NCBI GenBank assembly: GCA_018780035.1
Contig: JADMKE010000021.1
Location: 91,844-155,843, forward strand
Reading direction: 5' to 3'
Source of the DNA: Candidatus Sericytochromatia bacterium
GTDB lineage: Bacteria > Cyanobacteriota > Sericytochromatia > UBA7694
DNA length: 64,000 bases
In this document: in pieces, positions 1 through 64,000 of the stretch
How positions within the stretch are numbered: the stretch's first letter is position 1
Layout of the letters: each line of letters begins with the position of its first letter
Notes under the pieces: model-generated
What the model was told of the DNA's origin: nothing
Database searches by the model: none
What the model saw: the letters and a program-made list of their open reading frames with translations, nothing else
Position numbers and translations under genes: made by a program

Positions 1-17
1 GCTCTCTCATTAATCGC

Positions 18-1112
18 ATGTTTAAGCGCATTCTCAAATGGGCTATGTGGTCAGGTCTGGGTCTTTTAATACTCACGGCTTTTGCGGCTCTGATCTGGAA
101 AGACACCACCCTCTATCTCTGGCAATCGGTCAAGGGACAGGTTTCGCTATTGCTTGGAGGGCAAGCGATTTCAGAACTGGAACAAGATGCCCGTGTTCCT
201 CAAACCCTCAAACAGCAATTTAAACGGGTGGCTGAAGTCAAACAATTTGCAGAACAGAAATTGGGGCTCAAACCCACCCGCAATTACGAAAAATACCTGG
301 ACCTCAAACGCAATTACCTGGTCATGGTCTTAACCGCTTCCCCCCCCCTCAAAATGGAATCGTATACCTGGTGGTTCCCCGTGGTCGGTACGGTGCCCTA
401 CAAAGGTTATTACGACAAAGAGATGGGGCTGCAGGATCAGAAAAAACTTCAAGCCCAGGGATTTGAAACCCATTTCAGGCCATCCCCCGCTTACAGTACT
501 CTGGGTTGGTTTCAAGACCCTCTGCTCTCCACGATGTTTCAGTATGGCGAGTTTTACCTCGTCAGCACGGTGATTCATGAAAGCGTACATGCTTCGCTCT
601 GGATTCCTGGCGATGTGAGTTTCAACGAAAATCTGGCCAGTTTTGTAGGCTATCATGGAGCCTTGGCCTATTATGCCCAGAAATATGGCACAGGCAGCAA
701 ACAATACCAAGAGGGCCTCGCGATTCAAAGCAACCAAAAAGTATTCGCTGAATTTATTGGGAATTTACACGATCAACTCAAGGCCCTGTATGAGGGAGAT
801 GCCTTTAGTGCCAATAAACTCGAACGCAAAACCCAATTAATAGAAGAAATGAAAACCCGCTTTAAACTGGAAACCGTGAAAAAGTTCAAAGGCGCGGGTT
901 ATGCAGGCTTTGAACAGCGCGAGTGGAACAACGCCATGATCATGGCCTACCGCCACTACGACCAAGAACAGGGTTTGTTTGAACATCTGCTCAAAGAGCA
1001 AAAGGGCTCGATTGCTCAGCTGATGGCCTATCTCACGGCCCAGGGTCCGGCTGGTATTCAAAAATTGCGCGCGGATTATAAAAAAGCCAAGCCCCAAACC
1101 AAAACCCCCTGA
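18..1112 (+). CDS. Predicted membrane-anchored zinc aminopeptidase (Aminopep/DUF2265-like)
   Basis: The 364-residue protein starts with a basic stretch and one hydrophobic segment (about residues 8-28), so it is probably exported and anchored. A gluzincin-type motif is visible: HESVH at 187-191, with a following NEN (E204) that would supply the third zinc ligand, and the flanking sequence resembles the predicted aminopeptidase family COG4324/PF10023. Peptide hydrolysis outside the cytoplasm is inferred from the motif. Its C-terminus is lysine-rich. Only 17 bases precede the start in this window, so the promoter and operon context are unknown. It converges with the lipoprotein gene that follows. 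Confident of the metallopeptidase fold, less of the substrate. Confidence 0.8.
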   Translation: MFKRILKWAMWSGLGLLILTAFAALIWKDTTLYLWQSVKGQVSLLLGGQAISELEQDARVPQTLKQQFKRVAEVKQFAEQKLGLKPTRNYEKYLDLKRNYLVMVLTASPPLKMESYTWWFPVVGTVPYKGYYDKEMGLQDQKKLQAQGFETHFRPSPAYSTLGWFQDPLLSTMFQYGEFYLVSTVIHESVHASLWIPGDVSFNENLASFVGYHGALAYYAQKYGTGSKQYQEGLAIQSNQKVFAEFIGNLHDQLKALYEGDAFSANKLERKTQLIEEMKTRFKLETVKKFKGAGYAGFEQREWNNAMIMAYRHYDQEQGLFEHLLKEQKGSIAQLMAYLTAQGPAGIQKLRADYKKAKPQTKTP

Positions 1113-1130
1113 AGCAAAAGCTCCAGGGGG
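1105..1130. terminator. Hairpin between convergent genes
   Basis: CCCCCTGAAGC and GCTCCAGGGGG flank an AAAA loop, and the hairpin includes the stop codon of the aminopeptidase gene. There is one A-C mismatch on the plus strand, which becomes a wobble pair in minus-strand RNA. On the minus strand it is followed by TTTT, so it is a weak candidate terminator for the lipoprotein gene on that strand. Confidence 0.4.
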
Positions 1131-1148
1131 CTAAGGGGGGGGTGAGGC

Positions 1149-2987
1149 TTAAGATTCTTCTTGAGCCTGGGCCACCAGAATTTCTTCGATCAGGTTTTGT
1201 TCTACCGATTGATCCACCTCTTCGGAGACCTGGGCAGAGGCCTGTACTTCTGAGGCCAGATTAATCTGATCTTCACTCACAATGCTCTCTTCGGGCACCG
1301 CTGAAACATTGCTTTCAGAAGCGGCCTGGGTGATATCTGAAGCCAACAACTCAACGCCCAAATCTTCGTCAGGCTCAGTGCTGGCATCGACCAAAACATC
1401 AGAGAGTTCTTCACCCAATTCGGTTTCGATCTCTTCTTCCATAATCGCCTGTTCAGCGCCTTCTGCAGAGGCCAACTCAACAGAAAGTTCAGCTTCACTG
1501 CTGGCATCTAAATCTTCGACCTGGGTTTCACAGACCAAATCACCGGCTTCGTTTAAATCAGCCAGGGTATCCACGTCAACGGCAACTTGGCCCAATAACT
1601 CATCGACATTGACAGAGCCTTTGGCGTTGCTAAAACGCTGACGGGCACGATCAGCCCGTTGTTTGGCCAAATTCAATCGCTGTTCCAAACGTTGGGCCAA
1701 GACTTCAACCTGTTTGCCTTTGATCACAAATTTAAACAATTGCATTTTGCCAGATTGGCTGCGGGTTAAGACATAAAGCGTGCGGTTTTTATAAACTTTG
1801 CTGTCGCGGGCCAGTTTGGTGGCAGCCAGGCCGCGGATACTTGCCAATTGACGGCTTTCCAAGGTCTGATTACCCACCCGGACCACCTGCACATTGGACT
1901 GGGGACGGCGGGCATTGAGCTCTGCCTGACGCTGCTTTAACTCTGCCAGACGCGCTTCCAATTTCTGGCGCTCTGCCGCAGCCAAGCGCGTTTTTTCCTC
2001 TTGGGCCTTGCGCTCAATTTCAGCGCGCTTTTGGGCATCCAAACGATTGAGGGCCAATTGCAAACGCAAACGGTTTTCTAGCGTGGTTTGGGAGATAGTC
2101 ACCCCGCGCACTTGCTGGGTGACAAAACGGCGTTCGGTCACGACTTTTTTGGTGACGACTACGCGGGTTTCTGTCACTACACGGGTTTGCACATAGCGGG
2201 CTTTTTCACGCAAAACTTTTTTGCGCAAATTCTCTTTGATTTTTTTATAGGCATTTGAGTTACGGAAACTCACAGTGGTCAGACTGTCGTCAGTATTCAA
2301 GAAATTGCCTTTGGCATCGAGCCCCATAAAAAAGCGCAGAAAAGCACTGGTATGCATCAAGACATTGCCATTGGTATTGACCTTGATCTGGTTTTGGGGC
2401 ATGCGATCGCCATCGAGCCAGACCCCGACAATTTGTTTGCCCCGCAGTTTGGCTGCCGCCTCTGAGCCCAAATCAAAGACCACTGCATTGCGCAGAAATT
2501 CCTGTAAGTCATCTTTTTTGGCCACTTGGGTAATTGTGGCACGTTGATCCAAGACCACATTACGCTGAGCGGTACTGGCAACAGAAACCTGGGCACTGAT
2601 ACGAATATTGTTGCGTTTTTGGTTTTCGGGATTAATCACCACGATCACGGGTCGTTGATAACCGCGCAAATAGACCTCGGCTTCTGCCTGGGCTCCATCG
2701 GAAAGATTAAAATCCTCTAAAAGCAACTCTCCACTGGCGTTAAAACGGTGTTTGACCTTGCGGCCCCCGATCTTCACATCTTCGACATCACTGTTGGAGA
2801 CCGTTGTTACTTGGCCACTTTCGGCCACCAATTGCAGATCAATGCTGGCGCTATTGCCACTTTCCAAATCTTTCAGAAATTGATTGGCTAAGTTGACGGC
2901 CAAATTAAGCTGTTCGGGTGTACAACCCGAACCAGTGATAAAAACAGAGCCGGCCAAAAGGGAGAGCAAAACCTTTTTAAAAGTCAT
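1149..2987 (-). CDS. Large coiled-coil lipoprotein with acidic tail, function unknown
   Basis: A 612-residue protein of no family I recognise. The N-terminus is a signal peptide ending in GSGC (C22), a slightly non-canonical lipobox. Residues about 25-240 are mixed and probably folded. Residues about 245-375 are rich in Arg, Gln, Glu and Val/Thr with long charged heptad-like stretches, so a coiled coil is likely. The last 150 residues are very rich in Glu, Asp, Ser and Ala and probably disordered. The start is supported by GAGGAAATT just upstream. It may be cotranscribed with the SUMF1-fold gene ending 33 bases upstream. Function is unknown; an envelope spacer or scaffold role is only a guess from the composition. 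Confidence 0.75.
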   Translation of the reverse strand: MTFKKVLLSLLAGSVFITGSGCTPEQLNLAVNLANQFLKDLESGNSASIDLQLVAESGQVTTVSNSDVEDVKIGGRKVKHRFNASGELLLEDFNLSDGAQAEAEVYLRGYQRPVIVVINPENQKRNNIRISAQVSVASTAQRNVVLDQRATITQVAKKDDLQEFLRNAVVFDLGSEAAAKLRGKQIVGVWLDGDRMPQNQIKVNTNGNVLMHTSAFLRFFMGLDAKGNFLNTDDSLTTVSFRNSNAYKKIKENLRKKVLREKARYVQTRVVTETRVVVTKKVVTERRFVTQQVRGVTISQTTLENRLRLQLALNRLDAQKRAEIERKAQEEKTRLAAAERQKLEARLAELKQRQAELNARRPQSNVQVVRVGNQTLESRQLASIRGLAATKLARDSKVYKNRTLYVLTRSQSGKMQLFKFVIKGKQVEVLAQRLEQRLNLAKQRADRARQRFSNAKGSVNVDELLGQVAVDVDTLADLNEAGDLVCETQVEDLDASSEAELSVELASAEGAEQAIMEEEIETELGEELSDVLVDASTEPDEDLGVELLASDITQAASESNVSAVPEESIVSEDQINLASEVQASAQVSEEVDQSVEQNLIEEILVAQAQEES

Positions 2988-3020
2988 GAATAATTTCCTC
3001 GTTTGTAATTTGTATGACGT

Positions 3021-4757
3021 TCAAATGACGCCCCCCTCTGTTAAATTGTTCCCCCCATTTTGCACAATGCGAAAACCAATATCACTGTGGCGATGCTCGG
3101 GCGGTTGAAAAAAGCGATAAGAAGCCCGCGTAAAATAAGGGCCACGCGCACTCCAGGCGCAACCTCTCAAACTGCGTGGTTCTGTGCGAAACAGATCTTC
3201 GGCCTGTTCTCGGTGATAGGGATAGGGCAAATAGAGACTGGATGTCCATTCATAACATTGACCGATCAGATCGTGACAACCGTGAATGCTTCTGCTTTTG
3301 GGATGCCAACCGACTGGAGCCAGATTGAGAATGCCAGCTTCGGAGGTATTGGCCCAACCCGCTTCCCAATCATTGCCCCAGGGCCAGATATGCCCTTCGA
3401 CACCCCGACAGGCCATTTCCCATTCTGTCTCCGTTGGCAGACGTTTGCCCGCCCAAGAGGCAAAAGCATTGGCTTCATACCAACTGATTCCAACCACGGG
3501 ATAATCCGGGTAATCTTCTCCCGAGCTGTGGCCGGGGGTATTCCAAAAAGCAGGAGCCTTGATTGATTTTGCCTGGATCAAACGCCAGCCCTCTGGCAAC
3601 CAATAGATTTCCTGCTGATAGCCTCCCTTTGCCATAAATTCAGCAAATTCAGCGTTGGTGACAGGGAAAACGCCAATCAAAAACCCCTCATTTTTGAGGC
3701 TATGTGCCGGACGTTCAGCGGTATGTAGATCATCTCCGATCGGATAAATGCCCTCAGGGACCCAAACCATTCCAACTGACAAAGGATGCAAAGCCTGAAT
3801 TTGAGGTTTCAAAACATGGTTAACATGCCCCAGCCCGGCATCGACAAGGGTTTGCAAAGACTCTGCTTGGGCGTCGGAGATATGCAGCCCCGTCTTGAGG
3901 GTTCTGATCAGGTTTTCTTGCTCCAGCGCCGACGAAAGGGGAAGCAGGCTGAGCAATTCCAGACAGGTCTGATACCTGATTTGATTGCGTTTTTCTTTTT
4001 CTTGCACTGGATGAGGAACAGGCAAAGGCGAAACCATTTGCTCGGCTATGCCTTTGAGCAATTCGGCATTTTCATTTTCAAGCGCAAGCAAACGCCGCTG
4101 TAAAACCTGAATCTGGCTTTCTGCCTCATTTTTAACTTGGGCAATCCGCACCAACGAGACACCTGCCTCTTGATGGTTTTTCTGCAAAGCCCAGGTTTCA
4201 CGGGCTGTTTTTTCGATGATTTCGTTCAAGTTTTCAATTTGTTCATCATTTTGTCGGGCCTGTTCAGCCAAGTCCTGCTCCAATGCCTCATTGAGCTGAG
4301 ACAGCGATGCGATTTCTTGCTCTCCCGCCAGCACGGCCTGATTCAAATCAACCACTTCGTCCAAGGTTTGGCGATGGGTTTCGGCCAAATCCAAATATTC
4401 CTGCTCCAAGCCTTCCAATTGCTGCAAATAGCCCATCAGACGCTGCTCTAGAGCATCGAGGTCGGCATAATAGAGCTGCAAAGCCTGCATTTGAGACTGA
4501 AGTTCACCCGGAAAAGACACCTCAGGCCTATGTAACTCCTCCAGCAAGCTGGTGGAGGACTCCAACTCTTGCTCCAAGACCAGCAGACGCTCACGCTGAT
4601 CGGGCAATAAAACCAGCAAGGGCCTGAGTTCTGAGGCCCAAACATGCAAGCGGGTATCAAGGTGTTCCAAATAAAAATAAATCGACTGAAAGAGAAAGAT
4701 CATTTCTTTCAGTAGACGGGTATCGTGCGGTCGGGACCATTCTGCTTTGGGAGACAT
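3021..4757 (-). CDS. Coiled-coil protein with C-terminal SUMF1/FGE-like domain lacking catalytic cysteines
   Basis: About 578 residues. The first 280 form a long Leu/Glu/Gln-rich coiled coil with no signal peptide. The C-terminal part (about 335-570) has SUMF1-fold signatures: a PEGIYPIGDD start, PVVGISWYEANAFASWAGKR, LPTETEWEMACRG, and a final DIGFRIV. In true formylglycine-generating enzymes the strand after the conserved GG carries two copper-binding cysteines; here it reads RGCAWSARGPYFTRAS and both positions are non-Cys. Catalysis as an FGE is therefore unlikely and a binding or scaffold role fits better. I chose the ATG at 4757 because AAGAAG lies in front of it; an in-frame ATG at 4778 is possible. 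The gene is divergent from amrS. Confidence 0.75.
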   Translation of the reverse strand: MSPKAEWSRPHDTRLLKEMIFLFQSIYFYLEHLDTRLHVWASELRPLLVLLPDQRERLLVLEQELESSTSLLEELHRPEVSFPGELQSQMQALQLYYADLDALEQRLMGYLQQLEGLEQEYLDLAETHRQTLDEVVDLNQAVLAGEQEIASLSQLNEALEQDLAEQARQNDEQIENLNEIIEKTARETWALQKNHQEAGVSLVRIAQVKNEAESQIQVLQRRLLALENENAELLKGIAEQMVSPLPVPHPVQEKEKRNQIRYQTCLELLSLLPLSSALEQENLIRTLKTGLHISDAQAESLQTLVDAGLGHVNHVLKPQIQALHPLSVGMVWVPEGIYPIGDDLHTAERPAHSLKNEGFLIGVFPVTNAEFAEFMAKGGYQQEIYWLPEGWRLIQAKSIKAPAFWNTPGHSSGEDYPDYPVVGISWYEANAFASWAGKRLPTETEWEMACRGVEGHIWPWGNDWEAGWANTSEAGILNLAPVGWHPKSRSIHGCHDLIGQCYEWTSSLYLPYPYHREQAEDLFRTEPRSLRGCAWSARGPYFTRASYRFFQPPEHRHSDIGFRIVQNGGNNLTEGGVI

Positions 4758-4873
4758 AATCTTCTTATTCCATGCCAATCAAGCTGCTAGGTATCATACC
4801 ATTTTGTCTCTTTTTGAGCGTCTGCGCTCAGGCTTAGACAAAGCAGCATCTGGGTTTTTGACGAATTTCCAAG

Positions 4874-4879
4874 TACAAT
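4874..4879 (+). promoter_or_regulatory. Possible -10 box for amrS
   Basis: TACAAT lies 33 bases before the amrS start. I see no good -35 at the right distance. The hexamer recurs ahead of several plus-strand genes in this window (22556, 27606, 28141), which gives modest support. Confidence 0.3.
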
Positions 4880-4911
4880 TAAGGGGTATTTCCGCGAGCA
4901 AGGAGTCGACG

Positions 4912-6003
4912 ATGTCTGAGTTGATCACCCCAGAAACCCCCGAAGCACGCTGGTGGGAAACCGATGAGAAAGGCAAAATTCTCTGCACGCTTTGTCCTCG
5001 CTTTTGCCGCATGGGAGAAGGACAAGCCGGTTTCTGCTATGTGCGTCAAAATGTCGGAGGCAAGCTTTATGCTGCTTCTTACGGTAAATCTACAGGATTT
5101 GCGATTGATCCCATCGAAAAAAAACCCCTGAGTCATTTTCTGCCAGGCAGCGCAATCATGAGCTTTGGCACTGCTGGTTGCAATTTGGGCTGCCGCTTTT
5201 GTCAGAATTGGCATATTTCCAAAGCCAAATTGGTTGAACAGAACAGCGTCTCAGCGATGCCCGAACAGGTGGTCCAACTCGCACTCAAGCACAATTGCCC
5301 CAGCATTGCGATGACATATAACGATCCCACCATTTTTGGTGAATACGTGATTGATATTTCGCGGCTGGGTCGCGAAGCGGGTCTCAAAAGTGTCTTGGTA
5401 ACAGCGGGTTATATCACCCCTGAGGCCCGCAAAGATATCTACCGCTATATCGACGCGGCCAATGTCGACCTCAAAGCCTTTACTGAAACCTTTTACCACA
5501 AATTGACCTTTTCTCATTTGGAACCCATTCTCGACACCTTGCGCTGGCTCAAACACGAGACCCAAATTTGGTTTGAAATCACCAATCTGATGATCCCCGG
5601 AGAAAATGACAGTTGGGACGAAACCAAACGGATGTGTGATTGGCTCGTGACCCACCTCGGCCCAGAAGTTCCGCTGCATTTTACGGCTTTCCACCCCGAT
5701 TTTAAAATGCAAGACAAGATTCGCACACCACAGGAAACCCTCAATCGGGCTCGGAGACTGGCATTGAGCATGGGGTTGCACCATGTCTACGTCGGCAATG
5801 TGCACGACCGCAACGGGCAAACGACTTATTGTCCCAATTGTCAGCGCAGCCTGATCGAGCGGGACTGGCACCGGATTTTGCGCAATGATCTGGAAAAAGG
5901 CACATGCCCTGACTGCCAAACAAAAATTGCGGGAATTTTTCACCCAGACAGCCCCGACTTGATAAAGGTCGGTGCAAACTGGGAAGAAGAAGTTAAAGCC
6001 TAA
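4912..6003 (+). CDS. amrS: AmmeMemoRadiSam-system radical SAM enzyme
   Basis: A 363-residue radical SAM protein. The 4Fe-4S binding CxxxCxxC is C90, C94, C97 (TAGCNLGCRFCQNW). An N-terminal cysteine set (C25, C28, C32, C42, in a LCPRFCRMGEGQAGFC context) and a C-terminal zinc-ribbon-like pair of CxxC motifs (YCPNCQ and CPDCQ) are typical of the AmrS/PflX-like family. AmrS usually occurs with AmrA and AmrB (Memo) proteins; neither is in this window. The start at 4912 is fixed by AAGGAG eight bases upstream; upstream extension in frame has no ribosome site. It is followed 29 bases later by a SUMF1-fold gene, probably in one operon. Family assignment is confident; the modified substrate is not known to me. 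Confidence 0.9.
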   Translation: MSELITPETPEARWWETDEKGKILCTLCPRFCRMGEGQAGFCYVRQNVGGKLYAASYGKSTGFAIDPIEKKPLSHFLPGSAIMSFGTAGCNLGCRFCQNWHISKAKLVEQNSVSAMPEQVVQLALKHNCPSIAMTYNDPTIFGEYVIDISRLGREAGLKSVLVTAGYITPEARKDIYRYIDAANVDLKAFTETFYHKLTFSHLEPILDTLRWLKHETQIWFEITNLMIPGENDSWDETKRMCDWLVTHLGPEVPLHFTAFHPDFKMQDKIRTPQETLNRARRLALSMGLHHVYVGNVHDRNGQTTYCPNCQRSLIERDWHRILRNDLEKGTCPDCQTKIAGIFHPDSPDLIKVGANWEEEVKA

Positions 6004-6032
6004 ACGTGACTGGGTAAAAAACAGGGGTAAAG

Positions 6033-7265
6033 ATGTCTGAATTGGTGGGCCATATTTTAAAAGACCTTTTGGATTCGCAAGGCAAAAGCCTTTTGGGGCA
6101 GGGAGACTATTTAAAAGCGATCCTGATGGATGTGTGTCCGGATGAGCCCAAGGCGATTGATTTAATTATGACAGCCTTGGATGAAGCCATTCCGGTGGAT
6201 TTACTGCAATTGAAAAAAACGACAGATGGGTGGCAAACACCGTTTACAGATAAACTGAATCAAAACCAAGGGTTGCCCGATCGCTATTCCAACTGGGTCG
6301 TCGAAACCTGGGCAGCAGCCCTGGGAGTCATCCCCTTGAATTTTCAGCCCCGCAACCTGATTGCCGAATCCGAAGAAGAATACCGCGATGCGATCAGATC
6401 TGTTTTTTTGCGTTGGAACGACTTAAACGAAGCGCAAAAAACCGAAATCCGAGGCCTCCAAAACCGTTTGCGCCTCGACCGGGAAGAGGCTGAACGAATT
6501 TGGAAAGAGGTTCAGGAAGAAATGAGCCGGACAAACCAAATTGCAGTCAAAGTGAGTCCGCCCACCCTTGCCCCCCTGCATAACTCACTGGGAATGAGTT
6601 TCGTGCGGATTGAACCAGGCAGTTTTTTGATGGGTTCTCCGGATTACGAACGCAACCGAGAAAGCGATGAGACCCTCCACTCTGTTACCCTGAGTCAGCC
6701 CTATTGGATGCAGAGTACGCCCGTGACCCAGGCCCAATGGCAAAAGTTGATGGGGAATAACCCAGCAGATTTTAAAGGTCCCCAATTGCCCATTGAAAAT
6801 ATCTCTTGGTTGGACATCAACCAGCGTTTTTTACCTGCCCTGAATGCTCTGGGAGAGGGAAAATATCGCCTGCCCAGCGAAGCGGAATGGGAATATGCCG
6901 CTCGTGCAGGCAGCATGAAAAGTTTTTATGAGCGCCACGATGCCAGCACCCTGGATGCTTATGCTTGGTACAACAATAATTCCAATTTTAAAACCCATCC
7001 GGTGGGGCAAAAACAGCCCAATGCCTGGGGCCTCTACGATATGTATGGCAATGTCTGGGAATGGTGCAAAGATCTTTATGGGGCTTATCTATTGAACCAA
7101 ACCCAAGATCCACAAGGCCCCGCTCGGGGTCAAGGTCGGGTGATGCGTGGAGGCAGCTGGTTTTGCAGTACCAACGCCTGTCGCCAAGCTGCGCGGGGCT
7201 ATCTGACCCCAGAGACCCGTGTGCGGCTCACCGGCTTTCGCTTGGTAAGAGAACCCGATGTCTGA
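6033..7265 (+). CDS. SUMF1/formylglycine-generating-enzyme-family protein with both copper-site cysteines and helical N-domain
   Basis: A 410-residue protein in two parts. Residues 1-150 are mainly helical and resemble the small helical N-terminal modules found fused to SUMF1, WD40 or NTPase domains in bacteria (adaptor-like; my inference). Residues about 180-408 are a SUMF1 domain: NSLGMSFVRIEPGSFLMGS, PVTQAQWQKLMG, YRLPSEAEWEYAARAG, DMYGNVWEWCKD, GGSWFC and TGFRLVRE. C378 and C383 (SWFCSTNAC) match the spacing of the two copper-ligand cysteines of aerobic FGE, which most SUMF1-fold relatives lack. No sulfatase is seen nearby. It overlaps the next gene by 8 bases and follows amrS closely. 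The fold is sure; enzymatic FGE activity is possible but unproven. Confidence 0.85.
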   Translation: MSELVGHILKDLLDSQGKSLLGQGDYLKAILMDVCPDEPKAIDLIMTALDEAIPVDLLQLKKTTDGWQTPFTDKLNQNQGLPDRYSNWVVETWAAALGVIPLNFQPRNLIAESEEEYRDAIRSVFLRWNDLNEAQKTEIRGLQNRLRLDREEAERIWKEVQEEMSRTNQIAVKVSPPTLAPLHNSLGMSFVRIEPGSFLMGSPDYERNRESDETLHSVTLSQPYWMQSTPVTQAQWQKLMGNNPADFKGPQLPIENISWLDINQRFLPALNALGEGKYRLPSEAEWEYAARAGSMKSFYERHDASTLDAYAWYNNNSNFKTHPVGQKQPNAWGLYDMYGNVWEWCKDLYGAYLLNQTQDPQGPARGQGRVMRGGSWFCSTNACRQAARGYLTPETRVRLTGFRLVREPDV

Positions 7266-7662
7266 CAGGCCTCATGCGATTGTGCTCTTTGATGGGATTT
7301 GCAATTTATGCAATAGCAGTGTGCAGTTTATGATAGATCACGATCCCGATGCCCATTTGCGTTTTGCTTCACTGCAATCCGAAGTGGGGCAGACCCTCTT
7401 GGCACAGCATCATTTACCTACCCAAAATTTTAAGAGTCTGATCCTGATCGAGGGAGACCAGATTTTTGCGCGCTCTACGGCAGCACTCAAGATCGCCAGG
7501 TATTTGCAGGGTTATCGCTGGTTGAGCCTCTTTTTGTGGGTACCGGCCTTTCTGCGCAACGGGGTCTATGACCTGATCGCCCGCAACCGCTACCAGTGGT
7601 TTGGCAAAAGCGAATCCTGTCGAATTCCCACCCCCGAACTCAAAAGCCGTTTTCTGGGCTGA
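7258..7662 (+). CDS. DCC-family thiol-disulfide oxidoreductase (DUF393)
   Basis: 134 residues, the normal length for the family. The diagnostic motif is FDGICNLCNSSVQF with the CxxC-type pair C15/C18, preceded by the aspartate of the DxxCxxC signature. The central part (FASLQSEVGQ, then SLILIEGD, then ARSTAALKIARYL) also follows the DUF393 pattern. It is a cytosolic thioredoxin-like protein whose physiological partner is not known. Its start overlaps the end of the SUMF1 gene by 8 bases, so the two are translationally coupled and probably the last genes of the amrS operon. Confidence 0.9.
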   Translation: MSDRPHAIVLFDGICNLCNSSVQFMIDHDPDAHLRFASLQSEVGQTLLAQHHLPTQNFKSLILIEGDQIFARSTAALKIARYLQGYRWLSLFLWVPAFLRNGVYDLIARNRYQWFGKSESCRIPTPELKSRFLG

Positions 7663-7731
7663 ATCTTGGGCTGAGATTCGGTCTGCTTTCAAGTTGAAGC
7701 GTTACAAACACTGGGTCAAAGGACAAAGGTC

Positions 7732-7760
7732 TTGTAATTCAATGTCAAATAGTTTAATAT
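7732..7760 (+). promoter_or_regulatory. Putative pirin-gene promoter
   Basis: TTGTAA (7732-7737) and TAATAT (7755-7760) are separated by exactly 17 bases and lie 28 bases before the pirin start. Neither box is a perfect consensus. Confidence 0.4.
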
Positions 7761-7767
7761 TGAATTA
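7735..7767. promoter_or_regulatory. 9-bp inverted repeat overlapping the pirin promoter
   Basis: TAATTCAAT at 7735-7743 and its perfect reverse complement ATTGAATTA at 7759-7767 overlap the putative -35 and -10 boxes. A repressor operator is a reasonable reading; a regulator is not identifiable. Confidence 0.45.
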
Positions 7768-7788
7768 TTAATTTTGGAGGGCACATCA

Positions 7789-8505
7789 ATGAAAAAAGTA
7801 CTTCACCGCGCTGCAAGCCGAGGGCACGCCGATCACGGCTGGCTCAAATCGTATCACAGCTTCAGTTTTGCCAATTATTTTGACCCCGAACGAATTCAAT
7901 TTGGGGCTCTGCGTGTGCTCAACGACGATCAGGTGTTAGGTGGTCAGGGATTTGGCAAACATCCCCATCAAAATATGGAAATTGTTTCAATTCCCCTTTC
8001 GGGTGCATTGGCCCACAAAGACAGCATGGGAAGCGTGAAGGTCATTGAAACCGGAGACGTACAGATCATGTCAGCAGGCACAGGGGTTTTTCATTCGGAG
8101 TTCAATCACCATGCCGAAAAAACGGTCAACTTTCTGCAGATCTGGATTTTGCCACAAAAACAGAATGTTCAACCCCGCTACGAACAGCAGTTTTTCGCCC
8201 AAGCAGAGCGCCAAAATCAATGGCAGACATTGGTCTCGCCAGAGGGCAAAGGCGTATGGATCAACCAAGAAGCCTGGTTTTCACGGGTCGATTTGGACCT
8301 GGACCAGGAAATCAGCTATTCGCCCCACAACCCAACCCACGGCATGTATCTCTTTGTCTTAGAGGGCAAAATCAAGCTGGCCGAAGAAGAGCTTCAAAAG
8401 CGGGATGGATTGGGTCTGTGGGAAGTCGGCGAAATCAAACTCAAAGCGACTGAAGCAGCAGAAATCCTTCTGATTGAAGTACCGATGTTAAACTTGACCA
8501 CTTAA
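7789..8505 (+). CDS. Pirin family protein (YhhW-like cupin)
   Basis: 238 residues of the pirin bicupin family. The opening RGHADHGWLKSYHSFSFANY and the metal-binding stretch HPHQNMEIVSIPLSGALAH with later FHSEFNH are characteristic. YhhW-type pirins bind one metal in the N-terminal cupin and can oxidise quercetin; the conserved His and Glu residues are present here, so metal binding is likely, but the natural substrate is unknown. The start at 7789 is fixed by GGAGG eight bases upstream; an in-frame ATG 15 bases earlier precedes that ribosome site and is rejected. The gene is monocistronic by layout and converges with the carbonic anhydrase gene. Confidence 0.9.
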   Translation: MKKVLHRAASRGHADHGWLKSYHSFSFANYFDPERIQFGALRVLNDDQVLGGQGFGKHPHQNMEIVSIPLSGALAHKDSMGSVKVIETGDVQIMSAGTGVFHSEFNHHAEKTVNFLQIWILPQKQNVQPRYEQQFFAQAERQNQWQTLVSPEGKGVWINQEAWFSRVDLDLDQEISYSPHNPTHGMYLFVLEGKIKLAEEELQKRDGLGLWEVGEIKLKATEAAEILLIEVPMLNLTT

Positions 8506-8514
8506 GCGGATAAA

Positions 8515-9162
8515 CTAAACCAAAGCACCGTTTTCAAGGCGATAGATCGACTGAATATCTTTGAGACGTTCGGTAAAGTTGATTTCAAGATCTTTGATCA
8601 GGCCCGTGCCCATATTAAAGACCCAACCACTGACTTTGGGATAGCCATTTTTCAGAAATGAGATTTGAACTTCTGCCGTTTTGATTACGCTCAGGCATTG
8701 CTCAATCACGTTGAGTTCTATCAGGCGATTGTAACGGGCTTCCTCATCTTTAATGGCATCCAACTCTATGCGGTGCAGTCGATAGACATCACGGATATTG
8801 CGCAACCAAGGATTGAGAATGCCCAGGTCTTTGGACTGCATAGCAGCTTTAACCCCACCACAATTGGTATGGCCACAGATAATGATATTTTTAACGCCCA
8901 AATGTACCACTGCATAATTGATCACAGCCGCAACATTGAGATCGTTAGAAGGGGCCATATTGGCAATATTGCGGTGAACAAAGACCTCTCCAGCATCGAG
9001 CCCCATAATTTCATTAGCAGGAACACGGCTGTCTGAACAGCCAATATAGAGGTAATTCGGTTGTTGTCCTGAAGACAATTGGGCAAAATAATCGTGTTGA
9101 TGTTCTATTTTATCGTTGGCCCAGGCTTTGTTGCGTTCAAAAATCTCACGGTATTCAGTCAT
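8515..9162 (-). CDS. Beta-class carbonic anhydrase
   Basis: 215 residues. The zinc site and catalytic dyad are complete: C42, D44 and R46 in CSDSR, and H98, C101 in GHTNCGG, at the same numbering as the E. coli enzyme. It interconverts CO2 and bicarbonate in the cytoplasm. It is the last gene of the minus-strand inorganic-carbon locus but has its own 215-base upstream region with a promoter whose -35/-10 spacer matches the one in front of arsR-dabAB. That links it to bicarbonate uptake by SulP and the DabAB pump, and suggests control by the same ArsR-family protein. Very confident of the enzyme; co-regulation is inferred. Confidence 0.95.
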   Translation of the reverse strand: MTEYREIFERNKAWANDKIEHQHDYFAQLSSGQQPNYLYIGCSDSRVPANEIMGLDAGEVFVHRNIANMAPSNDLNVAAVINYAVVHLGVKNIIICGHTNCGGVKAAMQSKDLGILNPWLRNIRDVYRLHRIELDAIKDEEARYNRLIELNVIEQCLSVIKTAEVQISFLKNGYPKVSGWVFNMGTGLIKDLEINFTERLKDIQSIYRLENGALV

Positions 9163-9285
9163 TTCTAGTTACGCTTAACCTTCTCGCTTAAAAAGCAGAT
9201 TTTTGAAAAACCCCCGTGATATCAGACGAGAGCACTGACAGTCGATTGACCATCGCGCAAAAGAGCACGCTGAAATCACGTTAAT

Positions 9286-9328
9286 ACATATGAATTTCTA
9301 TATCTATTATATAAGAATATTCATATGT
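9286..9328. repeat. Distant 10-bp inverted repeat around the carbonic anhydrase promoter
   Basis: ACATATGAAT at 9286-9295 is repeated as its perfect reverse complement ATTCATATGT at 9319-9328, bracketing the -10 box. It could be a second half-site pair for looping or a hairpin in the leader. Confidence 0.5.
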
Positions 9329-9334
9329 ACAAAA
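9306..9334 (-). promoter_or_regulatory. Carbonic anhydrase promoter with ArsR-type operator in the spacer
   Basis: On the minus strand a consensus -10 TATAAT (9311-9306) is preceded by a 17-base spacer (9328-9312) containing the palindrome GAATATTC; the -35 (TTTTGT, 9334-9329) is poor. The spacer plus -10 matches the arsR-dab promoter (15949-15927) with three differences in 23 bases. An operator between -35 and -10 is the usual arrangement for ArsR/SmtB repressors. Confidence 0.6.
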
Positions 9335-9377
9335 GTAATTCAAACAAAAATATCAGACTAAATTCAGGTGTTATAAG

Positions 9378-10721
9378 TTAAAAATAAACAATTGACTGAA
9401 TATATGACCAAAAAGACACACCTGTTCGGGCTGAACCAAAGAAATCCGCAGAACTGAAGAGACCACCCGGCAGATAGGTGCTGAGGCCCCAGATATAGCG
9501 ATTTTTATCCTGTTTATAGGTCAATGTGAGATCTGCTTCTTGGCCAAAGACATTTTGTCCATTTGCGGAGATTTGATTGGCTGCCATATGGTGCAAATCA
9601 CAGGCGATTTCAAGCGGCAACCCCTGAGGGGTCCATGCCATCTTTAAATAATAATCATTGAGCCCCAGATTTTTACTGTTAACGGGAATATTGAGAAAAT
9701 AATCCATATAACCGTAAAAGGCATGGTTGTTGCCAAATGGCTGACTAAAGGCATTGTTGCTCTTTGTCGAGCCCGGCGAATTTCCAGAGACAAAATCAGC
9801 CCCGGCTCCCAAATGAAACTCGCCTGGATGCACAAATCCCGAAGCCGAAAGCAAAAAGGCATTGACGTTTAAATCACTGACTTTGCCCACCTGATAATCC
9901 GCTTCAAGGGTTGAACTCAACAGACCATCAAGATACTGGCCGCGGTGATTGATCCCATAGGTCAGGCGGTTGATATCCGCAAAACCCACTTTGCTCTCAT
10001 TGCTGTCGATCTCATAATAGGCAAAAGCATCTAATTTGGCCTCTTTGGCCAGCTCTGCACTGGCCCAAACCCCATGTAAACCGTGCCCCTGATTATTTTT
10101 GAGCGGATAAACAGCAGGGGTGGGATTGCGAATTGCGGGGGTGGTATTTTTAATCACGGTGCTAAAGGCCTCCAGGTTCAATTGAAAAAATGCAGGCAAA
10201 CGGTATTTGATTCGCCCGCCATCAAAGGACTGCCCAATATAATTCCAACCAGGTAAAGGACTGAACAAGCGACCATTGCTATAGTCCAATTCAAAACGAC
10301 CCACTTGCAGACTGAGATCCTGTCCGAATAGATGGTGTCCCTGAACAAAGCCCTGGTAGAGGTCAATATTTTTCAGATTGGCAATGGCTGCACCTATATC
10401 TCCAAATGTGCGGGCATCCTGCAATTGCACAAAAAATTCCAGATCTTTTTGAAAAAAGGTTTTGCTCACCGCCAATCGGGTGCGCATCACAGTCCAAAAA
10501 AGCGGCGCTGTGTAATTGTCAAAATCGCGTCCATCCATTTCAGAGCGAATGAGGACCTGACCCGCAAAATGCCAATCTTCGGGTATCACTGTGGGGGACT
10601 CGGGGAGGAATGCTAAGGGTGTGGGGCTCTCAGCAGAAACCGGCTCGGCAAGGGCTGCGGGAGTCCCCCAAAGGGCAAAAAGACAAGCCAAACCAAGGTA
10701 TTTTTGAACATGGGACGACAT
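9378..10721 (-). CDS. Predicted outer-membrane beta-barrel (alginate-export/porin-like)
   Basis: 447 residues with a clear signal peptide (cleavage near AALAEP, about residue 25). The rest is rich in alternating hydrophobic and aromatic residues typical of transmembrane beta strands, for example HFAGQVLIRSEMDG, RFELDYSNGRLF and the final IQSIVYF, which ends in the C-terminal phenylalanine recognised by the BAM complex. The pattern resembles alginate-export-like porins (PF13372), but I cannot confirm this without a profile search. It lies between dabB and the carbonic anhydrase gene in the same orientation, 78 bases after dabB, which suggests an outer-membrane entry route for bicarbonate or another anion. 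A TATAAT in the gap may give it its own promoter. Confidence 0.75.
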   Translation of the reverse strand: MSSHVQKYLGLACLFALWGTPAALAEPVSAESPTPLAFLPESPTVIPEDWHFAGQVLIRSEMDGRDFDNYTAPLFWTVMRTRLAVSKTFFQKDLEFFVQLQDARTFGDIGAAIANLKNIDLYQGFVQGHHLFGQDLSLQVGRFELDYSNGRLFSPLPGWNYIGQSFDGGRIKYRLPAFFQLNLEAFSTVIKNTTPAIRNPTPAVYPLKNNQGHGLHGVWASAELAKEAKLDAFAYYEIDSNESKVGFADINRLTYGINHRGQYLDGLLSSTLEADYQVGKVSDLNVNAFLLSASGFVHPGEFHLGAGADFVSGNSPGSTKSNNAFSQPFGNNHAFYGYMDYFLNIPVNSKNLGLNDYYLKMAWTPQGLPLEIACDLHHMAANQISANGQNVFGQEADLTLTYKQDKNRYIWGLSTYLPGGLFSSADFFGSARTGVSFWSYIQSIVYF

Positions 10722-10780
10722 AGAAATTAACCTCTTAATCAGGTGAAAATCAAATTTTTGAGATCTGGAATTTGAAAATA

Positions 10781-10786
10781 ATTATA
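10781..10786 (-). promoter_or_regulatory. Possible -10 box before the beta-barrel gene
   Basis: Read on the minus strand this is TATAAT, about 60 bases before the barrel start, within an AT-rich inverted repeat just after the dabB stop. No convincing -35 is seen. Confidence 0.35.
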
Positions 10787-10799
10787 ATATCATAATTAA

Positions 10800-12761
10800 T
10801 CAGTGATAAATCATAAAAGGCAAAACCCCAACAGCGATCACGGGCAAAATCAAGGCTGCCAATTTTAAGCGTTCAAAGCGAGAAAAGTCGGGGTATTCAT
10901 CGAAATACTGCTTTGATTCGCCAAAGATGATTTTAAAAATAAACTTGAAAATCGAATAAATATTTAAGGTATTGACGATTAGAAACAAAACCACCATCAA
11001 CATTGATTTCTCAGATATATCTTCCAAAATAACGTCAAAGATCACAAAAGTAGCAAATCCCGGCGTAAAAGTGAGCATCAACAAGATCGCAATGGCAATC
11101 ATATTGATGTATTTGTAGCGATTGCCGATGCCCAGATAGGTGCGAATATCATTGAGGTCTAAGCGTCGGGAGAGATATTTAATAAAATAGCTGAGTACAA
11201 ACAGAGAGATCAAATTAGAGGCAAAATAGAGTACCGCATCCACATGAGCCAAATCCCCGAAAAATAACAAAGCACTGGCAGAAATTAGGAAATAGCTGAT
11301 TTTAATTTTGATCAAATAGAGCGAAATGGTCGCATGTTTCAGGCTGACCAAGGCAAAGACCAGGGCCAAAACCAAAAGGGACCCAGACAAATAGAGTTGG
11401 TTGAGCACCCCTATACGCTCCAGCCCAATCAAGCCAATCACCAACAAAATACCCAAAATCAAAACCAACGGTTGTGAGTGAAAGATGCGAAAGCGCTTAA
11501 AAGACGCTGTGGTTGTTTCCATTTCTTGGTTCAATGCTGTTTGTATCCGTTTAAAGGGCCCCAAACATGTTTGCCAGACAAGTGTCAGACCAAAATTATG
11601 GTAGACCGCTTTATAAGCCCAAACCCTGAAAGACAAAGGCAAAAACGTCTCAAAATGGACACCACCCAGTTTAAGCTTTTGGTAATTGAGTTTTTCGAGA
11701 TGGTGGAAATGGTGAATATTAGAGGGGGTACGAATAAATTGGTACGTTTTTAAAAGTGCATTGGAAAGGGTATGAACGACCACCAATAGATACAAGCCGA
11801 GGCCAAATTCGATGTATATCAGTCCCACCTGTACCACAGTAGAATACGCCAAGGTAGATTTAGCATCGGTTTGTATCCGGCTTTTTAAACTGGCATAGAT
11901 GGCTGTAACAATACCTAAAACCACAATCACTCCATTTAAATCAGGAAACTGAACAAAGACGTGGCGGAATTTGAGTAATAAAATAACGCCCGCATGGATG
12001 GACAAGGCGCCATAAAAAATCGCGCTGGATGTGGTAGGGCCTTCCATGGCCCGGGGAACCCATTTTGAAAAGGGAAAAATCGCTGATTTCCCCATTGAGG
12101 CAATCAGCAAAGAAATCAAAAAGAGCAGAGAGACTGGGTGCAAATGACGTTCCAGTACAAAAATATGCTGCTCATGATGAAACAGCAAAAGCGCCAAAAT
12201 TAAAAAGAGATCACAAAATTTATATATGCCCAAAACAAAGAGTGAGTTAGAAACAGTCTTGCTACTACTCTGGTAAAAAGAAATCAAGAAAACAGATGCC
12301 AAGCCCAATAATTCCCATGAAATTAAGACAAAGTAAAAATTAGAACTCATGATCAATGTATACAAAGCCAATTGCATCAAATAAAAATTGATGAAAAACT
12401 TATAATAGCCCTCTTCATGGGCCAAATAATTGAGCGAGAAGCGCCCCATCACCCCACTGAGAAAGGTACTTAAAACCAAGAGCAGACTTGAGTATAAATC
12501 CAAATGGAGATTGAGGTTATAGACCACTTTGGCATGTTTAAACCAGGAAAAAAGCAAGAGATCAAATTCTTTGTAAATCAGAACCAGCCCCAAAATAGCA
12601 AGGGCAAAAATGAACAATGCCAATTGACAAAAAATGGCACTGATACTCAGGCTCTTTGAATAATTCACACTGCTTCTGATTCGTGTAAATAAAGAGAACA
12701 CAAACATCAACAGCGGAATGAGAATAACTGCCGAAACCATCCACTCAATGAAATCAGACAT
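10800..12761 (-). CDS. dabB: DabB: NuoL/MrpA-like membrane subunit of the DAB inorganic carbon pump
   Basis: About 653 residues with some 14 or more hydrophobic segments and the proton-conducting antiporter signatures of the NuoL/PF00361 family: SWELLGLASVFLISFYQ, and FSKWVPRAMEGPTTSSAIFYGALSIHAG, with charged residues inside membrane segments. Next to a DabA homologue this is DabB, which couples cation flow to CO2 hydration by DabA. The start at 12761 overlaps the dabA stop by 8 bases, giving translational coupling; an in-frame ATG at 12782 is less likely. It is somewhat longer than the 500-550 residues common for DabB, with an extended C-terminal membrane domain. Confidence 0.88.
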   Translation of the reverse strand: MSDFIEWMVSAVILIPLLMFVFSLFTRIRSSVNYSKSLSISAIFCQLALFIFALAILGLVLIYKEFDLLLFSWFKHAKVVYNLNLHLDLYSSLLLVLSTFLSGVMGRFSLNYLAHEEGYYKFFINFYLMQLALYTLIMSSNFYFVLISWELLGLASVFLISFYQSSSKTVSNSLFVLGIYKFCDLFLILALLLFHHEQHIFVLERHLHPVSLLFLISLLIASMGKSAIFPFSKWVPRAMEGPTTSSAIFYGALSIHAGVILLLKFRHVFVQFPDLNGVIVVLGIVTAIYASLKSRIQTDAKSTLAYSTVVQVGLIYIEFGLGLYLLVVVHTLSNALLKTYQFIRTPSNIHHFHHLEKLNYQKLKLGGVHFETFLPLSFRVWAYKAVYHNFGLTLVWQTCLGPFKRIQTALNQEMETTTASFKRFRIFHSQPLVLILGILLVIGLIGLERIGVLNQLYLSGSLLVLALVFALVSLKHATISLYLIKIKISYFLISASALLFFGDLAHVDAVLYFASNLISLFVLSYFIKYLSRRLDLNDIRTYLGIGNRYKYINMIAIAILLMLTFTPGFATFVIFDVILEDISEKSMLMVVLFLIVNTLNIYSIFKFIFKIIFGESKQYFDEYPDFSRFERLKLAALILPVIAVGVLPFMIYH

Positions 12762-15552
12762 ACTTACGCCCCAAAATCGCAACGGGAATTAAATTTTTTG
12801 AATCCACGTCGATCTCTTGAGATACAGGATAGGCTTTGATTGGGGAAAAGAGCCCCGATAGAGGCACAAAGTCATTGCCTTGGTGGGAGAAAAAAACTTT
12901 CTTGTCGTATTCGTAGACCACCAGCCGCACCCATTTATTTTCAACCAATTGGCGCAACTGTTTATTTTTCAACAAAATCTCACGCACGATCTGGGGCTTG
13001 CTCTCAATTACGATCAGAATACGCATCGGGTCGTGAATTTCGACCATTTGCTTTGAAAGCCCCAACCTTAAATCACTGGCAAAGCCACTCATAACTGCAT
13101 AATTATTTGTAATATTGTGATTGAGTTTAGAGCCGCAGCCATAAACCTCCGTATCAACGGAACTGAAATAATATTCCAAATTGATCCCTGCGCAGACGGG
13201 TATCGCAGCCCCCATAATTTTGGCTAAAATTTGGCCATCATCCTGCATGGGATTATATGAACAGAGAAAGGCCCGCCTGTCCATAAAGACGTGTTCTGTC
13301 AAATTTCTGCGGCCAATCACGCAGAGTGCATTGGTGGCATGATTGTATTCAGGCCGGGCTTCGGTTAAGTCGTTGGAGCGGGTTTGGACTTTTTCAAAGG
13401 TTTTTTCCAGACTTAAATGTTCGGGAATATTATAAAATTTCCGGGCCCGCTCAGCAGCATTGAGTTGCAAGGCCGTATTAATCACGCGCTGATGACTGAG
13501 GTGTTTGGATTTTTGTTCAGGGGTTAAACTGGCATCAAACCAACTGACGTGGTCTTTGCAAGTATCGTGGAAACCACCTACAAAAACGGTGCTATCGGGC
13601 AGAGAAAGTTTGTACTGGCTATTTAAAATCTTTCGCACTTCGGGATGATTGGCAATAGTGGCAAAGACACGGCCATTGGCCCGACCCTTACCGCCGCCAC
13701 AAGCGCCACAATTATAGGCATATTCATGGGGATTGTTAATACTGGAAGAACCATGCCCGACGACATAGATCAGATCACTGAAAGGGGCTTTGAGATCGAT
13801 GGTTCTCAGCAATTGATAGACTTTGTCTGCCCCTTGCTGATAAGAAATTCCCTCGGAATTGCCCTGGGCATGAAAAATCACATCTACCAGTTGTTTTTGA
13901 TGTAAAAACAGTTGTTTTGTTTTTCGTCTGAACGCTAAATCCAAATGGGGAAAAAAGACCTTTAGAAAAAAGGGAATTGAACTCAAATAACCTGTCATTA
14001 AGGTAAGAAAATAGGAAAAAACTGAGAACCTTGAATGATGTGAATAAGTGCGAAAAAATTGAGCATAGATGCGACTCAAGTTTTTTTTCTGAGCTGTATT
14101 TGAATCATCGATCTGTTCTTTGAGTTCTACCTGTTGAACCTTAAAGGTTTCTGAAATAACACCTGGACATAATTTGCGATAACGGACTTCATTAAAGCCT
14201 TGAAAATGCATATTCATTTCAAAATGTCCAGCAATCCCAAAAGTTCGGCATTCAGGTTCGGTTTGCTCCAAATAACGTCTGAGTGACTCTTCCCGATCAT
14301 CAATACAGGTGATATAAGCAAAGACCGGTTTCTTATTTGGATTTTCCTGCCTGGGTTCATGTTGGGTCTGTTCCAAAGCATGCAGACAGCGATAAGCATA
14401 GGTCTGCTCCAGGGCATTTTGGTAGATCACCTGGCGCGGAAAACGCATCAGATGCCTGAGTGCCAAAATGAAATTGACTTTTTCGGCATGTTCCCATTGG
14501 CCAGAAAAGTTTATTTGATTGAGATTGAGCGCGTGAAGAACCAGAAAAAGCAATTCTGTTTCAAATTGTTTTTTTTCTCGTTTTTTTTCTTGTTGATAAT
14601 AACAGACCAAATCATCGGCATGAATCTGGCCCAACTGGTTTCGACAGACCACATATTCCAGCACCAATTTAACCAGTAAAAACTCTTTTAAATCGAAAGA
14701 CGTTTGATCCAACGCCTCTTCAGGATGGTGCATCAATTGATTAAACAGCCCAGCCCAGCCCCTCAGACGCAATCCCATCGCCAGCAAATAGGTATGGATC
14801 TGTTCAGGTGGAAGCTTTAATTGCTCACAATAATAATAAATAAGTTGATCCACACTCAGACACAGGTGTTCTACCCGTTTTAATTCCAAGTGAAGATCGC
14901 GGGCCAAGCTATTTTCCAAGATGTATTTGGATTTGTAATTTTCCTTAAAACAAGCCCACACCCCCTGTGCTCTGTATTCATTGCGCCAATAGGCACTGCC
15001 TGGGTCAACATAAGAACTTAAGAATTTGGCCAGAATAGGATTGATCGTTTCATCAATATCTCGGCCCTGACTTTGCAATATCAATTGTTGATAAGTGGGA
15101 AAATAAAAGGGATTTTCCGAACCTGTGTAAGCTTGTTCAGATTGAATCAGGCTTTGAATCTCTGCAACCAAAACCTGGTTTTCTATTTGTTTGAGCTGTT
15201 TTTCAATCAGACCTTGATTGCTCAAATGAGGTGGTTCTAACAGCAGTTTTAGAAACCAAGGCAGGTATTGCGAAGGCAGTTGTTCTGCCTCAAACAGAGC
15301 ATGAAGATGTTCAAGCAGCGCCGCTTGTGAGATTTTACCCGATTTAATATACTCCAAATAGCGCTTGGGCTCTAAGAAAGAATAGCCTTTATATACTTTT
15401 TGGGCGATTTGACAGGCCTCTGAAAAAGAATAATTTTCAAAAGCCTGTAAAGGATTGTGATGAACAAAATGTTGCAAAGTTCCCTGATGAGGCAAATACA
15501 TACTGACCCAATCAATCACTGCATCCAAATCAGAAAAAGCGACAGATTTCAT
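12754..15552 (-). CDS. dabA: DabA: zinc-containing carbonic-anhydrase-like subunit of the DAB pump (DUF2309)
   Basis: About 932 residues. The beta-carbonic-anhydrase-like zinc site of DabA is visible: CxD (ITCIDDREESLRR, C416 and D418 from this start), then H600 (VVGHGSSS) and C615 (YNCGACGGG). The H-to-C distance of 15 is the same as in the characterised DabA. The protein is peripheral and acts with DabB to hydrate CO2 unidirectionally, accumulating bicarbonate. I chose ATG 15552, four bases after arsR, with GGGATAA upstream. Starts at 15594 or GTG 15570 would overlap arsR. It forms an operon with arsR upstream and dabB downstream. DAB systems occur in heterotrophs as well as autotrophs, so this does not prove CO2 fixation. 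Confidence 0.93.
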   Translation of the reverse strand: MKSVAFSDLDAVIDWVSMYLPHQGTLQHFVHHNPLQAFENYSFSEACQIAQKVYKGYSFLEPKRYLEYIKSGKISQAALLEHLHALFEAEQLPSQYLPWFLKLLLEPPHLSNQGLIEKQLKQIENQVLVAEIQSLIQSEQAYTGSENPFYFPTYQQLILQSQGRDIDETINPILAKFLSSYVDPGSAYWRNEYRAQGVWACFKENYKSKYILENSLARDLHLELKRVEHLCLSVDQLIYYYCEQLKLPPEQIHTYLLAMGLRLRGWAGLFNQLMHHPEEALDQTSFDLKEFLLVKLVLEYVVCRNQLGQIHADDLVCYYQQEKKREKKQFETELLFLVLHALNLNQINFSGQWEHAEKVNFILALRHLMRFPRQVIYQNALEQTYAYRCLHALEQTQHEPRQENPNKKPVFAYITCIDDREESLRRYLEQTEPECRTFGIAGHFEMNMHFQGFNEVRYRKLCPGVISETFKVQQVELKEQIDDSNTAQKKNLSRIYAQFFRTYSHHSRFSVFSYFLTLMTGYLSSIPFFLKVFFPHLDLAFRRKTKQLFLHQKQLVDVIFHAQGNSEGISYQQGADKVYQLLRTIDLKAPFSDLIYVVGHGSSSINNPHEYAYNCGACGGGKGRANGRVFATIANHPEVRKILNSQYKLSLPDSTVFVGGFHDTCKDHVSWFDASLTPEQKSKHLSHQRVINTALQLNAAERARKFYNIPEHLSLEKTFEKVQTRSNDLTEARPEYNHATNALCVIGRRNLTEHVFMDRRAFLCSYNPMQDDGQILAKIMGAAIPVCAGINLEYYFSSVDTEVYGCGSKLNHNITNNYAVMSGFASDLRLGLSKQMVEIHDPMRILIVIESKPQIVREILLKNKQLRQLVENKWVRLVVYEYDKKVFFSHQGNDFVPLSGLFSPIKAYPVSQEIDVDSKNLIPVAILGRKYV

Positions 15553-15556
15553 AAAA

Positions 15557-15883
15557 TTATCCCAAAACACTCTCCTTGAGTTGCTGTATATCAATTAAGT
15601 TATTCTGATAAATCCGTGCAGCATCATCTAAAAGTGTAAAAATAGAAGAATCAGCAATTGAATAATAGACGTTATTGCCTACCTTTCTATTTTTAACTAG
15701 ATTTTTAGCTCTCAAAATGGCCAGATGCTGAGATATTCCCGCCTGTTCAATCTCAAATGAGGCCGTTAACTCATTCACACTTTTTTCGCCCTCCCGAAGC
15801 AGATCGAGAATGGCAATTCTGACAGGGCTGGAAAGAGCCTTAAAAAACTCGGCTTTAAAGATACGCATTTGTGTGAGTGACAT
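15557..15883 (-). CDS. ArsR-family winged-helix regulator without cysteines
   Basis: 108 residues, typical ArsR/SmtB length and fold: an ALSSPVRIAILDLLREGEKSVNELTASF start, recognition-helix region IEQAGISQHLAILRAKNLV, and wing KVGNNVYYSIAD. There is no cysteine at all, so the arsenic or redox-thiol sites of ArsR, CadC, BigR or SqrR are absent, and the alpha-5 D/H metal ligands of SmtB are not evident. The inducer must be something else. It is the first gene of the arsR-dabA-dabB operon, and its own promoter carries a palindrome also present in front of the carbonic anhydrase gene, which suggests autoregulation and control of the whole carbon locus. Confidence 0.88.
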   Translation of the reverse strand: MSLTQMRIFKAEFFKALSSPVRIAILDLLREGEKSVNELTASFEIEQAGISQHLAILRAKNLVKNRKVGNNVYYSIADSSIFTLLDDAARIYQNNLIDIQQLKESVLG

Positions 15884-15899
15884 GGCTTGCCCTTTTGTA

Positions 15900-15918
15900 A
15901 TTTAATTTCGAATTAAAT
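15900..15918. repeat. 8-bp inverted repeat in the arsR leader
   Basis: ATTTAATT (15900-15907) and AATTAAAT (15911-15918) flank TCG. The repeat sits just downstream of the predicted start point and about 20 bases before arsR, so it may be a second operator or leader hairpin. Confidence 0.45.
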
Positions 15919-15926
15919 AGAATATA

Positions 15927-15955
15927 AGTATATAAGAATATTCGAATGTTCTTAA
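15927..15955 (-). promoter_or_regulatory. arsR-dabAB promoter with palindromic operator in the spacer
   Basis: On the minus strand: -35 TTAAGA (15955-15950), a 17-base spacer (15949-15933) containing GAATATTC, and -10 TATACT (15932-15927). AAGAATATTCGAATGTTCTT around it is a near-perfect 20-bp palindrome. The same spacer occurs at the carbonic anhydrase promoter. It begins immediately after the sulP stop, so the operon can be transcribed separately from sulP. Confidence 0.65.
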
Positions 15956-17593
15956 TTAACTCGTAACAACCACCTTTTGTTTTTTACGCGTTGCCAATGG
16001 GTGATCTGACACAGAGGTATGCTCTTCCAGTCCGAGAATCTCACATTGGCCTCCGAGTCGGCGATAATCTTTGGCAAATTGTTGCAAATAGACCATCACA
16101 GTATGATCCACCAAGGGAGATTCATGAAATTCGATCCGAACGGTTTGTTCTGGCGGAAGCGATTCCAACTTGTGCTTGAGGGTGATCAAATTACAAAAAA
16201 CCGATGCCCCTTGAATCTTAAAAACCCAATGACCGGGTGCGCTCTCTTCAATCCGACATTTGAGCTTAAACAGGTCTTTAAAAGGCGAACCTTGAAGGGT
16301 CACGACGATTATATTCACCACCACTCCACAGGCGACCCCAATCAGCAAATCGGTGGCCAATACCGAAAACAAAGTGGCCACAAAGATCAACAATTGTTCT
16401 TTGCCCAGGTGATAGGTGTGCACAAACTCTTTGGGCGAAGCCAGACGATAGCCTGTATAGACCAGCAAAGCGGCCAAAGCCGTAAGGGGAATTTGTTGGA
16501 TTAAACCGGGCAATAAGAGTATGGAGAGCAAAATAAAAAGTCCATGGAAAAAATTGGCCCAGCGGGTACGCGCCCCATTGCTGACATTGACAGAGCTTCT
16601 GACAATTTCAGAAATCATCGGCAGCCCACCCAACATCCCTGAGATGGCGGTACCAATGCCAACCGCAAAGATATCCCGGTTGAGGTTGGCTTTACGGCCA
16701 TAGACATCGAGTTTATCCACCGCCAGGGCACTCAAAAGGCTTTCCAAACTGCCGATCAAAGCCAGGCTCAAAACAACGCCCCAAAAAGCAGGAGAGGCAA
16801 TTTTACCAAAATCCGGAAAAACAATGCCTTGAGCCAAATTGGCTGGCAAATTGAGCAAAAATTTGGGACCGACCAAATGGGGATGCCCCAAAAGCGTAGA
16901 GGTATGCTCTTTTTCCAAACCCATCACATGGCCCAAGACAATGCCCAAAACCACCACAATCAACGGAGCTGGTATTTTTTTGAGGGTTTTCCAGGGCAGC
17001 AAAGCCCACAGAATGGTCACTCCGAGGCAAATTAAACCAATCACGGCAATATCTGGGTTGGCGTGCATGATAGTGTGGGGGATTTCGGACATCACTTCGA
17101 GGGTTTCATGCCCGTGAGGTTTTACGCCAAAAACGGTATGAATTTGTTTGGAGAGAATAATCACACCAATGGCCGCCAACATGCCATGGACCGCTGCGAC
17201 AGGGAAATAGGCACTGAGTTTGCCGGCTTTAAACAAGCCAAAAGCCGCCTCTATCAATCCTGCAATCACAATCGCAGCAAGGGTGTAGCGATAGCCTGCG
17301 ACCAAATCACCATTGCCCAAATGCTGTACCCCCCCTAAAACGATCACAATTAATCCAGCTGCTGGTCCTGTGATCGTGACAAAGGAACCACTGATGAGAG
17401 AGACAACCAGACCGCCGACAATTGCCGCGATCAGCCCTGCCATCGGAGGCATACCCGAAGCCAAAGCAATCCCCAAAGACAGAGGCAAAGCAATCAGGGC
17501 GATTTGAAAACCCGAACTCAGATCAATGCGCCAATTTTCTTTTAAACCTGCCAGGCCGTCCTGAGGCAAGGCCCGATTTTCGGTTTCAAGCAT
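15956..17593 (-). CDS. SulP-family anion transporter with C-terminal STAS domain
   Basis: 545 residues. The N-terminal 400 contain about 12-14 membrane segments with SulP signatures: GFQIALIALPLSLGIALASGMPP, SFVTITGPAAGLIVI, and GKLSAYFPVAAVHGMLAAIG. Residues about 445-530 form a STAS domain (ASVFCNLITLKHKL, then RIEFHESPLVDHTVM). SulP proteins carry sulfate, bicarbonate or other anions; position next to dabAB and a carbonic anhydrase makes bicarbonate the likely substrate (BicA-like), but this is context, not sequence proof. The start has a rather distant AAGGA, and a 6-codon out-of-frame ATG (17606) lies between. It is transcribed divergently from the response regulator gene. Confidence 0.85.
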   Translation of the reverse strand: MLETENRALPQDGLAGLKENWRIDLSSGFQIALIALPLSLGIALASGMPPMAGLIAAIVGGLVVSLISGSFVTITGPAAGLIVIVLGGVQHLGNGDLVAGYRYTLAAIVIAGLIEAAFGLFKAGKLSAYFPVAAVHGMLAAIGVIILSKQIHTVFGVKPHGHETLEVMSEIPHTIMHANPDIAVIGLICLGVTILWALLPWKTLKKIPAPLIVVVLGIVLGHVMGLEKEHTSTLLGHPHLVGPKFLLNLPANLAQGIVFPDFGKIASPAFWGVVLSLALIGSLESLLSALAVDKLDVYGRKANLNRDIFAVGIGTAISGMLGGLPMISEIVRSSVNVSNGARTRWANFFHGLFILLSILLLPGLIQQIPLTALAALLVYTGYRLASPKEFVHTYHLGKEQLLIFVATLFSVLATDLLIGVACGVVVNIIVVTLQGSPFKDLFKLKCRIEESAPGHWVFKIQGASVFCNLITLKHKLESLPPEQTVRIEFHESPLVDHTVMVYLQQFAKDYRRLGGQCEILGLEEHTSVSDHPLATRKKQKVVVTS

Positions 17594-17671
17594 AAGAGAT
17601 ATACATCGTCCTTTTTCAATTGATTCACTTTTGAGTATTTCACGCAGCAGGTCTGAACATATGAGATGGGA

Positions 17672-17700
17672 CTGAAAGTTTGCTGAGAGTTGCCTGAGAG
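17672..17700. promoter_or_regulatory. Three CTGARAG direct repeats with 11-base spacing
   Basis: CTGAAAG at 17672, CTGAGAG at 17683 and CTGAGAG at 17694 lie on the same DNA face between sulP and the response regulator gene. Tandem repeats with a 10-11 base period are the usual binding pattern of OmpR-family regulators, so autoregulation by the adjacent regulator, and perhaps control of sulP, is plausible. Confidence 0.5.
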
Positions 17701-17765
17701 AAGATTTCGATTGAGCTGGAGTAAGGTATGCTGAAATAAGTAAATATGCAGACCAGGAGCAGGCA

Positions 17766-18476
17766 ATGTCTGAACAGCCTTTGGCACATATTCTGTTGAT
17801 CGAAGACGATCAGGAAATTATGGCCTTTATGCAAATGGAATTGGAATACGAAGGGTACCGCGTTGAATTGGCCCAAGATGGCCTTCAGGGTCTAAAAGCA
17901 GCACGCCAAAATCCCGCACCCGATTTGATCATTCTCGATCGCATGTTGCCTGGGATGGATGGGATCGCGTTTTGTAAACGGTTGCGCCAAAGCAGCGATG
18001 TTCCGATCTTGATGCTCACGGCCAAAGGCGAGGTCAATGAGCGGGTCGAAGGACTGGATGCTGGGGCCAATGATTATTTGGTCAAACCCTTTGACTTAAA
18101 TGAACTCTTGGCAAGGGTGCGGGTACAAATTCGACTGCGCCAGCCAAGTGAACGCAGCCTGTTTGAATTTGAAGATTTGAGCATGGATCTCTCCTCTCAC
18201 GCCGTCACACGGGCGGGCCAAGAAATTCCGCTCTCGCCCAAAGAATTTGAATTGCTTCACTTCTTTCTGCTCCATCCAAGACATGTTCTCACCCGACACC
18301 GTATTTTGGAAGCCGTTTGGGGCTGGGATTTTGAAGGTGAAGACAATGTGCTTGAAGTGTATATTCGCTATTTACGTAAAAAATTGGAAATAGATCAATT
18401 GCCTCGTCTGATCCACACGGTGCGCGGGATTGGCTATGTGTTAAAAGAAGAGCCCAACTCACAACCCGAATTATGA
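17766..18476 (+). CDS. OmpR-family response regulator
   Basis: 236 residues: a receiver domain (acidic pocket E13/D14/D15, phospho-acceptor D58 in LIILDRMLPGMDG, switch residues in ILMLTAKGE and the KPFDLNELLARVR motif) joined to a winged-helix DNA-binding domain (SPKEFELLHFFLLHPRHVLTRHRILEAVWG, then VLEVYIRYLRKKLE and IHTVRGIGYVL). AGGAG lies a few bases before the ATG. Its end overlaps the histidine kinase start by 4 bases, so the pair is coupled. The upstream region shared with sulP holds CTGARAG repeats. The signal and regulon are unknown. Confidence 0.95.
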   Translation: MSEQPLAHILLIEDDQEIMAFMQMELEYEGYRVELAQDGLQGLKAARQNPAPDLIILDRMLPGMDGIAFCKRLRQSSDVPILMLTAKGEVNERVEGLDAGANDYLVKPFDLNELLARVRVQIRLRQPSERSLFEFEDLSMDLSSHAVTRAGQEIPLSPKEFELLHFFLLHPRHVLTRHRILEAVWGWDFEGEDNVLEVYIRYLRKKLEIDQLPRLIHTVRGIGYVLKEEPNSQPEL

Positions 18477-19882
18477 AGATTCGTACCAAGCTCACCCTCT
18501 GGTTTACGGCATTGGTCGCCATCATTGTGGGTATTGGGGCATTGTGGGGCTGGCTCGGACTGAGAACCTCTGTTTATTATCAAGGTGAACAAGAAGTCCA
18601 TGACAAACAAAAAGAAGTTCAATTATTTATCTCCACTGTCTCCGAAGAATTTAAACATCAAAAATTAAACTTTGATTTGCGCGAAAATGCCCGCAACCTC
18701 GAGCAAATCTTTGCCAACGATCAAACGGCCCGTTATGACAATATCTTTATTCAATTGAGCGACATCAATGGACATCTGATCTCACGTTCAAGCAATCTGG
18801 GCAATTTAACCTTACCAATTCACCCCCCGAAACATCAATCAGACTTTCACTTTATGCATCTGCAGCCTGAAAAAGGCTTAGATATTGCCATTCTTTACAG
18901 TTCTTCGCCGATTGAGGTAGAGGGAAAAACGGTGGGTTATCTGCAATTGGGGTTGTCAATGAATAAAAGTGAGCTCTTTTTGCAACAGATGTTGCTCTTT
19001 GACGGGCTCGGACTGCTTTTTTCAATTGCATTGTCATTGATTCTGGGCCAGTGGTTGGCCCAAAGAGCACTGTCTCCGATGTTGCAAATGACTGAACAAG
19101 TCAGGGAAATGGCGGGACAAGATCTGTTTAAGCCATTGAATACAACGGGCCTCAGTCGGGATGAAATCGGTATTTTGGCTGAGACCTTTAATGGCCTGAT
19201 GCAGCGGATTGAAAAGGTCTTTATTGCCCAACAGCGCTTTCTTTCTGATGCCTCTCACGAATTTAAAACACCCCTGACTGCAATTCGGGGCCATGCCCAA
19301 TTGCTGGAAAAACGGGGCCCAAGCCACCCTGAAATTTTAAACAAAAGCGCTCTGACGATTATTCGCGAGTGCACCCGGCTCACGCGGCTGACGGAAGATC
19401 TGCTGCTTTTGGCACGCCTCGAAGGCCATGCCGAAAAAATGGAACAGGTGAATATGGGGCAATTACTTGAAGAAATTTTCGAAGATTTAAGCCCCCTTCA
19501 CCCCCAACTCAAACTCAAAATCGGCCCAGAAAAGTTGAAAATTCAGGGCAATCCCGATTCGCTTTACAGGGTCTTGCTCAATTTATTGGACAATGCCTTT
19601 AAAGCAGATGCACAGGCAGAAGTCATCTTAAGCTCTCTGCGAAAAGAGCAGGAAGTCATTGTTCTGGTCCAAGATCGGGGGCCTGGCATACCCGCATTGC
19701 ATTTGCCCCATCTGTTCGAACGTTTTTATCGGATTGACTCCGATCGCAATCGCAACTCGGGGGGCAGTGGCATTGGTCTGGCTCTGGTCGCAGAAGTGAT
19801 CAAATTTCATCAGGGAAGCATTCGGGTTCAGAGCCAAGAGGGTCAAGGAACCACTTTTTCCCTGCACTTTCCCCTGATTTGA
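18473..19882 (+). CDS. HAMP-domain sensor histidine kinase
   Basis: 469 residues. Two membrane segments (about 8-29 and 175-195) enclose a periplasmic sensor region of about 145 residues. A HAMP linker follows, then HisKA with the phospho-acceptor H262 in SDASHEFKTPLTAIRGHAQ. The ATPase domain has the N box (LLNLLDNAFKA), G1 (DRGPGIP) and G2 (GGSGIGLALV). It is the partner of the response regulator with which it overlaps by 4 bases. It resembles classical OmpR-class kinases such as those sensing envelope or ion stress. The periplasmic domain matches nothing I recognise, so the signal is not known. Confidence 0.93.
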   Translation: MKIRTKLTLWFTALVAIIVGIGALWGWLGLRTSVYYQGEQEVHDKQKEVQLFISTVSEEFKHQKLNFDLRENARNLEQIFANDQTARYDNIFIQLSDINGHLISRSSNLGNLTLPIHPPKHQSDFHFMHLQPEKGLDIAILYSSSPIEVEGKTVGYLQLGLSMNKSELFLQQMLLFDGLGLLFSIALSLILGQWLAQRALSPMLQMTEQVREMAGQDLFKPLNTTGLSRDEIGILAETFNGLMQRIEKVFIAQQRFLSDASHEFKTPLTAIRGHAQLLEKRGPSHPEILNKSALTIIRECTRLTRLTEDLLLLARLEGHAEKMEQVNMGQLLEEIFEDLSPLHPQLKLKIGPEKLKIQGNPDSLYRVLLNLLDNAFKADAQAEVILSSLRKEQEVIVLVQDRGPGIPALHLPHLFERFYRIDSDRNRNSGGSGIGLALVAEVIKFHQGSIRVQSQEGQGTTFSLHFPLI

Positions 19883-19996
19883 GCTTCTTTTTAAACTTAC
19901 TCAATAATTAATCCTGAATTAACTTAAACATAAGAAACTTTTTCCCACAAAGGCAGGATAACCTGATCATCTAAATTGCGTAGAGGAATCTTTAAA

Positions 19997-21280
19997 ATGA
20001 AATCTTTGAAAAAATCTTTGCTCGCTCTGCTCTCTCTGACCATGGTTGGTTGCGGTTCTGCCCCTCTGGCAGGCCAAATGCCCCAGATGGGAATGAGAGC
20101 CCCCATCAACAGCATGGCTGCTCCCCAAATGCGCGCCCAGGCAGTCACCACCAACCTGCCCTTTTTCGCCATGTTCAATGTCGCTTACAAAGGCCTTCTG
20201 GCTGAAAATGAAGCCCTTGGCCGCGCCAATCCCCAAAATGTGGACAAATATTTTATCTCCTTGATTGATTCCGCCCGCCAAACCCTGGACGGCGCCTTTT
20301 ATGATATCGATGATGCTGAAGCAGTCAATGCTTTCATTCGTGCCAAGAAACGCGGCGTGCGTGTACGTTTGGTAACCGAACACGACAGTCTGATGGACAA
20401 ACACAATCCCGGTTCTCCGCGCAAATCAATCGCCGCTTTAAGAGCTGCTGGGATTGAACTTCGCGATGACGGCCCCAGCAATGCAGGCCTGATGCACCAC
20501 AAATTTATGGTTGTGGACAATGCCAGCGTTTGGACTGGATCTTTGAACCTGACCACTTCCTCCATGTTTCACCACAACAACAACAGCGTAATGATTCGCT
20601 CTCCCCAATTGGCAGCCAATTACAACGCCGAGTTCCAACGCCTGTTTGAGCAGGGCATGTTTGGCCCCAATGCTCACCAAATCCCCAATCCTGAAGTCAA
20701 TGTCAGCGGTATCTCGATTCGCACCTTCTTCTCTCCCGGTGGCAACGCCATGCCAACCGTTCATGAAGAACTGCGCCGTGCCACCAAGAGCATCCGTTTT
20801 ATGGCTTTCTCAATGACCGACAAACAAATTTTGCAAATCATGCTTGAGAAAAAAGCCGCAGGTGTCAAAGTTGAAGGCGTCTTCGACAATTGCCTGATTC
20901 CCCAGTACTCGATCTATTGGGAATTGAAAAAAGCCGGCATTTTGGCCCTGGGTGATGGTAACCAAGCCCTGATGCACCACAAAGTGATGATCATTGATGA
21001 CAATGTTGTGGTGACCGGTTCTTATAATTTCTCCAAAAGCGCTCAGGAGAAAAACCAAGAAAATATGTTGATTGTGAAATCTCCTCTGATTGCCAAACAG
21101 TATGTGGATGAGTATTACAAAGTGCGCACTGCCGCTTTTGACAATAAAAATCTGCCCGCTTATGACCACCCCGCTTGCAATAAGCGCAGTTCAGCACCGG
21201 CAACCAATCCCGCTGCAGCGCCCAAACTGAGTGCCATGTCGGCAATTATGAATCCCCCGATCTGGATTGAAGCTGAATAA
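19997..21280 (+). CDS. Phospholipase D-like lipoprotein with two HKD motifs
   Basis: 427 residues. The signal peptide ends in MVGC (C19), a lipobox. Two PLD active-site motifs are intact: HHKFMVVD (H168, K169, D174) followed by GSLN, and HHKVMIID (H328, K329, D334) followed by GSYNFS. The pair would build one phosphodiesterase or phosphatidyltransferase site, facing the periplasm. A related gene lies at 38645-39868 and a larger one at 31035-33341, with the same spacing of DNKF/HHK-type motifs and NNNN-containing strands. ATG 19997 follows AGAGGA; an ATG 21 bases earlier is not preceded by one. Substrate could be phospholipid or nucleic acid. Confidence 0.85.
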   Translation: MKSLKKSLLALLSLTMVGCGSAPLAGQMPQMGMRAPINSMAAPQMRAQAVTTNLPFFAMFNVAYKGLLAENEALGRANPQNVDKYFISLIDSARQTLDGAFYDIDDAEAVNAFIRAKKRGVRVRLVTEHDSLMDKHNPGSPRKSIAALRAAGIELRDDGPSNAGLMHHKFMVVDNASVWTGSLNLTTSSMFHHNNNSVMIRSPQLAANYNAEFQRLFEQGMFGPNAHQIPNPEVNVSGISIRTFFSPGGNAMPTVHEELRRATKSIRFMAFSMTDKQILQIMLEKKAAGVKVEGVFDNCLIPQYSIYWELKKAGILALGDGNQALMHHKVMIIDDNVVVTGSYNFSKSAQEKNQENMLIVKSPLIAKQYVDEYYKVRTAAFDNKNLPAYDHPACNKRSSAPATNPAAAPKLSAMSAIMNPPIWIEAE

Positions 21281-21313
21281 ATGATGATCTATTCTAAATT
21301 GGGTAGAGCTTAA

Positions 21314-22531
21314 ATGAGCGGCGATGTGAGACAAGCGGGAATAACTTCCCGCCCAACCACATCGCCCTTGTCTGTTTTTGGTCCAGACCCTCGCCCGGCA
21401 AGCAGCCCGGTTAATGCGCCTCCTGCGGACTCCCCCACCTTCCAACAAGAGGATCAACTCAGCTTAAGCAGCCGATCGCCGTCTGTTCCGGTGGCCCGTT
21501 CGGTCAGTTTGGTTTCGTCCGCTACAGAAGTGCGGACAGAAGGACCCGCAGCCCCAAAAGATCCTTCCGAAAAAAAAGGATTTTTTGCCACTTTGATGGG
21601 TATTTTAAAAGCGATTGTCGATCTCTTGCTGGCCCCCTTTCGTTTTTTAATGGGTTTGCTCGGCATTGGCAGCAGTGGCAATCGTGACAGTGCCGGCCCG
21701 AAACTGACCGCTGCAGAAAAGCTGAATGGCCGCCCTGTGACCCAGACACAAAGCCAAACCCCTGACACAGGCAAGTTTGGGCCGTTCCCGCTGCAAACGA
21801 AGACAATCCAATTGCCAACCTGGAATGGAAAAACCACCCCTGCGGATGTCTATTACCCAGCAGGCAAAGGCCCCTTCCCCGTGGTTTTGCACAGCTATGG
21901 CCTGGCCAGCAATAAAGAAAACCATGCTGGCACAGCCAGCCATTATGCCTCCTGGGGCATGGTTGTGATCGTGCCTCGCTTGCCCGAGGGTGGGGACAGC
22001 CCCAGTGAAAATGCCAAAGATCTGGCCCATTGGGTACAGTGGTTGCAAAACTCTCCCCCGGAAATGCCAGCTGCACTGGCTTTGGAACGTGGGGTTGGGC
22101 TTTCAGGGCATTCATTTGGGGGGTTAAGCAGCGTTTTGGCCGGTTCAACCCCCGGAGTGGGGGCTGTCGTGGCTTTGGATCCCGCTGATGCCTGGGGCAA
22201 AGGCAAAGAAGCGGCTCCACAACTGAACGTGCCTTCGGCTTTTATTGTGGGAGAACCAAGCATGGTCAATCAATTTGGCAATGGTCTGGATATCTATGAG
22301 CAGGCTGGCGGAGAAAAACAGGCCATTCGCGTCAAAGGCGCACGGCATACGGACTTTGAAAACAGCCACAATGATGGCGCAAAAAATGCAGCCAATCAAA
22401 CAGCCATGCGTTTTGCCGTCGGATTTATGCTACATCAATTGACGGGGGCTCCTGAATATGCCGCTTATGCCAAAGGCGGCAAAGAAGTTCAAGCTGAAAC
22501 AGGTAAATCAATCAGTCTGCCACGTGGTTGA
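21314..22531 (+). CDS. Alpha/beta hydrolase (chlorophyllase/dienelactone-hydrolase-like) with disordered N-terminus
   Basis: 405 residues. Residues 1-90 are Pro/Ser-rich and probably disordered. Residues 90-118 are hydrophobic and could dip into the membrane. The hydrolase domain (about 155-390) has the nucleophile elbow GLSGHSFGG (S267), a likely acid D289 (ALDPAD) and base H345 (GARHTDFEN). The oxyanion region VLHSYGL is also present. The pattern is that of chlorophyllase-like or PET-hydrolase-like carboxylesterases (PF12740/PF07224). No classical signal peptide is present. The substrate is unknown. It follows the PLD lipoprotein by 33 bases on the same strand, so the two may be cotranscribed. 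Confidence 0.8.
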   Translation: MSGDVRQAGITSRPTTSPLSVFGPDPRPASSPVNAPPADSPTFQQEDQLSLSSRSPSVPVARSVSLVSSATEVRTEGPAAPKDPSEKKGFFATLMGILKAIVDLLLAPFRFLMGLLGIGSSGNRDSAGPKLTAAEKLNGRPVTQTQSQTPDTGKFGPFPLQTKTIQLPTWNGKTTPADVYYPAGKGPFPVVLHSYGLASNKENHAGTASHYASWGMVVIVPRLPEGGDSPSENAKDLAHWVQWLQNSPPEMPAALALERGVGLSGHSFGGLSSVLAGSTPGVGAVVALDPADAWGKGKEAAPQLNVPSAFIVGEPSMVNQFGNGLDIYEQAGGEKQAIRVKGARHTDFENSHNDGAKNAANQTAMRFAVGFMLHQLTGAPEYAAYAKGGKEVQAETGKSISLPRG

Positions 22532-22555
22532 ACTGCTGACACTCTCAGAATCGGT

Positions 22556-22561
22556 TACAAT
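22556..22561 (+). promoter_or_regulatory. -10 box placed for a leaderless traB-like transcript
   Basis: TACAAT ends 7 bases before the ATG at 22569 and no Shine-Dalgarno sequence lies between. A TTGAAC is seen 22 bases upstream, which is too far for a standard -35, so the promoter call is weak. Confidence 0.35.
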
Positions 22562-22568
22562 ACCATCT

Positions 22569-23777
22569 ATGTCTGAAGAACGCACCTTAATTGAACACGA
22601 TAATATTGTCCGTTTAAAACACGGCAGCAAAACCATCACCCTGATTGGCACAGCGCATATTTCCAAAGAAAGCGCAGAACTTGTCAGACAGGTAATCGAA
22701 GACGAGCAACCTGACACCGTCTGTGTTGAGCTCTGCAACTCGCGCCTGCAATCCCTGAAAGACCAGGAAGCCTGGAAAAACATGGATATTATCAAGGTCA
22801 TTCGCGAAAAAAAGACCTTTGTGCTCTTTCTCAATTTTCTCTTGACCTCCATTCAGCGCCGGATGGCCCGCAATATGGATGTCAAACCGGGCTTAGAAAT
22901 GATCACAGCTTTAGAGATGGCTGAAAAACAATCCGCCCAAGCGGAAGTGATCGACCGCGAAGTACGCACGACATTGACGCGCGTCTGGCGGCTGATGGGC
23001 TTTTGGACCCGCATGAAAATTTTCAGCCAAATTTTGGCCTCGCTCTTTGAAGAAGAGGAAGAGATTTCTGCCGAGCAAATCGAAGCCCTGAAACAAAAAG
23101 GCGCATTGGAATTGCTTTTGGATGAAATGGGCCAGATTTTGCCCGGTGTAAAAAAACACCTGATCGACGAACGCGATCTCTATATGGTCGAAAAAATCCG
23201 CCAGGCCCCCGGTGAAAAATTGGTGGCCGTCGTGGGAGCTGGCCATGTGCCAGGCATGTTGGCCCATTGGGAAGACACAACAATTTCACTCGAAGATCTG
23301 GATCAGGTCCCTCCTCCGAGCCTGTTTTCGCAGGTGATGCAATGGCTGATTCCGGCGCTGGTCGTGGTCTTGCTGGTGGCCGGTTTTTTTATTGGCGGCA
23401 AGCAGGGAACCACTTGGGAAAAAGGCCTCAAGGGCCTGGCAGGTTGGACCGTTGTCACAGGCGGATTGGCCGGCCTGGGCGCACTCTTGGCGCGGGCCCA
23501 CCCGCTCACCATTTTGGCCTCGGTGCTCTCGGCCCCGATTACCACTTTGCACCCCTTGATTGGGGTGGGTTATGTTGCTGGTCTGGTGGAAGCCTGGCTG
23601 CGCAAACCCCGAGTCAAAGACTTCGAGGCCCTACATGAAGATATCCAGAGCATGAAAGGCTGGTGGCGGAACCAAGTCACCCGGATTCTTTTGGTCGTTT
23701 TGCTCTCCAGTCTTGGAGCAAGTCTGGGAACCTTTATTGGCTATGGCTGGCTGATCGAGAATTTGTTTAAAGGCTAA
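22569..23777 (+). CDS. TraB/PrgY-family membrane protein
   Basis: 402 residues. The N-terminal domain has the TraB/GumN (Tiki-like) pattern: SKTITLIGTAHISKESAELV near the start, VCVELCNSRLQ, and AVVGAGHVPGM about residue 220. The two GxxH-type motifs are the presumed metal ligands. The C-terminal third has about four to five membrane segments. Related proteins occur in bacteria, archaea and mitochondria; PrgY degrades or sequesters a peptide pheromone, but the role here is unknown. I chose ATG 22569 because homology to the family begins there; upstream in-frame codons run through the previous gene. No ribosome site is visible, so a leaderless mRNA is possible. Its 3' end overlaps the next, convergent gene by 4 bases. 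Confidence 0.85.
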   Translation: MSEERTLIEHDNIVRLKHGSKTITLIGTAHISKESAELVRQVIEDEQPDTVCVELCNSRLQSLKDQEAWKNMDIIKVIREKKTFVLFLNFLLTSIQRRMARNMDVKPGLEMITALEMAEKQSAQAEVIDREVRTTLTRVWRLMGFWTRMKIFSQILASLFEEEEEISAEQIEALKQKGALELLLDEMGQILPGVKKHLIDERDLYMVEKIRQAPGEKLVAVVGAGHVPGMLAHWEDTTISLEDLDQVPPPSLFSQVMQWLIPALVVVLLVAGFFIGGKQGTTWEKGLKGLAGWTVVTGGLAGLGALLARAHPLTILASVLSAPITTLHPLIGVGYVAGLVEAWLRKPRVKDFEALHEDIQSMKGWWRNQVTRILLVVLLSSLGASLGTFIGYGWLIENLFKG

Positions 23778-24799
23778 TTTGAAAGCGGTGTCACGGTTTC
23801 AAAGCCAGTGGTTCCAGTAAATGCAGCTGGACTTCTCAGGCTAAGGAGATTGCTATTCTTCTTTAGACTGGCAGAAATCAAATACCAGTCTTGGTCCACT
23901 TTCTTGAACCTAAATATGCCGGTACCTTCATACAAAGCCAAAATACTTCGATTTTCCACAAGTGGGGCATTGACCACCCTTGTGAAAATAGCTTGAATTT
24001 CAGTCGAATAATGCTTAATTTCTAGATTTTTGTATTCCATCGAATTATAATACTGAAAATAAAAAGGCCCATAATACATATTATTGAGATAAAAAGGAGT
24101 ACGAAGCTGAATGAATTTGAGGATTTCATCATTATTTTGATGATTGATCGCCAAAAATATCTCATCGACTTTTTTTCGAATCAAGGCATCATTTTCAGCA
24201 TTAAAAGCAACGGTAGTAGTGTTTGATGACTGATCTGGCTGTGTTATCGCAGTGCCATCCGCTTCATTTTCACAGGCTTGGTTGCTGGTTTTATCTGGAA
24301 AAGCCACACTGATCGTTTGTTCTTCTTTGGGTGGCGTCCATTTGCCAGTGCCTTTAAAGACCGTGACATGCGTACAACTTGCTTTGAGGCGAGTGATAGT
24401 GAGTGATGCCTCATAGCCAACACCAGAAGAAAGCCCCGGCTCTTGAATCGGGTAACCTGAAGCCAATTCATTCAAACTGATAGAACGCAAAATTTTGATT
24501 TTATTATCTGAAGTCGTAAAGGTGATCTGGACATCTGAGATTTTCCCATTGTTATCTGTTTCAGGCAAATTTTGCTGGATGCGCAAAGGAGGAATGGCCG
24601 AAACGGCAGAAGCCATTGGAGTAGGACTGACTGTAACCTGTGGATCTTTAATTGGATTGGAACTGACCAAGGGACGGGGCCGTTCTGTACTGGGAGAAGG
24701 ATTGGGGCTGGGTGTAAAGAAACGGTCATTTGAAACAGGTGTTGCACAGGCAGTTAAAGAAAAAACCAAAGCCAAAACTCGAGTCGAACGGTTAAACAC
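23774..24799 (-). CDS. Lipoprotein, function unknown
   Basis: About 341 residues. The signal peptide ends in LTAC (C18). A Pro/Ser-rich linker (TPSPNPSPST) of about 60 residues follows. The remainder is a soluble domain with no family I recognise; a DNDALIRKKVDEIFLAINHQ helix followed by beta-rich sequence is reminiscent of NTF2-like folds, as a low-confidence guess. I chose GTG at 24799 because AGAGGTGA lies at the right distance; the GTG at 24808 sits too close to that site. The 3' end overlaps the traB-like gene by 4 bases. The 92-base region upstream holds a 10-bp inverted repeat. Confidence 0.65.
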   Translation of the reverse strand: MFNRSTRVLALVFSLTACATPVSNDRFFTPSPNPSPSTERPRPLVSSNPIKDPQVTVSPTPMASAVSAIPPLRIQQNLPETDNNGKISDVQITFTTSDNKIKILRSISLNELASGYPIQEPGLSSGVGYEASLTITRLKASCTHVTVFKGTGKWTPPKEEQTISVAFPDKTSNQACENEADGTAITQPDQSSNTTTVAFNAENDALIRKKVDEIFLAINHQNNDEILKFIQLRTPFYLNNMYYGPFYFQYYNSMEYKNLEIKHYSTEIQAIFTRVVNAPLVENRSILALYEGTGIFRFKKVDQDWYLISASLKKNSNLLSLRSPAAFTGTTGFETVTPLSN

Positions 24800-24836
24800 G
24801 TCAATCACCTCTAGCAGCTATTTCGATCAAACAATA

Positions 24837-24871
24837 GTTTTTTACATTTTACTAAATGTCCTGTAAAAAAC
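24837..24871. repeat. 10-bp inverted repeat with nested hairpin
   Basis: GTTTTTTACA (24837-24846) and TGTAAAAAAC (24862-24871) are perfect arms. Inside, ACATTT and AAATGT (24844-24849 and 24854-24859) form an alternative hairpin with a 4-base loop. On the minus strand TTGTTT and TAAAAT here are 16 bases apart and could be the promoter of the lipoprotein gene, making the repeat an operator; a terminator for the upstream gene is the other option. Confidence 0.45.
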
Positions 24872-24900
24872 AAGAGCTGCAAAAAAGAAAAATCAATAAA

Positions 24901-25455
24901 TTAGTCTTGCAGGGTCTTTAAAATTTCAGGAGCAACGCCTGCATCTGTCAAGATTTTTTTCATTTCGAAGGCCCGATTGCTTTTGGCCTCTTCGCCCAAA
25001 GACAGGCCGAGGGTGACCAATCCCAGTAAGGCAGAAGACTCAGGTGAACGATTGACCAAACTGCCCATTTTTTGGTAGAGCGGACAGAGCTGCTTTGATT
25101 CGTGCAATTTTTGGCTTAAAGCTGGGAGTGAGCCATCTTTTTTGCTGTCTTTTAAAAGACGCAAGACATCTTCTTTTTGGGCCAAAGTCAGACTGGGCTT
25201 TGTACTTTTGGCAAGCAAATCATTGATTTTTTGCAAACGTGCAGCCAATGCTGGGCTTTCGGCATCAACCAAAGGAAATTGGCTGAGGCCCTTTCCTTCA
25301 GACATTTTTTGGGTATTTAAATGATCTTGGGGGGGTGCTGCTTGTTCAGGTTTGGTAGCAGAGAGTTTCTCGGTGGGGTTCTTTTTAGCCACAGCAAGCT
25401 GTGTGTTTTTTTCAAGGGGGTGTGCTGCCCCAGAGCCAGAGACCTGAAAATGCAT
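24901..25455 (-). CDS. Hypothetical protein, helical
   Basis: 184 residues from ATG 25455, which is preceded by AGGAGT five bases away. No signal peptide or known domain is recognised. The first 60 residues are polar and probably disordered (many Lys, Glu, Pro, Gln). The C-terminal 120 are helix-rich with Leu/Lys repeats (VDAESPALAARLQKINDLLAK, LTLAQKEDVLRLL). An in-frame GTG at 25545 overlaps the stop of the upstream C39 peptidase gene by 4 bases and is a possible alternative start giving 214 residues. The function is unknown; same-operon placement with a secreted peptidase is the only context. Confidence 0.6.
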   Translation of the reverse strand: MHFQVSGSGAAHPLEKNTQLAVAKKNPTEKLSATKPEQAAPPQDHLNTQKMSEGKGLSQFPLVDAESPALAARLQKINDLLAKSTKPSLTLAQKEDVLRLLKDSKKDGSLPALSQKLHESKQLCPLYQKMGSLVNRSPESSALLGLVTLGLSLGEEAKSNRAFEMKKILTDAGVAPEILKTLQD

Positions 25456-25541
25456 GAAAGACTCCTGTGCCGATTGGATATTTTTATTATAGCCCTGTCT
25501 GGCTAAATATGACGTCTCAGGCACAGAATTCAGCGATTTTT

Positions 25542-26276
25542 TCACAAACCTGGTGCAGTGGTTGAGCTGCTACCCTCAGAAACAGAAAACATCAGGCGAT
25601 AATAATTACTGCCCCCCCAAATGGGCAAGGAAACAACAGGCACATTATTCCATTTTTGCATAAAGCTTTCAGCATCGATTTCAACATAAGGGCCTGAACG
25701 GGATTCGTGCAGAATCAACATATTGCGGCGGGCATTGTAGCCCACGACCAGTACATAATGTTCGCGATCGAGAGAACCGAAATCAAGCAACGCCATAACG
25801 GGGCGGCCCTGATGTAATTCCAATAAAAGGTTCTCCAAACTGCCATCGCGGAAGGCATTCACCGTTAAGCCTTTGCTTTTGAGGTAGGTTTGTACAACCT
25901 CATAACTGGTACCCACATTCAGAGGGTTGTTTTCGTTGACCACCGTCTGATAATCGATCTCTTGGCCCCAATATTGCAGCAACATCGTCATTACGGCCTG
26001 ACCACAGGTATTGTCTTCGCCTTGGGTGACAAAAGGCACAGGCGATAGATAAACGGCACCATTGTTGCCCGTCACCAAGGATTTGCCATTGCCAAATTGG
26101 GTGGCCCGGTTTTGCAGGCGAAAACTGCTGAAACGATTGAGACCCGCATTTAAACGGCTGTCCTGGGTGGGAACCACAGGGGGTGAGCAGGCCGAGAGCA
26201 GCAGCAAGGGTAAAAAGCCTGAGACAAGACTTCTATAGACAAATTTGAACGATGGTTGAAACGAATTGTGAAACAT
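25542..26276 (-). CDS. C39-like cysteine peptidase lipoprotein
   Basis: 244 residues. The signal peptide ends in LSAC (C30). The mature part has the papain-like C39/peptidase_C39_2 pattern: EDNTCGQAVMTMLLQYWG with the nucleophile C91, then REHYVLVVGYN with the catalytic H173, and a NMLILHES strand carrying the likely third residue. It would act on the periplasmic or outer face of the envelope. An AAGGAGGT ribosome site lies about 11 bases before the ATG. Upstream is a strong hairpin belonging to the preceding gene's 3' region. Family is clear; the substrate is not. Confidence 0.85.
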   Translation of the reverse strand: MFHNSFQPSFKFVYRSLVSGFLPLLLLSACSPPVVPTQDSRLNAGLNRFSSFRLQNRATQFGNGKSLVTGNNGAVYLSPVPFVTQGEDNTCGQAVMTMLLQYWGQEIDYQTVVNENNPLNVGTSYEVVQTYLKSKGLTVNAFRDGSLENLLLELHQGRPVMALLDFGSLDREHYVLVVGYNARRNMLILHESRSGPYVEIDAESFMQKWNNVPVVSLPIWGGSNYYRLMFSVSEGSSSTTAPGL

Positions 26277-26303
26277 ACGATTAGCATACCTCCTTGTTTA
26301 AGC

Positions 26304-26338
26304 TCAGGGGGCAAGAGATTTGAACTCCTGCCCCCTGA
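26304..26338 (-). terminator. Strong hairpin after the Spy-like gene, shaped like a tRNA minihelix
   Basis: In minus-strand RNA, 14-nt arms (26338-26325 and 26317-26304) pair fully with one G-U wobble around a 7-nt loop TTCAAAT. Seven pairs AGGGGGC/GCCCCCT, five pairs AGGAG/CTCTT and that loop equal a tRNA acceptor stem stacked on a T-arm. There is no U-tract. It lies 26 bases past the stop of the Spy-like gene and may act as a 3' stabilising hairpin or terminator. Confidence 0.55.
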
Positions 26339-26363
26339 ATCAATCGAGATCTTCAGCTCACGC

Positions 26364-27437
26364 CTAAATCGTCCCTGTGGCATCCACCGCCACAGGCCTT
26401 GTGCTCATGTCCAGATCAGGTCTGGGCATGCCGGGGCCAAAACCAGCCCCTTTGCCGCCACCATGCTCACCGCGTCCACCAGGACCACCATGGCCGCCAG
26501 GCCCCCCTTGAGGGCCGTGCCCCAGAGCCAACCCCGCGTCAACAAAGCTTTGGCGTTGCTCTGCCGTCAAAATAGTGTGTAATTGGGCCAATTGGGCCAG
26601 ACCATGATTGGCTTTTTCGGGGCGATTGGCCTTTAAAAGGGTGACCAGATTTGCAGCACTGGGACTGGCTGCATCCAACTCAGCTTGAATGGCTGTCCGA
26701 TTGGCTTGCAGGGCTGTCTTTTGACTTTCAAAATCCGGTTTATTGGCCTCAAAGGCAGCTTTAAGCAAGGCCTGTTGATCTGCCGTCAAATTGAGTGTGC
26801 GGGTCAAACGCTCGATTCCTTTCTCAGCGTTATCAGGCATTGAGACAGCTGTTTGAGCGGGTCGATTGGCTTCGCGTTCAGCCATTTGGGCTTCCATTTC
26901 GACCTGTTTGGCTTTGACCTGGGCTTTTTGCTCAGCAGTCAAAATTTGCCAGCTTTTGATCATCAATTCTGCTTGATTTTGCAATTGGGCATCATGATTG
27001 GGAGCATTGGCACTCAGTTGCGCCTCTAAGGCAGAAGCATCAAAGCTGCTTGAAAGGAAAGCCGTTTCAATCTGCGCTTTGATCTCGGCTTGCTTGCTGC
27101 TGTCTGGAGCAGCAGGCTGCTCGGGCTTGTAGGCTTCGCGCAGAGCCTGTAAAGCGGTTTTTTGTTCGTCACTCAAAGTGATGCCCGCAAAGTCAAGACC
27201 GCCGATTCCCATTCCAGGCCCGCCAGGTCTGCCTTGATGGTCAGCCTGGCCACCTCGGCCACCGTGTGGCCCCTTCTGGGCACCTCCAGCAGCAAAGCCA
27301 TTCAGACTTTGGGTCTGCAGGGTATTGGTATTGAGCGAAGCACTGGTCAATGCCGAGCCAAGATTGCCACAGGCAGTCATCAAACTGAGCGCCATCAGGC
27401 CGCCGAGGGTGGTTTTGAGCAGGGTAGTGATTTTCAT
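26364..27437 (-). CDS. Spy/CpxP-like LTxxQ lipoprotein with internal duplication
   Basis: 357 residues. Lipobox MTAC (C23) follows a signal peptide. A Gly/His-rich linker (about 50-80) leads to two similar helical modules with LTxxQ-type motifs at LSDEQ (88-92) and LTAEQ (166-170), then LTADQ (217-221) and LTAEQ (290-294). Such motifs define the Spy/CpxP periplasmic chaperones, which normally have one module in about 160 residues, so this looks like a tandem duplication. The C-terminus is again Gly/His-rich, possibly metal-binding. The start at 27437 has AAAGGTTAAG upstream. The promoter region carries four phased GTAAW repeats like CpxR boxes. Envelope-stress chaperone is the likely role. 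Confidence 0.78.
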   Translation of the reverse strand: MKITTLLKTTLGGLMALSLMTACGNLGSALTSASLNTNTLQTQSLNGFAAGGAQKGPHGGRGGQADHQGRPGGPGMGIGGLDFAGITLSDEQKTALQALREAYKPEQPAAPDSSKQAEIKAQIETAFLSSSFDASALEAQLSANAPNHDAQLQNQAELMIKSWQILTAEQKAQVKAKQVEMEAQMAEREANRPAQTAVSMPDNAEKGIERLTRTLNLTADQQALLKAAFEANKPDFESQKTALQANRTAIQAELDAASPSAANLVTLLKANRPEKANHGLAQLAQLHTILTAEQRQSFVDAGLALGHGPQGGPGGHGGPGGRGEHGGGKGAGFGPGMPRPDLDMSTRPVAVDATGTI

Positions 27438-27499
27438 TTTCTTAACCTTTCTGATTATGAGGCGTTTGCCTTTTGATGTCTCTATCTTCGCAAGGACGT

Positions 27500-27547
27500 G
27501 TAAACAAACTAGCTGTGAATTGTAAACGGCATGTAAATGATTGTAAT
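27500..27547. promoter_or_regulatory. Four phased GTAAA-type repeats (CpxR-box-like) before the Spy-like gene
   Basis: On the plus strand GTAAA at 27500, 27522 and 27533 and GTAAT at 27543 start 22, 11 and 10 bases apart, so all lie on one helical face. The last pair, GTAAA-N5-GTAAT, nearly equals the E. coli CpxR box GTAAA-N5-GTAAA. Their target is the divergent Spy-like lipoprotein and perhaps the gene at 27664. Confidence 0.5.
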
Positions 27548-27553
27548 AATTTG

Positions 27554-27577
27554 CTTGCCTAATTGGCAAGTTTTTTC
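27554..27577 (+). terminator. Intrinsic terminator in a divergent intergenic region
   Basis: CTTGCC, loop TAATT, GGCAAG, then TTTTTT. The geometry is a small rho-independent terminator for plus-strand transcripts, but no plus-strand gene ends here. It lies before the -10 of the gene at 27664, so it would stop an unseen short transcript or readthrough. Confidence 0.55.
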
Positions 27578-27605
27578 AAAACAGGTTAAGCAGAGACTTT
27601 TCTGG

Positions 27606-27611
27606 TACAAT
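27606..27611 (+). promoter_or_regulatory. Extended -10 box (TGGTACAAT) before the gene at 27664
   Basis: TACAAT with an upstream TGG forms an extended -10, 52 bases before the start codon. The same nine bases recur before the next gene at 28141. Confidence 0.45.
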
Positions 27612-27663
27612 CCCTGCAACCCGTCTTGTCGCGGAAAGCCGAAAGAGTTGAAAGGAAGTCCCT

Positions 27664-28107
27664 ATGTCTGAAGCCGCTGAAACACCCCAGCCCGAGTCAT
27701 CCAAATCCGAGTCACACCCAGCGAAAAAACCCGCTAACAACAAATGGAAATTAATTCTCGGTGGCTTTGTTTTTCTGCTGCTCTCTGCAGGAGTGGGCAT
27801 GGGCACCTTTCAACTGATGCAGTTTAAAGCCAAAGCCGAAGGGCTGGCCACAGGCTACGCAGAAGCGGCCATCACGGCATATCAAATGGATCGCTATGCC
27901 CGTCCCCTGCCTGATCGGATTTTTGAATCAGGCCCCTATCGCGTAGAGACAAAAACCCATGGCACACCGCCGCAATTGCATATCAATGTGCGGGATCGCT
28001 ATTTAAATATCACGCATTACGCCCTGGATCGCCAATTTGATGTCTCGGGCCGCCCCGCTCCCCCCCCCAATGAAGGCCAAGAAAACACAGCAGGTGTACG
28101 CAACTGA
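27664..28107 (+). CDS. Small single-pass membrane protein, unknown
   Basis: 147 residues. A Pro/Ser/Lys-rich cytoplasmic N-terminus of about 30 residues precedes one membrane helix (about 33-55, LILGGFVFLLLSAGVGMGTF). The rest is a small outside domain, beta-rich by appearance, ending in a Pro-rich tail. AAAGGAAG precedes the ATG. No family is recognised. It is followed 76 bases later by the saccharopine-dehydrogenase-like gene, which has its own -10. Confidence 0.65.
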   Translation: MSEAAETPQPESSKSESHPAKKPANNKWKLILGGFVFLLLSAGVGMGTFQLMQFKAKAEGLATGYAEAAITAYQMDRYARPLPDRIFESGPYRVETKTHGTPPQLHINVRDRYLNITHYALDRQFDVSGRPAPPPNEGQENTAGVRN

Positions 28108-28140
28108 CAGCGGGTCAATGATCGAACTATCTGCCTTTGG

Positions 28141-28146
28141 TACAAT
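28141..28146 (+). promoter_or_regulatory. Extended -10 box (TGGTACAAT) before the gene at 28184
   Basis: TACAAT preceded by TGG, 37 bases before the start codon. No clear -35, which is normal for extended -10 promoters. Confidence 0.45.
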
Positions 28147-28183
28147 GAGAAGAGATTGCAGCAATAAATGAGGAACCACCGTC

Positions 28184-29392
28184 ATGCCCAAAGCCAAATC
28201 CCCTGTCTATACCCTGCTCGGCGGAGCCGGGGCCATGGGCCAGATTACCTTCAAGGACCTGATCGAAACCACCCCCGCTGGCAGCCAGATTATCATCGCC
28301 GATTACCAGCTTGAAAAAGCCCAGGCCCTGGCCAAAGCCTGTGGTCGCAAAGGTGTAAAAGCAGTCCAGGTCAATATCCACGAACCCCAGGCCGCACTCA
28401 AAGCCCTGAAAGGGACCAGCGTTCTACTCAATTCCCTGCCTTATGAACACAATCTACGGGTGATGGAATTGGCCTTGGGATTGGAATCACATTACCTCGA
28501 TTTGGGCGGGCTCTTTCACATGACCCGTAAACAGATGGCCTATCACGAAAAATTTGAACAGGCCGGGCTCTTGGCCTTGCTGGGAATTGGGGCGGCGCCG
28601 GGAATTAGCAATTTATTGGCCCGTTTGGCCGTCGATCCCATGGAAAGTGTGCATGCCATTCATATTCGATTGGCCGCCGTAGACAAAACGCGTTATCGCA
28701 ATAAACCCGCTCTTTCGGTGTCTTATTCGTTTAAAACGATCATGGAAGAATTTTCACTGCAACCCGCTCTGTACAGCAAAGGGCGTTACCGTTTTATCAA
28801 ACCCATGTCGGGCCAACATGCCCATCGTTTTCCCGCCCCCGTGGGCACCCAATATCCCATGTATACCCTGCATTCAGAAGTGGTGAATTTGGCTGAAAGT
28901 TACAAAGCAAAAGGGGTCGAAGAGGTCAGTTTTAAAATTGCCTTTGATCGTGACTTTGTCGAAAAAGTGCGTTTTTTAAGAGATTTGGGCTTGGCTTCAC
29001 ATACACCTTTGGCATTCCAACAGGGCCAGGTGACACCGATTGATCTGCTCAATGCCGTTGTTATGAACCAACCTGCTCCAATAGCCAGCAGCGAGAGCAA
29101 ACAATACGAGGTGATCCGTGCGGTGGTCAAAGGCGTTGAACAGGGCAAACGTGTGACCTGGGTCAACGATTTACACACCCAAGGCATGCCTGAATGGGGC
29201 ATTGGTACAGACATAGATACGGGTTCCCCGCCATCGGTGGCAGCACAAATGTTGGTCAAAGGCCTGATCACGGCCCGTGGGGTTTTGCCACCAGAACAGT
29301 GTATCCCCCCAGAACCCTTCTTTGCAGCACTTGAAAAACGGGGAATGCACATTCACTGCAGTCGCAAAGCGGGCTGGCGCACAACGACTTAA
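28184..29392 (+). CDS. Saccharopine dehydrogenase-family NAD(P)-dependent oxidoreductase
   Basis: 402 residues. The N-terminal Rossmann domain has GGAGAMGQ at about residue 12, an acidic turn (IIIADY) after the second strand and NSLPYEHNLRVMELAL, as in saccharopine dehydrogenase/carboxynorspermidine-synthase relatives (PF03435). The C-terminal part includes GIGAAPGISNLLA and a substrate domain. It probably reduces or oxidises an imine-linked amino acid; which one cannot be told. GAGGAACC lies ahead of the ATG. The downstream lipoprotein is convergent. Confidence 0.85.
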   Translation: MPKAKSPVYTLLGGAGAMGQITFKDLIETTPAGSQIIIADYQLEKAQALAKACGRKGVKAVQVNIHEPQAALKALKGTSVLLNSLPYEHNLRVMELALGLESHYLDLGGLFHMTRKQMAYHEKFEQAGLLALLGIGAAPGISNLLARLAVDPMESVHAIHIRLAAVDKTRYRNKPALSVSYSFKTIMEEFSLQPALYSKGRYRFIKPMSGQHAHRFPAPVGTQYPMYTLHSEVVNLAESYKAKGVEEVSFKIAFDRDFVEKVRFLRDLGLASHTPLAFQQGQVTPIDLLNAVVMNQPAPIASSESKQYEVIRAVVKGVEQGKRVTWVNDLHTQGMPEWGIGTDIDTGSPPSVAAQMLVKGLITARGVLPPEQCIPPEPFFAALEKRGMHIHCSRKAGWRTTT

Positions 29393-29400
29393 GCAACCCG

Positions 29401-30186
29401 CTAAGGCAAACTGAATTCAACTTGGTTCAAAGAGGGGTCACAGACCCCGCGTTTGGCACCTGTATCGTCCAAACGGCGGGCAACCAAACTTTGAACCAGG
29501 GCAGAACCACTGGCCGGACGCACAGTAATGATCACTTCGGTGCCCAATGGACTGTGCCCCCAAACAAAATAGCCCCGACTGTCGGTTTTCAGGGTTTGCT
29601 CAAACCCTGTTGGGCTGTTTTTGAGATTGACTTCAAGGCCCACTGCGGGGGCCCCCTGGGCATTGCGCACAAAACCGCTGATCGGACGGCGATCCGTCAA
29701 CGAACCGTCCAAAGGCAGATCTGAACTGACTTCCAATTGGGGGCTTTCAATCTCAAAAATTTGCTTGGCCGATGTGGGCTTGACCTGGCCATCCAAAACG
29801 GAGCCGCCACAGGGCATTTGTTTGGACTGCAAGACCAATTTAAAATAATAGGTTTGGCCCGGTATAAGTGGGGCCGAAAAACGCAATTGTTCCGGCAATT
29901 GTGAAGGATTGAGCTTTTCCTCAAAAACAGGGGTGGCACTCTGGGAGCCATTGCTCAATCGGGTAAGTGTATAAATCTGAAAAGTCAGTTGATCATCGGG
30001 ATAAAAACCCAAATAGGCGGTTTTGTACTGCCTGAAAGGAAAATTCAATTGCACCTGATTGGCATTCTGGACTGGACCAGGTAACAGGCCCGTCTCAGCT
30101 GCCACAGGCAGATTGGGCAGCGCATTCCCACAGGCAGAGAGACAGGCACTTAAAATGCAGAAAATCACCGGCTTAAAATAGCTCAT
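29401..30186 (-). CDS. Lipoprotein with carboxypeptidase-regulatory-like beta domain
   Basis: 261 residues. Lipobox LSAC (C19). Two beta-rich regions follow. The first (about 40-125) is fibronectin-like in look (YYFKLVLQSKQ). The second, about 160-235, matches the regulatory-like fold found after carboxypeptidases: ISGFVRNAQGAPAVGLEVNL, then TLKTDSRGYFVWGHSPLG. These domains generally bind ligands or stiffen surface proteins. CAGGAG precedes the ATG. It is divergent from the matrixin-like protease gene. The role is unknown beyond an envelope location. Confidence 0.72.
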   Translation of the reverse strand: MSYFKPVIFCILSACLSACGNALPNLPVAAETGLLPGPVQNANQVQLNFPFRQYKTAYLGFYPDDQLTFQIYTLTRLSNGSQSATPVFEEKLNPSQLPEQLRFSAPLIPGQTYYFKLVLQSKQMPCGGSVLDGQVKPTSAKQIFEIESPQLEVSSDLPLDGSLTDRRPISGFVRNAQGAPAVGLEVNLKNSPTGFEQTLKTDSRGYFVWGHSPLGTEVIITVRPASGSALVQSLVARRLDDTGAKRGVCDPSLNQVEFSLP

Positions 30187-30260
30187 CGGGGGCTCCTGAG
30201 GGGGATAAATAAAGGAAGTTATGTTTAACGTCTTTTCAAATTAGCATATTTTGCAGGCGC

Positions 30261-30289
30261 TTAACGGGCAATCAGAGATATGCTAAAAT
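30261..30289 (+). promoter_or_regulatory. Promoter of the matrixin/PLD operon
   Basis: TTAACG (30261-30266), 17-base spacer, and TAAAAT (30284-30289) with an extended TGC. It lies 31 bases before the start codon at 30321. Confidence 0.6.
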
Positions 30290-30320
30290 CAGGGCAGCGG
30301 AAATAGAGGGGCGATAATCC

Positions 30321-31034
30321 ATGCCAAGAGACATACCCAGATCCATGAAAAAGAAACCAATGTCTTTTCTCCCAGGCCTTTTACTTGCATTGACCCTGGG
30401 CTGGGCCTGTATCGCACCCGCCTTCGGTGAAGCAGATCATTATCTCTGTGATGAGCCCCGTCCACTTCAAAAGCTCTTAAGCCAACGCTGGTTTGGTTAC
30501 GAATTTCCGGTCAGGGTGTATATTCCGCCCGTGCCCTTTGAGGTCAAACAACCAGAGATGTATATGCCACTGGTCAAGACCGCATTTCAAAGCTGGACCG
30601 AATATGCGCCTTTTGCCACATTTACCTTTGTAGACGCACCTAAAAAAGCCAATATTGTGATTGAATGGAAATCGGATTTTAAAAATGAAGATGCCTGGGG
30701 AATGGCTTATTACCCGGCAATATATCAAAGTAAAAATAAAATTCTGCGCCACCGCAGTAAAATTTTCTTGGCGATCAAGGCCCAGTTGGGCAGTGGCATG
30801 ACCGTCAATGAACCGGTCTATTTTTCTTATGATGAGCTATTTTTAATTGCCCAACACGAAGTGGGACATGCCTTGGGACTCAATCACAGCAATACCGACG
30901 GTGATATTATGTGTGGCGGATGCTCGGACATGATGGGACGCATGATGGGAAAAATTACCAGCAGAGATATACAAACCCTGAAATTTTTGTACAGTTTGCC
31001 GGTCAAAATCAAGAAACATCCCTGTCGTATTTAA
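30321..31034 (+). CDS. Secreted matrixin-like zinc metalloprotease
   Basis: 237 residues with a signal peptide (hydrophobic 15-34). The metzincin site is HEVGHALGLNH (H179, E180, H183, H189) followed by a Met-containing turn (CSDMMGRM), as in matrixins (Peptidase M10). Upstream strands such as AAYPAIYQSKN-like sequence fit the family. There is no obvious propeptide cysteine switch, and the length is that of a catalytic domain only. GAGGGGC precedes the ATG; a second ATG at 30345 lacks a ribosome site. The stop abuts the start of the next gene directly, so the two are coupled. It would degrade extracytoplasmic protein. Confidence 0.85.
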   Translation: MPRDIPRSMKKKPMSFLPGLLLALTLGWACIAPAFGEADHYLCDEPRPLQKLLSQRWFGYEFPVRVYIPPVPFEVKQPEMYMPLVKTAFQSWTEYAPFATFTFVDAPKKANIVIEWKSDFKNEDAWGMAYYPAIYQSKNKILRHRSKIFLAIKAQLGSGMTVNEPVYFSYDELFLIAQHEVGHALGLNHSNTDGDIMCGGCSDMMGRMMGKITSRDIQTLKFLYSLPVKIKKHPCRI

Positions 31035-33341
31035 ATGCCAAAACACTGTCATTGGGCATGTTTGATTGTGTTGCTGCTCAGTCCTTGGAATACTCTCTCA
31101 GCACAAGCACAGCCCAAATGCCCCAGATCATCAGCACAACTTCAGATTGAAGCCCAGACATATCCCAAAATGAGTGGGATCAGTGGCATGAAAACATGGC
31201 AAGCAGTTGGACGGCTGCGGAGCAAATGGCCCCTGCCTGTTTTAAAAGCCCTTTTATCAAAGCTGAACCCACCCGGTAGCCAGATTCAGCTCGGAGAATT
31301 GGGTTTTGATGCCCTAACACAGAGTTATACATTGGCTGTGCGGGCCCAACAATGGCCGCTTTGGGACAATTTTCAAATCAAGCTCAACAGCCCACATCCC
31401 CAGCAAATCAAACTGAGTTTGCAAGACAATTGGTTTCCCTCTGGGCAAATTTTAGACCGCCTGCAAACAGGTATTGAAGAGCGTGTTTCACCGCTCAAAT
31501 TACGCATTTCCCATGCACAAAACAGCTTAGTCATTCAATGGCCCTTACAAAACCTGAGTTTGAAACCCCGGCCCGAGCTGAGTCTCAGCCTCTCACAATT
31601 AATGCTAAAAACGCAGATTTACACTGATGGCACACTGGAACTGGGTATTCACACAGTTCACAATGCCCAGAATGCGCCAAAATCAAAGAACTCTGGGATT
31701 TTAACCCTGGCCCAAAGTGAAATCGATGGCTGTCTTGGCTCAAACTTAAAGCTGCAGGGTTCCCTCAATTTCAAAAGCCATCTCGAAATTTTGCCCAGCG
31801 ATCTGGCGCAGATTCAACTGGGCCAAGAAACACTCAGTGACCGCTTTCAGGCAGCTGGTAAAATTGACATCGCCTTAAAAAGCCCATTTAAAGGGCAACT
31901 CTTGCCGTTTAAATTACAAGCCAAAGGCCAAACCACAGTAAACATGCCCGAATTTCAAGCCGAAGGGCAGCATTATCGCAACGTATCTTCAGTGCCTTTT
32001 CTCTGGAAATATCACAGTCCCTTCGATTTTTCGATCTGGCCAGACCTCCCCCACCCCGGCAATTACCAGCCTCAGACCATGCCCCATCAATTAAAGTTAT
32101 TTATTGATGGCCCGGCTTATTTCAGCGAAATGAAACGGGTGATTGCCACCGCTCAACTCAGCATCGATCAGGAGATCTTTGTCTTTTATGACGGCAAAAC
32201 CACCCGCGAACTGGCCCGCTTGTATCTGCTCAAGGCCATGGGGCTGCGCGAGCAAGCGGGACAATTGACAGCAGATCCGCTGGCCCCATACGGAATTCGC
32301 GTCTTTTTATTGCACAATCACGATCTCAATCAGCGCGGAGCCGACAAGGTTGCTGCAATTTTTGCCCAGGTACAAACGGATCTGTTTAAACAAATCGGCC
32401 ATTCGCCGACCTTGCAAATGCCGCTGGCGCAGTACCAAAGCCGCCTGAAACAGCACTTTGAAATCAGCCCCTTGAGCCGGGGCATTGCCAAAAGTGATCA
32501 TCGCAAATTGCTGATTATCGACGGTCAAATCGCCTATGCAGGCGGCTTAAATCTGGCTGATTCGTATTTAACCGCAGACAGCTATCACGATCTGATGATT
32601 CAGGTCCAGGGACCAGCGGTGGCACAAATGCACCAAATGTTTAAAGACAATTGGCAAGATTTACATCCCGGCCAGCGCTGGAAAGAAGATCGGACACACC
32701 CCCCCCCAGCCAAACTCAGTGGACCCTTGAGCCAAATCGCTGTCTTGACCACCGACGATCAGAGTCTGCAGATTGAAGCGGCATTGCTAAATTTGATTGG
32801 CGCAGCCAAAGACACAATCAGACTGGAACATGCCTATATTTACCATGAGCCCGTAGAAAGGGCCCTGCGTCAAGCCCTGGACAGAGGCGTAAAATTGGAA
32901 CTGATTGTCTCCGAACGCAACGACGAGACGGTCTTTGAAGTCTTAAACCCAGCAGCGCTGCTCACCTTGATGCAGGCCGGAAAGCCCGGTCAAGTCAAGG
33001 CTTGGCTCTATCAAGGCCGGGGCGGCGAAAATGACTTTATGTCGCATACCAAATTTTTAAGCGTGGACGGCCAATTTGCGCTGGTGGGCTCGGCCAATCT
33101 CGTACCGCGCTCACTGCACAGCCCATTTAGCACAGAAGGCCGCCCCCTGCTGTTTAACGAAGAGCTTTCGCTGTATATTGCTGATGCAGGTTTTGTTCAA
33201 ACATTGGATCAAACACTCTTTGAAAGAGATAAAAACGAGCGCTGCCGAGCAGTGGAAGCCCCTGATTTGGAAAAATTGCTGGAATCCCGCGGCGGGCCCA
33301 AACAGCTCTTATTGGAAAAACTCAAAGGTCTGCTTTCATGA
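31035..33341 (+). CDS. Large secreted PLD-like protein with N-terminal beta-rich domain
   Basis: 768 residues with a signal peptide (1-25). Residues 30-320 are beta-rich with long amphipathic strands and match nothing I know; an AsmA-like or lipid-transfer-like fold is a guess. Residues 350-760 hold two PLD motifs: SDHRKLLIIDG (H489, K491, D496) followed by AGGLN, and MSHTKFLSVDG (H671, K673, D678) followed by GSANL. This is the cardiolipin-synthase-like arrangement, but the protein is exported. It starts on the base after the matrixin stop. Its 3' end overlaps the convergent flavoenzyme gene by 20 bases. Phospholipid head-group hydrolysis or transfer is likely. Confidence 0.8.
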   Translation: MPKHCHWACLIVLLLSPWNTLSAQAQPKCPRSSAQLQIEAQTYPKMSGISGMKTWQAVGRLRSKWPLPVLKALLSKLNPPGSQIQLGELGFDALTQSYTLAVRAQQWPLWDNFQIKLNSPHPQQIKLSLQDNWFPSGQILDRLQTGIEERVSPLKLRISHAQNSLVIQWPLQNLSLKPRPELSLSLSQLMLKTQIYTDGTLELGIHTVHNAQNAPKSKNSGILTLAQSEIDGCLGSNLKLQGSLNFKSHLEILPSDLAQIQLGQETLSDRFQAAGKIDIALKSPFKGQLLPFKLQAKGQTTVNMPEFQAEGQHYRNVSSVPFLWKYHSPFDFSIWPDLPHPGNYQPQTMPHQLKLFIDGPAYFSEMKRVIATAQLSIDQEIFVFYDGKTTRELARLYLLKAMGLREQAGQLTADPLAPYGIRVFLLHNHDLNQRGADKVAAIFAQVQTDLFKQIGHSPTLQMPLAQYQSRLKQHFEISPLSRGIAKSDHRKLLIIDGQIAYAGGLNLADSYLTADSYHDLMIQVQGPAVAQMHQMFKDNWQDLHPGQRWKEDRTHPPPAKLSGPLSQIAVLTTDDQSLQIEAALLNLIGAAKDTIRLEHAYIYHEPVERALRQALDRGVKLELIVSERNDETVFEVLNPAALLTLMQAGKPGQVKAWLYQGRGGENDFMSHTKFLSVDGQFALVGSANLVPRSLHSPFSTEGRPLLFNEELSLYIADAGFVQTLDQTLFERDKNERCRAVEAPDLEKLLESRGGPKQLLLEKLKGLLS

Positions 33342-34713
33342 TCTCTTGGGCGGCGCGCAGCCCGGAAAGATAAGCCCCGTGGACGGTATTGGGGTGTTGG
33401 CGGTGGGTGGCTTCACCCGCAAAGAACAGGCGCGGAGGCAGGGCCTTGGCCAAGTCGTCGTAATCACTGCCTTTGGCACCCACCGGCAAATGGGCATAAG
33501 ACCCGCGCGAAAACGGATCCTGCTGCCAACGTGTCATGCAGAAAGCCTCGGGCTCGGGCACTGCGGCCCCCCAGAGCTGTTTGAGCATCTGCATTGCCCC
33601 TTTTTGGACCATGGCATCGGACTGCGACTCCAGACTGCGGGCCCAAGATCCGGTCGCAAAAACCAATAAAATCGGCTCTTCAGCACTGACCTGCAAGTTC
33701 AAGATATCGGTATAGTCGCGGGCAGGATCAACCATGCGCGAAAAAAAATCGGCATCAGAATCCCAGAAGGGCTCCTCAAAACGCAAAAAGACCTTGTTGA
33801 GCACCCCCATGCCCAAACGCTGTAAAGCACCCCGTTTGAATTCGGGCAAGGCAGGAGAAAACAGCTTGGGCATGGCTTTGAGCACCCCCAAAGGCAATGT
33901 GACCAAGACCTGATCAGCCTCAAAACTGCCCTGTTCGGTCTGAACCGTACACCCCGAACGGCCTCGGGCCCCAGCCCAGTTGATTTCTGTGACTGCCTGT
34001 TTTAATTGAATGTCGAGACCTGCGCGCAGAGGATCGAGCAGGCGGGAATAACCGCCCAGCACCAGAAAATCGTCATCATCGGCCTCTTGATCGTCTTGGG
34101 ACGCCAACCAGGAGAGTCTGTCAGTGTCTTCGGCATAAGGCACGCCATAACATTGCAAGAGCCAAGCTGCCAGTGCGTGTTGTTCTGCGGGCAATTGCTT
34201 TTGTTTTAATAGCTCAAGCAAAACGGCCAAAAGCGGGCGGTCGGGTGTGCCTGCAGGCGCTTTCTCAGCCAAGGCCAGAGACTTAGCCAAAAGGGCTTGT
34301 GCCACCTTGGCTGCCGCTTCATAGCTTTGAAGATTGAGTTTTTTGCCTTTGGCATCCCACATTTCCACACTTTCAAAGGAGGTGCGGACCAGTTCGAGCC
34401 CCTGTTTGCGGGCCTTGTCAATCAGGGGATTTTTACTGGCAGAATGCAGCCAGGAAGCGCCCTTTTCGATCTGAGAGCCCTCCCAATCCACCGTATGCAA
34501 GCGCCCACCAATGCGGTCGCGGGCTTCCAATACCGTCACAGAATGACCGGCCTGTTTGAGAACCTGAGCGGCACTCAGCCCAGCCATCCCCGCTCCAATC
34601 ACCAAGATACGCCGAGAGGAAGCCGTGTCTGACGACTGTCCCCAGACCTGAGAAGGAAGCAGCGCAGCCCCCAAGAGGCCACCCAAAAGGGCCAAGAATT
34701 CTCTGCGTTGCAT
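33322..34713 (-). CDS. Monoamine-oxidase-like FAD flavoenzyme with Tat-like signal
   Basis: 463 residues. The N-terminus MQRREFLALLGGLLGAA has the RRxFL pattern of a Tat signal, consistent with a folded cofactor-bearing export. The FAD-binding motif ILVIGAGMAGLSAAQVLKQAG and the following ARDRIGGRLHT are textbook for amine oxidases, and FFAGEATHRQHPNTVHGAYLSG is the C-terminal FAD motif. It oxidises an amine or related substrate in the periplasm. It is the last gene of a five-gene minus-strand run; the GNAT gene ahead ends one base before it and GGGAGGT lies within that gene's end. The specific substrate is unknown. Confidence 0.88.
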   Translation of the reverse strand: MQRREFLALLGGLLGAALLPSQVWGQSSDTASSRRILVIGAGMAGLSAAQVLKQAGHSVTVLEARDRIGGRLHTVDWEGSQIEKGASWLHSASKNPLIDKARKQGLELVRTSFESVEMWDAKGKKLNLQSYEAAAKVAQALLAKSLALAEKAPAGTPDRPLLAVLLELLKQKQLPAEQHALAAWLLQCYGVPYAEDTDRLSWLASQDDQEADDDDFLVLGGYSRLLDPLRAGLDIQLKQAVTEINWAGARGRSGCTVQTEQGSFEADQVLVTLPLGVLKAMPKLFSPALPEFKRGALQRLGMGVLNKVFLRFEEPFWDSDADFFSRMVDPARDYTDILNLQVSAEEPILLVFATGSWARSLESQSDAMVQKGAMQMLKQLWGAAVPEPEAFCMTRWQQDPFSRGSYAHLPVGAKGSDYDDLAKALPPRLFFAGEATHRQHPNTVHGAYLSGLRAAQEIMKADL

Positions 34714-35577
34714 TTAGGTACCTCCCAAAGTATGAAAAAAGGTCAGCAAGCGGGTTTGTTCACAGTCATTTTTGGCAAAAATACGCTGCATGGCCTGATT
34801 GCGCACGTCAGTGGAACCGACATAGCGGGTGACGCCGGCCTGGGCCAAGTGTTGGAGACCCAAACGGTGCAAAGCTTGGCCATATTTCTGCTGACGCAGC
34901 GCCGGAAAGACCCCAAAATAAAACAGGGTGCCTTCGTTGGGTTTGTCGGGGTAGACCTGGGGCAAGATCAAGCCAATCTTTTGAAAGACGGGCTCTGCAG
35001 CTGATGTATCACGTTGGGAAACCCTCAACCAGCGCTGAGGATCAAAGGCACTACCCGCATGGGCCTTGAGCTGTTCAAATTCTTTTTGGGCGTTCCAATC
35101 CCGGGCCACCCAAGAGGTATTTTCGGGATCCCCTTCAAAAATGGCCTCTAAATCAGCCAAAAAAGCGGGCTCACCCAATTCAGCCAAGCTTTCCAAATAA
35201 AAGGCTGCTGAGCTGGGGAAGTCCGAAGGTGTAAGCGCACGGCTGTAAAAATATTTTTGGTAATAATTTAAGCCCGTATTGAGCATGGCTGCCCGCCAGA
35301 GCGGTGAGGCCGGGGGCTCCAAAAGCCGAATTTCAGCCTGTTTTTGCTGCATCCAAGCAGATAACTCATCAGCCAAGTCCGCTTGACAGCGTTGCAATAA
35401 AGCCGGGTTCAAAAAAACCAGATCATAAAGCTGATCATGTTGGCGACGCAATTGCAGCAGCGGAAAGGCCTTCCATTTCCAGGCCCACCCCTGATTCTCA
35501 GGCAGCGCTTCGCAGCTCAGTTCAGGATTTTTCAAGTGCTTCTGTCGCCAAATCCGATTGAGCGGGGGCAAAATCAT
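34714..35577 (-). CDS. GNAT-like acyltransferase
   Basis: About 287 residues. The C-terminal part has the GNAT acetyl-CoA pattern: LFYFGVFPALRQQKYGQALHRL, then LQHLAQAGVTRYVGSTDVRNQAMQRIFAKNDCE. The N-terminal 170 residues are helical and not recognised. Start choice is uncertain because it overlaps the DUF948 gene: ATG 35577 has GAGGGTGG upstream; ATG 35625 and a TTG at 35535 are alternatives. It lies directly before the flavoenzyme gene, and the two may act on a common amine. Confidence 0.7.
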   Translation of the reverse strand: MILPPLNRIWRQKHLKNPELSCEALPENQGWAWKWKAFPLLQLRRQHDQLYDLVFLNPALLQRCQADLADELSAWMQQKQAEIRLLEPPASPLWRAAMLNTGLNYYQKYFYSRALTPSDFPSSAAFYLESLAELGEPAFLADLEAIFEGDPENTSWVARDWNAQKEFEQLKAHAGSAFDPQRWLRVSQRDTSAAEPVFQKIGLILPQVYPDKPNEGTLFYFGVFPALRQQKYGQALHRLGLQHLAQAGVTRYVGSTDVRNQAMQRIFAKNDCEQTRLLTFFHTLGGT

Positions 35578-35929
35578 CACCTGCAGAACCACCCTCGCGA
35601 AAGACTTCCACACCCTTTTCGACACCCGCTTTGGCGACCAGAAAAGCGTGCCGGGCCCCGGCTTTGAGTTTGCCCAAATAAGTCATGGCTTCGCGCGCAT
35701 TTTCACCCAGGGCTTGGTACGTATTGCCCGCTTCATCCATGGCCAAATTGGACTTGTGTAAGATCTCGTTGACGTCTTGCAGGGCGGGTTTAACATCTTT
35801 GGTCAGGTCTTTGACCAATCCCAAAATCTGACGCAGGTCGAGCAATACCTGCACCAATTGCCAACAGAGTACCGAAATTGAAGCCAGGGTTAGGCCAATT
35901 AAAATTCCCAATAAAATCCAGGAAGCCAT
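35522..35929 (-). CDS. DUF948-like membrane protein
   Basis: 135 residues. One N-terminal membrane helix (about 4-26) is followed by a helical region with heptad character (LRQILGLVKDLTKDVKPALQDVNEILHKSN, which I shorten here by function, not family). It resembles DUF948 proteins, often linked to YtxH-type general-stress proteins. That is the gene directly upstream, with a TAATG stop-start overlap of one base. A cell-envelope or stress role is plausible. Confidence 0.7.
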   Translation of the reverse strand: MASWILLGILIGLTLASISVLCWQLVQVLLDLRQILGLVKDLTKDVKPALQDVNEILHKSNLAMDEAGNTYQALGENAREAMTYLGKLKAGARHAFLVAKAGVEKGVEVFREGGSAGDDFAPAQSDLATEALEKS

Positions 35930-36291
35930 TAGCGTTTCCCTCCTTCAGCACTCGCCTGTTTGCGTTTGAGTTCATTGTGTTTATTTCGGGCAGCATCTTT
36001 GCCTGCGAGCACGGCATCACGCAATTGAAAAAGCCGGGTCTTGAGGACAGAGACCACATCACCGCCGCTTTTGTGGGCCTGGTGACGGCTTTCATCCACC
36101 ACTTTGCGGGCCCCTTCGCGTTGTGTATTGAGATTTTCCGAGAGAATATGGCGGCTCTCAGCACCCGAACGCGGTGCCAATAAGAGGCCAGCCACGCTAC
36201 CCACGGCTGCCCCAAACAAAAATCCGAATAAAAAAGGAAACAGGCGCCCTGCGCGACGGCGACAGGGTACTCTGGATTTGCTTTGACTCAT
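35929..36291 (-). CDS. YtxH-like protein
   Basis: 120 residues. An Arg-rich N-terminus leads into a membrane segment with the YtxH signature (LFGAAVGSVAGLLLAPRSG), then a charged amphipathic helix ending in Lys/Arg-rich sequence. GGAGA precedes ATG 36291; the ATG at 36315 would overlap the upstream gene and lacks one. YtxH proteins are small stress-associated membrane proteins. The stop overlaps the next gene's start in TAATG. Confidence 0.78.
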   Translation of the reverse strand: MSQSKSRVPCRRRAGRLFPFLFGFLFGAAVGSVAGLLLAPRSGAESRHILSENLNTQREGARKVVDESRHQAHKSGGDVVSVLKTRLFQLRDAVLAGKDAARNKHNELKRKQASAEGGKR

Positions 36292-36311
36292 GCTTCGTTC
36301 TCCAATCTGTT

Positions 36312-36788
36312 TCAAGAATCGTAGGGGCGGGCAGGCGGGGCAAAGAGGTAGTCTTTGAGACGGTCTGCAACTTCTTCAATACCCTCTTTGGCCAGGGTTT
36401 GCCACCAAATATGCCGTTTCATAAAACGAAAAACCAAGGCCAGGGCCCCTGTGCGCCCCAACATCAGACCCACGGACAGAACAATCCGAAACAGGGTCAA
36501 CAAACGCACTTGCTGATGCACCCGCGAGAGCAAATCCACCCCATCACTGAGTTGGTCTTTGATCAATCCCAAATCCTGCCGGGCGAGTTGCAGCTCTTTT
36601 TGCACTTCGACCTGCTCTGTGCGCAGATTTGCCAATTCGGGCAAAATCACCCGGACTCGCAACCAGAAAAGAGCACCCGCCAAAAGCAAGCCCAGCCCGG
36701 AGGCGCAGAGACAGACAATCGCCATGGGATGGCTCAGCGTTAAAGGCGCATCCATGATCAATACAAAACGCTGAAAAAGGGAGGGCAT
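36312..36788 (-). CDS. Two-helix membrane protein, unknown
   Basis: 158 residues. A membrane helix (about 22-45), a coiled-coil-like stretch (52-90), a second hydrophobic segment (about 97-118) and a short cytoplasmic tail. No known domain. First gene of the run leading through YtxH, DUF948, GNAT and the flavoenzyme. The leader holds repeated AGGAAAAA units, the last of which sits at ribosome-site distance. Confidence 0.65.
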   Translation of the reverse strand: MPSLFQRFVLIMDAPLTLSHPMAIVCLCASGLGLLLAGALFWLRVRVILPELANLRTEQVEVQKELQLARQDLGLIKDQLSDGVDLLSRVHQQVRLLTLFRIVLSVGLMLGRTGALALVFRFMKRHIWWQTLAKEGIEEVADRLKDYLFAPPARPYDS

Positions 36789-36789
36789 C

Positions 36790-36840
36790 TTTTTTCCTGG
36801 GTTTTTCCTGGTTTTTTTCTGGGTTTTTCTTGGGTCTGGT
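36790..36840. repeat. Tandem 11-bp repeats in the leader of the minus-strand gene at 36312
   Basis: On the plus strand about four imperfect copies of TTTTTCCTGGG follow one another. On the minus strand each reads CCCAGGAAAAA, so each copy carries a Shine-Dalgarno-like AGGA. Slippage here could vary the leader length. Confidence 0.65.
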
Positions 36841-36972
36841 TTTGTTTCAGGATACCACAGACCCCCGATCAGGGCCAGAACTCCAGCGCTTTGACCAAAC
36901 TGTGACCATAACCGGACGCAACGGAGACAGGCCAGGGATCTGATTCAGCAACCAGGGACGTATACTGAGAAT

Positions 36973-37674
36973 ATGTCTATTTCTGCACAGCCCTCACAAG
37001 CCCCGTATTTACATCGTCTGCTCAGCCCCGAACAATTTGAAGAAGTGGCCAATATTACGGTTGCATTTCTGGGCTTGTTTTTAAGTTTGATTGGTTTTGC
37101 GATCTTGCTCTCTTTCAGCACCCTGACACGGCAGTGGCAGCCAATTGTGGGAGCATCTATCTACGGCACGACCTTGATTCTGCTCTTTGCAGCCTCGGTC
37201 CTCTATCACAGCTCTTTGGCCACCGATCTGATTCACAAAAAGGCCTTTCAGATTATCGATCACTGCGCAATCTTTCTTTTGATTGCTGGCTCCTTTACCC
37301 CGATGGGGCTGATCGTACTCAAGAACCATGCAAGCGGCTATCCTATGTTGAGTCTACTCTGGGGCATGGCCCTGCTCGGCTGCTTACACAAAATATTTGT
37401 GCCGATGGGCTCCAATTTGCTCTCAACCCTGGCTTATGTTGGCATGGGCTGGTCAATTGTATTGGTCTATCAGCCACTTTTTGCAGGCCTGCAGCAGGGG
37501 GGGACCGCTCTGGTCGTCGCGGGTGGTCTTTTTTATACCCTGGGGTCCGTCTTTTATCTCTTTGATCATAAATTTCGCGGTGCTCACGCCCTTTGGCATG
37601 GATTTGTATTGGCTGGCAGTTTGAGCCATTATCTTGCGATCTTGTTCTTTGTGATCTTGCCTGCACTGAGCTAG
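36973..37674 (+). CDS. Hemolysin III / PAQR-family membrane protein
   Basis: 233 residues with seven predicted membrane segments. Family markers are SSLATDLIHKKAFQIIDHCAIFLLIAGSFTP (residues about 75-105) and the C-terminal HALWHGFVLAGSLSHYLAI with the conserved histidines that bind zinc in PAQR proteins. Bacterial members (YqfA) are inner-membrane proteins with roles in lipid or membrane homeostasis. TATACT lies only 6 bases before the ATG with no clear ribosome site, so the transcript may be leaderless. The lipid kinase gene follows on the same strand. Confidence 0.88.
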   Translation: MSISAQPSQAPYLHRLLSPEQFEEVANITVAFLGLFLSLIGFAILLSFSTLTRQWQPIVGASIYGTTLILLFAASVLYHSSLATDLIHKKAFQIIDHCAIFLLIAGSFTPMGLIVLKNHASGYPMLSLLWGMALLGCLHKIFVPMGSNLLSTLAYVGMGWSIVLVYQPLFAGLQQGGTALVVAGGLFYTLGSVFYLFDHKFRGAHALWHGFVLAGSLSHYLAILFFVILPALS

Positions 37675-37709
37675 ACTGCAACGAGACACTCCTAATTAAG
37701 CAGGCCCCC

Positions 37710-38624
37710 ATGAAAGCAATGCTGATCTACAATCCCACCGCCGGTCAAATTTGGCAGCAGTTTCAGCCTGAAATGGTCAAAAACTATTTGCAAGAACAGG
37801 GCTGGCAAGTTGATGTTGAACCCACACAAAAGATCAGTGGGGGGACCGATTTGGCCCGCAAAGCAGCCCAGCTCAAATACGATGTGGTCATCGCCGCTGG
37901 CGGTGATGGCACAATCAACGAAGTGGCCCAGGGCTTGGTTCACACCCCCGTTAGATTGGGTTTTTTGCCCGTGGGCACCACCAATGTTTTGGCACGGGAA
38001 TTTAAAATCCCGCTCAATTACGAAGAGGCTCTGGCCTATTTGCCCCAGGCCGAAAGCCGTTTAATTGACTTAGGTAAACTCAACCAGCGCCACTTTTTAT
38101 TGATGGCAGGGGTGGGTTATGACGCCGAGATTCTGATGCGCGTGAACAAACAATTTAAAAATGTGGCTGGCAAATTGGCTGTCTTTACCTCGGGGGTCGA
38201 AAACCTCTTTCACCACACCCCTTTTGTGCTTAAAATGCGCTTTGAAGATGCCCAGGGCAAGCGCCACAAACTCAACCGCCGGGTGATGCAGATCTTTGTG
38301 AGCAATGCCTCGACCTATGCTACAGATTTTAAAATTGCTGAACAGGCGGTCATGGACGATGGCCTGTTGGAATTGCATATTTTTAAGAGCAAACGCTTCC
38401 GCGACACCCTCTATTCCCTGCTCTCACTGCTGCTGCGCCGCCACAAAGAATGGGTCGACTTTGAACATTTTTCGATTCGCAAACTACAAATTTTTGCCCG
38501 CAAACCGGCCCCCATTCAAATTGACGGGGATTTGGTGGGCTATACCCCTGCCACGATTGAAATTGTGCCCAAAGCCCTGTATATTTTGGCTCCCAGGCAA
38601 GAAGACAAGGCTGAAACCCCCTAA
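37710..38624 (+). CDS. Diacylglycerol-kinase-family lipid kinase (YegS/BmrU-like)
   Basis: 304 residues. The nucleotide-binding GGDGTINEVAQGL (about 67-79) and GFLPVGTTNVLAREF (about 88-102) are diagnostic of the DAGK catalytic domain, and IDGDLVGYTPA near the C-terminus completes it. It would phosphorylate diacylglycerol or a related lipid at the membrane. The start at 37710 is where homology begins (MKAMLIYNPTAG); upstream in-frame codons run back into the hemolysin III gene. The two genes are probably cotranscribed (36-base gap) and both concern membrane lipids. Confidence 0.9.
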   Translation: MKAMLIYNPTAGQIWQQFQPEMVKNYLQEQGWQVDVEPTQKISGGTDLARKAAQLKYDVVIAAGGDGTINEVAQGLVHTPVRLGFLPVGTTNVLAREFKIPLNYEEALAYLPQAESRLIDLGKLNQRHFLLMAGVGYDAEILMRVNKQFKNVAGKLAVFTSGVENLFHHTPFVLKMRFEDAQGKRHKLNRRVMQIFVSNASTYATDFKIAEQAVMDDGLLELHIFKSKRFRDTLYSLLSLLLRRHKEWVDFEHFSIRKLQIFARKPAPIQIDGDLVGYTPATIEIVPKALYILAPRQEDKAETP

Positions 38625-38644
38625 CGTCCTTGCATAAGGGCCAT

Positions 38645-39868
38645 TTAACGGGCCTTGGCGTAGACCTGTTTGAATTCGGCCTCGTATTGCCGGGCCAAAT
38701 CTTCCGACTCAATAATCAGCAGGTTTTCGTCGTTGTTTTTATCGGCTGAGTCGGAAAAATTAAACGAGCCGGTAATGACGGTTTTACCGTCGATAATAAA
38801 AACCTTGTGGTGCAGAATGGCTGGATTGCCATCTTTTTTGACATCGGCACCGAGGGCTTTGAGTTGGGCGTATTCGCTGTATTGGGTGCCAGCCCCCACA
38901 TTTTCAAACACGCCACGCACGTCGACCTTGTCTGAGAACTTCTGGGCCACAACCTGACCAATGGCATCGTGGGTAAACGAAAAGGCCATAAAGTGAATGC
39001 TTTTCTCAGCTTTATTGAGGGCTTCAGCCACTTTCCCCGCCACTTTGCCCTCAGCGGCAAAATGGGTCTGAATTGTGGTTTTTCCCACCGTAACTGAAGG
39101 ATGAGGCACCACCGAAGGAGAAGAAATGCCGAATTTTTTCTGGACAAACATCTCTTCAAATTCAGCTGTAAAGTTTTCAGCCAATTCGCGCGAGCGAATT
39201 TGAAGGGCATTGTTGTTGTTTTTCCAAAAGCAGTTTTCGGTTAAATTGGTCGAGCCCGTCCAAACGGTCGCGCGCTCACTATCGGCATCGACCACAATAA
39301 ATTTATTGTGCATCAGACCATTGCGCTGATCATCAACCACGGGAATCCCCGCTTTGATCAAACGCTGAATTTGCGCCTCGTGAAGATAATCACTATCGGT
39401 GACAATCCGAACACCAACATTGCGGGTTTGGGCAGCGCGCAAAATGGCATCGGTCACCCGCTCAGAATCAATTTCAAAGGCGGCGATATCCAAACTGGTT
39501 TGGGCCGAATCGATCAATTTGACCAATTGGAAGTCGGGATTCGCAGCGTTGTTTTGCACATCTTCGAGTTTGCCCGTATGCACCTGGGTAAAAAAGGCCT
39601 GAATTTCGGGTTCAGCGGCAGGAGGCGTCGGGCTGGGCGTCGGGCTGAATACGGGCTGTGGCCACAACAGGGTATCGCTGGGAATTATTCCCCGCAGTAC
39701 ACTTGGGGTCAGCTTAAATGTGTCTTCGGGAGAGACCGGGAGACCCTGTGGGGCCAAAACAGGCAGAGGAAAAGGCAAGAGAGTGGCAGAAGTTTGAGCT
39801 GCAGCAGCCTGTGCTTGGGGTACAGAAAAAACATGTGGCACTGAAAAGACGGGTGACGACACTTGCAA
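38645..39868 (-). CDS. PLD-like protein with two HKD motifs, non-ATG start
   Basis: 407 residues from TTG 39868. The first 90 residues are Pro/Ala-rich with no clear signal peptide. Two PLD motifs are present: MHNKFIVVD (H187, K189, D194) followed by GSTN, and HHKVFIID (H354, K355, D360) followed by GSFNFS. It aligns by eye with the PLD lipoprotein at 19997-21280, including a WKNNNNALQIRS strand, so the two are paralogues. Start choice is weak: GAGAGG lies about 12 bases ahead and a GTG two codons later is possible. A phosphodiesterase role is likely. Confidence 0.8.
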   Translation of the reverse strand: MQVSSPVFSVPHVFSVPQAQAAAAQTSATLLPFPLPVLAPQGLPVSPEDTFKLTPSVLRGIIPSDTLLWPQPVFSPTPSPTPPAAEPEIQAFFTQVHTGKLEDVQNNAANPDFQLVKLIDSAQTSLDIAAFEIDSERVTDAILRAAQTRNVGVRIVTDSDYLHEAQIQRLIKAGIPVVDDQRNGLMHNKFIVVDADSERATVWTGSTNLTENCFWKNNNNALQIRSRELAENFTAEFEEMFVQKKFGISSPSVVPHPSVTVGKTTIQTHFAAEGKVAGKVAEALNKAEKSIHFMAFSFTHDAIGQVVAQKFSDKVDVRGVFENVGAGTQYSEYAQLKALGADVKKDGNPAILHHKVFIIDGKTVITGSFNFSDSADKNNDENLLIIESEDLARQYEAEFKQVYAKAR

Positions 39869-39988
39869 GGCCCTGTTTTTCCTCTCTAAAAAGATCTGCT
39901 TAAAAGAGTTATAGGGCCTAAGTCATTAAATTCTGCTTAAGCGAGGCGGTATTTTTGGTTAATTTTTGGATTCAAGCGCTGACCGGAT

Positions 39989-41494
39989 TCAGATTCGTGG
40001 ACGCAATTCCACCCGCTGAAAGACCTCAATCGCCTCACCGACATTTTGCAATTCGCTGCCAAAACTCGAAAGCCGCGACTCAGGGGTGGTAATCGCCCGA
40101 AAGCGAGCCAGGGATTCAGCGGCTTGGTCGTAGCGTTTGCGCACAATTTGCGAGCGATGGGCCTGAATGCCTGCCAATTTGAGTGCCAAATGGCTCTCTT
40201 CAAGTTCGACAACTGTATTAAAATCGTCGCGGGCAAAGAGAAACCAGGGGCCTTCGTAGGACCAAAGCTGCAGGGACTGGCCCATATTTTGAACATGCTG
40301 CATCAGGGCTTCTTTGAGCAGCAGCGCAGACATGCGGTGAGCCGGGTGGCGATCTTCTTCCGAAGCCGAAAAAACCAGCGTGGGTTTAAAGGTCGAAAGG
40401 ACCGAACGGATGCGCGTGACATCAGCCGAGGAAGGGCAATAGCCACGTTCATAAAAATCCAGCTCCAACCCCAGGGCTTGGCTGTCAAAGAGGGCGGCTT
40501 CAGCTTCGGACTCTTGCTGTCGCAGCACAATCCGCTGCTCGCGGTCGGTGCCGGGGATATCAGCGCGGTGGCCGGTGGTCATAGAGATAAACAGCAATTC
40601 ATGGCCCTCTTGTTTGAGCCGGGCCAGGGTGCCACCACAGCTGATCGAAGCATCATCGGGATGGGGTGCACAGACCAGAATCCGTTGCGGCGAGTCCAAG
40701 AGCGGCGTTGTTTTGGCAAAGACACTCAGCGGAATCGGATGATTGTACTCCGCCGGTTGCAAGGTGGCTGGAGAGAGTTTGGCCGCGGCTTCGCGATCGA
40801 GTACCAGCGTGGCATTGGGATGAAAACGCAGCAAAGTGGCAGGGCAATTTTCGTCCAAAGGGCCTTCGAGCATGTTTTGAATCGCCGTGGCCTTGGAAGA
40901 ACCCGAAGCCATCAGCAAAATGCGGCGGGAACCCATAATTGTGGCAGGCCCCAGGGTCATGGCCTGAGCAGGGGTTTCTTTGTTGCTAAAAGCCGAGGCA
41001 TTGGCTTTGCGCGTGGAGGGACTCAAGGTCGTGACATGGGCATGTTGATCGAAGGGGGTTCCTGGCTCATTAAAGGCGATATGTCCATTTTGACCAATGC
41101 CCAAAATCTGTAAATCCAATCCACCCAATTGGGCAATCAGAGCCTCATACTCGCGGCAGGCCTGTTCAGGGTCTTCGGCTGTGCCCGGCATATAGTGAAT
41201 CCGATCAGGTGTAATTCCCAGCGGCTGAATCAGCTGCTGGCGCAAAATCGCGGCCATCGACTCGGGATGGTCACTGCCGAGGCCGAGATATTCATCGAGA
41301 TGACAAAAATGCAAACCGTTCATGGCAATGCCCAAGCTATAACGGGCCAAAACCCATTCACGGTAGAGGCCTTTGGGCGTATGCCCCGTCGCCAAGCCAA
41401 TCACAGCCTGGGGATTGTTTAAGAGTAAATTGAGGATCAGCAGGGCCGCCGTGCGGCTCATTTCCTGAAAATCGGTGGTTTGAATAATGCGCAT
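39989..41494 (-). CDS. Fusion of glucosamine-6-phosphate deaminase (NagB) and PIG-L/LmbE deacetylase
   Basis: 501 residues in two enzymes. Residues 1-255 are NagB-like: GLATGHTPKGLYREWV, the catalytic-site HLDEYLG (D67, E68), and GIGQNGHIAFNEPG (132-145). Residues 270-495 are a PIG-L zinc deacetylase: CAPHPDDASISCGGTL (HPDD at 278-281) and DRHPAHRMSALLL with the third metal ligand. The product could deacetylate a GlcNAc derivative and then convert glucosamine-6-phosphate to fructose-6-phosphate. NagB/PIG-L fusions are known, mainly from Bacteroidota. AGGAGAGG lies five bases before ATG 41494. Divergent from the gene at 41665. Confidence 0.9.
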   Translation of the reverse strand: MRIIQTTDFQEMSRTAALLILNLLLNNPQAVIGLATGHTPKGLYREWVLARYSLGIAMNGLHFCHLDEYLGLGSDHPESMAAILRQQLIQPLGITPDRIHYMPGTAEDPEQACREYEALIAQLGGLDLQILGIGQNGHIAFNEPGTPFDQHAHVTTLSPSTRKANASAFSNKETPAQAMTLGPATIMGSRRILLMASGSSKATAIQNMLEGPLDENCPATLLRFHPNATLVLDREAAAKLSPATLQPAEYNHPIPLSVFAKTTPLLDSPQRILVCAPHPDDASISCGGTLARLKQEGHELLFISMTTGHRADIPGTDREQRIVLRQQESEAEAALFDSQALGLELDFYERGYCPSSADVTRIRSVLSTFKPTLVFSASEEDRHPAHRMSALLLKEALMQHVQNMGQSLQLWSYEGPWFLFARDDFNTVVELEESHLALKLAGIQAHRSQIVRKRYDQAAESLARFRAITTPESRLSSFGSELQNVGEAIEVFQRVELRPRI

Positions 41495-41598
41495 AATACC
41501 TCTCCTTCTCACATCATAGCGATTTTTAAGCGGTGCATCAATTGGCAGATCAAGAAAAGTCACAATCGCTTCCCCGCGGAAGTGGTGATCGAGGTCCT

Positions 41599-41627
41599 TT
41601 GATTGTGTTGGGATTTTGTGGTAGCAT
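41599..41627 (+). promoter_or_regulatory. Promoter before the gene at 41665
   Basis: TTGATT (41599-41604), 17-base spacer, TAGCAT (41622-41627) preceded by TGG. It lies 37 bases before the start. Confidence 0.5.
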
Positions 41628-41664
41628 GGTTCAAAGTTTGAAAGAAACCTAGGAGACATCCAGC

Positions 41665-42063
41665 ATGGTACAACCCTTGTCCCCCGACGATCTCCTGGCC
41701 CGCGATCTCGATCGACTGAGTCAGCCGGCCAATTTGTTCCGCTTTCGGGTCGATCGGGAAAACGTCGTCATTGATTTCGGCTACCTGCCACCTATCATGC
41801 AGGAAGAAGTCGAAACCCTGCAAAAAGAGTGTGTTCCTGTACATACGCGCATTGCCATTCCCTATTCACTTGGCAAAGAAGTGGCAGAAGCTCTTTTAAA
41901 GACCATTGAGTCGGTCGAAGCCTCTCTGAACCGCCAGGGCCCCCCTGGTCCCCCTCAGGGCCGCCCGCCCGGACCTCCTGGCCCACCCCCGCCTGGCGCA
42001 CGTCCCCCTGGACCGCCTGGACCACCCCCACCCGGTGGCCCACCCCGTCCCCCCGGACGTTAA
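41665..42063 (+). CDS. DUF3467-like protein with collagen-like GPP tail
   Basis: 132 residues. Residues 1-90 have a DUF3467-like pattern: ANLFRFRVDRENVVIDFGYLPP, then HTRIAIPYSLGKEVAEALLKTI. Residues 92-132 are almost only Pro, Gly, Arg and Ala in PPGPP, GPPG and PPPPG units, a collagen-like or polyproline tail. No signal peptide is seen, so it is probably cytoplasmic. AGGAG precedes the ATG. A strong terminator follows. A role is unknown; DUF3467 proteins are small and widespread without a defined function. Confidence 0.75.
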   Translation: MVQPLSPDDLLARDLDRLSQPANLFRFRVDRENVVIDFGYLPPIMQEEVETLQKECVPVHTRIAIPYSLGKEVAEALLKTIESVEASLNRQGPPGPPQGRPPGPPGPPPPGARPPGPPGPPPPGGPPRPPGR

Positions 42064-42079
42064 GGCACAAGCAAGATTC

Positions 42080-42115
42080 ACCCCGCTGGTATTTAAACCA
42101 GCGGGGTATTTTTTC
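42080..42115 (+). terminator. Rho-independent terminator
   Basis: ACCCCGCTGGT, loop ATTTAA, ACCAGCGGGGT, then ATTTTTTC. Eleven perfect pairs with a U-tract, 16 bases after the stop of the collagen-tailed gene. Confidence 0.92.
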
Positions 42116-42161
42116 TGGCTTGGAATGATCTTGAAAAAATGAAAAGCGCGATTAACTCAGC

Positions 42162-44210
42162 TTAGGGCTCAGCTGGTTTATCAATAGGGGGCCAGCCCGA
42201 ACGCAAATGTAAATCCCGTTGGGGGAAAGCAATTTCAATCTGGTGGCGTTTGAGCGCCTGCCAGATCATAAAGTTGATCTCTCCGCGCAGGGACTCCAGG
42301 GTAATCCGCTCACAGTCGATCCAGACCAAAAGTTCCAATTGTAGTGCGCTGTCGCCAAACTCTTTGAGCCAGACTACGGGCGCAGGTTCAGCCAAAACTT
42401 CGGGGTGTTCTGCAGCCGCTTCCAGCAGCGCTGTTTTGGCAATTTCGAGATCGGCATTATATGCCACTCCCACAGGCAAATGCACCCGCACCCGTTCGTC
42501 AGAATAAGTCCAGTTTACAATGGTGGACTCCACCATACTGACGGTGGGAACAATCAAATCAACATGATCGGGGGTGCGCAGCAGGACTTTTTTCCAACTG
42601 ACCTGCTGAATATAACCGGTATAATCTCCGACTGTGATATAGTCGCCTTTTTTGACCAAACCTGAAAAGACCAAAACAATCCCACTGGCAAAATTTTTGG
42701 CAATGCCCTGCAGACCAAAGCCGATCCCAAAGGCCATGGCCCCGGCAAAAATCGCAAACATCGAGAGATCCAGGCCCATGATATTCAGGCCAATCAGCCC
42801 GCCAAGGCCCATGCTGATGTAAAAAATACTGAGCGTGATCATCTGCTGCACAGCGGCATCGTAAGACAGACGGGGGAAAATACGATCTTCCAGCAGAGCG
42901 TTTAAAATCCGCGAACAAAGCCAAAAAATCACCACAGTCAAGCCACCACTGAAAATCGAAAGCAGGCTCAATGAGCTATTGCCGATCGAGGCAATCGGAG
43001 ATGCCAACCACTGCGAAAGGGCGTTGCGAATATCCAATAAATACAAAAAGAGCTGACTTACCAGAAAAACTTCAATTAAGACAATGGCAAAAGCCAGTTG
43101 CTGGCCCAAAGAACTGAGTTTTCCCGTTGGTGAAAATGCCTCCGTGATTTTTTGTGCCTGCCAGCGGTGAAAAAGGGCCGCTCCCAGAAAAAGCGCCACC
43201 AAGACCCAAGAACGCAGAAAAAAGATTTGGGCCAGATGGTGATAGCCAACAATCCACAACACCCCCAAAGCCAGGGTAAAGGCCATCACCCAAGTATAAA
43301 AGCGGCCCAACAAATCCAAAAAGCGCAGATAAAAAGGCTCATCAAGGGTCGGCAAAAGCGCAAAAATTTGGCTTTTATTGGCTACCAGATAAGCGCCAAA
43401 GAGCAAAAGACCCCCTGAAAAGACAAAATAGAGAAAGTCAATAAAATCTGAGCGGTAATGGGCATATTCAAACAGGGAAATTCCGGCCAGAAAAAACGCA
43501 ATATAGATCAGAAAGAACCGAAGTCGGCGATACAAATGCAAGGCCAGTGGCCGTGAGAGGGTATCAAAGAGCTGGTTATCGGGGTTGGCAAGCAATTCCA
43601 AAATCAACAAGTGCAGGGTTCGGTAAATCACAGCAATCCAGAGCAGGTGAATCAAACTGGGGAAAAGCCTGCTCTGAGGAGAAAAGGCCCCCCAGACCAA
43701 ATAGGTCAGAAACAAAGCTGAGAGAAAAATCAGGGAACGACTCAAAACGGCAATCGCCAGTCGGGTCAGATGGCGCACGGGCAGAGGCCAAGCGCGGGGC
43801 AAAAAATTGAGCAAGGGATTTAACAGTTTTTGAAAGCGCCGATCCATCCAACCAAGGCTGAGAAAAATCAGCAACACCAACACAAGTCCCCCAACCAAGA
43901 GATAGTCAGAAAGGACAAAATCCTGGTTTTGCAAACGAATCAGCGTGGAGTGAGCCCAAGGCAAAAGCCCCTGAATGTCGTTCCAAAGAGCCTCAAAGGT
44001 GCCCCATTCAAAGGACCAGGGCTTGCGGTAAAACAGCGATTCCAATTGTGGATTGACGGCTTCTCCCCCTACCAATTGCTGGGGATAGAGCCGGATTTGG
44101 GGCAAGGTGGCTGAAGGGACGGGTGCTGCCGGAACCTGGGCAAACACACCCGGAACCCAAAGCCCGAGCAAAAGCCAGAAAACGGCCAACCAGGAAAGAT
44201 AACGCCTCAT
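42162..44210 (-). CDS. MscS-family mechanosensitive channel, large form
   Basis: About 682 residues. A signal peptide (1-24, VFWLLLGLWVPGVFAQ) and a short periplasmic domain precede about 10-11 membrane segments. The MscS core is at the C-terminal half: a pore helix region with GAMAFGIGFGLQGIAKNFASG, the beta domain (KKGDYITVGDYTGYIQQVSW), and IVPTVSMVESTIVNW. The final domain ends with WIDCERITLESLRGEINFMIW. It is a tension-gated osmotic safety channel. Start choice is uncertain: ATG 44210 begins the signal peptide; a TTG at 44231 overlaps the upstream dehydrogenase stop as TTGA. The two genes are coupled either way. Confidence 0.88.
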   Translation of the reverse strand: MRRYLSWLAVFWLLLGLWVPGVFAQVPAAPVPSATLPQIRLYPQQLVGGEAVNPQLESLFYRKPWSFEWGTFEALWNDIQGLLPWAHSTLIRLQNQDFVLSDYLLVGGLVLVLLIFLSLGWMDRRFQKLLNPLLNFLPRAWPLPVRHLTRLAIAVLSRSLIFLSALFLTYLVWGAFSPQSRLFPSLIHLLWIAVIYRTLHLLILELLANPDNQLFDTLSRPLALHLYRRLRFFLIYIAFFLAGISLFEYAHYRSDFIDFLYFVFSGGLLLFGAYLVANKSQIFALLPTLDEPFYLRFLDLLGRFYTWVMAFTLALGVLWIVGYHHLAQIFFLRSWVLVALFLGAALFHRWQAQKITEAFSPTGKLSSLGQQLAFAIVLIEVFLVSQLFLYLLDIRNALSQWLASPIASIGNSSLSLLSIFSGGLTVVIFWLCSRILNALLEDRIFPRLSYDAAVQQMITLSIFYISMGLGGLIGLNIMGLDLSMFAIFAGAMAFGIGFGLQGIAKNFASGIVLVFSGLVKKGDYITVGDYTGYIQQVSWKKVLLRTPDHVDLIVPTVSMVESTIVNWTYSDERVRVHLPVGVAYNADLEIAKTALLEAAAEHPEVLAEPAPVVWLKEFGDSALQLELLVWIDCERITLESLRGEINFMIWQALKRHQIEIAFPQRDLHLRSGWPPIDKPAEP

Positions 44211-44227
44211 GGGACCGCGGGGGTATT

Positions 44228-45799
44228 TCAACCGATTTTGCGCGTGACAGATTTGGCCTGCAAGAAATTCAAGAGGTAATCATGTCCCCCCGCTTTGGAA
44301 TCGGTGCCTGAGAGGTTAAAGCCCCCAAAGGGATGCACGCCCACCAAAGCCCCGGTACATTTGCGGTTGAGGTAGAGATTGCCAACAAAGAAGTCGTCGC
44401 GGGCCTCTTGCAATCGCTCTTCGCGGGCACTGTAAAAGGCCCCCGTCAAACCAAAGGGGGTATTATTGGCAATCTCCAGCGCATGGCGATAGTCTTTGGC
44501 TTTGATCATCGCCAAAACGGGTCCAAAGACCTCTTCTTGGGCCAACCGGGCCTCGGGTGCCACATCGGCAAAAACCGTGGGTTCGATAAAATGGCCGGGT
44601 CTGTCGAGTTTGTGGCCACCCGCGACCAAGCGGCCCTCTTCGTGGCCATAGCCAATATATCTCAAAACTTTGTCTTCAGACTCTTGGTTGATCACAGGGC
44701 CGACCTGGGCCAAGGGATCCGTTGGATCGCCGATTTGCAGGGCTTTGGTTTTCTCAATCACTTTGGCCAAAACCTGATCATAGACGGATTCAACCACAAT
44801 CGCCCGCGAACAGGCTGAACATTTTTGGCCCTGAAAGCCAAAAGCAGCAGCCACAATGCCACTGGCAGCGGCTTCTAAATCAGCGGTTTCGTCAACCACT
44901 GTGGCGTCTTTGCCTCCGAGTTCGGCAATCACACGTTTGATCCAGCGCTGACCAGGGATGCGTTTGGCAGCCTGTTCGGAGATCAGCAGCCCGACATCTT
45001 TGGAACCTGTAAAAGAGATAAAGCGGGTCAAGGGGTGATTGACCATCACGCCCCCCACTTCGGCGCCATCGCCCGTGATAAAATTGAGCACACCGGCAGG
45101 CAGGCCCACTTCTTCCATGATCTCGACAAAAATCGCACCCATCAGCATTGATTCTTCGGCAGGCTTCAGCACCACCGTATTGCCAGCCACAATCGCTGCC
45201 GTGCTCATGCCGACCAAAATCGCAAAGGGGAAATTCCAGGGCGGAATGATCGCACCGACACCCAAAGGCAAATAAAAGGCCTCATTGGCCTCGCCGGGAT
45301 AAGGGGTAATCGGCTGAGGTTCGGAATAACGCAGCATTTCACGGGCATAAAACTCAAGAAAGTCAATCGCCTCAGCCACGTCGCCATCGGCTTCGGCCCA
45401 GCTTTTGCCGACTTCGTAGACCATCGCCGCGGCAATTTCAAACTTGCGCGCTTTGACCAAATCCGAGGCTTTGAGCAGGTATTCAGCGCGGGTCGAGGCA
45501 GGGGTTTTGGCCCAAGCGGGAAACGCCGCCCAAGCAGCTTCTACAGCTTTTTCGGCCAGGGTGGCATCGGCCATTTGAAAGCGACCCAGGGTCTGTTCTG
45601 GTGCGGCAGGGTTGTAAGAGGTAAAGGTGCTACCAGTTTGGATTTTTTCACCGGCAATCGTGATCGGGTATTCTTTTTCAAAGCGGGCCGTGACCTGCTG
45701 AAGTGCCGCTTGCATCGCAGCGGCGGTAGTGGGTTGAGAAAAATCGGTAAAAGGTTCGTTGACAAATTCGGGCAAATTGAAAGACAGGGTTTCAGACAT
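44228..45799 (-). CDS. pruA: L-glutamate gamma-semialdehyde (P5C) dehydrogenase
   Basis: 523 residues, the size of free-standing P5C dehydrogenases (RocA/PruA). The NAD site is present (IIPPWNFPFAILVGM; VVLKPAEES), with the general base E293 in AELGGKD and the nucleophile C327 in FGFQGQKCSACSRA. The last part, GQKCSACSR and FSGGTHLHG-like TALVGVHPFGGFNLSG, is characteristic of the group. It oxidises glutamate semialdehyde to glutamate, the second step of proline breakdown. No proline dehydrogenase is in the window. GGAAGGAAG precedes ATG 45799. It is coupled with the MscS gene downstream. Divergent from the gene at 45978. Confidence 0.93.
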   Translation of the reverse strand: MSETLSFNLPEFVNEPFTDFSQPTTAAAMQAALQQVTARFEKEYPITIAGEKIQTGSTFTSYNPAAPEQTLGRFQMADATLAEKAVEAAWAAFPAWAKTPASTRAEYLLKASDLVKARKFEIAAAMVYEVGKSWAEADGDVAEAIDFLEFYAREMLRYSEPQPITPYPGEANEAFYLPLGVGAIIPPWNFPFAILVGMSTAAIVAGNTVVLKPAEESMLMGAIFVEIMEEVGLPAGVLNFITGDGAEVGGVMVNHPLTRFISFTGSKDVGLLISEQAAKRIPGQRWIKRVIAELGGKDATVVDETADLEAAASGIVAAAFGFQGQKCSACSRAIVVESVYDQVLAKVIEKTKALQIGDPTDPLAQVGPVINQESEDKVLRYIGYGHEEGRLVAGGHKLDRPGHFIEPTVFADVAPEARLAQEEVFGPVLAMIKAKDYRHALEIANNTPFGLTGAFYSAREERLQEARDDFFVGNLYLNRKCTGALVGVHPFGGFNLSGTDSKAGGHDYLLNFLQAKSVTRKIG

Positions 45800-45919
45800 C
45801 GGGCGCTTCCTTCCGTTGCATACAAAGCATTTCACCTCTCTCAGAGGCATGTTCATTCTAACACAGGCCACTCTGCGCTTAACTTGCCAGAAATTAATCC
45901 AGATTTAAGTAGAGCATAA

Positions 45920-45948
45920 TTGCCTTTGAGCGGCATTGCGCCTATGAT
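45920..45948 (+). promoter_or_regulatory. Promoter before the gene at 45978
   Basis: TTGCCT (45920-45925), 17-base spacer, TATGAT (45943-45948), 29 bases before the start codon. Confidence 0.6.
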
Positions 45949-45977
45949 TGAAGTATTCACCCCTCAGGAGCCAAATC

Positions 45978-46952
45978 ATGGGAAATATCCAGGTTGTCAA
46001 TTCATCCCCCACCCTCTATAACAAAGCCGTGGAATCCACCCCCGCTCAATTTGTCAAAGACAACCCCGGTATGGCTGCTGCAGGTGCCGTTGGCGCAGGT
46101 GTGATCGTCAAACAGGTGGTCGATCAGTCTCAATTGGCTGCGACGATCTTAAAAAAAGGGGTTGTTCCCGCTTTGGGCGTGGGCGCCGCTGTGCTGGGCG
46201 TTTCGATGGTCAAAGATGCCCTGCAAAATGAATTGCCCAAAGCCGGATTTTTAGAAAAAACAGCCCCTGAAGCCGATCGCACCGCGCAGGGCACGATCAA
46301 TGGCAAACTCGCGCTGAAAACCCTCGGTGGAACAGCCATGGCTGTTGCTGGGATTGAAGTGGCAGGGCAGAGCGCTTTGGGTGTCTCTCCTTTGGGCAAA
46401 ACCGTTGAAGCAGTGACCAAGATCATCCCCGGTGAGAGTTTTTTCTTTGCAGGTGTGGCTACGGCTGGGGCAGCAGGAGCCACTTGGGGAGCTAAAAGTA
46501 TGCAGCAAAATGGTGTAACCCTGGGCAATGCCGCAGCCGTTGGCGGGGGCGCCACAGTGGCCGCAGCCATGACTGGGCAAGCCGTCTGGACGGCCTTCCA
46601 ATTCACCCCTTACAGCGAAGCCATTATCAACGTCGGCGATAAAGTCAATGGCGTGGTGGGTGGGGTTGCCTTGGGTCTGGGCGCTTATGCCCTGGGCAAA
46701 AGCACACTTGAAGCCCTGGATGAAGGCAAAACCGGCAAAGCAGCCCTGATGGGGGCGGGAGCCGCTACCGCAGTTGTGGCCAGTGTCCATGTGCTGGGTA
46801 ACGCCACAGGAGCACCCGCGCTTGCCAACCTGGGCAAAAAGCTCTTTACCCAAAACCCCTTGCTGGCAGGCAGTATTGCCGCTGTGGGCCTGACCGCGGG
46901 AGCCTATTACCTCTACAGCCAGAAAAAAGAAGCCGCTGAAACCGGCAAATAA
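45978..46952 (+). CDS. Gly/Ala-rich glycine-zipper-like membrane protein, unknown
   Basis: 324 residues. Extremely rich in Gly, Ala and Val with repeated GxxxG/AxxxG-type patterns in several hydrophobic stretches (for example AAAGAVGAGVIVKQVV, GAAVLGVSMV, AAVGGGATVAAAMTG, AAVGLTAGAYYLYSQ). These could be glycine-zipper membrane helices that pack tightly. There is no normal signal peptide. CAGGAG lies just before ATG 45978. It stands alone between a good promoter and a good terminator. No family is recognised. Confidence 0.75.
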   Translation: MGNIQVVNSSPTLYNKAVESTPAQFVKDNPGMAAAGAVGAGVIVKQVVDQSQLAATILKKGVVPALGVGAAVLGVSMVKDALQNELPKAGFLEKTAPEADRTAQGTINGKLALKTLGGTAMAVAGIEVAGQSALGVSPLGKTVEAVTKIIPGESFFFAGVATAGAAGATWGAKSMQQNGVTLGNAAAVGGGATVAAAMTGQAVWTAFQFTPYSEAIINVGDKVNGVVGGVALGLGAYALGKSTLEALDEGKTGKAALMGAGAATAVVASVHVLGNATGAPALANLGKKLFTQNPLLAGSIAAVGLTAGAYYLYSQKKEAAETGK

Positions 46953-46977
46953 CCCCTCTCTTGCTTGCAGAGAACCC

Positions 46978-47016
46978 CAAGGCCAGTGCTTCTCACTGGC
47001 CTTGATTTATTTTTTG
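46978..47016 (+). terminator. Rho-independent terminator
   Basis: CAAGGCCAGTG, loop CTTCT, CACTGGCCTTG, then ATTTATTTTTTG. Eleven perfect pairs and a U-rich tail, 25 bases after the glycine-zipper-like gene. Confidence 0.92.
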
Positions 47017-47064
47017 CACAGGCTTCCGATCTGTTCTTATTTTTTTATTATTTTTCAAGCAAGC

Positions 47065-47084
47065 TTAAACTATCTTTAACTATA
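47065..47084. promoter_or_regulatory. 10-bp direct repeat in the S8 protease upstream region
   Basis: TTAAACTATC and TTTAACTATA are adjacent near-identical units, followed by AT-rich TATAGATATAG. This region must hold the promoter; the repeat may be a regulator site. No clear -35/-10 pair could be chosen. Confidence 0.35.
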
Positions 47085-47127
47085 TATAGATATAGATTAT
47101 TGAATCTATTTTTTAAAGGAGTTTTCG

Positions 47128-48396
47128 ATGCCATCCAAAATAAGTCCCCTCCGTCCCCTTGCTCTCTGTTTAAGTGCCGCATTGCTCTTGGCTTCCTGCC
47201 AAAACAATGCAATTGCCCCCCTGGCACAAACAACCCAGCTTGGCGCAGCGCTTCAGGCCCAAAGCCAAAATTCCCGCCTGAGCAACCGTATTTTGGTCGG
47301 TTATAAAGGGGCCTTAACCCCTGAGCGGATCAAAGAATTGGAAAACAAGCATCAATTGCGCTTTGTCAAAAATCTGGCCCGTGTCGGTGTGGCCGTTTTC
47401 CAGGGCAACCTCCAGCAAATCAGCACCCTGGCGCAAGACTCCAGCATCAGCTTTTTTGGACCCGATCAGGCCCCCCGCCGAATTGTCGGTGAACCCCAAA
47501 TCGTGTCAGCCCCGCGCAACCGCTCAGGAGATCCCCTCTTGGACAAGCAGTGGAGCTTAAAAGCCGTGGATGCCGAATCAGCCTGGAAAGTGAGCAAAGG
47601 CAGCAATGTTGTCGTGGCCGTTGTGGATACCGGCGTCGATCTCAATCACCCCGATTTAAAAGCCAATTTGGTCAACGGCTATAATGCCGAAGAGCCTGGC
47701 ACTCCCCCTCAAGATGGCCATTATCACGGCACCCATGTCGCAGGCATTATCGCTGCAGTGCAAAACAATGGCGAAGGCATCAGCGGAATTGCGCCCCAAG
47801 CCAAAATTATGCCGGTGCGCACCATTAGCAATGGCGGCGTGGCTGAAGTGGTGGATGGCATTACCTGGGCCGCAGACAATGGCGCCAAGGTGATCAATTT
47901 GAGCCTGGGCTGGGATTATCCCAATGCCTCCGTCGAAGAAACGATTCAAAGAGCGGTCAAATATGCCCTCGATAAAAATGTCGTAATCTGTGCCGCCCTT
48001 TCAAATTCCAGTTCCTTTAATCCCCGCAGCACCCCCGACAATCTAGCTGGCAAGACCGGTTTTGAAGGTGTGATTGGGGTTGGTAACGTGGATCTCAATG
48101 ATCGCCGCCAAGGCGCATATGGCAATTGGAAATCGGTTTCTTCTCCCGGCACCCAGATTATGTCGACCTTGCCCGATGGCAAATATGGCAATTTGACAGG
48201 GACCTCAATGGCCACACCCATGGTAGCGGGCATCGCCGCATTGATGATATCCCAAAATCCTGGGCTTAGAAATGTTGAGATCCGCAAAAAAATGATGGAT
48301 ACCGCCAAAGACCTGGGCACACCCGGTTTTGACGATCAATTTGGCGCTGGCCGCATCAATGCCTCTGCGGTATTGAGCCAGCTCCGACTCCGTTAA
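47128..48396 (+). CDS. Subtilisin-like S8 serine protease lipoprotein
   Basis: 422 residues. Lipobox LASC (C24). Residues about 53-115 form an inhibitor-I9-type prodomain (RILVGYKGALTPERIKEL). The catalytic triad is complete: D167 in VVAVVDTGVDLNHPDL, H203 in HGTHVAGII, S360 in GTSMATPMVAG. The oxyanion Asn lies in AALSNSSS. It is close to fervidolysin-like subtilases. Tethered to the membrane outside the cytoplasm, it degrades proteins. AAAGGAG precedes the ATG. A terminator follows. Confidence 0.95.
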   Translation: MPSKISPLRPLALCLSAALLLASCQNNAIAPLAQTTQLGAALQAQSQNSRLSNRILVGYKGALTPERIKELENKHQLRFVKNLARVGVAVFQGNLQQISTLAQDSSISFFGPDQAPRRIVGEPQIVSAPRNRSGDPLLDKQWSLKAVDAESAWKVSKGSNVVVAVVDTGVDLNHPDLKANLVNGYNAEEPGTPPQDGHYHGTHVAGIIAAVQNNGEGISGIAPQAKIMPVRTISNGGVAEVVDGITWAADNGAKVINLSLGWDYPNASVEETIQRAVKYALDKNVVICAALSNSSSFNPRSTPDNLAGKTGFEGVIGVGNVDLNDRRQGAYGNWKSVSSPGTQIMSTLPDGKYGNLTGTSMATPMVAGIAALMISQNPGLRNVEIRKKMMDTAKDLGTPGFDDQFGAGRINASAVLSQLRLR

Positions 48397-48430
48397 GATT
48401 TTCTGATCCAAGTCACCCATCCTGAACCCC

Positions 48431-48475
48431 GGGTTGGGGCGTTGACAAGACGCCCCAACCCATTTTATTATTTTT
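48431..48475 (+). terminator. Rho-independent terminator containing a promoter
   Basis: GGGTTGGGGCG (48431-48441), 9-nt loop, CGCCCCAACCC (48451-48461), then a T-rich tail to 48475. It ends the S8 protease mRNA. The loop and tail also contain the -35 and -10 of the next gene. Confidence 0.88.
48442..48471 (+). promoter_or_regulatory. Promoter embedded in the terminator, for a leaderless mRNA
   Basis: TTGACA (48442-48447) lies in the terminator loop and TATTAT (48466-48471) in its T-rich tail, 18 bases apart. Initiation about 7 bases on would fall within a few bases of the ATG at 48482, and no Shine-Dalgarno is present. Confidence 0.55.
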
Positions 48476-48481
48476 GCCACC

Positions 48482-49456
48482 ATGTTATCTGCAGATGAAA
48501 CCACCAAATTTCATATCGTTGTGCCCGTTTGGGGTGCTGACTATCTCCATTTGCTGCAAACATGTCTTTTGCCCTCACTTTTGGCGCCAGGGAATTTACC
48601 CACTTGGCCCCATGGCTCGCAAACCGAGTTGCATATTTTAACCCCGCCCGGCGAGGCAAAACAACTCGAAATCTGCCCCGTGATACAGGCCTTGCGCCAT
48701 TTTTGCACGGTTCATTTTGACTTGTTTGAGCCTGAGTATCTTAAAAGCTGGGTTCGCCAACGGGGCGAAGTCAATAAATACAATTTGGCCCATGTGCTGC
48801 TCTGCCAAGCCTTGGAAGCAGCGCATGCCCAGTCTGCCAGTGTCTTTCCCTTGATGGCGGACATGGTCTTGGCTGACGGATTTTTTCCGTTTGTTGAAAA
48901 AATCCGTCAGCAGGGCATTCAACTCCTGATGCATATCAGTCCTCGGGTGGTAAAAACTGAATTTCAGGCTTTGAGTAAAGCTTATTATCGCTCGCCCAGC
49001 TGTCTCAAGATCCCACCTCAAACCCTTGCCCGCTTGAGCTTACTCAGTCTGCATCCCCATGAAAAGGCCTGTTTTTTCGATGCCCCCGAGTTCACAGATT
49101 GGCCCTCCCATTTTTACGTCAGATCTGGCCATCACTTGATTGCCCATTGTTTTCACATGCACCCGATGTATATGTTCGAGCCGCGTCCGCTGTCTCAGGC
49201 CGCATTCAGTACCATAGATCTGGATTATGTCTTGCAATATACGGGCGATCTCAGCCGGGTCTATGTGGCTCAAAACCATGAAATGGCCGCCTGTTCACTC
49301 TCCGACCCAGAACAGGATTTGCATTTGAGTCATGTTCTGGCAAGCCAAGATCGGCTCAAAACCCTGAAAATGTTTTCCAAGTATTCGGCGCAACCGCTGC
49401 ATCACTGGCTATTTAGACAGCCCATTTATTACGATCTGAGCGATCTTCAGAGCTAA
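48482..49456 (+). CDS. Glycosyltransferase-like protein, unassigned
   Basis: 324 residues. The opening TKFHIVVPVWGADYLHLLQTCLLPSLL and the central FPLMADMVLADGFF resemble a GT-A nucleotide-sugar fold, but the usual DxD is not obvious, so the family is uncertain. It is rich in His and aromatic residues. No signal peptide or membrane segment. The start is immediately after the terminator tail with no ribosome site, fitting a leaderless transcript. Its end overlaps the convergent gene by 4 bases. Confidence 0.65.
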   Translation: MLSADETTKFHIVVPVWGADYLHLLQTCLLPSLLAPGNLPTWPHGSQTELHILTPPGEAKQLEICPVIQALRHFCTVHFDLFEPEYLKSWVRQRGEVNKYNLAHVLLCQALEAAHAQSASVFPLMADMVLADGFFPFVEKIRQQGIQLLMHISPRVVKTEFQALSKAYYRSPSCLKIPPQTLARLSLLSLHPHEKACFFDAPEFTDWPSHFYVRSGHHLIAHCFHMHPMYMFEPRPLSQAAFSTIDLDYVLQYTGDLSRVYVAQNHEMAACSLSDPEQDLHLSHVLASQDRLKTLKMFSKYSAQPLHHWLFRQPIYYDLSDLQS

Positions 49457-50061
49457 TTTTCTACATTGGAATAGGTATAAATGGAGCCATCAGCATGGGT
49501 GACCAGTTCACCTTTTTCATCACAGCTGTAAATCCGGTAACCATGGGGAGGTGAACCCACAGGTTCATAGAGGATCTTGCCTTTGTAAAAGACCTTGCTG
49601 TAACTGTATTGGTATTCCTGGTAATCGGCCATCCAATCACGGTAATTTTTGATCAGGGTGTTTTCAAAGGGATTGCGAAAGCCCCACCAATAATTCTGCG
49701 CACTGGCATCTTGGTAGAGTTGATTGACATTGGAGGGAAAAACCGCCCCCGTCATACTGTAACTGTTTAACATCAGGCGCATGCGGCGCATATTGTCGGC
49801 CAAAATGGTGTAACGGGAATTGCGGGTGACTTTGGCGCCGAGTTTTTCCACTCTTTCGACCCAAGGCAAAATTTTGAGTTTCGCGAGCAGGGCCCGATCG
49901 GGCACCATGAGTTGGGGATTGTCTTTCAGCTGAAAATAGAGGAAGACCAGACCGAGTCCCAGAATCAAAGCAGAAGAGCCCATCACCAAGCGAAAGGAGC
50001 TTGAGATCAAGCCCAAAAATAGCCGAAATCCCTTTAAGGCACGATCTACCCACTTTTGCAA
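49453..50061 (-). CDS. Membrane-anchored protein with pseudopilin-like C-domain
   Basis: 202 residues. One membrane helix (about 25-48) follows a short basic N-terminus. The C-terminal 90 residues resemble the globular part of major pseudopilins: FPSNVNQLYQDA, FRNPFENTL, then HGYRIYSCDEKGELVTHADG. The N-terminal GFxxxE prepilin cleavage motif is absent, so it would stay in the membrane. The promoter region is shared divergently with the CBS gene. Function unknown. Confidence 0.65.
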   Translation of the reverse strand: MQKWVDRALKGFRLFLGLISSSFRLVMGSSALILGLGLVFLYFQLKDNPQLMVPDRALLAKLKILPWVERVEKLGAKVTRNSRYTILADNMRRMRLMLNSYSMTGAVFPSNVNQLYQDASAQNYWWGFRNPFENTLIKNYRDWMADYQEYQYSYSKVFYKGKILYEPVGSPPHGYRIYSCDEKGELVTHADGSIYTYSNVEN

Positions 50062-50141
50062 AACAAGGCCCTTTCAAAATGAAACATCAAGCTGTTCCTA
50101 TTTACGCATTTTTAAACCAAAAAGGGAAGAAGCATTCATGT

Positions 50142-50147
50142 TATGAT
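50142..50147 (+). promoter_or_regulatory. Possible extended -10 box before the CBS gene
   Basis: TGTTATGAT, 32 bases before ATG 50180. No clear -35. Confidence 0.35.
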
Positions 50148-50179
50148 CGGGGTAGTGTTAAAGGATAAGGTGATTGCAG

Positions 50180-51088
50180 ATGTACGAAAAAAACATCGTT
50201 GGCACCTATTTTAAAGAAGAACAATTCCCAACGTTTAAAACCGATGCAGGCAAAGAGCCACCAGCCATTTCGCCTGTCTCTCGCATAGGCGGCGTTTCAG
50301 GTCTCGCTCCAATCAGCGGACTGGTCTCGGCTCAAGATCCCCTCGATCAGTGGCGCTCTTTCAGTGAGCGTTTGAGAGAACGCAGAATGAGTCAAGTGCA
50401 GTCCCAGAATCAGGAAATACAGCCGCAGGCCCGGCGTTCAGGCCCTATACAAGCTCCTGATCAGCAATACCAGAAAGCGTATGAATCAGATATGGTCAAT
50501 ATTTCTTCACAAGGCAGTCAACACGATCCGCTCTATATGAACCTGCAGCGCTACCTCTCTTTGGTCAATCACCCGATCCCAGACGAAGAAAAACGCGCCT
50601 ATGTGATGGGAGATGACGAAGAACATACCAACCCCGATGGACGCTTGCGGGTCGGAGATGTGATGACCCGCCACGTGGTCTGTGTTTTAGAATCCACCTC
50701 GATTGAGCAGGTGGCCAGTCTTTGTAACCGCAGAGGTTTTACAGGGGTGCCCGTGATCAATGCCAGCCGTTCCCTGATTGGAATTGTGACCCTAACAGAC
50801 ATTCTCAACCACCTCTTTGAACAAAAATCCCTCTCGACCTATGCCAATACCACCGGTGAAATTCTGGAACAGCAGGCCCTGGCTATTTTGGAAGAACCCG
50901 TGCGCAATTATATGCACCGCAACGTGATTACGGTCAGTCCTTCTACCCCAGTCAAAGAAGCCTGCCAATTGATGATGCAGCAAAAAATCCGCCGGGTGGT
51001 GGTGACCAAAGGGGATGTGGTCAAAGGAATCTTTTCTGCCCAAGATGCTGTCAAAGTGCTGGCAGGGGCCGAACTGAATCTCGCCTAA
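50180..51088 (+). CDS. CBS-domain-pair protein
   Basis: 302 residues. Residues 1-140 are polar and likely disordered. Two CBS motifs follow: VGDVMTRHVVCVLESTSIEQVASL with GFTGVPVINASRSLIGIVTLTDILNHL, and VRNYMHRNVITVSPSTPVKEACQLM with RRVVVTKGDVVKGIFSAQDAVKVL. A CBS pair binds adenosine nucleotides and regulates partners. AAGGTGA lies before ATG 50180; a TTG two codons earlier is less likely. The next gene begins 3 bases after the stop, so they form one operon. Confidence 0.85.
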   Translation: MYEKNIVGTYFKEEQFPTFKTDAGKEPPAISPVSRIGGVSGLAPISGLVSAQDPLDQWRSFSERLRERRMSQVQSQNQEIQPQARRSGPIQAPDQQYQKAYESDMVNISSQGSQHDPLYMNLQRYLSLVNHPIPDEEKRAYVMGDDEEHTNPDGRLRVGDVMTRHVVCVLESTSIEQVASLCNRRGFTGVPVINASRSLIGIVTLTDILNHLFEQKSLSTYANTTGEILEQQALAILEEPVRNYMHRNVITVSPSTPVKEACQLMMQQKIRRVVVTKGDVVKGIFSAQDAVKVLAGAELNLA

Positions 51089-51091
51089 ACC

Positions 51092-51901
51092 ATGCTCAGC
51101 GGTATTCCTGCCACCAGCCTCTGGGCCCTGCGCGCCAAAGCCGAAGAACACAGCAAACCCCAGGGTCTGTTTAAAGATGCGCTGGCGGCAAAATGGTACC
51201 ATCAGGCCCAGCCCTTGTTTACCCCCGAAGTACAGGAGCAGTATTCCCGCACACTGCAAAAGGCGATAGCCGTTCGCACCCATATTCTCGATCGCTTGGT
51301 CATTCGCCATTTTCAAAGCCATCCCAATGGCTCTCTGCTGGAGCTGGGCTGTGGCTTTTCGACCCGCTTCGCGCGACTCAATTTGAATCAAGGCCACTGG
51401 TACGATCTGGATCTGCCCGAATTAATTGAGCTGCGGGGCTCTTTGGGATTCCCTGCCGCCCCCTTGCACTGGCACATTGCCCATTCGGTGTTTGAATACG
51501 AATGGCTGGACTATTTAGGCCAAGAAAAACCTGAAGAAATGCTGATACTGGCTGAAGGTCTGTTGATGTATTTCCCGCTGAATCAGGTGCGCGAATTGCT
51601 CGGGCATTTGCAGAACCATTTTAAAGGCGCCCATCTGGCTTTTGACGTGATGGGGCAGCTCAATCTCAAAGCGGCCCAACGGGCGGCGATAGAACTCGAC
51701 TCCCCGATTTTTTGGGGAGCCAAGAATATGCAGAGCATTTGCAGCGAATTGGGTCTGACCCAGGCCGGGGATCTGAGTTTAAGCACGCAAATGCGCCAAG
51801 AACCAGCCTACCACAAAGGCCTTTCGCTGCTGGGGCGAAGTCTGCTCAATTGGTCTTGGTTGAGCCGCCAATTGGGTGGAACTGTTTTAGCCCAACTTTA
51901 A
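51092..51901 (+). CDS. LCM-family (TcmP-like) SAM-dependent O-methyltransferase
   Basis: 269 residues. The leucine-carboxyl-methyltransferase-like pattern (PF04072) is present: AVRTHILDRLVIRHFQ, LLELGCGFSTRFARL as the SAM-binding loop, WYDLDLPELIELR, and ILAEGLLMYFPLNQVRELL. It methylates a carboxyl or hydroxyl of a small molecule; the substrate is unknown. It is cotranscribed with the CBS-domain gene. A hairpin after its stop is oriented for the minus-strand lipoprotein gene. Confidence 0.88.
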   Translation: MLSGIPATSLWALRAKAEEHSKPQGLFKDALAAKWYHQAQPLFTPEVQEQYSRTLQKAIAVRTHILDRLVIRHFQSHPNGSLLELGCGFSTRFARLNLNQGHWYDLDLPELIELRGSLGFPAAPLHWHIAHSVFEYEWLDYLGQEKPEEMLILAEGLLMYFPLNQVRELLGHLQNHFKGAHLAFDVMGQLNLKAAQRAAIELDSPIFWGAKNMQSICSELGLTQAGDLSLSTQMRQEPAYHKGLSLLGRSLLNWSWLSRQLGGTVLAQL

Positions 51902-51910
51902 CGGGTGCAA

Positions 51911-51944
51911 TAAAAAAAATGGCCCGATCAAAAATGATCGGGCC
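51911..51944 (-). terminator. Rho-independent terminator for the lipoprotein gene
   Basis: GGCCCGATCA, loop AAAA, TGATCGGGCC, with an A-run on the low-coordinate side that reads as a T-run on the minus strand. It ends the minus-strand gene at 51970 and lies 9 bases beyond the stop of the convergent methyltransferase gene. Confidence 0.9.
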
Positions 51945-51969
51945 CATCGTGCGAAGAGTTTCTTCGTAT

Positions 51970-52965
51970 TTAGCTTTCTGAATCAGCGCTTTCGCTGCTT
52001 TCAGCTTCTTCCGCAGGAACGGCATACCCCTGGCAGGGCAAATTGCCGAGTCCATCTAGAATGGCTTTGCCTGAGACTTTTACCCGACCCGCAGCCACTG
52101 TTGAGGTGGCTTGACGGGGCTGAGGAAGATATCCAGGTCCGCCAGTGCCATAACCGCCCCCCGAGGCATAACCGGGGCGATAATCGGGCTGGGAACCAGG
52201 ACGATAAGCGGGTTGGGGGGGATAAGCCGGACGGGCCTGGCTAAAACCCATTTGCGGCATTTGCACAAAGATAATTTGAGTGGAATTGACCTGCTGGATA
52301 TTCTGGCCTTTGGCACGTACGGGAACGGGAACCGTATTGCGCATGATCGGGTAACGCTTTTGGATATCAGCAAAGCGATGATCCCGCTCTTGGCCTTTCA
52401 AACGGCCCATCTGACGCAGCTCAACTTCAAGTTTGGCATCGATCTTGAGGCGACGTGAACGGGCCTCTTTTTGATTGGGTGTGGCCGCGGGGTCGGCCAA
52501 AGCGACAACCACAGGTTGAACGTCTGCTTCGTTAGCAGGGACAGCTGTTGCGGCCGAAGTGGGCTCAGCTGTGGGCACAGCTGTCGCTTCTGCGCTGGGT
52601 GCGGCTGTGGGCTCAGCTGTCGCCTCTGCAGTGGGCTCAGCTGTGGGCTCGGCTGTGGGCTCGGCGCTGGCTTCAGCGTTTGTTTCTTGGACGGAGGCAA
52701 TCCGCATGCCTGGTCCGCCGCAGGCCACTTGCAGGGCTTGTTTGATCACGGCTTGATTGTCTTCGTCGACTTCGATCACGCTGTCATCACCGGTCTGCCC
52801 TGTGGCTGCCAGTGAGGCAGAAATAGAGGCCTTGGTCGCACCCGATTTGGAGGCAGATTGCAAGGAGCTCAATAATTGTGAAGCCAATTGGGCATCAAAG
52901 GTACAGCCGGTTAAGAGCAGGCTGGCGGTTAAACCCAGGGAAAAGAGCTGAGGACGCTTGGACAT
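51970..52965 (-). CDS. Lipoprotein with Thr-Ala-Glu-Pro repeats, unknown
   Basis: 331 residues. Lipobox LTGC (C21). Residues 98-143 are low-complexity units close to TAEP (SAEPTAEPTAEPTAEATAEP and variants), probably an extended spacer. After it come a charged segment (RSRRLKIDAKLEVELRQMG) and a Pro/Gly/Tyr-rich C-terminal region. It shares general layout, though not clear sequence identity, with the lipoproteins at 1149-2987 and 54667-55857. AAGGAG precedes the start. Function unknown. Confidence 0.75.
   Translation of the reverse strand: MSKRPQLFSLGLTASLLLTGCTFDAQLASQLLSSLQSASKSGATKASISASLAATGQTGDDSVIEVDEDNQAVIKQALQVACGGPGMRIASVQETNAEASAEPTAEPTAEPTAEATAEPTAAPSAEATAVPTAEPTSAATAVPANEADVQPVVVALADPAATPNQKEARSRRLKIDAKLEVELRQMGRLKGQERDHRFADIQKRYPIMRNTVPVPVRAKGQNIQQVNSTQIIFVQMPQMGFSQARPAYPPQPAYRPGSQPDYRPGYASGGGYGTGGPGYLPQPRQATSTVAAGRVKVSGKAILDGLGNLPCQGYAVPAEEAESSESADSES
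52537..52674. repeat. 12-bp coding repeats (TAEP) in the lipoprotein
   Basis: Imperfect tandem 12-base units encode the TAEP-type spacer; on the plus strand they read as repeated GTGGGCTCAGCT-like units. Prone to length change. Confidence 0.75.
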
Positions 52966-53007
52966 AAAATAAGACTCCTTCTGAATCGCTTGAAATTTGG
53001 TGAGTTG

Positions 53008-53025
53008 CCGAAACCTGCGTTTCGG
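53008..53025. repeat. Short hairpin between the HTH gene and the TAEP lipoprotein gene
   Basis: CCGAAAC, CTGC loop, GTTTCGG. Seven perfect pairs, no U-tract. It could be a 3' hairpin of the HTH gene or an operator of the lipoprotein gene. Confidence 0.4.
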
Positions 53026-53047
53026 ATACTTTGATTAAAACACCCCA

Positions 53048-54670
53048 TTAAATCGCAATTGGGGGTAATTTTGAACTGCCGGCTAAAAACTGGGGGCCGA
53101 GGACGCGATTGAGGATATAGTCCTCGCGCAACTCCGTTTCCAAAGCCTGCTCAAAGCCCGGTACCAATGCGGCCTGTTGGACAAAGCGCGCAGCGGCCTG
53201 GCGGTAGACCTCCTGCTGTTGGGGTTCGCTGGCTCGGCGGCTGAGAACGGCACAGGCCACTCCCCGCGCCAATTGCAAAAGCCAGAATCCTTCATTGAGC
53301 TGCTGACCGGGGCTGAGTTTGTTGATCTCACACATACAGGCATTGAGATCTGTCTGGGTCCAACACAGGCTGATCAGGTAAAAACAGCGCAGATGGTTGG
53401 CGCGCTGCTCGCTCAAACCCGCGTGAAAAAGGTTCACGGTACTCAAAACCTCAGTATACGCAGCCTGGGCCTCTTGCATCAGGGTCTGAAAATGGCTACT
53501 GAATGCCGCAGAGCGCTCCTGGTGCCAGAGCAAAAGTGAGGCGGTGTCATAACAGAGATTGGCCAATTCTTTTTTATAATAGAAACGCTCTTGCTCCGTG
53601 GGCAATTGGGGCAAATGGCTCGCGAGCATGTCCCGTGCCTGCAAGGCCAGACTCAGGCCTTTGTGGACAGTGGCTCCGCGATAGAGCTTGAGCATTTGGC
53701 GGGCCAAGAGGCCCATAAAAATCGCCACAGGACACGCCACCTCGGCCGCATTGCCCAGGCCCTTGAGCTGGAGAATATTCTGAAACTCAACGGCACTGAC
53801 GGGGCCTTCTTGGCCCTGCAAAAGATAACGCACCCCCCAACAGGTGGCCATCAGCCGCAACAAAGTACGGCGCAAAGCAGGCACACTGCGACAGAGACGG
53901 TTGTGGTAAAGCAGGCGATCAGAGATTTCCCAAGCATAGCTGACAAAGTCTTCGACACGAGGATAGGCATCGAGTTCGAGGGCACCCTCCTGTAAGAGGG
54001 TGCGTTCGACATAGGCGCGCAGGAGCCGAATGCCTTCGTTCATGGTATTGACAAGTGCAGTCAGGGTATCCAGTGATTGCACGCGGGTCAAAGGAATTTC
54101 GTAATCGCCGCCACGGGTGCGGTAAGTGCGGGCCTGTTGCAAAGACTCCAACCCCAGCAATTCTTTGACCAGGGCCTTGTCTTCGGCTTGCACACGCACC
54201 ACAGGGGCCCCTTTGTCATATTCATAGAGTCGGGGCTCTAAGGTCGATAAAAGGCCGTCGAGCGTGTCGAGCTGGCGGCGCAATTGGGCCTCTTGTTTTT
54301 CCAGAGACATGCGGGTATTATCATCCCATTGCAGAGAAAGCCGATTGCGCAGCATTTCTGAGGTTTCTAAACCGGACCCATAGCCCAAAAGCGCCTCAAG
54401 TTCATCATGCACTTCTTGGCGCTGGGGTTCTGTCCAAGCAGGAGTGAGGATTTCAATTAAAGCCGGCAAAACGTCTTGTTTGGGACGCACAAGATTGCCC
54501 GTGCCACTCAGCCACATTGAGAAGGTCGTCTTTTTGAGGGGAAAGCCATGCAGTTCAAGTCCGGCCAAAATCTCCCGCTGCTGCAGACCACTGTTCTCCC
54601 AAAGGCGGCGCAAAAGCGCTTTGGCCCTTTGAATGTTTTGCTGCTCCCAGGGGGTCAGCGCCGACTTCAT
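53048..54670 (-). CDS. HTH-domain protein with long helical C-terminal region, unknown
   Basis: 540 residues. The first 90 contain a Cro/XRE-like helix-turn-helix: NIQRAKALLRRLWENSGLQQ, then LAGLELHGFPLKKTTFSMWLSG and LPALIEILTP. The rest is alpha-helical with many Leu, Gln, Arg, Ala, probably a TPR-like or coiled sensor part; Cys are frequent near 420-460. No signal peptide. Its start overlaps the stop of the lipoprotein gene ahead as ATGA, so both are coupled. It may be a transcription regulator of the pilin cluster; this is inference. Confidence 0.7.
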   Translation of the reverse strand: MKSALTPWEQQNIQRAKALLRRLWENSGLQQREILAGLELHGFPLKKTTFSMWLSGTGNLVRPKQDVLPALIEILTPAWTEPQRQEVHDELEALLGYGSGLETSEMLRNRLSLQWDDNTRMSLEKQEAQLRRQLDTLDGLLSTLEPRLYEYDKGAPVVRVQAEDKALVKELLGLESLQQARTYRTRGGDYEIPLTRVQSLDTLTALVNTMNEGIRLLRAYVERTLLQEGALELDAYPRVEDFVSYAWEISDRLLYHNRLCRSVPALRRTLLRLMATCWGVRYLLQGQEGPVSAVEFQNILQLKGLGNAAEVACPVAIFMGLLARQMLKLYRGATVHKGLSLALQARDMLASHLPQLPTEQERFYYKKELANLCYDTASLLLWHQERSAAFSSHFQTLMQEAQAAYTEVLSTVNLFHAGLSEQRANHLRCFYLISLCWTQTDLNACMCEINKLSPGQQLNEGFWLLQLARGVACAVLSRRASEPQQQEVYRQAAARFVQQAALVPGFEQALETELREDYILNRVLGPQFLAGSSKLPPIAI

Positions 54671-55857
54671 GGTTGGGGATGAGGCAGAGGGCGGCTCTGC
54701 CCTTGTTCCTGAGCTTGTCGAAAGGAGGGATCTTGATAAACCACCGACTTGGCTTGCACAGCCCGACCTTCTACCTGGAACTGGGCTTCTATGCGATAAA
54801 CGGGGCGGGCCCGGGGAGGCATAGGGGGCTGTGGGACAGGGTTGCCATAGGCCCTCACAGCCCGGTTCGCTGGGCCTGCTTGTGGCAAAGGAAGAGGTGG
54901 GACAGGAACCGCAGCTTGGCCGATCCGGGTCTGGACATAGCCCGTTTCGTAATTGTAGGCGTATTTATTTTGGTATTTGTTTTCAACCTTTTCGACTTTG
55001 CCAGCCCAGGCCGCCACACTTGGCATATAGCGGGGCTCATCGCCGGGAAAATCTCCGGCATAGGCAAAACCCGGAACGGGATAGGCCTGTTGTGCCTGTC
55101 GCATTTGCGGATAATCTCCGGCAAAGGGATCCCGATAAACACTGTGCTGATCAGCTTCCCAGGCTTCTGCTCGCTCTTCTTCAAAGTGAGCCCCATCGGG
55201 TACAAAAGCCTCAGAGGCAGCAACGGTATTTGGCGAAACAGGAACATCTGTTTGAGCCACCGTCTGAGGCTCGGTTTGGGTTTCTGGCAAAATTTCGCCT
55301 TTGTAGGTCTGAATAGCAAAATCGGCATCAGCGGTCATGAGATAGGCTTTGCTGGCACTGGCCAAGGCCAATTCCTGAGAGGGGTCGGCAAAATAAAAAC
55401 GCTGGTTTTCAAATTCACCTTTAAAGACGGCTGTTTTCTGCTCGGGCAACATCACCACCAAGGTGGCCAAAACCCGCTCGTTTAAAGCCTGAACCAATTC
55501 AGGGCTGGTAAAATAATTGCCTTCAGAGCCCGCCAAAAGTTGGATCGAAAAATCTTTGTTCTGTTGGTAACTTTCGATCTTGCCCGCCTTTAAGTCGGCT
55601 TCAAATTGCTGGCGTACAGGCTCTATCACAGGTGCATCATTGGCATCGACAGCGGCAATCTGAAAGCCCGACTGAAGCTGAAAGAGGTAATTTTGAACCG
55701 TTTTTTGGAGATTGTTGGGGAGACTTTGCAATGAAGGGCTTAAGGCAGAGAGGGGGCCACGGGCCAGATTCAGACCCATAGGCTGGCAAGCCAATAGGCT
55801 GCAGCACCCCAGGATCAATGAAAAAGCCCCCATCGGCAAGCGAAGCACCCGTTTCAT
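54667..55857 (-). CDS. Lipoprotein, Pro-rich, unknown
   Basis: 396 residues. Lipobox LLAC (C24). Residues 30-190 seem a folded domain (QNYLFQLQSGFQIAAVDAND, and VVMLPEQKTAVFKGEFENQRF). The second half is Pro, Tyr, Gln and Ala-rich. TTGGAGGC precedes ATG 55857. It sits between the giant pilin-like gene (88 bases upstream) and the HTH gene (4-base overlap). An envelope role with the pili is possible only by context. Confidence 0.72.
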   Translation of the reverse strand: MKRVLRLPMGAFSLILGCCSLLACQPMGLNLARGPLSALSPSLQSLPNNLQKTVQNYLFQLQSGFQIAAVDANDAPVIEPVRQQFEADLKAGKIESYQQNKDFSIQLLAGSEGNYFTSPELVQALNERVLATLVVMLPEQKTAVFKGEFENQRFYFADPSQELALASASKAYLMTADADFAIQTYKGEILPETQTEPQTVAQTDVPVSPNTVAASEAFVPDGAHFEEERAEAWEADQHSVYRDPFAGDYPQMRQAQQAYPVPGFAYAGDFPGDEPRYMPSVAAWAGKVEKVENKYQNKYAYNYETGYVQTRIGQAAVPVPPLPLPQAGPANRAVRAYGNPVPQPPMPPRARPVYRIEAQFQVEGRAVQAKSVVYQDPSFRQAQEQGQSRPLPHPQP

Positions 55858-55945
55858 GTAAAGCCTCCAACAGCATGTTTTTTTTATTAGAACATACCCG
55901 CTTTTAAAAAAGCAGCCTCCTTTTGAACTCAATTCAGAATAAGGC

Positions 55946-58900
55946 TCAACGGGCACCCATTTTCCAAGAGCCTTGGACCAACTGTGGATAATTATTATAG
56001 ACAGCCTGATTCCTGTAATCACCAGCTGTTGTGGGATATGCTGGAGCCCCCATCAGCGGATTCATATACAAAGAGCGGTCATAATAATAATTTCTTTTTT
56101 GTTTAAAATAAAGGGTAAAAGAGGGCACCTCAAAACTGTAAATGGTGCCATAAAATTTGAAGAGATCGGTGTAAGAAAAGATATTGCCATCGATCAGATC
56201 TTGGTCAGTCATCTCGCCCCCTGTGCCATTTTTGGAATGTACATAGACCCGGTTGCCTGCCACCATTTGGGCATTGAGCAGCAAACGGTCGTCTCCACTG
56301 TTGGGGGTGGTATCGGGAGCAGGATCGGGGCGCATCCCGGTTACGGAGAGTTTAACATCGTGGGTGGCAAAAAGCCCCAAACCACAAATTTTGCCCACTG
56401 GCGAGCCCGTGCTATCGCGGGCCACGGTGCCATCGGGATTGGTCACCCACATGGTTTGGGCATCGGTGATGCTGGTGGTGGTCAAATGGTTGTGGCTGTA
56501 GCCCGCAATCGGCTGGGGATCCAATTGGCGCAATTCCATTTTGGCAGCGCCACTGTTGTACTGGGAATAAAAGGCGTTTTTATAGACCACATCCCCGACC
56601 ACCACAATGTCCCCTTTGGAATATTTATAATCCAAGCCAGGGCCGGGCGGCGATGTGGTAAACGAAACGATCGTCACTTGGCCATCGACAATTGTGGAGC
56701 GGCCAGGTGGATTGCCATTGAGCAGGGGCAGGCAATCGGCATACAAAGCTGTACAATTGCTCGAGAGGCCATTGGGTTCGCGATTGCCAATCAAGACCAC
56801 CGCATCCTGAACCAGAATCACTTCATTTTCAGGGATTTTGACATAGCGGTACATGCGGTAATCCCCTGTGGTTTGCGCATCAGAAACCTTCATATAGTCG
56901 GCAGAGGCAGGATTGTCGTTGACCCAAATCCAGGCATAATAGCGATCGGCAGCCGCAGCGGCTGAGGGCTGCGAAAAGGGGATTTCAACCCCAATCTGGC
57001 TGCCCGCTGAATATTTGACTTTGCTACCAAAATAGACCGAGCGAAAATCGACAATTTTATCGTCGTTGTCGATCGCGGGCAGATTGTAAACCAAATGATT
57101 ATCTACTGCAGAGCCCACCAGATAGCCATAGAGAAAATTAGAGGTGGTGGGCAAAGTGCTGGGATTGAGGGAATCATCCGCATTGCGGGGCATCGAAATG
57201 CCCAAAGTCAATTGCAGGTATTTGTTTAATTGTTCCAATTGATTTTTATAATTGGCAATCGCTGAAGTGGGTTTTAAGAGGGGTGAATTGTGGGCTGCCG
57301 TATTCACAGGTGCATAAAGGGCGTTGGCAAAAGAGAGATAATTGGGATTGGGTGTGCCAATCAGATCGTTGGTAATATAATGCCAATGGCGCCAGGTAGC
57401 GGCATCATAGCCGGGATCCGCCCCCACAGCTGTAGAGTTGGCATTGAGATCGGCCCCGGCAATATTGGTATGGGCATGCCCCTGCTGATAAAGTGGGTAA
57501 CTGCTCCCCATGGCGTGCTCTTGCCAATAGCTGTATTTCGGCGCTGCGCCGGAATACGACATGCGATCGTAGACCCGAATCGGAGAGTGGTTGATATAAA
57601 TCACACGGTAATTGGTGCCACTGCTGGGTTCACTGGTGCCAGGCAGCCAACCGCCGCTGCCATCGGGAACCGCCCAGACGATAAAAGAATCAGATTTGAG
57701 TTTAAAATGCACCCCACGGGTATAGGTCGTGCCCCCCTGACGCACAGCCGTGATGCCATTGGGGGTATACGCTGGCACCGCATCGAGGCCATTGAGCGCG
57801 CCTTTGACCGCATTGACAGAGGTCGGGCTGCCATCGGTATAGTCCACGGTATAGGTGCTGCCTGCAGCAGGCTCAATCCCGCCCAGAGACCAGTCAATCT
57901 GCCAATAAGAGCCCCTTGGAAAATAGACAAAATCTTGGCCGGGTTGGTAAACCGTGACAGTATTAAAGGGGTTCCACTGTGCGCCTTTTTCAATTTGCAA
58001 GACCCCTGGATAAGCACATTTGGCTTTGAGCAGGTCCGAACCATTGGCTGTGGCGCCGCGCACCTCGCTCTGCAAAACCGGGGCATAGACCGAGCGAAAG
58101 GTTATATTAAATTGCTGATTGGTGTGAACCGGGCCATAAAAGGCCCCCGTCTCTTGAAAAGGGCTAGCACCACAGTCCAACGGCGGATCGTAGACGGAGG
58201 GGTCGGGGTCACGGCCCGGATAAGGGGCAAAGGGCGCTGGGGGATGGTATTCCTCGTTCCAGGTGGTACTCTGATCGAGAATCAGGGATTTGTCTGATTC
58301 AAGCAGATAACCGGCAGGCGCATCGAGCAAATTACCTGTATTGAGTTGCAACACGCCATACACCTCTTGGCTGCGGCCTTTGGGCAGCAAATTGCCCTGA
58401 GCATCGGTCAGCCAGGCCTTGATCTTGAGGCCCATAAAACGCCCAGGACAGCTATTGGTATCCAAATCACAGAGCTGATTGCCGTATTGATCAAAGCCCT
58501 TTTTTTCGCTGCTCAGCAGGGTGCCGGGCACAAAGCCCACAGCCGAGCCCGTTATGGTCTTATTGCCAAAGATCGTGCGTTTTTCGCCCGTTTCAATCGC
58601 CGCTTCGTAAATGCCAATAATCCGCGAATTGGGATCAAGGGGATTTTCACGGACCTTGCGAAAATTGGCAAAACTATTGGTACTGGGCAGGCGCTGACAG
58701 CGGGTATAAAAGGGATCGGTGGTCGCACAGTCTTTGACAATCCCGTTGATTTGGGTCCAATCGCCATCAAGGGCGGCCAACTCGGCCCGCAATTGCTGAA
58801 AGCCGATCTCAGCAATATAACCGGCGGTGATCGTGGCTTGCTCATAACCTGTGCGTTGCACCTGAAAGCGTACAACGGCCAAAAATGTCATGCCCATCAT

Positions 58901-58975
58901 CAGCAAAATGCCGATCACCATCAAAACGGGCGGAATCGAAATCCCGCGTTCACGGCTGCGTTGGCTGTCCATCAA
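55946..58975 (-). CDS. Giant PilX/GspK-like pilin-associated protein
   Basis: 1009 residues. A basic N-terminus ending in RERG, then ISIPPVLMVIGILLMMGMTF, is prepilin-like. The position normally held by E5 is Pro, as in the tip pseudopilin GspK-type minor pilins that lack E5. The remaining 950 residues are Tyr, Asn, Ser, Gly-rich and beta-like, much larger than ordinary minor pilins, with no adhesin domain I recognise. Its start overlaps the PilW-like gene by 4 bases (ATGA). It likely sits at a pilus tip or on the cell surface. Confidence 0.7.
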   Translation of the reverse strand: MMDSQRSRERGISIPPVLMVIGILLMMGMTFLAVVRFQVQRTGYEQATITAGYIAEIGFQQLRAELAALDGDWTQINGIVKDCATTDPFYTRCQRLPSTNSFANFRKVRENPLDPNSRIIGIYEAAIETGEKRTIFGNKTITGSAVGFVPGTLLSSEKKGFDQYGNQLCDLDTNSCPGRFMGLKIKAWLTDAQGNLLPKGRSQEVYGVLQLNTGNLLDAPAGYLLESDKSLILDQSTTWNEEYHPPAPFAPYPGRDPDPSVYDPPLDCGASPFQETGAFYGPVHTNQQFNITFRSVYAPVLQSEVRGATANGSDLLKAKCAYPGVLQIEKGAQWNPFNTVTVYQPGQDFVYFPRGSYWQIDWSLGGIEPAAGSTYTVDYTDGSPTSVNAVKGALNGLDAVPAYTPNGITAVRQGGTTYTRGVHFKLKSDSFIVWAVPDGSGGWLPGTSEPSSGTNYRVIYINHSPIRVYDRMSYSGAAPKYSYWQEHAMGSSYPLYQQGHAHTNIAGADLNANSTAVGADPGYDAATWRHWHYITNDLIGTPNPNYLSFANALYAPVNTAAHNSPLLKPTSAIANYKNQLEQLNKYLQLTLGISMPRNADDSLNPSTLPTTSNFLYGYLVGSAVDNHLVYNLPAIDNDDKIVDFRSVYFGSKVKYSAGSQIGVEIPFSQPSAAAAADRYYAWIWVNDNPASADYMKVSDAQTTGDYRMYRYVKIPENEVILVQDAVVLIGNREPNGLSSNCTALYADCLPLLNGNPPGRSTIVDGQVTIVSFTTSPPGPGLDYKYSKGDIVVVGDVVYKNAFYSQYNSGAAKMELRQLDPQPIAGYSHNHLTTTSITDAQTMWVTNPDGTVARDSTGSPVGKICGLGLFATHDVKLSVTGMRPDPAPDTTPNSGDDRLLLNAQMVAGNRVYVHSKNGTGGEMTDQDLIDGNIFSYTDLFKFYGTIYSFEVPSFTLYFKQKRNYYYDRSLYMNPLMGAPAYPTTAGDYRNQAVYNNYPQLVQGSWKMGAR

Positions 58976-59853
58976 TTGCGTAACCTCACTTCTGTCGTCA
59001 ACTCAATGCCCTTGCGAAACTGACCGGCGCTCAGGGGCGAGCCCCCCAAAACCAAACGAATCCCAATCACCTGACGGTATTGCAGATTGAGATATTCGAC
59101 CAAGGCCGCGTTGCCCTGGTTGGTCTGAATCGTGATTAAATTTGTATCCAAAGTAGCCCCTTGGCTGTCCATGGCCCGCGAAAATTCAGGATAGGTAAAT
59201 TGTAGCAATTGTACACGCTCTGCCAAAACCGTGCGCAGGGGGTCTGGTGAAGTCAGAAAGCTATTGCTGCCCCCCACCACCGGGCGCTGCACCTCGCGCA
59301 CCAACTTAATATTGTTGGGATCGGTATTGTCGAGACGGTAGGTCACCCGCTCGACAGTGGCAGTATTGCCCGGCCCAGGTGGCTGAATCAGGTAAAAAAC
59401 CAGGGAATTGCTCTCGTTGCTGCTATTGGGATACCATTTGTGGTAAATATCGCTGGGGACAGCCTGAGAGAGAAATTTGCGGGCGGCGGGCACCCCAGGA
59501 CTGATCACCACACCCGCAGTGGGGGGATGGGGCTGCAATTCCACAGCGGTATACGGCAAAGCGGGCAAGGAGGCCCAATTGGGGGAGAGTGCAAACAGGG
59601 AAGGTGCCTCACTGGCAGAGCCCTTGATCTCTTTGGTCATACGTGCCAAGACCAACTGGGCCTGAGACGTCGTACGGGCGTGCTCTTGGCCCAACATCAT
59701 GTTTTTCTGGGTATTCATAAAAAAGACCACCAGCGCGGTCAACATGGTCAAACCAATGGTGAGCCCCACCAGCATTTCAATCACGCTGAAGCCTTTTTCC
59801 TGCGATCTTAAAGGCTTCCGAGCAAAGACAGGGGAATTATTGGAAATTGTCAC
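58972..59853 (-). CDS. PilW-like minor prepilin
   Basis: 293 residues. The type III cleavage motif is clear: EKG|FSVIEMLVGLTIGLTML, with G21 as last leader residue and E5 at residue 26. PilW-type minor pilins prime type IV pilus assembly. The start region overlaps the preceding PilV-like gene by 17 bases; the stop overlaps the PilX-like start. Leader cleavage requires a PilD-type peptidase, which is not in the window. Confidence 0.85.
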   Translation of the reverse strand: MTISNNSPVFARKPLRSQEKGFSVIEMLVGLTIGLTMLTALVVFFMNTQKNMMLGQEHARTTSQAQLVLARMTKEIKGSASEAPSLFALSPNWASLPALPYTAVELQPHPPTAGVVISPGVPAARKFLSQAVPSDIYHKWYPNSSNESNSLVFYLIQPPGPGNTATVERVTYRLDNTDPNNIKLVREVQRPVVGGSNSFLTSPDPLRTVLAERVQLLQFTYPEFSRAMDSQGATLDTNLITIQTNQGNAALVEYLNLQYRQVIGIRLVLGGSPLSAGQFRKGIELTTEVRLRN

Positions 59854-60319
59854 GGACCAAGGTCACCCCCATCGTAATATGCCCTGTGCCGCCACCCGGC
59901 CAGGTGATCTTGACGGTGACCTGAATGCGATCATCGGTTAAATTGCGGGTGCCCCGATCATCAAAGGTATAAATCCGCTGAATCTGCAAGAGTTTGGCAC
60001 CCGTTGCCGGCTGGGTAAAGACCTGGCCATCGGCCTTGACATAGAGCTTCTGGCCGTTGACATCATCGGCAAGAATCGCGGTATTGCTGGTGGGGCTGAC
60101 CAAAGCCGACGCCTGACTAAAGCCCCGATTGCGAATCTGTTCGACAATGCGCTGTGCGGCTTGGACTGCGGCTGTTTTTTCTTTGTTTTGATGGGTCGAG
60201 CGAAAACCCAGCCCCAAGATCGGGCTGACAAGCATAATGCCCAAAGCCAGCAGTACGGCAGCCACCATGACTTCGACCAGGCCGAATCCCCTTTGCCTGC
60301 GTCGAAGCGCTGTCTTCAT
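59837..60319 (-). CDS. PilV-like minor prepilin
   Basis: 160 residues. Leader MKTALRRRQRG, then FGLVEVMVAAVLLALGIML with E5 at residue 16, the textbook prepilin N-terminus. The mature domain is small. It overlaps both the J-domain gene ahead (4 bases) and the PilW-like gene behind (17 bases), so the operon is tightly coupled. Confidence 0.87.
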   Translation of the reverse strand: MKTALRRRQRGFGLVEVMVAAVLLALGIMLVSPILGLGFRSTHQNKEKTAAVQAAQRIVEQIRNRGFSQASALVSPTSNTAILADDVNGQKLYVKADGQVFTQPATGAKLLQIQRIYTFDDRGTRNLTDDRIQVTVKITWPGGGTGHITMGVTLVRDNFQ

Positions 60320-61656
60320 CTGCCCGCTCCATAGGGGGAATAGGGCTGACCTTTGCCTTGGGTCGCAGATTGGGTTGCAGGCTGGGTGCCGGGTTGATTC
60401 GCAGGCTGGGTACCCGGTTGGGATCCGGGTTGAGTTCCAGATTGGGTTTGAGCCGTGCCCACAGGCGCGCTAACAGCCCCCGTGGTGCTCGATCCTGAAT
60501 TTTGAGCACCTTTGGCATTGGCTGCCGTGGCGTATTCAGGAAAAAGATGGGCCGGAAAGGCTGCAGAATTTAAATCGACAGCTGAACCATCGGGCATTTT
60601 GAGCGGCACCGTCGCCGGGGCTGGAATGAGTTCATTGTCTCGGGTCACCATCACAGCCTGATTGGTCTCAGTGTCCTGTTTCCAGCCCTTGAGTTCGCTC
60701 GGTTTATAGGTCAAGATGCTGCCATCTTCATAGGTCACCACCACGACCCCCTGATCGGGATAATAGACCTTGCTCTTGGCTTTTTGTTTGCGGTAATCGT
60801 AGGTCTGCCCCTCGGGTTTAAAATCACTGCCCAGATCGGGAATTTGCACCGCCTGGGTCGATTTTGCGTCTTGTTTTTGCTGCAAATCTTGCACCATGTC
60901 TTGGGGCAATTGGCTGTTGATATCTTTTTCGTCGTGGATTTTTTTGCCGGCTTTGCGGGCCGCCTCTTTCATCGGGTCGAATATTTCTTGGGTGGCGTGG
61001 TTAAGCTTGCCAAAGACTCCCCCAATCAATTGCTGGGGCAAACCCGAAGCCAAAAGCACACTCAGGCCCACAAACGCAGCGGCGAGGGCGCCCACTTGAC
61101 GGTTGAGTGGATTGCCACCCCCCGGATGTTTTTTATCCGGGAGTTTAAACAGCAAATGGGCCACGGTCTCTTTGGCAAACATATACTGGGGGTCGAGGCG
61201 CAGGGCGGTTTCGAGTTCGGACTCGGCAAAGCTCATCCAATTTTTTTCGGCATAGGCAATGGCCAAATGCACCCGATACAGGGGCCGGTGGGGATAGAGC
61301 ATGGAAATTTCTTTAAAGTAGCGCAGCGCCATTTCAATTTGGTGCTGGCGAAAGGCTTTGACAGCCTCTTTAAACAGGCCATCGACCTGGTTGCTAATCG
61401 GCAGATTCTTGCGGCCGAGTTGACGCAGGTCATAATGGCTGCGCTGAATCGGATCGTTGAGCACTTCGTAAGCCTGGGTCAGACCCAGCATTTTTTCAGC
61501 CGAACGCACGCGCTCTTTTTGGTCGGGGTGATTGAGGTTTAAATCTGAAGATTGATGCTCAAAAGCCTCAACCACCTGAATGCTTGAAGCTTCGGGTGTG
61601 AGACCCATTAATTCGTAATAATCGTTTTCGGCATAATAGCTCTGCTCAAATCGCAT
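60316..61656 (-). CDS. Membrane J-domain protein with TPR-like region
   Basis: 446 residues. Residues 11-80 are a J domain (DYYELMGLTPEAS, HPD at 43-45, NDPIQRSHYDLRQLG). Residues 95-170 look like TPR helices. A membrane helix is at about 188-207. The outside part ends in a Gln/Pro/Gly/Thr-rich repeat (PGTQPANQPGTQP), preceded by VVVVTYEDGSILTYKPSELKGW. The HPD implies stimulation of an Hsp70. It is the first gene of the prepilin operon, GGGAGGC precedes the ATG, and TATAAT lies upstream. A chaperone role in pilin export or assembly is inferred. Confidence 0.82.
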   Translation of the reverse strand: MRFEQSYYAENDYYELMGLTPEASSIQVVEAFEHQSSDLNLNHPDQKERVRSAEKMLGLTQAYEVLNDPIQRSHYDLRQLGRKNLPISNQVDGLFKEAVKAFRQHQIEMALRYFKEISMLYPHRPLYRVHLAIAYAEKNWMSFAESELETALRLDPQYMFAKETVAHLLFKLPDKKHPGGGNPLNRQVGALAAAFVGLSVLLASGLPQQLIGGVFGKLNHATQEIFDPMKEAARKAGKKIHDEKDINSQLPQDMVQDLQQKQDAKSTQAVQIPDLGSDFKPEGQTYDYRKQKAKSKVYYPDQGVVVVTYEDGSILTYKPSELKGWKQDTETNQAVMVTRDNELIPAPATVPLKMPDGSAVDLNSAAFPAHLFPEYATAANAKGAQNSGSSTTGAVSAPVGTAQTQSGTQPGSQPGTQPANQPGTQPATQSATQGKGQPYSPYGAGR

Positions 61657-61680
61657 GGGCGCCTCCCATATCTCATTATT

Positions 61681-61686
61681 ATTATA
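61681..61686 (-). promoter_or_regulatory. -10 box of the J-domain/prepilin operon
   Basis: On the minus strand TATAAT, about 25 bases before the J-domain gene start. The nearest TTG-type -35 is only 13 bases away, so the -35 is undefined. Confidence 0.4.
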
Positions 61687-61755
61687 GGCGATGGGAAGGG
61701 GGCAATGTGTTCAGCCAGTTTAAGAAAAAGCTAAGGATAAATCAAGATTACCTTA

Positions 61756-62244
61756 TCAGACATAGACTTCCCATTTGAGCGCCAAGCGTCCCTGTTCGTC
61801 TCGAATCGCCTCAAACTTCAAGGCCTGATTCAAAAAACGCAGAACCAAAGCACGGTTTTTGAGCAAATAGACGCTGTTGAGAGGTTGGCGCAGCAATTCC
61901 TGCAATTCGAGCTGCTCTTCGCGCTCAAAGCCGAGAATACTTTCACGGGGGTCGGCCGGCTCGGATATCAAGAGGTTCACACCGACATTCAAGGTAATCG
62001 GAGACTGGGCGCCCTGCTTGCCCAATTGTTTGGTGTGAATCCCCAATAAAACTTCGCTGTCGGTGCGATCGAGCAGACGCAGACGCACAGTGACTTTGTC
62101 GGAAAAGAGCAGGGGATCGGGCGTGTGTTCACGTTTAAAGCCCGTGGCAATTTTGCCCACCAGCGGGGAGAGAATATCGTGTTGCAGGTGCGTCAGAAAA
62201 TTGGGATGGGTCATTGAAGGGGACTGCGTCTTCCTTTCGTACAT
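61756..62244 (-). CDS. Hypothetical protein, 152-162 residues
   Basis: No family is recognised. The sequence is of mixed alpha/beta type: KVTVRLRLLDRTDSEVLLGIHTKQ and a Leu-rich C-terminal half (RPLNSVYLLKNRALVLRFLNQ). No signal peptide. The start is unclear: ATG 62244 follows a plausible -10 (TACAAT, 62279-62274), giving a short leader, but no good ribosome site; ATG 62214 is preceded by a rather distant AGGAAG. Divergent from the cysteine-cluster gene. Confidence 0.6.
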   Translation of the reverse strand: MYERKTQSPSMTHPNFLTHLQHDILSPLVGKIATGFKREHTPDPLLFSDKVTVRLRLLDRTDSEVLLGIHTKQLGKQGAQSPITLNVGVNLLISEPADPRESILGFEREEQLELQELLRQPLNSVYLLKNRALVLRFLNQALKFEAIRDEQGRLALKWEVYV

Positions 62245-62273
62245 CTCTTGAAGTCTTCGTACATCTTGATGTC
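62237..62273. repeat. Imperfect direct repeat in the leader region
   Basis: TTCGTACATCTCTTGA and TTCGTACATCTTGATG repeat about 20 bases apart between the divergent genes. It may be a regulator site. Confidence 0.4.
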
Positions 62274-62343
62274 ATTGTAATACAACTGAGCAGTCAGAGC
62301 CATCGGGCTTGAGGCTTTCCTGCGAATCCGCTAAGCTGAAGCC

Positions 62344-62919
62344 ATGTTTAAGACCGTTTTTTTTGGCAAACCGCTTTTGTTTGGCTGCAATTTATGCGGG
62401 GAATGCTGCCGCCAAATGCAGGTGCCCCTCAGCCATTTTGACCTGGCCCGTTTGGCCGAGGCCTTTCCTGAGCAGCCGCTGCTCAATTGGGTGCGACTGG
62501 CTCCGATCGAAGCCGAAGACCCCGACGCCGTGCGTTTGGAACAGAGTTGGCGCCAACTCTGTTTGCGCAATCGCGGCCCTGAAGAAGGCTGCGTCTTTCT
62601 CAAAGACAATAGCTGCAGCGTTTATCCACATCGCCCCAGTGCCTGCCGCACCTGGCCCTTGGATCTCAACGCCAAAGGCCAATTGGAGGTCTCTCCGGCC
62701 CACCACCTGCTCTACACCACAGCCTGCGACAAAACCCCTTTCAAAGAGACCCGGCCGATTAAACGCGCCCTGGGAGAAAATGCCGAAGAGTTTAAGGCCT
62801 ATCGCCGTTTGCTCAAGCAATGGAATGCCCTCAGCAATGACAAACCCGAGAAACAGCATTTTGAGGCTTTTTGGGCCTTTCTCAAACCCTTTACCCGCCC
62901 ACAACCCGAATTGCTCTAA
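62344..62919 (+). CDS. YkgJ-family cysteine-cluster protein
   Basis: 191 residues. The CxxCxxCC cluster (C15, C18, C21, C22 in FGCNLCGECC) and a second part EGCVFLKDNSCSVYPHRPSACRTWP are the signature of the zinc- or iron-chelating family PF03692. The protein is soluble and of unknown partner. It binds a metal or cluster. It is convergent with the lipoprotein gene at 62936. Confidence 0.87.
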   Translation: MFKTVFFGKPLLFGCNLCGECCRQMQVPLSHFDLARLAEAFPEQPLLNWVRLAPIEAEDPDAVRLEQSWRQLCLRNRGPEEGCVFLKDNSCSVYPHRPSACRTWPLDLNAKGQLEVSPAHHLLYTTACDKTPFKETRPIKRALGENAEEFKAYRRLLKQWNALSNDKPEKQHFEAFWAFLKPFTRPQPELL

Positions 62920-62935
62920 AAACAATCGCGCGGAA

Positions 62936-63391
62936 TTAAGGCGAGGCCGTGGCTTTTGTACGGCTGATCAAGACCTGAAAGGTTCGCTCGGTCGTGACCG
63001 CTGGGGTTTCTGGCAAGCGCGGCATTTGGTAAAAAGTCAGCGCAAGCTCGCCCACTTTGAGCGCCTTAAATTCAAAAACTGTGTGAGGCAGATAACCTGG
63101 GGGATAGCGGTTTTCAGGGTATTCTGAGCGCCCAGGTCGCTCCCGCAGCAATTCCAGCGTGGTTGTGTCAAATTCTTTTACGGCCCAGCGATACTGGCTC
63201 GCACTGCCCAGGCTGGGCAAAACAATTTCAAAAGAATCACCCACCGCCGGATAATAGCGGGTCTGTTCAAGTGTGACCGGCTCGGTCTTTAAAAAGAGCA
63301 AATCAGGCTGACGGCAGGCGCTCGGCAATAGTGTCAAACAAAGCAACAGAAAGAAACGGAGCAGAGGCCTTGGGTTCAGCAATGGCATCAA
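62936..63391 (-). CDS. Chagasin-like (I42) protease-inhibitor lipoprotein
   Basis: 151 residues. Signal peptide ending in PSAC (C26). The mature part follows the I42 fold: VGDSFEIVLPSLGSASQYRWAV at the NPTTGY-like loop position, then FKALKVGELALTFYQMPRLPE and a final RTFQVLI strand. Chagasin-type proteins inhibit papain-family proteases; a C39 cysteine peptidase lipoprotein is encoded elsewhere in the window. The stop codon of the flavin reductase gene ends one base before this start. Assignment is tentative because the three inhibitor loops are not exact. Confidence 0.65.
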   Translation of the reverse strand: MMPLLNPRPLLRFFLLLCLTLLPSACRQPDLLFLKTEPVTLEQTRYYPAVGDSFEIVLPSLGSASQYRWAVKEFDTTTLELLRERPGRSEYPENRYPPGYLPHTVFEFKALKVGELALTFYQMPRLPETPAVTTERTFQVLISRTKATASP

Positions 63392-64000
63392 TCAGGCCCG
63401 ATCTGGCCGGGGATAGCTGAAGCGCTCACTTGTGCGGCACCAGTCTTCTCCGCCCATGCGTCCGACAGCTTTTAAAAGGGCCGGGTCAACCGCCCCAGCA
63501 GCATCAAGCACCGCTTCGTCGATGTGCAAAAGTAAAATTTTGCCCACAACCAAATTGCCAGCCCCGCCTTCGCTGCCATAATTGCGAATCTCCACCAATT
63601 CACATTCCATATTCACAGGCGACTCTTGCACCAAATTGCCACGAATCCGCTCCGCAGGCAGAGGCGTGAGCCCGGCATAGGCAAATTCACTTTCGCCATA
63701 AGGCAGAGGAGCTGAGGCCTGGTTGACCCGCTCAGCAATCGCCTCGGTGACGGTGGCCACCACAAATTGGGGATGCACTTCGAGATTGCGCAGGGTGTCT
63801 TTTTTCTGGCCTGTGCGGCCGGCCAATTGAGGGCAAAAAGCCAGATAAGGCGGGTTGCAGGAGATCAGGGTATAAAACGAAAAAGGCGCCAGATTGGGCT
63901 GCCCTTCGGCATTGAGGGTCGAAGCCAGGGCAATCGGCCGGGGCTGGATGATCTCGGTTAAACGCCGGTAGATCTCCTGCCAGGGTTTGTCAGACGTGTC
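63392..64000 (-). CDS. Flavin reductase-like FMN-binding protein (5' end beyond the window)
   Basis: The reading frame is open from the window edge to the stop at 63392, giving at least 203 residues. The typical flavin-reductase signatures are there: RPIALASTLNAEGQPNLAPF, SFYTLISCNPPYLAF, GRTGQKKDTLRNL and a VEIRNYG strand. A TTG within the frame at 63826 is not the start. The family (PF01613) binds FMN and reduces it or acts as a partner of monooxygenases. It appears to be in one operon with the chagasin-like lipoprotein. Confidence 0.85.
   Translation of the reverse strand, partial: DTSDKPWQEIYRRLTEIIQPRPIALASTLNAEGQPNLAPFSFYTLISCNPPYLAFCPQLAGRTGQKKDTLRNLEVHPQFVVATVTEAIAERVNQASAPLPYGESEFAYAGLTPLPAERIRGNLVQESPVNMECELVEIRNYGSEGGAGNLVVGKILLLHIDEAVLDAAGAVDPALLKAVGRMGGEDWCRTSERFSYPRPDRA

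Follow-up and report, generated by a model that had tools for sequence, protein, structure and literature searches.

A putative J-like membrane protein encoded with minor pilins in Sericytochromatia

In cyanobacteria, the J protein DnaJ3 and its partners DnaK1 and GrpE act at the motor of the type IV pilus (PMC9239167). The three proteins are needed for polysaccharide production (PMC9239167, PMC12288463), and DnaJ3 is described as TPR-containing in a review (PMC12288463). J domains located beside pilus genes invite a similar chaperone story. At the level of the domain, the D35-R167 contact is critical to ATPase stimulation (PMC13012618). The J-like protein CJD1, which lacks the HPD tripeptide, does not bind Hsp70 in yeast and fails to rescue a dnaJ cbpA strain of E. 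coli; its partner in two-hybrid tests is ARC6 (PMC3196505). As the same paper cites, Tim16 acts through pairing with Tim14. As for the pilins, PilB and PilC of S. sanguinis join a pilin N-terminus to large extra modules that are likely exposed at the tip, 860 residues being the extreme among modular pilins (PMC8179133). A full-text search for literature joining J domains, type IV pili and minor pilins returned only work on M. xanthus PilZ and DnaK. Here we describe a protein, probably J-like rather than a true J protein, that is dedicated to one unit of minor pilins; its nearest precedent is DnaK1/DnaJ3/GrpE.

A minor-pilin operon in the window

The window is a stretch of 64,000 nucleotides from a Candidatus Sericytochromatia bacterium. 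G000 denotes its genome, G001 to G007 related genomes, C a contig, and f1 and f2 two families. All six genes described in the earlier note are found at the place it gave, on the minus strand, the first four of them tightly coupled (Table 1).

Table 1 Features of the operon and of its products
Feature	Position	Strand	Evidence
J-like/TPR bitopic membrane protein (predicted), 446 aa, encoded first in the operon	60316..61656	-	Pfam DnaJ, AF2 model, synteny
J-like domain (probable), residues 12-76	61429..61623	-	single clade with 7 relatives without in-register HPD
HPD tripeptide out of register, residues 43-45	61522..61530	-	relatives here: EPN, HPN, HPE or none
TPR-like helices, about residues 89-170, well conserved	61147..61392	-	TPR_2, TPR_9, TPR_19 below cut-off; model partly of low confidence; alignment
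Single transmembrane helix, residues 188-206, basic side N-terminal	61039..61095	-	hydropathy
Small all-beta domain, about residues 290-346, predicted periplasmic, conserved to G007	60619..60789	-	pLDDT about 80; alignment
PilV-like minor prepilin, E5 present	59837..60319	-	N_methyl 30.8 bits; TIGR02523 PilV 36.8 bits, below cut-off 52.2
PilW-like minor prepilin, E5 present	58972..59853	-	N_methyl, synteny
Large E5-less minor prepilin in PilX/GspK position, 1008 aa	55946..58972	-	class III-like leader RG/ISIPP (slash, cleavage site); family alignment
DUF4815/phrog_877-like module, PilX residues 301-380	57836..58075	-	Pfam DUF4815 E=4.9e-15; phrog_877 E=2.4e-14
Lipoprotein, neighbour within genus only	54667..55857	-	lipobox LLAC; in G001, missing here in G002 and G003
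HTH protein, neighbour within genus only	53048..54670	-	74% identity in G001; not here in G002 and G003

The J and PilV genes overlap by four bases (ATGA), and the PilV gene shares 17 bases with the PilW gene, which starts with GTG at 59853; the latter overlap is also of 17 bases in G001. The PilX gene more likely starts at ATG 58972 (TGATG) than at TTG 58975. The range of 4 to 17 bases given earlier for the overlaps thus holds at the first two junctions, while that between PilW and PilX is more likely a single base, and the product, previously counted as 1009 residues, more likely has 1008. The most likely start of the lipoprotein gene is ATG 55857, with a GGAGG Shine-Dalgarno sequence and the lipobox LLAC. 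As this lies about 88 bases 3' of the PilX gene, the two do not overlap. The ATGA coupling of the lipoprotein and HTH genes is real, both in the window and in G001.

The PilV-like and PilW-like proteins carry a class III leader with G-1 and E+5, as seen in the N_methyl matches and in the sequences themselves. For PilW, N_methyl scores 20.6 bits, slightly below the Pfam cut-off of 21.2, and passes it in a second scan. The third gene of the triad encodes a protein with proline at +5, and E5 is missing from every relative in which the N-terminus is present. In this respect the earlier description of an E5-less protein of PilX/GspK type was right: position and leader are those of the PilX/GspK tip pilins, third in a V-W-X triad. 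Unlike these, it is 1008 residues long and has no match to the PilX or GspK family profiles of Pfam and NCBIfam.

In the first protein of the operon, a single strong transmembrane helix (hydropathy 2.0-2.7) with a basic N-terminal flank occurs in all six pilin-linked members of the family, and it is absent from short paralogues that are not linked to pilins. Because the basic side of the helix is N-terminal, the J-like and TPR regions are predicted to be cytosolic and the beta domain periplasmic, on the side of the pilin heads. The AF2 model contains the J fold, the TPR helices, the transmembrane helix and the beta domain with a mean pLDDT of 56; our structure models rest on shallow alignments of the window's proteins and related loci only. 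No relative of the beta domain was detected. The C-terminal tail (60316-60360) is rich in Pro, Gln and Thr and closes with a Y-x-P-Y motif conserved in f1.

Gene order across the class

Full-length relatives of the first protein occur in only six genomes, five of f1 and G007, and the full-length J-TPR-TM-beta architecture was found solely in genomes with this PilW and PilX. The five besides the window's own all place the J gene before PilV, PilW and PilX, so that the order spans five genera in all and two orders. Two of the six J loci are truncated by contig ends. The arrangement is complete in G001 and G002 and can be followed in G004 up to the limit of the contig; in these three the J gene lies directly 5' of PilV. 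In G003 it is cut off by a contig end, in a position consistent with the same order. In G007 the J gene reaches the end of C361 and PilV begins C509; the two ends overlap by 54 bp with 89% identity, scoring 83 where shuffled sequences reach at most 28. On C509 the 3' end of J and its stop codon come before PilV.

Given that each genome has thousands of genes, the probability of meeting such adjacency by chance in several of them is negligible. The earlier note had made its case depend on the J gene staying with the pilin genes in relatives, and it does so in G001, G002, G004 and G007, with G003 consistent; its view of a J-containing membrane protein dedicated to the pilin cluster is borne out across genera and orders. 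Since the neighbours upstream and downstream vary between genera, we take these four genes as the unit. The lipoprotein and HTH genes, considered as further members, were rejected, being not conserved outside the genus.

Relatives of PilX are present in eight genomes, including the window's own: five of f1, two of f2 (same order) and G007 (another order). Within f2, G005 has PilX and G006 has PilX and PilW. A search of these two genomes for a J-like protein gave none; they are 87% and 74% complete, respectively, and their contigs end at the spot in question, within PilW or PilX. A scan of genome contigs with the PilX alignment returned only four records, all from Sericytochromatia (Candidatus Sericytochromatia T60_A2020_004, KatS3mg068 and LF-bin-346, and Cyanobacteria bacterium UBA7694). 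The same alignment had no matches in viral contigs, nor did a single-sequence scan of genome contigs with the J protein return any.

A fragment on C235 of G003, considered for the N-terminal part that the J gene lacks there, was rejected in that role. It is apparently a paralogue in its own right and follows a gene of about 475 aa resembling the one before the G004:C407 paralogue. Short J-like/TPR paralogues without the transmembrane helix lie at L061 14348-16222, L065 1002-3068 and L062 9756-10457; two of the three follow a gene of similar appearance, about 475 aa in length, which suggests a second, unlinked J-like pair.

Loss of the Hsp70 signature

Pfam DnaJ matches the first protein with 36.7 bits (cut-off 27.8, E=4.7e-9). 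The corresponding part of the AF2 model folds into three helices with a pLDDT of about 73-86, and Foldseek matches it to the J domain of Ydj1 (TMt 0.72, rmsd 2.5). We aligned eight members of the family with E. coli DnaJ and a further 26 J domains, taken from this genome and related ones. The HPD tripeptide, expected at the end of helix II, occupies positions 33-35 in 26 of the 26 other J domains and in none of the eight. The window's protein does contain the letters H-P-D, three residues late with respect to the canonical position; in the AF2 model they adjoin helix III, not helix II. Pilus-linked relatives have TEPN (with E-P-N at the site) in G001, HPN in G002, HPE in G004 and nothing similar in G007. 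Helix II, the docking site for DnaK and basic in true J domains, has a net charge of -3 in the window, against +4 in E. coli DnaJ, with five replacements of basic residues (R22V, K23E, K26E, R27H and K31D); across the family the charge ranges from -3 to +1, and across the other J domains from 0 to +5. The eight domains form one clade (support 100/97) on a long stem, in a tree of few columns whose other forks are poorly resolved. From these sequences, the window's domain is probably J-like, retaining the J fold and lacking a functional HPD.

The genome holds one copy of DnaK, on C8 beside its own DnaJ; the operon lies on another contig. It also holds 12 other J proteins and three further minor-pilin triads (C15, C22 and C56), whose pilins measure 696, 1454 and 708 aa. 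No J gene was found near these triads, so a large pilin as such needs no J protein here. In each of the three (L109 8209-12522, L110 222-7129 and L115 3564-7928), a PilX-like gene accompanies a gene for a giant E5 pilin. Elsewhere, about 10 kb separate a J protein with an intact HPD (G000:C16:11493) from two T2SSE-type ATPases (C16:22071-24663), possibly PilB/PilT. A search of the class for PilY1 (PF05567) gave no matches, as did the control genomes.

The earlier note had proposed Hsp70-assisted assembly of the pilin. In this reading, a functional J protein would recruit DnaK to the inner membrane for export or assembly of the large PilX, as the J fold, the literal HPD of the window's protein and the cyanobacterial precedent of a DnaJ3, DnaK1 and GrpE system acting on the pilus motor (PMC9239167, PMC12288463) would allow. 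We consider it very improbable: the HPD is out of register and gives way to TEP, HPN, HPE or nothing in orthologues, same genus included, the basic residues of helix II are replaced, there is only one DnaK, encoded elsewhere, and the other large-pilin triads do without a J gene. Moreover, the heads of pilins acquire their fold in the periplasm, a compartment without DnaK. This part of the earlier proposal is therefore not supported.

DnaJ3 shares with the window's protein a J domain, TPR, a link to type IV pili and the phylum. Its partner, according to two-hybrid tests and genetics, is DnaK1, in a system that has a DnaK of its own, whereas the window's protein has lost the in-register HPD and the basic helix II, in a genome with one DnaK. 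Unlike DnaJ3, too, its gene heads a minor-pilin operon and the protein has a transmembrane helix and a predicted periplasmic beta domain. L120, a J-TPR protein of a cyanobacterium in our sample, has the HPD in register and falls outside the window's J-like clade. Among 274 genomes of the phylum outside the class, the best of the matches listed align over essentially the J domain only.

Tim16/Pam16 offers another model, as a J-like domain that has lost its HPD and sits at a membrane machine. It is eukaryotic and has no TPR. A regulator of this type would pair with a true J protein and modulate it, Hsp70 taking part only indirectly. Such pairing is known for Tim16 and Tim14, and CJD1 and ARC6 pair as two J-like proteins in two-hybrid tests (PMC3196505); the 12 other J proteins of the genome would supply candidates. 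Yet none of the relatives has a gene for a partner J protein linked to the operon, and we regard this role as unlikely.

In the membrane scaffolds ARC6/Ftn2 and CJD1, too, a J-like domain stands at the N-terminus, to one side of the membrane, and the partners are other than Hsp70; CJD1 has no HPD (PMC3196505). They differ from the window's protein in their partner genes, and the sequence relation is limited to the J fold. Membership of ARC6/Ftn2 was rejected, as the C-terminal IMS domain PF13355 is missing. The only PF13355 protein of G000 (C40:6448-6762) has an ARC6-like IMS domain in a 385-aa frame, also present in G004 and G005.

The large pilin and its putative platform

Alignment of the PilX relatives reveals a conserved core on both sides of a variable module. 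DUF4815 matches two stretches of the protein, and the entire module region is missing from G007. From this pattern, a modular pilin is plausible. The protein resembles PilB and PilC of S. sanguinis in joining a pilin N-terminus to large extra modules; it differs from them in lacking E5, in its GspK/PilX position within a triad and in its DUF4815-like module, and it is longer than the extreme reported for modular pilins (PMC8179133). AF2 modelled the protein, from an alignment of four rows, with a pLDDT of 31 only, and a profile search of solved structures gave no matches. Within residues 474-532 (about 57380-57556, minus strand), Y474, Y483, H487, H500-x-H502 and H530-x-H532 are invariant across the aligned relatives, a set that suggests a conserved metal site.

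We propose, with a probability of about one half, that the first gene encodes a dedicated bitopic J-like/TPR scaffold for the minor-pilin complex, acting without Hsp70, and that the large pilin is modular. The core would be the four-gene unit, the J-like/TPR protein with its PilV-like, PilW-like and E5-less PilX-like triad. The triad most likely forms a type IV pilus priming and tip complex, with the large modular PilX on display. The J-like protein, anchored in the inner membrane, would be the private assembly platform of this complex: the cytosolic J-like and TPR domains would hold partners from the machinery or regulation, and the periplasmic beta domain would contact the minor pilins, thereby bridging the two compartments. 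It would work without Hsp70, as HPD-less scaffolds do. What the sequences show is the gene order with its conservation, the single transmembrane helix, the anatomy of the domains and the lost signature for Hsp70 binding. Topology, pilin contact, location at the tip and role in assembly are all predicted from these features, and within the pilus unit the protein may serve as assembly platform, as regulator or as partner of a true J protein.

The same bitopic layout would also suit a regulatory or surface sensor, whose cytosolic J-like/TPR part signals the state of the minor pilins to transcription, polysaccharide secretion or motors instead of assisting assembly; within the genus, an HTH protein is encoded 3' of the unit. 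Domain searches found no signalling domain, however, and neither the HTH nor the lipoprotein gene is conserved with the unit, which leaves the sensor rather unlikely. The scaffold reading can be stated more strongly, and then only tentatively: a class-specific, Hsp70-independent J-like/TPR inner-membrane protein would be the obligatory platform of a giant-modular-pilin triad, the J fold being reused as a scaffold.

If this is true, a J fold that has lost its Hsp70 signature has been kept in the pilus assembly platform of a sister class of Cyanobacteria, in parallel with what ARC6 and Tim16 represent for other machines. It would also be an example of a large modular pilin with an accessory protein of its own.
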